From the IMG/VR virus record IMGVR_UViG_3300042905_000279, positions 1 to 27,615 of that record: 27,615 nucleotides of DNA; one strand, written 5' to 3'. Position 1 is the first letter of the stretch; every line of letters begins with the position of its first letter. Below, one piece after another: positions 1 to 27,615 of the stretch. The notes under the pieces were generated by a model that saw only the letters and a program-made list of their open reading frames with translations, ran no database searches and was not told where the DNA came from. Origin of the DNA: a virus. Position numbers and translations under genes: made by a program.

Positions 1-147
1 ATGACAACAAATGAAGTGAATCAATTGCCCTGGTCGCTAACCTGTGACATTGCCTGTCGCGCAATGTTGCTAAACATTACCTTTGAGCAAGCAGTTCAAA
101 TTGCTATCCGTCAATACTTAGAAGTTACAAAAGGGGAAACCAAATGA
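1..147 (+). CDS. small hypothetical protein (48 aa), possibly 5'-truncated
   Basis: An open frame runs from the first base of the window to a TGA at 145-147. It has an ATG at position 1, but an upstream start outside the window cannot be excluded. The C-terminal half is amphipathic and helical, with CDIACRAMLLNITFEQAV followed by a basic IRQYLE segment. No known domain was recognised. The stop overlaps the ATG of the exonuclease gene in an ATGA, and AAAGGGGAAA just upstream serves as that gene's ribosome site, so the two are probably translationally coupled in the same early operon. Its role is unknown; its position suggests a small accessory protein of the recombination module. Confidence 0.6.
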   Translation: MTTNEVNQLPWSLTCDIACRAMLLNITFEQAVQIAIRQYLEVTKGETK

Positions 148-1049
148 CAAGTCCTAATGAATCTGATTTCGCGCCAGAAGTTCGGCGCTCTGCCTGGTGG
201 TCGGGTGACAGCCGCAAAGCCGCCAATGGTCGCGCTGCTGACGTGATCCTAGAAAAGCTAGGTAAAAAGGAAGCGCCTGATCTGAGCAACATTGAAGCTG
301 TCCAGATGGGCAAAGTAATGGAACCTACCATTGCCAGACTATTCCAAGACAAGCACAAGATCGAACTCAAGGACGCTGACTATGCACTGTCACATCAAGA
401 TGAACCGTGGCTACGCTCTCACTTTGATTACATCTCAGCAGATGGACGCATACTCGTTGAATGCAAAAATTACAACGCTGGCGTGCTGTCTAAGTTCGAC
501 GAAGAAACAGGTGTGGTTCCTGCTGCTGATATGGCACAACTCATCCATGAAGCTGCCGTACATAACGTCAGCGAGATATACCTTGCAGTCCTGTTTGGTG
601 GGCAAGCATTCCGCACCTATCACTTCACCATTACTGACGAACAAAAAGAAAGCCTGATCAAGCAAATGGCAAAACTTTGGGGCATGGTAGCCACCAATAC
701 CCTGCCAGAACCTGACAGCCTGGACAGCGTAAAGCTTATCTATCCTGAGTCAACAGAAGCCACCATCGTCGCGTCTGGCGCTGTCGAGAAAGCCTGTGAA
801 GCACTCAAGGCATACAAGGCAAAGATCAAAGAGTTGGAAGATCAGAGCGAGGCGCTCGAGGTCGCTATCAGGGGCTACATGACAGATAGGTCAACCCTGA
901 CAGACTTAGGCGGCAGGACATTAGCAACTTGGCGCACCGCTAAAGCAAGCAGCAAGTTTGACGCAAAGCTATTCCAGCAAGCTATGCCAGATATTTACAA
1001 CAAGTTTGTCGTAGAAACCCCAGGCTCACGCCGATTCCTACTTAAATAA
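144..1049 (+). CDS. YqaJ/lambda-type exonuclease
   Basis: Predicted phage 5'-3' exonuclease of the PD-(D/E)XK superfamily (YqaJ/lambda exonuclease type), which resects double-stranded ends so that an annealing protein can load. Visible motifs are MGKVMEPTIARLF around residues 55-67 (conserved Glu60), HFDYI with Asp95, LVECKNYN with the E106-x-K108 catalytic pair, and DMAQLIHEAAV with Gln132, matching the family's downstream Gln motif. Residues about 210-301 form an extra helical and basic C-terminal part, as in other phage YqaJ nucleases of about 300 aa. The ATG at 144 overlaps the previous stop and follows a purine-rich ribosome site. The RecT-like gene two positions downstream supports a two-component recombination system. 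The family is fairly certain; the in vivo role is inferred. Confidence 0.88.
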   Translation: MTSPNESDFAPEVRRSAWWSGDSRKAANGRAADVILEKLGKKEAPDLSNIEAVQMGKVMEPTIARLFQDKHKIELKDADYALSHQDEPWLRSHFDYISADGRILVECKNYNAGVLSKFDEETGVVPAADMAQLIHEAAVHNVSEIYLAVLFGGQAFRTYHFTITDEQKESLIKQMAKLWGMVATNTLPEPDSLDSVKLIYPESTEATIVASGAVEKACEALKAYKAKIKELEDQSEALEVAIRGYMTDRSTLTDLGGRTLATWRTAKASSKFDAKLFQQAMPDIYNKFVVETPGSRRFLLK

Positions 1050-1058
1050 GGAGATGAG

Positions 1059-1373
1059 ATGGATGACATAGAAAAAATGCGTAAAGAACTACATGAAAAG
1101 TACGCAAAACAAACAAGGGAAATGAACGAGCGACTTGCCAACAAAACCATCAAACAATTTCAAGAAGCTGTGATTGGTCTAAAAAGACTGATGATTATGT
1201 GGGGTGACATTGATTTGTCTGATTGGAAAGAAAAAATTTTAGATGGCGTGATAGCCGAAAGCGATTTCGATGTTGCTCGATCTTTCACAATCATGTTGCA
1301 GATTTTAGAAGTAGATATGGAAATGTTTATTGATGCTTATGGTGGAGATACTGAGGAGATGAGAAATGAGTAA
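1059..1373 (+). CDS. hypothetical charged helical protein (104 aa)
   Basis: No family was recognised. The first 35 residues are strongly charged and helical (EKMRKELHEKYAKQTREMNERL), suggesting a coiled coil. The rest mixes hydrophobic helix (AVIGLKRLMIMW) with an acidic C-terminus ending GGDTEEMRNE. The start follows AAGGAG in good position, and the stop overlaps the next gene's ATG by 8 nt. It lies between the exonuclease and the annealing protein, so a small partner or regulator of recombination is possible, but nothing in the sequence proves this. Confidence 0.7.
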   Translation: MDDIEKMRKELHEKYAKQTREMNERLANKTIKQFQEAVIGLKRLMIMWGDIDLSDWKEKILDGVIAESDFDVARSFTIMLQILEVDMEMFIDAYGGDTEEMRNE

Positions 1374-2175
1374 CTTAGTACCAGTTCAAGACATAGAGCG
1401 CATGGCGTTAGCTGTGGCTAAGTCCGGTCTATTTGGTGTCAAGACCGCAGACGAAGCTATGGCACTAATGCTGATAGCGCAGGCAGAGGGTCAGCACCCT
1501 GCAATAGCTGCGCGTGACTATCACATCATTCAGGGCAGACCAGCACTCAAAGCTGACGCAATGCTGGCAAGGTTTCAAGGCGCTGGTGGAAAAGTGCAAT
1601 GGGAGGATTACACAGATGAGCGAGTTTCTGGAGTTTTTAGTCATCCTTCTGGTGGCAGCATCACTGTTACTTGGACTATTGATCAGGCAAAACATATTGG
1701 ATTGGTTAAGCCTAGTTCGGGATGGCATAAGTATCCTCGCGCAATGCTTAGATCGCGCTGCATCTCAGAAGGAATCAGAGCAGTGTATCCAGGCTGTGTG
1801 GTTGGAACCTATAGCGTCGAAGAAGTCCAAGACTTTGACGATAAACCGGCAAAGACTGCTGCACCAGAGATCAAAGACATGGGCGCGGCAGACATCGTTG
1901 ACGAGATTAAGTCAGCTAAGGCCGTAGGTGAATCTTTTTTGCCTCTGTACATTCCAGGTCAAGAGGAACCATACGATACAGCGGTGAGTTTAGAAGATTG
2001 GGAGAGTATCTTTTACCAAATGATTTCAAAGGTCAAAAACGGAAAGCTTGATGACAAGCAAAAGCTGGAGAAGCTAAAAGCTTTCAAACAATCCAATCAG
2101 CAGGTTATTGAAACAATGACACCGACAGCACGGACTAAAGTTTTAGCAGCGGTAAATACACTGGAGGCAGCATGA
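1366..2175 (+). CDS. RecT/Bet-like single-strand annealing protein
   Basis: Probably a single-strand annealing protein of the RecT/Redbeta superfamily, pairing ssDNA made by the upstream exonuclease with complementary strands. The N-terminal 155 residues carry the pattern familiar from phage RecT-like proteins: a helix with AEGQHPAIAARDYHIIQGRP (about 40-59), then LKADAMLARFQ, a beta region with VTWTIDQAKHIGLV, and PRAMLRSRCISEGIRAVYPG (about 124-143), the last resembling the RecT signature in which Arg-rich helices precede a 'VxP'. Residues 160-269 are a less conserved linker and helical tail. The ATG lies within the previous gene's end, with GAGGAGATGAG as ribosome site. The pairing with a YqaJ exonuclease strengthens the call. 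An exact subfamily cannot be assigned by eye. Confidence 0.7.
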   Translation: MSNLVPVQDIERMALAVAKSGLFGVKTADEAMALMLIAQAEGQHPAIAARDYHIIQGRPALKADAMLARFQGAGGKVQWEDYTDERVSGVFSHPSGGSITVTWTIDQAKHIGLVKPSSGWHKYPRAMLRSRCISEGIRAVYPGCVVGTYSVEEVQDFDDKPAKTAAPEIKDMGAADIVDEIKSAKAVGESFLPLYIPGQEEPYDTAVSLEDWESIFYQMISKVKNGKLDDKQKLEKLKAFKQSNQQVIETMTPTARTKVLAAVNTLEAA

Positions 2176-2474
2176 AACAGCATCAATCAGAACCAGGCAA
2201 GGGCGTACTCTTTCAGAACGATAAGAAAGCGCCAGGTAGCGCACAGCCTGACTACAAGGGCGTGATCACTGTGGACAGAGATTTCAAAGCAGGTGAGCAA
2301 ATCAAGATCGCCGCTTGGAAGAAAGCTACCAGAATCGGTGAACTGATCAGCCTAGCCCAGGACAACTGGACACCCGATCCTAATTACCGCAAGCCACCAA
2401 TGGAAGCGCCAGCGCCGACATTGAAGAAGCCTAGAGAGTATGACCCATTCAAGGACGATGAAGTACCGTTCTGA
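2172..2474 (+). CDS. small protein with SSB-like acidic C-terminal tip
   Basis: A 100-aa protein of unknown family. Residues 10-65 look beta-rich (KGVLFQNDKKAPGSAQPDYK, then a run with VITVDRDF and KIAAWKKAT), reminiscent of DUF736-like phage proteins. A Pro-rich linker follows, then the C-terminal tip DPFKDDEVPF. That tip closely resembles the bacterial SSB tail (E. coli DDDIPF), which recruits recombination and repair proteins. The start codon shares ATGA with the RecT-like gene's stop, and the stop shares TGATG with the nuclease gene. Inference: an ssDNA-binding accessory, or a protein that binds the host SSB partner network. It is too short to be a full canonical SSB, which is usually about 140-180 aa. 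Confidence 0.65.
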   Translation: MKQHQSEPGKGVLFQNDKKAPGSAQPDYKGVITVDRDFKAGEQIKIAAWKKATRIGELISLAQDNWTPDPNYRKPPMEAPAPTLKKPREYDPFKDDEVPF

Positions 2475-2794
2475 TGGCTTCCTCTAAAACACCAACCCAA
2501 CGCAGTCTTGAGTATCTGCGAGATCAAGGCTACTTCTGCGCGATAGTCGAGAAGTGGAATCCTTGGTCAAAGATACGTCAAGACCTTTGGGGATGGTGCG
2601 ACATCCTGGCTATTCGCAAAAACGAAGTCTTAGCCGTTCAAGTGACTAGCACAGGTGTCGCAGAGAGGATCAAGAAGATTCAAGAATCACCCACGATTGC
2701 GCTAGTCAGAGATGCCGGTATTCGAGTTGAAGTTCACGGCTGGCGCAAGAATGTTAAAGGCAGATACGTTTTGAGAGTGGAGGATATTTCATGA
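2474..2794 (+). CDS. PD-(D/E)XK-like phage nuclease (VRR-NUC/resolvase-like)
   Basis: A small (106 aa) protein with the core pattern of a PD-(D/E)XK nuclease: an N-terminal helix TQRSLEYLRDQGY with Glu13, then KIRQDLWGWCDILAI with Asp43, and the beta strand EVLAVQVTSTG. Where catalytic E-x-K is expected there is Gln56-Val-Thr58, a variant I recall from a common phage family. The C-terminal half has basic helices and strands (AERIKKIQESP, RVEVHGWRKN). Such proteins are usually annotated as VRR-NUC or Holliday-junction-resolvase-like. Position after the exonuclease and annealing genes fits branch cleavage in recombination. Whether it remains active without a canonical Lys is uncertain. Confidence 0.6.
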   Translation: MASSKTPTQRSLEYLRDQGYFCAIVEKWNPWSKIRQDLWGWCDILAIRKNEVLAVQVTSTGVAERIKKIQESPTIALVRDAGIRVEVHGWRKNVKGRYVLRVEDIS

Positions 2795-2997
2795 ACGCAG
2801 CGAACCTAACTAAGTCTGATCGCTTGCAGCGTGTGTTTAAGCTGCTGTCAGGCGGTGGTGAGTTTACTACCCTAGAGATCATCCAGAGGGCAGGTGTTTG
2901 TGCAGTCAATAGCATCATCTCGGAGTTGCGGCAGAACGGTTATCAGATCGACTGTCAGCGGCGTAATGACAAGTGGTTTTATAGGATGACAATATGA
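2791..2997 (+). CDS. small winged-helix DNA-binding protein
   Basis: A 68-aa protein with a winged-helix pattern: SDRLQRVFKLLSGG (helix 1), a short turn, FTTLEIIQRAGV (helix 2), CAVNSIISELRQNGY (recognition helix), then a beta-wing QIDCQRRNDKWFYRM. Small helix-turn-helix proteins of this form are frequent in phage early regions and usually act as regulators or DNA-binding accessories. Both ends overlap neighbouring genes in ATGA arrangements, so it is read as part of the same message. The DNA target is unknown. Confidence 0.65.
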   Translation: MNAANLTKSDRLQRVFKLLSGGGEFTTLEIIQRAGVCAVNSIISELRQNGYQIDCQRRNDKWFYRMTI

Positions 2998-3728
2998 AAG
3001 TATTTATCGCAACACCAATGTACGGTGGTCAGTGTTTCGGCTTCTATGCTCAGTCTTTATTGCAACTAAACAACATGATGCGTGACAAAGAGATCACCAC
3101 CATGATGTCCTTCATGTTCAACGAAAGCCTGATCACCAGAGGACGTAACGCATTGGTTCACCAGTTCCTAAAGACTGACTGCACTCACTTGTTCTTTATT
3201 GACGCTGACATACGCTTCAATCCTGGTGATGTATTCCCTATGCTAGACGCTGACAAAGACATTATCTGTGGCATCTATCCTAAGAAAGAAATCAACTGGT
3301 ATGGCGTTTCTAAGGCGGTAGACGCTGGTGTGTCACCTGATGAGTTGAAGTGGCACACAGGCAGCTTTGTGGTCAACCTGGTGGGCTACTCAGGCGAGGT
3401 AACAGTTCCGGTCAATGAACCTGTAGAGATTTGGAATGGCGGCACAGGCTTCATGATCATCAAGCGGGAGGTTTTCGAGAAGCTGGCAGACCAAGTACCA
3501 ACCTACACCAACGATGTCACAGACTTGGCTGGCAACATCAAGGCTGATGAGATCAAGGAGTTCTTTGCTACCAGCATTGAACCAGGCACAAATCGCTTAC
3601 TGTCAGAGGATTACCACTTCTGCCGTATCTGGCGGGAAGCTGGCGGTCAAGTTCATGCAGCACCCTGGGCGCACCTAGCGCACGTTGGAACCTATGTATT
3701 TGAAGGCGCTCTGACGCCAGCACCATAA
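2994..3728 (+). CDS. glycosyltransferase, GT-A/family 2-like
   Basis: A 244-aa predicted nucleotide-sugar glycosyltransferase of the GT-A fold. The N-terminus MKVFIATPMYGG matches the first strand of phage family-2-like enzymes. ITRGRNALVHQFL (about 47-59) is the conserved basic helix, and THLFFIDADIRFNP places the metal/nucleotide-binding D70-A-D72 motif. CGIYPKKEINW follows the usual 'Y-P-K' strand. A conserved GGTGFMIIKREVFEKL segment and a His-rich C-terminal end (HAAPWAHLAHVGTY) complete the pattern. The length is typical of phage members. The acceptor could be phage DNA bases, a virion protein or host surface sugar; the early operon location slightly favours DNA or host modification. 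The start shares ATGA with the previous stop. Confidence 0.78.
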   Translation: MKVFIATPMYGGQCFGFYAQSLLQLNNMMRDKEITTMMSFMFNESLITRGRNALVHQFLKTDCTHLFFIDADIRFNPGDVFPMLDADKDIICGIYPKKEINWYGVSKAVDAGVSPDELKWHTGSFVVNLVGYSGEVTVPVNEPVEIWNGGTGFMIIKREVFEKLADQVPTYTNDVTDLAGNIKADEIKEFFATSIEPGTNRLLSEDYHFCRIWREAGGQVHAAPWAHLAHVGTYVFEGALTPAP

Positions 3729-3737
3729 GGAGAGATC

Positions 3738-3977
3738 ATGTCAGAAGAAATAAAAGACAATCAGCCTAACGACATCTTTGATGCTATCAGGCGCGAGTTC
3801 AGGATGAAGAATGATCGTGAACTGTCTGAGTTCTTAGAGATCACGCCATCCGTATTAAGCAGGCTACGGCATGGCAAGATGACATTTACGCCAACTTATC
3901 TGCTGGCGGTGCATGATGCGACAGATTGGAGTCTGGAAAAGATTAGGGGCTACTTACCTAGTAGCGCAGCCGAGTGA
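3738..3977 (+). CDS. Cro/CI-like helix-turn-helix regulator
   Basis: A 79-aa protein with one helix-turn-helix: NDRELSEFLEITPSVLSRLRHGK (about residues 25-47), in which ITPSVLSRLRHG is the turn and recognition helix. The C-terminus TPTYLLAVHDATDWSLEKIRGYL is the helical tail seen in short HTH proteins common in Burkholderiales and their phages. AAGGAG lies just before the ATG. As the last sizeable + strand gene it may control the early operon or the switch to late genes, but no operator repeats were found nearby. The HTH assignment is good; the regulatory role is inferred. Confidence 0.78.
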   Translation: MSEEIKDNQPNDIFDAIRREFRMKNDRELSEFLEITPSVLSRLRHGKMTFTPTYLLAVHDATDWSLEKIRGYLPSSAAE

Positions 3978-4069
3978 GCATCCTGTTTGTTGCAGGAATG
4001 CTGGTCGGGATCGGATTAACGATCCTTACCTTTTTGTTTCTCTTTTGGCTGTTTTTGCTGACTTCTTAA
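3974..4069 (+). CDS. possible tiny membrane protein (31 aa, GTG start)
   Basis: A 31-codon frame opens with GTG at 3974, sharing GTGA with the HTH gene's stop, and ends TAA at 4067-4069. It would encode one hydrophobic helix (GMLVGIGLTILTF followed by LFLFWLFLLTS). The coupled start favours a real gene. Against this, its 3' half overlaps the antisense 51-aa Lys-rich gene, and the reverse complement of Lys codons reads as Leu/Phe, so part of the hydrophobicity may be a by-product. The first 17 residues lie outside that overlap and are still hydrophobic. Confidence 0.38.
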   Translation: MSILFVAGMLVGIGLTILTFLFLFWLFLLTS

Positions 4070-4181
4070 AGTCTGCTGCGGTGGGAGCGCCCTTGCTACC
4101 AGGCGCTCTCATCCTCTCACCACTGCCTGCCTTGATCCTTGCTCTCTTGGCATTGATGTTTGCGTAGAGTCCGTCTTTCAT
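4026..4181 (-). CDS. conserved small basic phage protein (51 aa)
   Basis: Encodes a Lys/Arg-rich protein beginning MKDGLYANINAKRARI, followed by AGSGERMRAPGSKGAPTAAD and a FKKSAKTAKR tail. This pattern (GLYANI-AKR-I-AGSGE-MR-PGSKGAPT) is one I recognise from many aquatic phage genomes, where the protein has no known function. The ATG at 4181 overlaps the methyltransferase stop in ATGA, so it is the last gene of the late operon. Its 3' end overlaps the + strand 31-codon frame antisense by 44 nt. Being short and basic, it could bind nucleic acid, but that is only a guess. Confidence 0.8.
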   Translation of the reverse strand: MKDGLYANINAKRARIKAGSGERMRAPGSKGAPTAADFKKSAKTAKRETKR

Positions 4182-4690
4182 TTGACACCCCAAAAGTAAA
4201 GGTCGTGCGCCTGATCGTTAGTGGTAAAAGCATACTGTCGGAATTCTGACAGGTCAAACGCTTCTCGAAAGTCTTGCTCGGTTAGATTGCGGTAGTAGTC
4301 ACCGCAGAATGGCGCATCATGTGGACTGGTGCGGCGTGTGCCATGCTCTGCCCTGCCTGTGGTCGCGCAGCTAAAGAAGACCAGGCCGGATGACATCCTG
4401 ATCATATTGGCAAAGGTTTTCAGCCAAGCAGGATTATGCTCAAAGCACTCGCAACTAGCGACAACATCAAAACTGCCATCAGGATAGGCGAGGTCTTCTC
4501 CTCTAGCCACCACATCAACATCGGCTCCTGCGCCAAGATCAACGCCAACATAGATACATTGCTCAAAAAATGGACGTATTGATCCATTGATGTTTAGGCT
4601 ACCAACTTCCAGGACGTTCTTGCGAACAAAGTAATCAGGGAACTGTGACTTGAGGCTGGCAACGAATTCAATCTGTGCTGGATGGCTCAA
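4178..4690 (-). CDS. class I SAM-dependent methyltransferase (TTG start)
   Basis: A 170-aa predicted SAM methyltransferase. Motif I is VLEVGSLNINGS (about 26-37), the post-I acidic residue is in YVGVDLGAG (Asp51), and the motif IV region is FDVVASCECFEHN (about 74-86). This compact form is close to the Methyltransf_11/23 type used on small molecules, lipids or nucleic acid. No ATG fits the N-terminus. The chosen TTG at 4690 shares TTGA with the previous gene's stop, with GGGG a few bases upstream; in-frame TTG codons also occur at 4702 and 4696. The substrate cannot be read from the sequence. Being in the late operon next to lysis genes suggests it is non-essential cargo or a virion/host modification enzyme. 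Confidence 0.75.
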   Translation of the reverse strand: MSHPAQIEFVASLKSQFPDYFVRKNVLEVGSLNINGSIRPFFEQCIYVGVDLGAGADVDVVARGEDLAYPDGSFDVVASCECFEHNPAWLKTFANMIRMSSGLVFFSCATTGRAEHGTRRTSPHDAPFCGDYYRNLTEQDFREAFDLSEFRQYAFTTNDQAHDLYFWGVK

Positions 4691-4917
4691 CGACAACCCC
4701 AACGCTTTCTGGCTGCTTTGCCACGATCACCTGTCCAGTTCCGGCTACGGGCGCAGAAAGACTTGTGACGTGGGTTAGAGGTATCTTTGGTCGGGGCTTG
4801 TAGGTTGCTGCCGGTCTCGCGGTTGTACTTGGCTCTGCCTTTGGCAGTCAGTCCACCGCCAGCCTTAACTGACAGCTTCTCACCCCTACCTACCGACAGC
4901 TTTACGTTCTTAGACAA
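4687..4917 (-). CDS. conserved basic phage protein, DUF6321-like (TTG start)
   Basis: A 76-aa Lys/Arg/Gly-rich protein with SVKAGGGLTAKGRAKYNRET followed by GSNLQAP and a C-terminal KSFCARSRNW...RGKAARKRW. The 'GGGLT-GR-KYNR-TGSNL' block and 'KSFCAR' are hallmarks of a small phage family (DUF6321-like) of unknown function. The frame begins at TTG 4917 with GAGGAG about six bases upstream, overlapping the endolysin stop by 8 nt; no ATG is available near the conserved start. It is read from the late transcript between endolysin and methyltransferase. Confidence 0.72.
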   Translation of the reverse strand: MSKNVKLSVGRGEKLSVKAGGGLTAKGRAKYNRETGSNLQAPTKDTSNPRHKSFCARSRNWTGDRGKAARKRWGCR

Positions 4918-5329
4918 TTTTGGCTCCTCGCTGTAGTTGTGCCAATGTCACGCCACCTGTGTACTGGAAGTGCGGATATTCCTTAAACCGCTGCCAATCA
5001 CCCGCCCACTCTAATCCTGCTGCTTTACCTATTCTGCCAACGTCTTGCCAGATCGAGTTCTTGGCATCCCAAACAGGTTTTCCGTGTAGTAACGGAACGA
5101 CATCCACAGCACAACGGTAATTATGAAAAGACTGACCAGCCCGTGCATTCGTGACAATCCTCCCTGGTGCGGTTCTGCCTTGAGCGTACAGCGCTGCTTG
5201 GCTGAAGTTATCTCGGTAGGTGCTAGTGACAAGTAGTTCTATACCTTCTGCTTCACAATCAGCAATCATCTTCTCGACGCGCTCCCGAACCACTGGCAGC
5301 AGGTCTTCAATCTTACGGCTGTTAATCAC
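4910..5329 (-). CDS. endolysin: M15 family L-alanyl-D-glutamate/VanY-type peptidase
   Basis: A 139-aa zinc peptidase of the M15 (VanY/T5 endolysin) type that cuts peptidoglycan stem peptides during lysis. Visible active-site features are TSTYRD (Arg39), the zinc pair in SFHNYRCAVDVV (His69 and Asp76), and EYPHFQY with the third zinc ligand His120 and a nearby acidic residue Glu117. Length is normal for single-domain phage M15 endolysins. There is no signal peptide, so it depends on the holin encoded just upstream, with which it shares a GTGA stop/start; the start codon is GTG at 5329. Role in lysis is well supported by motif and context. Confidence 0.88.
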   Translation of the reverse strand: MINSRKIEDLLPVVRERVEKMIADCEAEGIELLVTSTYRDNFSQAALYAQGRTAPGRIVTNARAGQSFHNYRCAVDVVPLLHGKPVWDAKNSIWQDVGRIGKAAGLEWAGDWQRFKEYPHFQYTGGVTLAQLQRGAKIV

Positions 5330-5733
5330 TTTGCCGCCACTCCTTGAATCTTCTCAACAGTACGCAACGCACCCAGGCCAAGCATCCCCATCAATACCGG
5401 AAGCATCTCAGACAGGTCAGCAGGATTTAGGTTGATGTCATAGTGAGCAAACGCTGCAATCGTCTTGGCTACGCTTATCCCGATCCAGTTCCAGGCACAA
5501 GCAGCGCCACATATCCAGCCGATAAAAGGACGCCAGCCAGAAACAAAAACGGAAGCATTCGCAGCTTCCACTTTGTTTATTTCTAACTGCCCCATGATCT
5601 GCTGCAACTCACCAGACTGTTGCAACTTAAACAGTTCTAGCTTTGCGGCAGCAGCCTGGGTTGGATCAGGCCAAAGCCGGTCTATGACTTTGCTACCAAT
5701 GTTCAGTATGGCGCTGATCGGATCAAGCGACAT
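5326..5733 (-). CDS. holin of the 3TM family (GTA_holin_3TM-like)
   Basis: A 135-aa membrane protein matching the 3TM holin family. It has an amphipathic N-terminus (DPISAILNIGSKVIDRLWPD), a helical charged segment (AAAAKLELFKLQQ...EINKVEAA), then the signature SVFVSGWRPFIGWICGAACA (about 61-80) continuing into a second hydrophobic part, and LPVLMGMLGLGALRTVEK (about 111-128). The 'F-SGWRPFIGW' block is characteristic of this family. It would form the inner-membrane lesion that releases the endolysin encoded immediately downstream (GTGA overlap). The upstream gene's stop precedes it directly. Confidence 0.85.
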   Translation of the reverse strand: MSLDPISAILNIGSKVIDRLWPDPTQAAAAKLELFKLQQSGELQQIMGQLEINKVEAANASVFVSGWRPFIGWICGAACAWNWIGISVAKTIAAFAHYDINLNPADLSEMLPVLMGMLGLGALRTVEKIQGVAAK

Positions 5734-6080
5734 TACAAACCCTCGCCTGGCGTGATGTACAGTTCCGCATTGTTATGAGGCGCAATGATGCGGACATAGA
5801 CCGTTTTGGTTGCGCTAACCTGCGGCCCTGTAAAAACCTTTTCACTGTATGGTGGGATGGCAACTACCGGAGCGCCATTGGCAGTGGGAATGCTTGCTGT
5901 GATATTTGCTGTTTGTCCATAGGCAACAAACACAGGATAGTCTTTACTTGTATTGAACACCAAGTATTGATTCACCGGACTAACAGCCGTTAAAGAAACC
6001 ACAGCCCCTTGAGTGTTCGCGGACGCAGCAACCGCCACCACGCAGTTGCCCATCGGCTGAAAGGCAATATTGTTAGCCAT
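5733..6080 (-). CDS. conserved small virion-type protein, paralogue of 15798-16127
   Basis: A 115-aa Ala/Val/Thr-rich, beta-strand-rich protein with no signal peptide. It aligns with the product of 15798-16127: NQYLVFN...VFVAYGQTA here against NQYRIIN...VFLGYGTTA there, and both end AxxYITPGxGL. Such proteins occur beside fibre or capsid genes in aquatic podoviruses and are plausibly small decoration or fibre-associated proteins, though the function is unknown. The ATG overlaps the stop of the preceding gene (TAATG). Its place next to the holin, away from the other structural genes, suggests a displaced duplicate. Confidence 0.65.
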   Translation of the reverse strand: MANNIAFQPMGNCVVAVAASANTQGAVVSLTAVSPVNQYLVFNTSKDYPVFVAYGQTANITASIPTANGAPVVAIPPYSEKVFTGPQVSATKTVYVRIIAPHNNAELYITPGEGL

Positions 6081-6319
6081 TAGTACACCTTCTTGCCGCC
6101 ACCTGAAGTCGGGCTTTGCTTGCTGTTGTCGCTACCACCGAAGTTAAAAGTGGAACGGAACCCACCCATAGGCACTTGACCTGGCTGCCAAGTCTGATAT
6201 CGTTCTGTCGTATCAGACGGTTTCTGAGGACGGATAGCTTTCGCGTATTTCTGGCTGTAGTTGAGTTCTTCAGCCCCAGGTACGCTACTCTTGAGCGTTA
6301 GGTCTTTCTTGTCGCGCAT
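6080..6319 (-). CDS. hypothetical Gly/Ser-rich protein (79 aa)
   Basis: No family recognised. The N-terminal half is charged (RDKKDLTLKSSVPGAEELNY), the centre basic (KAIRPQKPSDTTERYQTW), and the last 30 residues low-complexity Gly/Ser/Asn ending SGGGKKVY. It is predicted disordered and soluble. The ATG at 6319 has AAGGAA a few bases upstream; its first 35 nt overlap the 3' end of the membrane-protein gene in another frame. It is read in the late operon just before lysis genes. Confidence 0.6.
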   Translation of the reverse strand: MRDKKDLTLKSSVPGAEELNYSQKYAKAIRPQKPSDTTERYQTWQPGQVPMGGFRSTFNFGGSDNSKQSPTSGGGKKVY

Positions 6320-6509
6320 CTTTATTCCTTTCCATTCTTATCAAAAGGTAGCTGAATAACGCAAACACGGCTAACGCTACCAGCCTCTCCCACATCAATC
6401 CCCACATTGTCCAGCAAGCGAGCGCGAAATTCAGGCACAAAGCCAGAATCACAAGCAATCTCTCGCTGATGACGCTCAAAGCCAAACGCACCAGTGATAT
6501 AGCATCCAT
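6285..6509 (-). CDS. two-helix membrane protein, holin-like candidate
   Basis: A 74-aa protein with two predicted membrane helices: LLVILALCLNFALACWTMW (about 18-36, continuing to 40) and RLVALAVFALFSYLLI (about 42-57). A charged C-terminal tail (RMERNKDARQERPNAQE) would lie in the cytoplasm. The layout resembles a small class II holin or an antiholin, but a different membrane role is possible because a 3TM holin lies 550 bases downstream. AAAGGGG sits 8-9 nt before the ATG at 6509, which decides this frame over a competing 72-aa frame (6322-6540). Confidence 0.68.
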   Translation of the reverse strand: MDAISLVRLALSVISERLLVILALCLNFALACWTMWGLMWERLVALAVFALFSYLLIRMERNKDARQERPNAQE

Positions 6510-6546
6510 ACTTGTATCCCCTTTCTAAATGGATACTCATATCTTA

Positions 6547-6747
6547 CTACTCATCCTCATCATCAGCAAACCCTGAACCCCAATCATCATCCGATATCCT
6601 GGCTTTTAGTTGTTCAAGTTTTAACGCTCTGTCGATGATTTTTGACTTGTCGGTCAAACTGGCGGTTGGATCGGACATGGTGGCCTTTAGCAGATCACCG
6701 ATTGCCCTCTCCAACTCTGGATTTATCCCCTTGGTCTTCTTGCTCAT
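6547..6747 (-). CDS. conserved small phage protein with acidic tail (66 aa)
   Basis: A helical protein starting MSKKTKGINPELERAIGDLL, followed by MSDPTASLTDKSKIIDRALK and ending in an acidic WGSGFADDEDE tail. I recognise the pattern from small proteins in aquatic podoviruses. Its basic-then-acidic helical form and size would suit a small packaging factor such as a terminase small subunit, but that is speculative; the large subunit is not in the window to give context. The ATG shares ATGA with the previous stop. Confidence 0.66.
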   Translation of the reverse strand: MSKKTKGINPELERAIGDLLKATMSDPTASLTDKSKIIDRALKLEQLKARISDDDWGSGFADDEDE

Positions 6748-6872
6748 CGCTTGGCTTTACGCTTCTGCATGGGCTGTTCTGGACGCTTCATCTTACGCAT
6801 CGGTTTAATCATGGTCGGAGGTGGTGTTTGATCACCAATACCGGCTTCTTGAGGTCTGTCATTGCGGATCAT
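6744..6872 (-). CDS. small Pro/Lys/Met-rich protein (42 aa)
   Basis: A 42-aa frame with ATG at 6872 overlapping the previous stop (ATGA) and a TGA shared with the next ATG. The sequence is IRNDRPQEAGIGDQTPPPTM followed by a highly basic IKPMRKMKRPEQPMQKRKAKR end. Coupling on both sides in the same strand and the composition shared with neighbouring tiny basic genes support it being real. No domain recognised and probably disordered. Confidence 0.6.
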   Translation of the reverse strand: MIRNDRPQEAGIGDQTPPPTMIKPMRKMKRPEQPMQKRKAKR

Positions 6873-7006
6873 TTTCTTCCTTTCTTTGCTTTTCGAGCAA
6901 CACTAAGAGCAATAGCCACCGCTTGCTTCTGTGGCCTCCCACGATTCATCTCACGACGAATGTTCTTACTAATCGACTTCTGACTAAATCCTTTTGTCAG
7001 CGGCAT
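6869..7006 (-). CDS. small basic conserved phage protein (45 aa)
   Basis: Encodes MPLTKGFSQKSISKNIRREM, followed by NRGRPQKQAVAIALSVARKA and a KKGRK end. The 'G-S-K-IS-NI-xE--GxPQKQAVAIAL--AR' pattern is a small, widespread phage and bacterial family (DUF6496-like), function unknown. GGAGGT lies six bases before the ATG at 7006, inside the end of the 787-aa gene, so translation is efficient. The C-terminus overlaps the following ATG. Confidence 0.78.
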   Translation of the reverse strand: MPLTKGFSQKSISKNIRREMNRGRPQKQAVAIALSVARKAKKGRK

Positions 7007-7008
7007 GA

Positions 7009-9372
7009 TTACCTCCCTGGTTGCATAGACGTTGGCTTTCCAGCACCTGTGAGCGCTTGGTAAGCAGACAAACCCACTTGGGGCGCTACATAGGTCACAG
7101 CGAAATTCTTCAGAGTTCTGCCAAACAGACTTAGTTTCTGCTGCTCTGGCAGTGCCGAATTAGCAATAGCATCTAGTTGCTGGCTGATTTCGTTAATCTT
7201 ATTAGTAGGCATCAAACCTGTCCTGGCTAACGAATCCTTCAGGCTAGTTTGCCAGAAACGCTGTGCGCCGAACACGCCCTGCTGCGCTCTGTCAGACATG
7301 ACCTGACGAATCGCCTGCTCCAGAACTTGCTTACCATTAGGACTAGCCGCAATAGCAGGCGCAACCCGATCCCACAAGGTTCTGTCACCTGACGTAATGA
7401 TCTCTTGGACACGGGCGGCAGGTTCAGCGGTACTCAGGATAGTAGAAGCTTCTTTCCTAGCTGCATCGGTAATCGCTCCAGCAGCCTTCTCGCCTTCCTT
7501 AACCAGTCTGCCAGCCTCTTTCTCACCAATATCCAGCGCCTTACCAGCTTCTCTACCAGCCTGACGCTCTAACGCTTCTTTCCTTGTCGCAACCTTGCCA
7601 GCACCCGCAGCCATGCCTTCAGCACGCTCTAGGTTCATAACGTAGTTGTTAGCGCTAGTTCTCACTTCCGGCAGGGCAGTCAGCCAATCTGAGTTCTGCT
7701 TGCTGGTCAGCCAGTTCCTTGCTGCCTTGGCATCCATGTTGGCAAGGTTCTTAGCCACATAGTTCTTAGCTTCTTGAAGAACCAGGTTCCGATCACCTGT
7801 TAGCGCAATAGCGTCTGCAACTGATTGCTGGCTATTGAACAGCGCAGCAGGCAATGACTTGGCATCCGCTTTGAACTGAGTCGGATCAATCCGATCCATT
7901 GCGGTGGCCTTTGCGCCAGCCTTAGTTCTAAACTTCTCTAGCAAACGTGAAGCAATTTCATACTCGCTTTGCAACACATCATGCGCGTTACCTGCAAACT
8001 TAGACTGAATGTCACTAAGTTTTGCGTAATACTCTTTAGCAATGTTGGAACCAATCGCTGAGTACCCTTCAACATCCTTACCGAAAGCAACATCACCCAA
8101 GCGCCGACGCACATCATCTAGCGCATCAAACGAAGTGGGAAACGTCTTGTAAACAGGATTACCCATCTCATTGACGCCTACTTCCACACGACGCGCTGTT
8201 ACTGCGTCATAGATGTTTTGATAAGCCTTCAACACGCCAGGTTCAGTCACCGGCGCTGTCTTCTGCTGTTGAGCGATTTGGCCTTTCAGCAACTTGTTAC
8301 GGAGGTCTTGTACAAGTGTTTTGTATTCTGGCAATGATTCAACCAGAATACCTTGGCTTTCTTTCGCAGCCACAGCCTGATCACGCAAAGCCTTCTGCTG
8401 CTTGTAAGCCTCTGACCGTTCCAATGATCCGGTTTCAAACCTTTGCAAAATCCTGTCACGCAGTGTTCTGCCCATTTGCGACAGTTCAACAGTTGCGTCA
8501 CCTACCTCACGCAATCCACTCTTTGCTCTTTCTAGCAGCGTCTTTTTAGTTTCCTCTAACTCGCCTCTAGTAGCAGCCAGGCGAACACCCTTCTCACGTT
8601 CTTCTTTAGATACCTGCTGTGCTGTGCTGCGAACACCACTCGCCTGCGTTCCAGCCGTGCTTCTAGCTAAGTTGGCTTCCGCTTCTGCTACGTTGGTAGC
8701 TTTGCTAACAGAATCAGAAATGGTGTCGTAAATCTTTCTCTGAGCGTCAGTTGTAAAAGGTGATTGGCGCAGTTCGTTAATCCGCTGCATTACCAGTTCA
8801 CGCTGCTTGCCTGCCAGATTTGTCACGTTGACATCTTGCATGACGCTTCTTAGGACATCATAAGTAGCGCCAACAGCAGGGTTTGTTAGCTTATTAAAAA
8901 CATTTCTTACCGCCCCAACACCTTTAGCGGTGCTAGTCAGTGTTTCAACCGGCAATAAACCACCAACAACTCTCGCCGTTTCTGCCGCCCAAGGTGGAGC
9001 GCCAAACACTTCAGCCGCCTGACCTGCTGTTTCGCTAGACGCCCCGCCAAAACCACCAGCCAAAGAACCAAGCGCACGACCTTTAGCGCCGGTCATAGAA
9101 GGTGCTGCGGCTTTCATTGCTGTACCTGCGGCTCTTACTGGCGCATACGGAACCTGTTCTAATAACCGGCCTGTACCAAAAGCAATCTCCGGCGAAAAAG
9201 CGCCAGCAGCAGTACCAACACCTGTCGCAACACCAATGTCTTCTAAACGCTGTCCAAACGACTTTTCAGGTGATTCTGTCGAAGCTTTAGGCGCTGAAGG
9301 CGCTTTAGGTGTCGGCAGGTCGCTGAAGTCTGTTTGCGACGGTTTTGGTAGATCGCTAATGTCAACAGCCAT
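7009..9372 (-). CDS. large internal virion/ejection protein candidate (787 aa)
   Basis: A long Ala-rich protein. The N-terminus is Pro/Asp-rich (ISDLPKP..DFSDLPTPKAPS), residues about 45-125 are a Gly/Ala-rich hydrophobic region (GVATGVGTAAGAF, RALGSLAGGFGGA), and about 150-660 is mostly helical with several heptad-like stretches (for example EEREKGVRLAATRGELEETK and the region with EREAGKALDIGEKEAGRL). The C-terminus ends with a hydrophobic VGLSAYQALTGAG. This layout fits the large ejection or internal-core proteins of podoviruses, which form a DNA conduit in the host envelope. No transglycosylase or peptidase motif was seen. It is the last of four consecutive large late proteins. Size and position support the role; sequence does not prove it. 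Confidence 0.62.
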   Translation of the reverse strand: MAVDISDLPKPSQTDFSDLPTPKAPSAPKASTESPEKSFGQRLEDIGVATGVGTAAGAFSPEIAFGTGRLLEQVPYAPVRAAGTAMKAAAPSMTGAKGRALGSLAGGFGGASSETAGQAAEVFGAPPWAAETARVVGGLLPVETLTSTAKGVGAVRNVFNKLTNPAVGATYDVLRSVMQDVNVTNLAGKQRELVMQRINELRQSPFTTDAQRKIYDTISDSVSKATNVAEAEANLARSTAGTQASGVRSTAQQVSKEEREKGVRLAATRGELEETKKTLLERAKSGLREVGDATVELSQMGRTLRDRILQRFETGSLERSEAYKQQKALRDQAVAAKESQGILVESLPEYKTLVQDLRNKLLKGQIAQQQKTAPVTEPGVLKAYQNIYDAVTARRVEVGVNEMGNPVYKTFPTSFDALDDVRRRLGDVAFGKDVEGYSAIGSNIAKEYYAKLSDIQSKFAGNAHDVLQSEYEIASRLLEKFRTKAGAKATAMDRIDPTQFKADAKSLPAALFNSQQSVADAIALTGDRNLVLQEAKNYVAKNLANMDAKAARNWLTSKQNSDWLTALPEVRTSANNYVMNLERAEGMAAGAGKVATRKEALERQAGREAGKALDIGEKEAGRLVKEGEKAAGAITDAARKEASTILSTAEPAARVQEIITSGDRTLWDRVAPAIAASPNGKQVLEQAIRQVMSDRAQQGVFGAQRFWQTSLKDSLARTGLMPTNKINEISQQLDAIANSALPEQQKLSLFGRTLKNFAVTYVAPQVGLSAYQALTGAGKPTSMQPGR

Positions 9373-10817
9373 TATTGATACCCCTGTGAACGTAAGAAGT
9401 CTCTAGCTTTGTTTTGATCGCCACCAAAGTTAGCATCTGAGTAAGCCTTGAGTTTGTCACCGCTTGGCATAGCTTTAGGGGCTGGCATTTCGTTGCGACG
9501 ATCACTGCCACCACCCAAACCTGGAAATTGTTCCTCCAGTCTTGATTTCTCTCTCGACATTTCAGATACGCCTTGAACCATTGCATTTCTGACTGCCTCA
9601 TAAACACGCCAGTCCGACCTATACAGTGGGGCAAGAATTCGATCTTCTATTCTGGTCAGCGCCTTACCGCCGGTTTCAAACTCTTTACTACGGAAGAAGG
9701 CAAAAGTTCTAATTAGCTTTAGGGCTTCTGGATCATCCTTGAATGCTGCTTCTGCGGCTCTGGTGTCCAACCCTAGCAGGGCAGTCATCTTTGTCCATTG
9801 ACCTTCTTTGTTCAAGCGGTCAAGAGTGTCAATACCTTCTTCTAACTCAGGAATCAAGTTCTCACGCAGACGATGCGCCGAACGATCTTTTTCAGTAAGT
9901 TTTTGACTTCCTCTGCCGCCATCACCTCTTAAGCTGGCAGCAAGATATTTCATATCACGCGCATTCTGCTGACGGTCTTCTTGCATTCTTTCTTGGAACT
10001 GACGCTGCGCTTGTTTATCAGCAGCGCGTAATTTTTCTGTTTGAATAAACTTAAATAGTTCCTGACCGCCTTTAACTTGCTCTTGCAGCATCTTGATGGT
10101 GTTAACCAAACCAACCTTATCTTTGTACTGCTTTAGGAAATCAGCACCTTCTTGGGCAAACAGCATATCTGCTTCCATGTTTGCCTTTTCCATGTCCACC
10201 GCAGCAAGTTTGGCAATGTCTACCATGCGGTTATTCAGCGCATCAATTTTTGTTTTTAATGCTTTCGTGTTGGCTTCAAACAAATCCTTTTCGCGTAGGT
10301 AACGATCTTGCCTGCCTTGTTGATAGCCTTGCATCATGCCGTTCATGGCATTCATTGCGCCAATAGCATTGCTCTTACCGCCAGCACCAATAGCAAACCC
10401 AAGTACGCCAACCAAACTAAAGATGGTTGCCATATCTCTGACGTTTTCTTGGGTTGGCACAAACGCTTCGCCAGCCTGGTCTTCTAATCGAGTGCGTTCA
10501 GCGCGTAATTCAGGCGCTTTAACTGATTCTGCGTAAGTATCAAAAGCTTCTTGTCTACGACCTAGTTGCGTAGATTCTCGTTCCGCTTTATTAGCTGCCA
10601 ACTCGCCTTCAAACGAACCATACTCTCGCTGTGCTTTTTCCAACTTGGTTCTAGGCCCACCCACGAACTGCTGGTATACGGGGTCAGACAAGACTGCCGC
10701 AGCCGCATCTTCAGAGTCCGTGCCAGCCGGTTGCCGACGCGCAGCGGCCTTATCCACAGCCGTGTCCATGCCAAACATCGGCACACCTGATCTTTCAGTT
10801 GGAAACATTGCCGCCAT
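9372..10817 (-). CDS. internal virion/ejection protein candidate (481 aa)
   Basis: A mostly helical protein with long coiled coils: about 56-115 (TKLEKAQREYGSFEGELAAN onward), 165-225 (REKDLFEANTKALKTKIDAL onward) and 260-290 (Gln/Arg-rich QAQRQFQERMQEDRQQN). One hydrophobic patch lies near 130-146 (ATIFSLVGVLGFAIGAGG), possibly membrane-active. The C-terminus KLKAYSDANFGGDQNKARDF resembles the end of internal virion proteins I recall from other phages. AAGGAG precedes the ATG, and the stop shares its last base with the next gene's ATG. Likely part of the ejection complex with its neighbours. Confidence 0.6.
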   Translation of the reverse strand: MAAMFPTERSGVPMFGMDTAVDKAAARRQPAGTDSEDAAAAVLSDPVYQQFVGGPRTKLEKAQREYGSFEGELAANKAERESTQLGRRQEAFDTYAESVKAPELRAERTRLEDQAGEAFVPTQENVRDMATIFSLVGVLGFAIGAGGKSNAIGAMNAMNGMMQGYQQGRQDRYLREKDLFEANTKALKTKIDALNNRMVDIAKLAAVDMEKANMEADMLFAQEGADFLKQYKDKVGLVNTIKMLQEQVKGGQELFKFIQTEKLRAADKQAQRQFQERMQEDRQQNARDMKYLAASLRGDGGRGSQKLTEKDRSAHRLRENLIPELEEGIDTLDRLNKEGQWTKMTALLGLDTRAAEAAFKDDPEALKLIRTFAFFRSKEFETGGKALTRIEDRILAPLYRSDWRVYEAVRNAMVQGVSEMSREKSRLEEQFPGLGGGSDRRNEMPAPKAMPSGDKLKAYSDANFGGDQNKARDFLRSQGYQ

Positions 10818-10819
10818 GT

Positions 10820-11929
10820 TTACGCTCCTTGCTGTCTTCTAATTATGCTTGGCTGATTACCAGTCATGCCCTGCATTGCCATTTGCATAGCATTAGAGAA
10901 ATAGTTGCCTGTTAATTCGCTAACATACTGGTCTGCCTGCAATCCTGCCTTAATAGCGCCAGTTGCAATCTGATCAGCAATTCCAGAAACTTTCAAACCT
11001 AAGTCATATTTGTTTTGCAATATTTGCTGACGGAAATTCTCTAGCTGAACTTGTGCTTGTTCTGCGCCTACGCCGCCACGACTAGCAGCGCCTTGTGCTA
11101 ATCTGGCTCGCATAGCTTGCAGTTGTTGCTGTTCGCCAACACTTAGTTCACCAGACTGCGCTTGAGCAAGAAGTTCTTGTCCGCGCTCACGGTACGGCGC
11201 AGCCATCTTCTCCATATCTTCTCTAGCACGCTGACCTTGTTTAGCCGCATTGCGAGAAGCAATAATCCCAGGTAAAGCAGCCAATCCACCCATAGTTATG
11301 TTTTCAAGAACTCTTGGGCTAGTCAGTGTGGACTTAACTCTCTCTGACAGAGACATGGGTTCGAAACCATATTCTGTAGGACTGCCAGGCCCATAAGGAT
11401 TCTGAACATCCAGTGTTCGAGTGGAAGGCATAAAACCAGTGTCTGCGCTTACGTCAGGAATATTTATTGGCGTAGGAGGACGGGGCGTAAAATTAACCGT
11501 TGGATACAACGTCTGCTGTGGCACGTCTGAACTGTAATATTGCGCCGTGTCCGGTGGCGTTAAATCTATTTGCGGTGTGTTAGGTGAGAAACTATAAGGA
11601 GAAACCGGTTCAAAATCAGGTGTTGGAACAGAAGAAGTTGAAAAAGGCGCTTGCGAATAATAGGTATTAGCATTGGTGTTTACATTAGCCGTTCTGCTGG
11701 GAGAGTAGTATGTATTTGCATCCATCTCATAGAACTCTAGCAACCCAGTATCAGGGTTGATCGTGCCAGCGCCACCAGCATTTTTGAGCATATACGCTTC
11801 TTTGGGCGTGATATGCACCAGCATACTGTCACCACCCCTGCCTTTTCCGGCAAGTTCTTTAGCTATTTGCTTGAGGTCGCTACTCTCTTGGAAAGTAGCC
11901 TTCAGTAGTTTTGCAATTTGTTTAGTCAT
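10820..11929 (-). CDS. internal virion/tail protein with conserved 'INPDTGLLEF' block (369 aa)
   Basis: The N-terminal region holds the block GGDSMLVHITPKEAYMLKNA followed by GGAGTINPDTGLLEFYE (about 32-68), which I recognise from many phage structural proteins. A long low-complexity Tyr/Ser/Thr/Pro linker follows (about 72-190). The C-terminal third is helical: LAALPGIIASRNAAKQGQRA, a coiled coil with ELSVGEQQQLQAMRARLAQG, and a final amphipathic NYFSNAMQMAMQGMTGN. ATG 11929 is preferred because AGGGGG lies 8 bases upstream; a GTG at 11935 is the alternative. It overlaps the previous stop by 8 nt. Size and context resemble T7 gp14-type ejection proteins, without visible homology. Confidence 0.6.
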   Translation of the reverse strand: MTKQIAKLLKATFQESSDLKQIAKELAGKGRGGDSMLVHITPKEAYMLKNAGGAGTINPDTGLLEFYEMDANTYYSPSRTANVNTNANTYYSQAPFSTSSVPTPDFEPVSPYSFSPNTPQIDLTPPDTAQYYSSDVPQQTLYPTVNFTPRPPTPINIPDVSADTGFMPSTRTLDVQNPYGPGSPTEYGFEPMSLSERVKSTLTSPRVLENITMGGLAALPGIIASRNAAKQGQRAREDMEKMAAPYRERGQELLAQAQSGELSVGEQQQLQAMRARLAQGAASRGGVGAEQAQVQLENFRQQILQNKYDLGLKVSGIADQIATGAIKAGLQADQYVSELTGNYFSNAMQMAMQGMTGNQPSIIRRQQGA

Positions 11930-14375
11930 AGCCACTGCCCCCTAATTCATCTGTTAGTTTCAACGATTCGACGTTCCAAACAGGTTGGCGTCTTTGGCCT
12001 TTCTTATCCAAATAAGAACCGCCAGCGTCACCTACACTCAGCGCTTGGGCTAACGCGCTTGAACCAGGCATCATAAGCGGCGCTCCCAATAATGTTTGTA
12101 GTGGAACTGTTTTAGTTTCAACTGCTGGTCTCCGTATAACCTTTTTCTTTTTCTTTTTCTTTGTACTCGGTTTCCCAGTAATTGATTCCATACCTTCTAC
12201 TTTAGGCGTTTCAACACTGTCAACATCAGTATCTATAGGCTCAGATGGGCCAGTTACGTCAGTGCTTTCACCGTCAATACCTGTCAGGTTTATAATTTCT
12301 CTATCTGTATCAGTGATGGTCGGAGTAACGCCGCCCGTGGTGGGGCCACCGGTGCTTTCTCCGGTTGTACTGCCAGATGTTGTCGGCGTATCTGTTTGTG
12401 TATTCGTACCCGTTTCAGTTTTTGTATCTGACTGTGTTCTTGGATTAGTCTGGGTTCCGGTTTGCGTTCTTGTGTCTGTTTGGGTCTTTGTATCGGCTTG
12501 TGTCTGGGCAGAGGCTTGTTCTTGTCTTGCGGCCTCTTGAAACTCTCTTTGTAATTGATCAGCGCTAACTTGGGTTGCGCGTTGCTCCCAAAACTGTCTT
12601 CCTGCTTGATCCGCTTCACGATTTAAGAATTGGTCGTAAAGCGATTGAATTTGATCTTGCTGGCCTGAAGGAGCGTTGGATAAATTAGTGCGAATTTTTG
12701 GGGTAATCCCAGTCAATTCCAATATCTGTTGTTCATTTGTCGGTATTGCTGTCTGTACGCCAGGAGTTGTCGGTGGCGTTTGACCAGTAATAACCACATT
12801 AAAATCCTGCAAAGAACTTATGGGCTGACCTGATCGATTAGCACTTTCAATAGCTGCGCGTTCGCGTAATGGTAATGTGTCTATCTCTGGGGGCGTGGGA
12901 GCGCCTTCTTTCCCAGTAAAATAATTAAATAAAGTTGAATTTCGTTGGCTTAATATTGCCGCTTCTTCTGGAGATATTTGCAAAATTTTTGACACTCGCA
13001 AAACATCGGCAGTTTGTGGCACATCTTCAAATCGAGGCGCTTCTACAACGACTTCTGGCAATCTAGGCGTTGTGTCTGTAGTAGTTAAGGCATTGTTTGG
13101 GGTGCTTAATGCCTGATCAATTAGAGCGCTTGCAAATGCGGTATCGCCCGACATCGCGCCAAGCATAGAGTTTTCTTGGGTTGCGCGTCTTACTGCTTCA
13201 GCGGCAGGAACAGCCAACAAACCAGTAGCTAGGGCTGTTGCTCCAGCACCACCAGCGGCAACAGAGGTCAAAGAAGTAACCGCAGTTGCAAGTTCTACCA
13301 AACCAGCGTTTCTAATTGCAGTAAGGTTTTCTGGTTTGGCTAATTCTTTTGCAAAAGTTGGATCGGCAGCAGCTCTAGCCCTCCAGGTATCAATCAATTC
13401 TCTGGAAGCATTACGGGCTAACTGATTGATTTCTTCAGCCGTTATTGGCCCTGCAAAAGCAACATCAACTTTATTTGCTGGATTGGTAAATGCTTTGAGA
13501 ATGTCACCAGAAATTTGTTGTTTTGCCTGTTCCGCTTTTAACTTTTGTTCGGTGATGTAATCCTGACCAGCGCCAGCCAAACCGCTAACAAGTGCGCTTG
13601 CCCCAACATCTTGGTTTGTCAACGCAGCTTCAGTAGCGCCTCCGGCAGCAGAAGCTAATCCAGACTTGAGTGTGACATTGGCATCATCTGGCAGCACATC
13701 AAGCGCTGCTCCACCAATGGCCTGACCAGCGCCAGCACCTAATGCAGCCAATCCTGCTTTTTCAGGATCGCCCGTTTGAATCAATGTGCCAGTACCAGCG
13801 CCAACAGCACTTCCAGCAACCGCAGGTAATGCAGCATTACCACCTAAAGTTCCGCTAAGAGTTCCAGCTTGTTGAGCGCTCTGAACGGCTTGACCTGCTA
13901 CTGAACCGGCATAAGTACCAGCGCCAGCGGCAAGACCTGCTTTTAGGATGTCTTCCGCAGAACCGCCTGTCGCAGCAGTAACGCCAGCATTAACAACACC
14001 AGCACCTACAGCCGCTGCCGCAGCGCCTGTAGCGCCTAACGCAGAACCAATAGCAGGCAATAACTGAGGCGCAACAGCGCCAATGATGGGAACAATAAAA
14101 GGAGCAAGCTGCTGGAAAAAATTTAGGTTTCTATCTGGTCTATAACCTTCTTCTCCAGGAAGCACGATTCTTGAATAAGGATCGGTTGCCATGCCGCTAC
14201 CTCGAGGCTGACCAGCCTGCGGGTTTTCCTTTTTAGCGGCTTCACGAAACTCAACATTTAGTTGGGCGGGAGAAACTTCTTTTGCTCTCTTTTCCCAAAA
14301 TGCCTGTCCAGCAGGATCGGCCTGTCTACCTAAATCCCGTAAGAACAGTCTAGCAACGTGTTGAGAAGCTTCCAT
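11922..14375 (-). CDS. large virion protein with two DUF4214-like modules (817 aa)
   Basis: A long, Ala/Gly-rich protein with an unusual layout. Residues about 6-48 form a DUF4214-like unit (ARLFLRDLGRQADPAGQAFW, then KRAKEVSPAQLNVEFREAAK), and a second copy lies at about 575-615 (LYDQFLNREADQAGRQFWEQ, then RATQVSADQLQREFQEAARQ). Between them, about 85-290 is hydrophobic Gly/Ala sequence of possible membrane-interacting helices, and about 370-400 is another such patch. After the second copy comes a Thr/Gln/Asp/Lys repeat linker (about 621-665) and a Lys7 tract. DUF4214-like units occur in extracellular and phage proteins. Best guess is an ejection or internal virion protein; an adhesin-like role is possible. 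Confidence 0.6.
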   Translation of the reverse strand: MEASQHVARLFLRDLGRQADPAGQAFWEKRAKEVSPAQLNVEFREAAKKENPQAGQPRGSGMATDPYSRIVLPGEEGYRPDRNLNFFQQLAPFIVPIIGAVAPQLLPAIGSALGATGAAAAAVGAGVVNAGVTAATGGSAEDILKAGLAAGAGTYAGSVAGQAVQSAQQAGTLSGTLGGNAALPAVAGSAVGAGTGTLIQTGDPEKAGLAALGAGAGQAIGGAALDVLPDDANVTLKSGLASAAGGATEAALTNQDVGASALVSGLAGAGQDYITEQKLKAEQAKQQISGDILKAFTNPANKVDVAFAGPITAEEINQLARNASRELIDTWRARAAADPTFAKELAKPENLTAIRNAGLVELATAVTSLTSVAAGGAGATALATGLLAVPAAEAVRRATQENSMLGAMSGDTAFASALIDQALSTPNNALTTTDTTPRLPEVVVEAPRFEDVPQTADVLRVSKILQISPEEAAILSQRNSTLFNYFTGKEGAPTPPEIDTLPLRERAAIESANRSGQPISSLQDFNVVITGQTPPTTPGVQTAIPTNEQQILELTGITPKIRTNLSNAPSGQQDQIQSLYDQFLNREADQAGRQFWEQRATQVSADQLQREFQEAARQEQASAQTQADTKTQTDTRTQTGTQTNPRTQSDTKTETGTNTQTDTPTTSGSTTGESTGGPTTGGVTPTITDTDREIINLTGIDGESTDVTGPSEPIDTDVDSVETPKVEGMESITGKPSTKKKKKKKVIRRPAVETKTVPLQTLLGAPLMMPGSSALAQALSVGDAGGSYLDKKGQRRQPVWNVESLKLTDELGGSGYD
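12380..12513 (-). repeat. degenerate Thr-Gln/Thr-Asp coding repeat
   Basis: A run of near-repeats inside the 817-aa gene encodes short units such as TQADTKTQTD, TRTQTGTQTN and TETGTNTQTD. At DNA level this is a series of degenerate 12-18 nt units rich in (on the + strand) GTTTG/TGTCTG. It produces an extended, hydrophilic linker between the second DUF4214-like unit and the C-terminal part, and explains open shadow frames on both strands here. Copy number could vary between related phages. Confidence 0.7.
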
Positions 14376-14386
14376 GTTGTTTTCCC

Positions 14387-14719
14387 TTAAATCAATTTCG
14401 CAGCAGTTGCAAAGATCGCAAGCGCTTGGTAATCAATGTCACCACGCAACCCTTCAGCATCGCTTAATCCAAAGCGTCTAAGTCTTTCCATAAACATTGG
14501 ATAGACCTGCTGATCTTGGATGCTCATTTCTGCCAACTTCCCCAACTCTTTTAGCTGATCAGGTGTTAGACCAGTCTGCTCCATAAGCTGCATGATCATT
14601 TCCCTAGCCTGCTGCGTTTGCGGATTGCTCATAGCGCCGCCACCACCTTGCATGGCTTGCATAACATCAGCGTTTTGTTGCATTGCAACATTTCTATTTG
14701 GTTGGGGTAGCATAGCCAT
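14387..14719 (-). CDS. hypothetical Met/Gln-rich helical protein (110 aa)
   Basis: The N-terminal 50 residues are Gln/Met-rich (LPQPNRNVAMQQNADVMQAM). The rest is helical: QQAREMIMQLMEQTGLTPDQ, LKELGKLAEMSI, YPMFMERLRRFGL, ending ALAIFATAAKLI. I cannot name the family. A TTG at 14725 shares TTGA with the previous stop, but ATG 14719 with GGAA upstream looks better; ATG 14713 is also possible. It comes just before the four large ejection-protein candidates and may be a small partner or chaperone. Confidence 0.6.
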   Translation of the reverse strand: MAMLPQPNRNVAMQQNADVMQAMQGGGGAMSNPQTQQAREMIMQLMEQTGLTPDQLKELGKLAEMSIQDQQVYPMFMERLRRFGLSDAEGLRGDIDYQALAIFATAAKLI

Positions 14720-14721
14720 AA

Positions 14722-15066
14722 TCAATTTTCCAATTCAAGGGCAGCAACAATCTGTTCATGAATGTATAAGTGACTGGCTATCCAGTCATAGAAATCTTCT
14801 TCTCTATTCCAGTCTGTATCGATCAAATTGAAGGGATTATTCAGCCCTAAAAGGTTCGCAAAAGCCTGGTGTTCGACCTGATGAACCTGCAACCAGTCAT
14901 CCAAATTGTCGATATCGGCGTCAATTAACGGGAAAACAGGCACTGTAAAGCCTGCATCCATGAAGGTTTCCTGAAATAACTTGTGCTGAACACCGTTTTC
15001 GAACAAAAACTCTCCTAGCGAGTCCTTATCGCCGAACTTCACGATGCTAAGAGTTTCCATGTTCAT
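14722..15066 (-). CDS. hypothetical acidic phage protein (114 aa)
   Basis: An acidic soluble protein with DKDSLGEFLFENGVQHKLFQ and VFPLIDADIDNLDDWLQVHQ, then VEHQAFANLLGLNN and DWIASHLYIHEQIVAALELE at the end. The spacing of Asp/Trp and His (DDWLQVHQVEH, HLYIHEQ) recurs and could indicate an internal pair of similar helices. No family recognised. The ATG shares ATGA with the previous stop. Its place between fibre and ejection genes suggests an assembly or virion role. Confidence 0.62.
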   Translation of the reverse strand: MNMETLSIVKFGDKDSLGEFLFENGVQHKLFQETFMDAGFTVPVFPLIDADIDNLDDWLQVHQVEHQAFANLLGLNNPFNLIDTDWNREEDFYDWIASHLYIHEQIVAALELEN

Positions 15067-15287
15067 ACTTTGTCAGCCTTACCTTCGAGTTTGTCGAAAA
15101 TCTTGCCTAACATTCCCTTAATTTCATGAATATCGTTCTTGTAATCATCTTTACTGACGTACAAGTGCGGCAAATCCCGAATATCTTCATCTAAACGGTT
15201 CAACATCCGTGTAATGTTGTTCAATGTCCAGCCACCAAAGAAGGCAGCGACACCAACAACAAGATTAAATAGCATCTGACCTTCCAT
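15063..15287 (-). CDS. small protein with N-terminal membrane helix (74 aa)
   Basis: One hydrophobic helix near the N-terminus (MLFNLVVGVAAFFGGWTLNN, about 5-24) is followed by a charged helical region: TRMLNRLDEDIRDLPHLYVS, KDDYKNDIHEIKGMLGKIFD and KLEGKADKV. Proteins of this form (short TM, then a 'RLDxDI..L...YV.KDDY..DI.EIK.ML.KI' helix) are common in podoviruses. They are probably membrane-anchored accessory or lysis-related proteins. The ATG follows the preceding stop directly (TAAATG). Confidence 0.7.
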   Translation of the reverse strand: MEGQMLFNLVVGVAAFFGGWTLNNITRMLNRLDEDIRDLPHLYVSKDDYKNDIHEIKGMLGKIFDKLEGKADKV

Positions 15288-15788
15288 TTACACACCGTAA
15301 TAAGGAATTTTCTTATCTACACCACCAATTTGAACGGTAATGTAGCCCTCTGGTACTAATGGCAGACTAGAAGTCGCAAAAGTAGCGTTAGCAGACGTTG
15401 TGCCTGTCAAATTTACATTGTTGGACGTTATGTTTGCCGTAACCGAACCACTAGAAATGGTGACGTTGGTTAGCGTTGTGTTTCCAATAGAGCCACCAGT
15501 GATCGTGACATTGTTGGCATCTTGAGTAGACATTGTGCCAAGACCAGACACGGCGCTGTTAGCAATAGCGATAGCTACATTAGCTGCGCTAGTAATTCTG
15601 CCTTGTGCATCTATAACAACTTGTGAAACTTGGCTGGCAGTTCCATAAGTACCGGCAGTAACCGCTGTGTTTGCAAGCGAAATCGTACCGGAAGTCGTAA
15701 TTGGGCCACCAGTTAAGCCGGTTCCCGTATTAACCAGGGTAACTGTGCCTGACCCTCCACCTCCTACACCACCTGCAACCTTTAGCAT
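15288..15788 (-). CDS. tail-fibre-type repeat protein (166 aa)
   Basis: A Gly/Thr/Asn-rich beta-repetitive protein. It opens with GGVGGGGSGTVTLVNTGTGL followed by TGGPITTSGTISL, the common phage fibre 'GLTGGPITTSGTI' motif. Residues 90-130 hold shallow NVTI/SGS-type repeats (NNVTITGGSIGNTTLTNVTI), shared with the 200-aa protein at 18988-19590. The C-terminus is YITVQIGGVDKKIPYYGV. This suits a trimeric fibre stem or a small fibre subunit. AAGGAG is well placed before the ATG. Confidence 0.68.
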   Translation of the reverse strand: MLKVAGGVGGGGSGTVTLVNTGTGLTGGPITTSGTISLANTAVTAGTYGTASQVSQVVIDAQGRITSAANVAIAIANSAVSGLGTMSTQDANNVTITGGSIGNTTLTNVTISSGSVTANITSNNVNLTGTTSANATFATSSLPLVPEGYITVQIGGVDKKIPYYGV

Positions 15789-15797
15789 GATTACTCC

Positions 15798-16127
15798 TTA
15801 TAGGCCATCGCCAGGTGTGATGTACACAGTCGCTGTGCCGGATGACGTGATGCCCGTGAAATACGCATTCGGAACAAATGTCAGAATCTCATCGGTATTT
15901 GGCAATAACGGGAATGCAGCCTGGCTGCTGGTAACAACTTGCGCTGCGCTATTAGCTGCATCAGCAGTTGTTCCATAGCCTAGGAATACAGTCACAACTC
16001 CAGAATTGATAATTCGGTATTGGTTGCCACCAATAGTTGTAGACAAACATTGAACCGCAGTCGGGGCAGTTGTAGCCGCTAGAAACGTGACAGTGTTTCC
16101 AGTTTTGGTAAAAGCGTTAATTCCCAT
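15798..16127 (-). CDS. conserved small virion-type protein ending YITPGDGL (109 aa)
   Basis: A beta-rich small protein with NQYRIINSGVVTVFLGYGTT and VYITPGDGL at its C-terminus. It is a likely paralogue of 5733-6080, sharing Gln-Tyr...Val-Phe-Tyr-Gly positions and the YITPGxGL end. It sits in the fibre cluster, suggesting a fibre-linked or decoration role that is not otherwise known. The ribosome site is strong (GGGAGGTGAT before the ATG), and its first bases overlap the previous gene's end by 11 nt. Confidence 0.65.
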   Translation of the reverse strand: MGINAFTKTGNTVTFLAATTAPTAVQCLSTTIGGNQYRIINSGVVTVFLGYGTTADAANSAAQVVTSSQAAFPLLPNTDEILTFVPNAYFTGITSSGTATVYITPGDGL

Positions 16128-16485
16128 CTATCACCTCCCAAGATTGCGTTTCCTCATTCCAAGAATATGGCTGGTCATCAGCAGGTTTGGCTACCGGCGC
16201 AACCCATTGGCAATTATCGGGATCAAGATTCCAGCTTGGATACGGACGAGGCGGCGCAAAACCATCAATAGGCGAAGGCAAATAACTGTAACCAATGCCC
16301 GCATAGTTTTTGCGAATATTGCCGTTATAGCTAGTTTGTTTCCATGTGCCGCCAAATAGTCGTTCGCAGAATGCGGCACCAATGTGTTCTTTCTCAATAC
16401 CGCTGGCGTCAGCCGTATCTTTGTTGTCGATAACAACTACGCGCAACACGATGTTGTTACTATCAATTTCGGCAAAGTGCGCCAT
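16117..16485 (-). CDS. conserved aquatic-phage protein, 'FGGTWKQTSYNG' family (122 aa)
   Basis: Starts MAHFAEIDSNNIVLRVVVID, then the diagnostic block FGGTWKQTSYNGNIRKNYAG followed by IGYSY, and PRPYPSWNLDPDNCQWVAPV. The motif set is one I recognise from many cyanophage and other marine or freshwater phage genomes, usually beside tail-fibre genes, with no confirmed function. Trp/Tyr-rich and probably a compact virion or fibre accessory. GGAGG lies six bases upstream of the ATG. Confidence 0.78.
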   Translation of the reverse strand: MAHFAEIDSNNIVLRVVVIDNKDTADASGIEKEHIGAAFCERLFGGTWKQTSYNGNIRKNYAGIGYSYLPSPIDGFAPPRPYPSWNLDPDNCQWVAPVAKPADDQPYSWNEETQSWEVIDGN

Positions 16486-17088
16486 TCAAGCCTCCAATTT
16501 CAAACCAGTCAACGACATCTCATCCCCAACAATGCCAACAGGGAAGGTGTTAAAACTCATGCTAATGCGAACATCGTCACCTTGAATCGTCGGCACGTTA
16601 TGCTCAAGTGATGACGGAAATAGAATCAGCCGTCCTGTAACTGCTTCAAACCACCAAGATTCTGAATTGTAAGAATTCCAGTTTTCGGGTGGAAATTTTA
16701 TTTGCTGCCAACCAGAACGATAAAAGTAAATGCGGTCATCAGGATTGGTGTTAAGGTAAAACACGCCAGAAACAAAACTATTGGGATGAGCGTGTTTGTG
16801 ATGCCACTGTCCTTGTTCAGAATAATTGAACCAGGATTGAGTTATTCTTAAATGAACATCATGTTTAGGATCGCTAGTTGCTTTAAAGTATTCAGCAACA
16901 CAACCCTCCACCCAATCCCGCAATGAAGTCATCACTGGATCGCGCAACACAAAGTTATTAACGCTAGTGGTATTTCCTTCATTTGCTCTTGTTTCCTGAC
17001 CGCGCACGAACAAAAGTTCCTCATCCGTCAATGGACGGTCTAAGTCGAACATTCCGACAGGCGTTGGAAACAAGTTGTGCATATTCAT
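16486..17088 (-). CDS. 2-oxoglutarate/Fe(II)-dependent oxygenase (TIGR02466-like)
   Basis: A 200-aa putative 2OG-Fe(II) oxygenase of the TIGR02466/PF13759 type. N-terminal FPTPVGMFDLDRPLTDEEL is the usual family start. The metal-binding region is WHHKHAHPNSFVSGVFYL (H99-A-H101), followed by RIYFYRSGWQQI, then GRLILFPSSLEHNVP with the distal His163, and RISMSFNTF with Arg174 suited to hold 2-oxoglutarate. These enzymes are common in aquatic phages and near fibre genes. The target may be a virion protein or a metabolite, but it is unknown. The ATG shares ATGA with the preceding stop. Confidence 0.85.
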   Translation of the reverse strand: MNMHNLFPTPVGMFDLDRPLTDEELLFVRGQETRANEGNTTSVNNFVLRDPVMTSLRDWVEGCVAEYFKATSDPKHDVHLRITQSWFNYSEQGQWHHKHAHPNSFVSGVFYLNTNPDDRIYFYRSGWQQIKFPPENWNSYNSESWWFEAVTGRLILFPSSLEHNVPTIQGDDVRISMSFNTFPVGIVGDEMSLTGLKLEA

Positions 17089-17336
17089 GCAAGAGCCTTT
17101 TCTAGTTCTTCTTCATCTTGCTTCTGCTTTTCTAACTGTTCTGGCAACCAAATCGTTGGGATGCTTTCCTCAAACTCTTTAATCTTGTCCATTACCCAAT
17201 AGACTTCTTCAATGCTTGGGCATGGTCGAGGATCATCCCAACGGGTAAATATGTTGTTGCTAATTTCCCATTTAGCGCCAGGACGCAACATTTGCATTGC
17301 AACGTCGATGCCGTAGAAGCGGTAGATTTTTTTCAT
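17085..17336 (-). CDS. conserved aquatic-phage protein (83 aa)
   Basis: A small helical protein: MKKIYRFYGIDVAMQMLRPG, then AKWEISNNIFTRWDDPRPCP, SIEEVYWVMDKIKEFEESI and a Gln/Glu-rich tail. It resembles proteins encoded beside 2OG oxygenases in cyanophages; the function is not known. No ribosome site is visible before the ATG, and the upstream bases are A/T-rich, so translation may depend on re-initiation after the glycine-rich gene, which stops 6 nt upstream. Confidence 0.7.
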   Translation of the reverse strand: MKKIYRFYGIDVAMQMLRPGAKWEISNNIFTRWDDPRPCPSIEEVYWVMDKIKEFEESIPTIWLPEQLEKQKQDEEELEKALA

Positions 17337-17341
17337 AGTTA

Positions 17342-18991
17342 TTAGTTAAGTTTAATAATTACGATTCCAGAGCCGCCTGAAACGCCCGCATTTGCTGGAT
17401 TTCCAATAGAGCCGCCACCGCCACCGCCAGTATTTGTTGTTCCGGCAACTCCCTGCGCCCCAAGATTACCGCCTCCCCTTCCTCCGCCACCAGCTCCACC
17501 TGTTCCCCCTGTGCCACCTGGTGCGTTAGCGGAGCCGCCACCACCACCAGCATAGGTAACTGAACTGCCTGTAATTGAAGAAGCAGTGCCACTTCCGCCA
17601 TTACCCCCAACGCCGCTTGCTCCATTAGAACCAGTTGCGTTAGCCCCTCCACCGCCACCAGCGGCTGTTGAATTGGCAAGACCTGCCGTTGAGTTACCTC
17701 CATTATTTCCCTGTGACGGGCTTACTGAGGGAGTATTGCCAGAGCCTCCTGTTCCAGCGGTATTACCTAATGAACTAATACCAGCGCCGCCTCCTGATCC
17801 TCCAGATTTTCCGTTTAATGCTGTTCCATCGGTACTGTTCCTGCCGCCACCGCCGCCACCACCAGCCGAAGTTACTGTACTAAAAATCGAATTAGAGCCG
17901 TTTGCTCCATTGGTGGCCGTTCCGTTCGGACTTGCCGCGCCACCCGCGCCGCCGCCCCCAATAGTTATCGTATAAGTAGTTCCAGCGGTAACGGATAAGC
18001 CTGCTCCTGTTCTAAATCCACCAGCGCCGCCACCACCACCGGTAGCCCCACCACTACCACCACCGCCGCCTACAACTAAATAATCAACACTACTTACACC
18101 CGATGGGCAAGTCCATTGGCTTGATGCATTAAAACTTAAAATTCTAGCTGTTGGTAAAGCGTATTTAATAATGACAATTCCAGAGCCACCGATGCCTGCT
18201 GTTTCATTACCTCCACCACCACCACCACCTGTGTTGGCTGTTCCGGAAGTTGCTATAGGGGCATCGTTATATTCACCACCATTTCCACCACCACCAACGC
18301 CACCAGTTCCTCTGGTATCAGCAAAAGATGATCCGCCTCCACCACCAGCATAAGTTATAGACATACCAGAAATCACTGATGCGGTTCCAGCCCCACCATT
18401 TCCTGCCGCAGAAGTAGTGCCGTTAGCGCCAACAGCGGAAGCGCCACCACCACCACCCGAATTTAAATTAGCGCTATTTCCATTTCTGTTATACGCAGCG
18501 CCACCATTATTTCCTTGTGATGGAGATGTTGATGGCGTATTACCAGCGCCTCCTGCGGTCGTGCCTGATCCATTAGTTGTTCCACCACCGCCACCAGAAC
18601 CGCCAGTTCCACCAGGATATGCGGTCGCACTATTAGGCGCTAAACCACCATTCCCGCCACCATTAGATGTAATCGTAGAAAAAACTGAGTTGCCACCTTT
18701 AGTTGTTGCCGCGCCACCGCCACCAATAGTTACTGTGTAAGTCGTGCCACCAGTGACAGATAAGCCAGTTCCAGTCCTAAATCCACCAGCACCACCACCG
18801 CCACCACAATAACCATCTAAACCAGCGCCGCCGCCCCCGCCGCCCGCAACGACAAGATATTCAACCTCTGATACTTCTGTTGGGCAAGTCCACGATCCGC
18901 TAGTTGTAAAAGTTTCTACTATGGTTATAGCAATATTGCCGCCACCACCAGCGCCGTAACCCATTAAAAGGGCTTGTAGGATGCCTGTCAT
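17342..18991 (-). CDS. glycine-rich tail adhesin with duplicated module (549 aa)
   Basis: Two tandem modules of about 250-265 aa. Each begins WTCP...VEYLVV/VDYLVV with a poly-Gly tract, then GAGGFRTGxGLSVTxGTTYT, IGGGGA, a variable GNTPSxSPSQGNNGG region, YAGGGGGS and GGSGIVIIK. This matches the Gly_rich_2-like glycine-rich domains of phage adhesins, of which phage S16 gp38 shows a polyglycine-II sandwich. Module 1 is about residues 24-275, module 2 about 282-549. ATG 18991 is chosen since it shares ATGA with the previous stop; an earlier in-frame ATG at 19057 would overlap that gene by 70 nt. Probably the receptor-binding tip of the fibre. Confidence 0.78.
   Translation of the reverse strand: MTGILQALLMGYGAGGGGNIAITIVETFTTSGSWTCPTEVSEVEYLVVAGGGGGGAGLDGYCGGGGGAGGFRTGTGLSVTGGTTYTVTIGGGGAATTKGGNSVFSTITSNGGGNGGLAPNSATAYPGGTGGSGGGGGTTNGSGTTAGGAGNTPSTSPSQGNNGGAAYNRNGNSANLNSGGGGGASAVGANGTTSAAGNGGAGTASVISGMSITYAGGGGGSSFADTRGTGGVGGGGNGGEYNDAPIATSGTANTGGGGGGGNETAGIGGSGIVIIKYALPTARILSFNASSQWTCPSGVSSVDYLVVGGGGGSGGATGGGGGAGGFRTGAGLSVTAGTTYTITIGGGGAGGAASPNGTATNGANGSNSIFSTVTSAGGGGGGGRNSTDGTALNGKSGGSGGGAGISSLGNTAGTGGSGNTPSVSPSQGNNGGNSTAGLANSTAAGGGGGANATGSNGASGVGGNGGSGTASSITGSSVTYAGGGGGSANAPGGTGGTGGAGGGGRGGGNLGAQGVAGTTNTGGGGGGSIGNPANAGVSGGSGIVIIKLN
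17345..18150 (-). repeat. glycine-rich module, copy 2 of 2
   Basis: Second copy, running from 'ARILSFNASSQWTCP' to 'GSGIVIIKLN' at the protein's end. It shares the LVVxGGGG, FRTGAGLSV, GNTPSVSPSQGNNGG and SxTYAGGGGGS landmarks with copy 1 but differs in loop lengths, which suggests an old duplication followed by divergence. Confidence 0.75.
18163..18930 (-). repeat. glycine-rich module, copy 1 of 2
   Basis: Coding repeat running from the 'ETFTTSGSWTCP' start to the 'GIVIIKYALPTA' end of the adhesin gene. It aligns along its length with the following copy at 17345-18150, with conserved ends and a more variable middle. On the + strand it appears as CCACCACC-type tracts that could slip in replication. 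Confidence 0.75.
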
Positions 18992-19590
18992 GTGAGATTT
19001 GATCCAGAAATAACCCATACTTGGCTGGCAATCTTTACTGCGGTTGCCACGCCCCACTGTGTTAATGTCCTACTGCCAGTTGCGCCATTTGATGACAAGT
19101 AAAGCGTGTCAGTTGTTAGCGAAATCGTGACGTTGTTGGCAGAACCGTTAATAATTGTCACTGCCGAACCAACTGTAAACGCTACATTAGCGTTTGCCGG
19201 AAATGTGTAAGTGGCTGCGGCCTGACCTGTTGGGTGATAAATGTGTTTACCTGCATCGCCAATTACGATGTCGTAATTTCCATTTTGACTATTTTGCGGA
19301 AGCCCCATATAGCCAACCGCATTAGCGCTTTCAGTCGTTGCGTTTGATGCGTTTGCAGAGATTGATCCGCTAGTGATCGTGACATTTGAAAGTGTTGCGT
19401 TAGCTAATGTGCCAGTCACCGATCCGCTACCAATCGTGACGTTGGCAAATGTCATATTGTTCAGCGTAGTAACCGTGTTACCAAGCTGAATGGCTGTATT
19501 GCCTAATGTGATGGGGGTATCAAAATTGGCATCCAGTTGCGACAACGGAATAGACGTTGTAGCACTGCCAAATGTATTTGGAACTGGCAT
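18988..19590 (-). CDS. tail-fibre-type protein (200 aa)
   Basis: Starts MPVPNTFGSATTSIPLSQLD followed by ANFDTPITLGNTA, a typical start for fibre-associated proteins in aquatic phages. Residues 45-80 have NVTI-SGS repeats (ANVTIGSGSVTGTLANATLS), like the 166-aa protein. The C-terminal half is a beta domain with GDAGKHIYHPTGQAAATYTF, a motif of fibre head domains, ending TQWGVATAVKIASQVWVISG. The start follows the previous stop by no spacing (TAAATG), with GAGG upstream. Probably a fibre stem or tip adaptor below the nozzle. Confidence 0.72.
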   Translation of the reverse strand: MPVPNTFGSATTSIPLSQLDANFDTPITLGNTAIQLGNTVTTLNNMTFANVTIGSGSVTGTLANATLSNVTITSGSISANASNATTESANAVGYMGLPQNSQNGNYDIVIGDAGKHIYHPTGQAAATYTFPANANVAFTVGSAVTIINGSANNVTISLTTDTLYLSSNGATGSRTLTQWGVATAVKIASQVWVISGSNLT

Positions 19591-20232
19591 TTAGAACCTC
19601 ACTCTCAATTCATGTTCATACTCAAAACCGTTAATCACCATCGCTGATGAATTAGAAGTAACGGTCATACCAAGATATTTACCCCATTGCTGCGCGTCAG
19701 TCTTGTATAAAACATAACCAACATCGCCAGTCCAATCAACTTCAGCAGACGAATTATTGATCCAAGGAATTACAAATCCAAAATTATTGATCCAGTTTAC
19801 AAAGTTACCAAGCAAATAAGGTGGACTAGAATTGGTTTCGCTATCGACGGTTGTGGATAACAATCCTGGGCCAGAGATAGTTGCTTCAATACCAATCTTT
19901 AATGCCTGCTTTGTTCTAATCGGATCGGTCATCGGCATTAGTGCTGTTTCAATAATGCTTTCGATCATGCTTGTTGGATCGGAATATAGATACACTAAGT
20001 CCGTTCCAGTTGTTCCATACATATTGATCTTGCCGCCAGTGGGCAGCGAAGTTATCAACTTTAGATTTGAATTCTGGCTGGTAAAAAACCATTTTTTATC
20101 AAAAAACACCGCCTGAATGTACCGATAAGTTCCGTTGTAGTTGTAACGAATATTGAATGCCGCACACAGAATGTTGTTGATCAGTACCTGACCACCAGTA
20201 ATTACTGCCGTAGTGAAATCAATTCCTGGGAA
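19591..20232 (-). pseudogene. nozzle-like protein, C-terminal part (after frameshift)
   Basis: This frame continues the protein of 20202-21557 after a -1 shift (or a 1-base deletion) near 20232. It reads FPGIDFTTAVITGGQVLINN directly, then ILCAAFNIRYNYNGTYRYIQ and AVFFDKKWFFTSQNSNLKLI. The first 41 codons have no own start; the first usable codon is a GTG at 20109, inside the conserved run, so this is not an independent gene. The C-terminal 120 residues include DPIRTKQALKIGIEATISGP and end EYEHELRVRF, resembling the end of large nozzle or tail-tube proteins. Total rejoined length is about 655 aa. Confidence 0.7.
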
Positions 20233-21557
20233 ACACCATCTAACGGGTCTGAAATTTTCGATGTGGTCGAACCCACCAACGCATACGCCCCGTATTCGTT
20301 CATAAATAATACTGAACGGAAGAACGGGAAAATAGCGCCTGGCAATCGAGTTCCTACCGACGCGCTAACGTTAGTATTTGTGAAAATTGTCGTGCCAAGG
20401 TTTGTCACCCTGACATCAGAAAAGACGTTAATGCTGTCTTCGCCAAAAATGTACAGAAAGTTATTAGCAGACAGAATTTGAACAATATTGCTGTGAAGCG
20501 TGTTGTCCGTCAGAGTAAGTGCGCCAGCAGAAACGCTTGTAAAGTCGCTGTAGCTATCAGCAGCAGAATAAGTAACCGTTCTTCCCTGGCTAACCCAAGT
20601 TCGTCCTGAGAAGGTTTCGATTCCTGAGATTGGGTCGGTAAGGATGACTGCTTTAGCCGCCGCATTGTTTCCCCCACCACCAGAAATCGTAACGGTAATG
20701 TTTGCGCTGTTCGTGTAGCCAGAACCAGGGTTGGTCATGATTACGCGAGTTATTTGACCACCTGACACAATCGCGGAGCCTGCTGCATTAGCGCCGCCAC
20801 CACCAGCAATAGTGATGGTTATGTTTGATCCATTGGTGTATCCAGTTCCACCGTTTGTTATTAAAACAGATACGGTTCCTACTTTGAATGTAGAAAGACT
20901 AGCAATCGCTGTGGCTGCATTGCTGCTACCGCCACCAGTAATGGTAACTGTTGGGGGTGATGTATAACCTGATCCCGCATCGGTCAACGTAATAAACGTA
21001 ACTGCATTGGCAGTAACAGTAGCTTGAGCCGTTGCAGGAACACCACCAGTTTCATTTGGGGCTGAAATAATAACGGCTGGTGTGCTTGTGTATCCGCTGC
21101 CAGCCTTAGTAATTGCTATTGATCCAACAGAGCCAACAGATACAAGATTAGTACCATCCCAAGAATAAACGCCTTTTTGAGGATCACCAATCAGTATCCT
21201 TTCGCTTTTCCACTGCGTGACGTTAATTCCGCTATTAGAAAACGTACCAGTTACAGCAACATTGCTTTTTGTGTAATTGGTTACATTGATAGCTTCTGCG
21301 CGACCGTCTTCGCAAAACCCTAAAACCAAATCCGAATTGTTAATGTTGCAGGATGTTAGGGTTGTAACGGTGTTGGCAAATGTAACGTTTGCAGTGGTGT
21401 AGGTCGGAACAATCTTTAAGTTCGCATACCCAATAGGCATGGCGTTTTCCAGCCAGGAAAACTCATCCTTATCAATAGCCGTGCGGTTAGCCTTGGTGTT
21501 TACACCTCTAAAGTTCTTGACTACCTCGTAGCTTTTCTTTTGCTCTGTCGCAGCCAT
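20202..21557 (-). pseudogene. nozzle-like tail protein, N-terminal part (451 aa, ends early)
   Basis: A likely tail nozzle or tubular protein attached to the adaptor encoded just upstream. The N-terminus SYEVVKNFRGVNTKANRTAI and DKDEFSWLENAMPI is typical of such large podovirus tail proteins. Residues 143-306 hold four GSGYT-type repeats. Residues 317-440 are again beta-rich (FSGRTWVSQGRTVTYSAADS, LFMNEYGAYALVGSTTSKIS). The frame ends 9 codons after the DPLDG motif at 438-441, but the last 9 residues (SQELISLRQ) are out of register, since the conserved continuation lies in the next frame. The ATG follows the adaptor stop by 2 nt. Sequencing or assembly error, mutation or recoding all remain open. 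Confidence 0.72.
20228..20237 (-). other. frameshift point in nozzle-like gene
   Basis: The coding strand reads GGTGTTTCCC here. In the upstream frame this is Gly-Val-Ser, leading to a stop. Moving back one base after GTT gives Val-Phe-Pro-Gly and restores a long open frame. An extra T in the T-run would give the same repair. The site has no standard X-XXY-YYZ heptamer in the upstream frame. Confidence 0.7.
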
Positions 21558-21559
21558 AA

Positions 21560-22405
21560 TTAGAATGGAGTGCTATAAGGGTCAGGCATTCGCCTTGTGA
21601 ACGTCGTGTTGAGTACAGAGCGAACCTTGCTGACATACTGCTGATAGAAAATTTCAGATTCGCCATAAGACTGTTCTTTGAACTTCGCCGTATACGCTGC
21701 GTAGTAAGCAACAGGTGTTGTATACGGATCAATAATTGGGTCTACGTCCGTGCTATTAACCAAAGGCAACGGCAGGACTGTTGAATCTACCTCAATCGTG
21801 TAGACCTCATCAGGAACCGGAGAAATGTAAATTTGGTTTTGACCAAACACTGAAAACGCCACCGGACGCCCAATGTAATTCTGCCAATACCGTAATTGTG
21901 CGTTGAACTGAGTCCAGGGCAGATAAGACAGTGGATAGCGACTGTTGCCCCAAAAAACATTGATGTTCAAAATGTCTAGCGTTCGATCTCCTTCTGGCAA
22001 ACTGCCATAAGAAATAATCTCGCAATTCCCAACATATTGAATTTCTGCCGTGCCGTTATAGAAAGGCGCGGTTGGAGGAAAAGTAGCCGAGGAGTCTGGG
22101 AAAGGTGGCGGGTTAGCATCCGTCGTTCCAGCTACGGTCACTACATAAACGAAGATGTTTGAGAAAACCAAGTCACCAACATTTAGTGCGGTATTTGCCG
22201 CCCACTTCGTTGGATTGCCAGAATAGCCAACAGGCGCTATAGGCGTTTGAGCAACTTGTAGTTTTCTTAAACAGCCAGTATCTCTGGCAACACGCTCCCG
22301 CGCCCCGTTGATGTAATCAGTTAGTTCGGGATCGGAATAAAAGTTTCCATTGGCGTCGTGCAGAAGCCTTCTAACTTCCGTGATGTAGCCGTAGAGCGTT
22401 GCCAT
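21560..22405 (-). CDS. head-tail adaptor (SU10-adaptor-like, 281 aa)
   Basis: A predicted adaptor of the type placed below the portal in podoviruses such as SU10. The N-terminus is LYGYITEVRRLLHDANGNFY and SDPELTDYINGARERVARDT, the hallmark helix pair of this family. Residues about 50-110 form a beta-rich insertion (ALNVGDLVFSNIFVYVVTVA), and a later part has QLRYWQNYIGRPVAFSVFGQ and IYISPVPDEVYTIEVDSTVL. A C-terminal helix KFKEQSYGESEIFYQQYVSK closes it. Gene order capsid-adaptor-nozzle supports the call. The start follows the previous gene by 13 nt with GGTCTTAA upstream. Confidence 0.74.
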   Translation of the reverse strand: MATLYGYITEVRRLLHDANGNFYSDPELTDYINGARERVARDTGCLRKLQVAQTPIAPVGYSGNPTKWAANTALNVGDLVFSNIFVYVVTVAGTTDANPPPFPDSSATFPPTAPFYNGTAEIQYVGNCEIISYGSLPEGDRTLDILNINVFWGNSRYPLSYLPWTQFNAQLRYWQNYIGRPVAFSVFGQNQIYISPVPDEVYTIEVDSTVLPLPLVNSTDVDPIIDPYTTPVAYYAAYTAKFKEQSYGESEIFYQQYVSKVRSVLNTTFTRRMPDPYSTPF

Positions 22406-22418
22406 TTAAGACCCATAT

Positions 22419-22757
22419 CTAAGCGGCTTTAACGACTGTTCGCCCCCTATGTGCTTTAGGCACAAGGGGGGTTACTGAGTCATCGCCAGGGGATAAAAAG
22501 CGATTCTGTTCCGGCTTATCTTGGGTTATCTCAAACTTCGCCAACTTCACCAAACCTTCTTCGATCTCGTTAGTTGATTTGCATAACCCAAGCATCACCA
22601 TCGCAGGAAGTTTATTTTCCTGCTCATAACCAAATACATGACGTGCCATCACTACACTGATCTCAACTGGTTCGTTTACAGGAAACGTATAGTCTTTAAA
22701 AGCGTAGTTTTGGATCAGAGCCTTTTCGCCCCGATTAGTCACATATACAGTTGTCAT
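22419..22757 (-). CDS. conserved small phage protein (112 aa)
   Basis: Begins MTTVYVTNRGEKALIQNYAF, followed by KDYTFPVNEPVEISVVMARH and VFGYEQENKLPAMVMLGLCK, then a basic C-terminal tail ending RTVVKAA. The strands and the YVxN...ltD.YnG..Y.F...veip...A.HiFGy layout resemble proteins seen between capsid and adaptor genes of podoviruses. The function is unknown; head completion or capsid accessory is possible. The ATG shares ATGA with the previous stop. Confidence 0.68.
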   Translation of the reverse strand: MTTVYVTNRGEKALIQNYAFKDYTFPVNEPVEISVVMARHVFGYEQENKLPAMVMLGLCKSTNEIEEGLVKLAKFEITQDKPEQNRFLSPGDDSVTPLVPKAHRGRTVVKAA

Positions 22758-23164
22758 AGAGTAACGATGTCACCGTAAACAGTAATGTCGCAAGTGCCGC
22801 CGCTAACTGCTGTGTTCACTTTCACATACATTGAACCAGCAGAGTAAACCGTCGTAGCAGTGCCAGTTGCCAGCGTAACATCCTGGTACTTGGTTGTGCC
22901 ATCAACAGAAGACAGAACAGTCGCATTGCTAACAGCATTGGACGCATTGCCATCATTCGATGTCAAAATCGTCACGTTAGCCGCAGCAATGCTTTTGTTT
23001 GCATTAGCGACAACAATCCTGCGAACAATGTACTCCGAACCACCCACGACGGGAATTTGAGCAACTGCGTTTCCGGTAGCAGCGACACTAACGCCAACTG
23101 CCTTACCGAAAGCAAAGCTACCAAACCCGTCTGGATAGAGCGAACCTACATGGTTTGCGTTCAT
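22754..23164 (-). CDS. hypothetical beta-rich virion-type protein (136 aa)
   Basis: Ala/Val/Thr-rich with beta-strand pattern: SEYIVRRIVVANANKSIAAA, VTILTSNDGNASNAVSNATV, TGTATTVYSAGSMYVKVNTA and a CDITVYGDIVTL end. No family named. Its position two genes after the capsid and its composition fit a capsid decoration or head-associated protein. GGAGCAAAC ribosome site before the ATG; the stop shares ATGA with the next gene. Confidence 0.62.
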   Translation of the reverse strand: MNANHVGSLYPDGFGSFAFGKAVGVSVAATGNAVAQIPVVGGSEYIVRRIVVANANKSIAAANVTILTSNDGNASNAVSNATVLSSVDGTTKYQDVTLATGTATTVYSAGSMYVKVNTAVSGGTCDITVYGDIVTL

Positions 23165-23173
23165 GTTTGCTCC

Positions 23174-23506
23174 TTATGCGTAGGTGCTGCCCACATCCTC
23201 GCCACCATTGACGGTGTAGAGGGTAATGGTCGGCGTACCTGACAGCACGTTTGCACGGACGTTAGTACCGTCAGCAATGAACAGACCACCAGTATTGTTA
23301 GCAACAACAACAGCCCAAGAAGCGTTGCTGATGTTGCCAGACGTATTGGTGTTCAGTTCGATGGTGACGTTTGCGGTCGGCGCAATGTAATAAGTGCCAG
23401 CATCAAGAACAACAGTTGCATTACCGGCAGAGTAAGGCTGGAAGTACGAACCGTCACCACCAGTTGCCGAGTTAGCAAGCAGAATTTTGTTTAAGCCAAG
23501 AGCCAT
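23174..23506 (-). CDS. hypothetical virion-type protein (110 aa)
   Basis: Beta-rich small protein (GNATVVLDAGTYYIAPTANV, TIELNTNTSGNISNASWAVV, NVRANVLSGTPTITLYTVNG). It immediately follows the capsid gene, so a cement or decoration protein is a fair guess, without recognisable homology. AAAGGAGAAATAGTC precedes the ATG with good spacing. Confidence 0.6.
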   Translation of the reverse strand: MALGLNKILLANSATGGDGSYFQPYSAGNATVVLDAGTYYIAPTANVTIELNTNTSGNISNASWAVVVANNTGGLFIADGTNVRANVLSGTPTITLYTVNGGEDVGSTYA

Positions 23507-23519
23507 GACTATTTCTCCT

Positions 23520-24521
23520 TTACAGTGTCAAAGAGTTGTAGCCCGTGACCTTGGTCATCGACTTAGGCTTCGTATTGACCAATTCAGCAATCGTCAGCAC
23601 TGCGCCAACGTAGCCAATCTGCCAGTTCGGAAGGGTCGATTCAAAGCCCGTGAACACGAACGAACCCTGCTCATGGATGTAGAGCGACAGGTAGTTGCTG
23701 TTCAGGAAGTAAACAGTACCTTCAGGGCAATAAGGATCAGGATAAATTGGCACACCAGCGACCATCAAAGCACGGAAAGCTGCTTGTGGGCCATTGGAGT
23801 CACCATCAAAGCCGTTACCTGGAGTGATCATGTACTGCTCTTGACCAACAAAGTCTTGAGCCAGCAATGTCCAAGTACCGAAGCCGCAAACACCAAACGA
23901 CGGTACTTCAGCGCCGTTCTTCACGGTTCCGCTGATGTACTGAAGGATGTTCTGACGAGTTGGGTTGACCGAACCAGCGGCATACTCTTTCGACTGCCAC
24001 CAGGTATAGGTCGAACGGTCGATGTTACCGTAAGTACCCGATGACGAAACAGCAGCCGGTAGGCCGGTGAACTGTTGCGTGTTGCTTGTGTTGGTGTACA
24101 AGGCGGTAGCCATTGCATCCATCATGACGTTAGTCGCGTCGTTCATACGCGCTTCGATCAGAGGAATGATAGCTGCGTCTTGCTGGACTGCACCTTCCAT
24201 ACCGAGGAACGGTACTGGGGCAATCATCAGCTTTAGGTTGAATTCAGCGTTGTAAGCACCCTGCTGAACAGACGGTTGAGCGAACGAGCCGCTATAGTCT
24301 GACCACTGAGCGTTTACGAACTGTGAACCCTGGACAGGAACAGTTACAGAGGAAACACCGCCGGAAGCCTGTTGCGAGTTAGCAATCAAAGCCGCCATCA
24401 GCGGTGTCGAGTTATAGAGTTGTACGACCAGCTTCGGGATAAACGCCCTACGGGTAACGTAAGTTAGTTCCGTAAATTGCGTACTACCCGTTGCCGGAAG
24501 AATACCGCCACCAATAGGCAT
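23520..24521 (-). CDS. major capsid protein (HK97-like fold, 333 aa)
   Basis: A 333-aa major capsid candidate. After MPIGGGILPATG it shows TQFTELTYVTRRAFIPKLVV, a P-loop-like N-terminal region; the core includes SSVTVPVQGSQFVNAQWSDY, then IPLIEARMNDATNVMMDAMA (spine helix) and a second-domain section with GVCGFGTWTLLAQDFV, AFRALMVAGVPIYPDPYCPE and YFLNSNYLSLYIHEQGSFVF. The latter follows the capsid A-domain pattern of a strand, 'GVPIY.D', and 'YFLN..YL.L'. The C-terminus is LTIAELVNTKPKSMTKVTGY. It lies just after a scaffold-like gene and before head/tail genes, as expected. ACTCGGAG is the ribosome site. Confidence 0.82.
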   Translation of the reverse strand: MPIGGGILPATGSTQFTELTYVTRRAFIPKLVVQLYNSTPLMAALIANSQQASGGVSSVTVPVQGSQFVNAQWSDYSGSFAQPSVQQGAYNAEFNLKLMIAPVPFLGMEGAVQQDAAIIPLIEARMNDATNVMMDAMATALYTNTSNTQQFTGLPAAVSSSGTYGNIDRSTYTWWQSKEYAAGSVNPTRQNILQYISGTVKNGAEVPSFGVCGFGTWTLLAQDFVGQEQYMITPGNGFDGDSNGPQAAFRALMVAGVPIYPDPYCPEGTVYFLNSNYLSLYIHEQGSFVFTGFESTLPNWQIGYVGAVLTIAELVNTKPKSMTKVTGYNSLTL

Positions 24522-24551
24522 AGTTTATCTCCGAGTCAAAAATCCCCTTGT

Positions 24552-25082
24552 TTACAAACCAATGGGTCGCGGGTTTTTCCGCAACTCATTGAGTGCTTTT
24601 GCTGCTTCATCCCGTGCGCCAGCAACAGGGTTCTTCCAGTATTTCGACAGGTCGAACTTGTTGATAGCTGACGGGTTATAACCGGTTGGCGTCGGTGCGG
24701 CAGACTGCTGCATCCAGCGCCAGTATTCCGCTGCTGCTTCGTGGTTAGTAATGCCTTTTTCTAGCATGACTTTCTCCACTTCTTGAATGTCATCATCATT
24801 GTCAATCAGACCTTTGGACTTCAACTTGCTGCGACGCTTGTTGAGTTCATCCATCGCATCCTTTTCACGAAGCCTTGCTTCCAACTGAGCAACACGGTCA
24901 TTTGCCTTTTCGACAGCATGGCGCGTGTAGTCCTCAATTTCCAGTTCGGGAATCGGCATCTCCGGCTTGACCTTCTTCACTTGACGCAGAAAGTCTTTGC
25001 GCGTTTCAGGATTCTCGGACAGTTGTTTTGCAAGCAAAGCCAGTTCGTCACGGGCTTCTGGTGTTAGGTCTTCTAATGACAT
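24552..25082 (-). CDS. probable capsid scaffolding protein (176 aa)
   Basis: Acidic, helical and heavily charged: LTPEARDELALLAKQLSENP, DFLRQVKKVKPEMP, then a coiled coil of EKANDRVAQLEARLREKDAM and DELNKRRSKLKSKG, with an acidic IDNDDDIQEVEKVMLEKGIT. The C-terminal SKYWKNPVAGARDEAAKALN with basic residues suits capsid binding. Composition and the place directly before the capsid gene are the classical signs of a scaffold. No protease motif is seen. Confidence 0.7.
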   Translation of the reverse strand: MSLEDLTPEARDELALLAKQLSENPETRKDFLRQVKKVKPEMPIPELEIEDYTRHAVEKANDRVAQLEARLREKDAMDELNKRRSKLKSKGLIDNDDDIQEVEKVMLEKGITNHEAAAEYWRWMQQSAAPTPTGYNPSAINKFDLSKYWKNPVAGARDEAAKALNELRKNPRPIGL

Positions 25083-25100
25083 GATTATCCCCTTAATAAA

Positions 25101-25286
25101 TTAAACAACCCGCTTACCGTCACCAGGCTTTTGAACTTGCATCTTGTTCTTGCTGCCTGTTGAAGCGGGGTTTTTCAGACCGCCAAACTCCGAAAAACGT
25201 GGAGTGTTAACGATTTGACCATTCTGCTGGTTGTTGTCGGTAGGGCGGCGAGGTGCAGCAGCACCGCGAGGCTTAAATAAATCCAT
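25101..25286 (-). CDS. small basic protein (61 aa)
   Basis: MDLFKPRGAAAPRRPTDNNQ, followed by QNGQIVNTPRFSEFGGLKNP and a Lys/Gly-rich end. Disordered and basic; no family recognised. AAGGAGAAATC before the ATG gives a strong start. Located between the 147-aa gene and the scaffold. Confidence 0.62.
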   Translation of the reverse strand: MDLFKPRGAAAPRRPTDNNQQNGQIVNTPRFSEFGGLKNPASTGSKNKMQVQKPGDGKRVV

Positions 25287-25295
25287 GATTTCTCC

Positions 25296-25739
25296 TTACA
25301 TTGTTTGAGGGGTTGCGCCTGGCATCTGCATACCAGGTATTGCTGGCGCTGCTGCCAAAGCCTTACCTTCCGGCGTTGCGCCACCCGCCTGTGGAAGTGC
25401 CTGTAGCATCTGAAGAATCTCAGATTGCTTCAATTCGTCAATGGATTCTTTCTTGCTACCAATTACACCAGTCAAAGTGCGTAGCGCAGACAAGACTTTA
25501 ACGCCTTCCGGCGAACTGCTACCCAAAGCCGGTAGCGCTCTTTGAATTAAGTCCATTGCCAGGCCTAAATTGACCATTGCGCCTTCGCGATTGCCCATTT
25601 GAGGTTCTGGCGTAGACATTGGGGCAGACATTGGCGGCGTCATATCCGTTGCAGAGGCCTCTGAGGCCATAGGCGAAGGTTGCTGCGGCCCTTGCTGGCT
25701 ACGCATCATCTTCATCAGTTGATCCGGTGGCACGCTCAT
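25296..25739 (-). CDS. hypothetical Met/Pro/Gln-rich protein (147 aa)
   Basis: N-terminal third is low-complexity Pro/Met/Ser/Gln (MMRSQQGPQQPSPMASEASA). A central helical part follows, NLGLAMDLIQRALPALGSSS and GVKVLSALRTLTGVIGSKKE, then LKQSEILQMLQALPQ and a Gly/Pro-rich tail. No known family; a head-assembly accessory by place. GGGG is about 6 nt before the ATG, and a promoter-like element sits 27-55 nt upstream. Confidence 0.62.
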   Translation of the reverse strand: MSVPPDQLMKMMRSQQGPQQPSPMASEASATDMTPPMSAPMSTPEPQMGNREGAMVNLGLAMDLIQRALPALGSSSPEGVKVLSALRTLTGVIGSKKESIDELKQSEILQMLQALPQAGGATPEGKALAAAPAIPGMQMPGATPQTM

Positions 25740-25765
25740 AAATACCCCAATAAATTTTGCCGATA

Positions 25766-25794
25766 GAAGTAAGCTTTTTAATAGCTTTTGTCAA
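25766..25794 (-). promoter_or_regulatory. possible late internal promoter
   Basis: On the minus strand a perfect -35 hexamer TTGACA (25794-25789) is followed, after 17 nt, by TACTTC, a weak -10. It lies in the longest non-coding stretch of the window, 27 nt before the 147-aa gene. The spacing is ideal but the -10 matches the consensus poorly, so a host sigma-70 site is only possible. Confidence 0.3.
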
Positions 25795-25797
25795 GCA

Positions 25798-25824
25798 GGG
25801 GCGTATATTTTATTTCCCCGCCCC
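25798..25824 (-). other. GC-rich inverted repeat, GGGGCG/CGCCCC
   Basis: A perfect 6-bp GC stem (25798-25803 and 25819-25824) with a 15-nt A/T-rich loop. It lies directly upstream of the TTGACA element in the minus-strand orientation. With no following T-run it is not a classical terminator, but it could be an mRNA processing or stability structure between the portal group and the capsid group. Confidence 0.4.
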
Positions 25825-25845
25825 TTAGGGAGAAATCCAAAAGGA

Positions 25846-25878
25846 TTACTTGCAGCCCTTGCGACCTTTGCGTGCCAT
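25846..25878 (-). CDS. microORF MARKGRKGCK (10 aa)
   Basis: An 11-codon frame with a strong ribosome site, GGAGG 5 nt before the ATG, ending TAA. A longer in-frame version starts at ATG 25929 (27 aa, beginning MWLPVRELGG) but with poorer spacing. The peptide is basic, with Cys. It lies in the gap after the portal group; only the strong ribosome site argues for translation. Confidence 0.33.
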   Translation of the reverse strand: MARKGRKGCK

Positions 25879-25949
25879 AACAGCCTCCATTAAGCAGCGG
25901 CCACCTAGTTCACGGACAGGCAGCCACATCCTTTACCCTTTAGGGGTGA

Positions 25950-25997
25950 TTAACGACGAGTTTTGCGACCGCGCATCATTTTCTTGTACATCTTCAT
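25950..25997 (-). CDS. microORF, basic peptide (13-15 aa)
   Basis: Encodes MKMYKKMMRGRKTRR, or MYKKMMRGRKTRR from the second ATG at 25991, before which AGGAG sits 6 nt upstream. Nearly every residue is basic or Met. It follows the 55-aa gene by 13 nt. The good ribosome site and its repeat of the style of the next microORF are the reasons to list it; the short length makes chance quite possible. Confidence 0.35.
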   Translation of the reverse strand: MKMYKKMMRGRKTRR

Positions 25998-26010
25998 CTC
26001 CTAGCTAAAC

Positions 26011-26178
26011 TTATCCCCTTACTGATCGACCGTAAGTTCGTGTAGATGGCATACGGTCTAAACTTCTGAAGCCCTGTACCCGATATTGCAAACTAGGCTG
26101 GCGAGGCGAATCATTCATAGGCGCTGATGTTCCCACCCTTGGCTGATCTGCTTTTGGTGCAATAGTGTCTTGAGCCAT
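26011..26178 (-). CDS. small basic hypothetical protein (55 aa)
   Basis: ATG at 26178 overlaps the portal stop (TAATG), with GTGGGGGAA upstream. The protein runs MAQDTIAPKADQPRVGTSAP, then MNDSPRQPSLQYRVQGFRSL and an Arg/Ser-rich end. Disordered and basic, without recognised domain. Coupling to the portal gene on the same strand and composition like the 61-aa protein near the scaffold support a real gene. Confidence 0.6.
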   Translation of the reverse strand: MAQDTIAPKADQPRVGTSAPMNDSPRQPSLQYRVQGFRSLDRMPSTRTYGRSVRG

Positions 26179-27615
26179 TATTCCCCCACTGCTTTCAAGT
26201 CAGGTTTACTTTGCTGCGGCGGCTGCGGTTGCATCGCCTGCTTCGCTTCCATTACCTTCAACTTTTCCTTCAGCAACTGTTTCATCGGCGGTTCAAGCAA
26301 ATCTATCAAAGATTCCTTGTCGATAGCGCCAGCCTTAAACATATTGAAGGCAAGCTGTCGCAGGTCTTCAGTAAAGATTGGGCTATTCGAGTGAGCATCT
26401 ACCTTCACCACATAGTTGTTGGTGAACTGTTCTGCGATAAATGACACACCCTCTGCATCGACCAACTTGGTGTCATCATAGGCCTGAATCAGCTTTAAGA
26501 ACAACGTGGATACTTTTTCGAGGCTATCTTCAATGACAAGCGCACGTTTTTTCGCTCTGGAGGAGCCGAGTCGGGCGAGTTGGGAGGCATGACCTTGGCT
26601 TCTGACGCCGGTTTCTCCACGTCCTGAGAGTACGCTTGTAATACCTGACGCTTCCGCGAACATCGCATCCACTTCACGGATCACCTCGAACAAGTCACCT
26701 GGCATTTGCGGAGCCATCTTTTCGACTTTGGCGTTAGGCATATCGGTTGCCAGCAAGCCACCTGCCCGATTTAGCGCAAAGTTCTTCTCATCCAAGATGC
26801 CGGTAAAGCCAATTAACGCTGTAGGCGGCGCAACTTGCTTAGATAGCAAGTCCAGAATCTCCGTCATCCGCTTGTTTCTCAACGACTGCAAGAACACCAA
26901 GCGCTGAACTTCGCTCTGCCCCCAGTAGTAATCGTACATTGGGTTAGGGCAAAGTTGAATGAATGGCAATTCACCCTTCAAAAATACCTGCTCACCTGGT
27001 CGGTCGTAGACGATGACGTCTGGATCGGCGATAGTAACCACCTGGTAGTCCATCGTTTCATCGTTCCACACCCACAACTCGGTCATTTCTACCGTGTCTT
27101 CTGACACCCGCGCCTTGTAGCGGTTCATGCCAGACAAGTCCAAGTTGACCGTGCCGGTCATCGTTGGATTGGTCTGCGACATGATGATGCGGTCAATGCC
27201 ATCAGGGATGTCGAGTTGCTGGGGCTGGTAGGAAGACGTTACGCGCTTCACAATCTCATCACGCTTGGGATGAGAATACAGACGGGCGTAGAGTTCCGAC
27301 TTGGTGATGTAATAGGTTTGCGCTATCGCTTCTTGGCGGTCAGTGTACGGAACATCTTCACGCAGAACGCCAATACCTGCCGGTTCCACCATGTACGGGT
27401 GTATGCCGTTGTTGACGATCAGCTTGACGTAGGTTGTGCCAAAACACAGCGCCCAGGTCAGGGCGGTAGAGAAGACCTGATCACAGTTGCTGTTTAGCCA
27501 TTCGTCGTTCAGCTTGTTAGTCAACATCGGAATCTTTCGATGCTCTTGAGGACTAACTTCAGCGCCGATATTGATGGTAAACCGTGTCGTTTCTGCGGAA
27601 TACAGGAACGAGGTC
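26178..27615 (-). CDS. portal protein, 5' end outside window
   Basis: Open to the right edge with no stop in frame (first visible codon at 27614); 478 aa are seen, so the N-terminus is missing. Portal-type features are a beta/helix head with FSTALTWALCFGTTYVKLIV, VEPAGIGVLREDVPY, a region VTIADPDVIVYDRPGEQVFL, PFIQLCPNPMYDYYWGQSEV and the following helix RLVFLQSLRNKRMTEILDLL, a GLLATDMPNAKVEKMAPQMP loop, then a conserved helix SGITSVLSGRGETGVRSQGH before AKKRALVIEDSLEKV. The C-terminus is Gln/Pro-rich. Size and order before scaffold and capsid agree with a podovirus portal that anchors packaging and the adaptor. It is the first late gene visible. Confidence 0.85.
   Translation of the reverse strand, partial: TSFLYSAETTRFTINIGAEVSPQEHRKIPMLTNKLNDEWLNSNCDQVFSTALTWALCFGTTYVKLIVNNGIHPYMVEPAGIGVLREDVPYTDRQEAIAQTYYITKSELYARLYSHPKRDEIVKRVTSSYQPQQLDIPDGIDRIIMSQTNPTMTGTVNLDLSGMNRYKARVSEDTVEMTELWVWNDETMDYQVVTIADPDVIVYDRPGEQVFLKGELPFIQLCPNPMYDYYWGQSEVQRLVFLQSLRNKRMTEILDLLSKQVAPPTALIGFTGILDEKNFALNRAGGLLATDMPNAKVEKMAPQMPGDLFEVIREVDAMFAEASGITSVLSGRGETGVRSQGHASQLARLGSSRAKKRALVIEDSLEKVSTLFLKLIQAYDDTKLVDAEGVSFIAEQFTNNYVVKVDAHSNSPIFTEDLRQLAFNMFKAGAIDKESLIDLLEPPMKQLLKEKLKVMEAKQAMQPQPPQQSKPDLKAVGE

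Follow-up and report, generated by a model that had tools for sequence, protein, structure and literature searches.

The window, the whole 27,615-nucleotide stretch of viral DNA that we analysed, carries on its minus strand a putative tail gene that is divided between two reading frames, one running from 21557 to 20202 and the other ending at 19591; the initial annotation had described this split, and its coordinates are right. In particular, the first frame begins with ATG at 21557 and, after 451 codons (451 aa), ends at TAA 20204–20202, the C-terminal end of its product (20202–21557, minus strand) reading ...SDPLDGVSQELISLRQ*. The second frame lies one base back on the same strand, is open from 20364 to a stop at 19591 and continues the same protein, the overlap of the two frames (from 20364 to the stop of the first) being about 162 bases. 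From 20232 to 19591 the second frame reads FPGIDFTTAVITGG..., carrying FPGIDFTTAVITGGQVLINNILCAAFNIRYN... from 20232 onward, and it contains no ATG, GTG or TTG before GTG 20109, which is situated well within the conserved part. Because a SDPLDGVFPGIDFTT-like peptide sits in a single frame in 80 related loci, the homology crosses between the frames of the window at a run of T residues at 20231–20233. The features of the locus are these:

20202–21557, minus strand: N-terminal part of the putative tail (nozzle or P22 gp10-like) gene, with an early TAA at 20204–20202; its first 442 codons align with relatives
19591–20232, minus strand: C-terminal part of the same tail gene, in the second frame, comprising 213 conserved codons and the stop
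20231–20233, minus strand: run of three T residues, the site of a one-base indel on alignment to the closest relative (L001), which has four
20325–20331, minus strand: T TTC CCG heptamer within the overlap of the two frames, regarded as a coincidence
21560–22405, minus strand: neighbouring gene for an SU10-type adaptor protein (PF24175, 49.5 bits against a cut-off of 27)

Searching IMG/VR with the 213 C-terminal codons, we obtained 383 relatives and kept 80. In none of these 80 loci is the frame interrupted at the homologous point, and the whole tail gene forms one open reading frame, usually of about 655 aa, in 78; the remaining two are L078, which is cut by the end of its contig, and L059, which has a one-base break of its own elsewhere. 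In L001 the gene encodes 655 aa, the length that had been estimated for the joined product, and L001 is 99% identical to the window across both parts. Aligned relatives are 60–93% identical to L001, and the gene sits after the adaptor gene. A DNA-pattern search yielded a further 78 loci, some of them on the same contigs as the 80, that are continuous across the site; a length filter flagged six of these, five being shorter genes or the L007 contig and the sixth, L157, ceasing to resemble the family close to the end of the sequence compared. Two deposited GenBank phage genomes (MW202825.1 and MW202753.1) have a single annotated gene of 1989 bases. The homologues in L001, L002 and others, and in the two GenBank genomes, thus occupy the same place after the adaptor gene; however, their frame is continuous across the site, whereas that of the window is broken. 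Alignment of homologues, which the initial annotation had proposed as a check on its view that the two frames derive from a single gene, bears that view out and contradicts an origin in two separate genes.

Other irregularities of the same gene were apparent among the relatives. At about position 3355 of L059, a GGG run that its near-twin L061 retains is one G shorter, and one-base breaks do therefore occur sporadically in these contigs. At about position 3058, L007 lacks some 72 codons, in frame, that are present in the near-identical L011, which reflects either assembly collapse or a real deletion. (Note that a survey of 81 contigs for sporadic frame switches flagged the window alone yet missed the known break in L059, so the survey provides no reliable base rate.)

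L001 is 97% identical to the window at the DNA level over 5.3 kb, and its four T residues, as against three in the window (20231–20233), place the change in the T run, where it had been suspected to lie. This is the sole one-base indel in the 5.3-kb alignment; the remaining two gaps fall at 18040–18044, in a fast-changing fibre-like gene. In scans of viral contigs from which records very near the window may have been left out, the exact allele of the window was found in no other IMG/VR contig, the exact intact form was found in L001 alone, and the family consensus, written as a degenerate pattern, had no matches in its shifted form and at least 120 in its intact form. Among the contigs scanned, the split therefore occurs in the window record only, and its close homologues are intact. 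Beyond the indel, the window and L001 differ at 10 of 639 bases, eight of them third codon positions (dN 0.004, dS 0.059, dN/dS about 0.07), and the changes specific to the window, relative to L001 and to more distant relatives, are nearly all silent. The C-terminal part is thus still under purifying selection, and the substitution pattern implies that its frame was constrained up to a very recent time, as expected of an error or a very young mutation rather than of gene decay.

Comparison with the open frames of relatives revealed one well-supported frame switch in the window, at the break in the tail gene; the few others involved antisense frames, or one seen in a single relative. Nearly all other genes of the window align unbroken with a relative; two small genes have no counterpart in the contigs used for comparison, and a few genes that are long or variable match over only some of their length. 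On these alignments the record is not error-ridden, and the break is a single event. Elsewhere in the window, the end of the fibre-like gene (17342–18060) diverges fast and shows gaps relative to the otherwise 97% identical L001, a pattern that would fit exchange of the fibre tip. In L087, at about 6670–7029, one open frame joins homologues of the end of the window gene at 25296–25739 and of the gene at 25101–25286, which are separate in the window.

The genome belongs with the SU10-like short-tailed phages in that the window encodes both an SU10-type portal protein (PF23899, 42.4 bits against a cut-off of 30) and the SU10-type adaptor, as does SU10 itself. Pfam named neither half of the split gene nor its full-length relatives, no PDB sequence was matched significantly in a profile search, and PHROG matches, which fell mostly in inserted glycine-rich repeats (residues 130–310, approximately), did not identify the gene. 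These GSGYTS...GGGG repeats (20630–21140 in the window) vary in number and kind among the relatives, for example in L061, L144 and L150, and the parts that flank them are conserved. An AlphaFold2 model of the L001 protein, of low confidence (mean pLDDT 56.7), aligns over residues ~45–530 with β-propellers, with a repeat insertion. Its best viral fold match was A0A6J5L2T0 from an uncultured Caudovirales phage (45% identity, E 1.2e-40), a protein named as the DNA-stabilising P22 Gp10 that is one continuous chain of 738 aa, unlike the product of the split gene; weak fold matches in the PDB were to the Kp7 tail complex and the PhiM1 nozzle complex. The SU10 nozzle protein, gp17, has 1005 aa and comprises platform, seven-bladed propeller and nozzle domains (PMC9509320), and the model suggests a likeness to it in a propeller interrupted by inserted repeats. 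A profile comparison by hhalign with the one gp17 sequence of SU10, an insensitive target, gave no match (probability 0.4%), but the SU10 nozzle protein itself has no detectable sequence similarity to that of T7 (PMC9509320), and the absence of similarity is therefore not decisive. The description of the gene as nozzle-like is accordingly plausible on the strength of the propeller-like model, the weak Kp7 and PhiM1 matches and the strong match to the protein named P22 Gp10, but finds no counterpart in the SU10 gp17 sequence; overall, the gene looks like that of a β-propeller tail protein consistent with a nozzle or P22 gp10-like role, an assignment that is plausible but weakly supported. According to the same model, a protein that breaks off after residue 442 would lack the C-terminal part as well as the last stretch of the propeller.

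The full protein could be restored from the window allele by recoding, through a −1 ribosomal shift (programmed or compensatory) or slippage in transcription. Either would accommodate both the frame overlap of about 162 bases and the purifying selection retained beyond the break point, but we regard recoding as very unlikely. The relatives are read across the point in a single frame, the window allele is unique, and no slippery signal is conserved: among the 80 relatives, the nine bases that make up the site occur in 26 forms, and the T run is two to four long. A run of only three bases makes a poor site for slippage, and no slippery sequence was found at 20231–20234. The initial annotation had stated that no canonical slippery heptamer fits the frame, which is true of the transition itself but not of the overlap, where one heptamer, T TTC CCG at 20331–20325, has the X XXY YYZ shape; the same heptamer occurs in 31 of the 80 relatives, none of which requires a shift, and a shift there would exchange about 33 conserved residues for others. 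A programmed frameshift is identified by a site that its homologues conserve (GeneTack, PMC3711429), which is not the case here. A new decoding signal is very unlikely to underlie the split, and the chance is smaller still that the shortened run is truly present in the phage and that full-length tail protein arises from it through a non-canonical −1 shift at a place with no recognised signal. Least probable of all is that there are two separate genes, the second starting internally after the stop: GTG 20109 does open a 172-aa frame, but no relative examined is split into two genes here, 41 conserved residues would be lost, and no good ribosome-binding site precedes this GTG (−3.0 kcal/mol, not above a background whose mean is −2.2).

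We consider it most likely, with a probability of roughly 0.75, that the split is a one-base indel unique to the assembled record, in a short T run, that arose through sequencing or assembly error. One T would have been lost at that step from an otherwise intact, conserved tail gene, and would be absent from the record only, not from the phage. We favour an error because the relatives are open across the point without exception and the allele is in no other record, because the frame is conserved beyond the indel and sporadic breaks such as that in L059 occur in the collection, because L001 differs by one T and by no other one-base indel in 5.3 kb, and because the window has no other supported frame switch. 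Indeed, for BLASTP-validated singleton frameshifts the GeneTack survey expects a sequencing error and not a genuine indel (PMC3711429); its singleton genes are likewise unique in their families, with intact homologues, although, unlike them, the window gene sits in a metagenomic virus contig. (A search of the literature on indel errors in viral contigs found nothing of use.) Against an error, a run of four T residues is short for a typical homopolymer error, and the sequence would look no different if the sampled phage had truly mutated, provided that this happened recently. In that case the sampled genome would have lost one base very recently and its tail gene would be inactive; the genome could be that of a defective phage or prophage, or the deletion could be a minor variant taken up into the consensus. 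Such a deletion would fit all of the sequence facts if too young for further damage to have accumulated, but we regard it as less likely: the truncated product would, as the model suggests, lose the propeller end and C-terminal part of a highly conserved protein, so that such phages should be defective and rare, and no other gene of the window has decayed. The initial annotation had ranked error or recoding above decay; the preference for error over decay stands, and recoding falls away given the absence of a shift in relatives, the unconserved site and the singleton allele.

With error as the preferred reading, the two open reading frames are best recorded as one interrupted tail gene and not as two genes, a gene loss or a case of recoding. 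A real indel would make this the record of a phage whose tail gene is broken.
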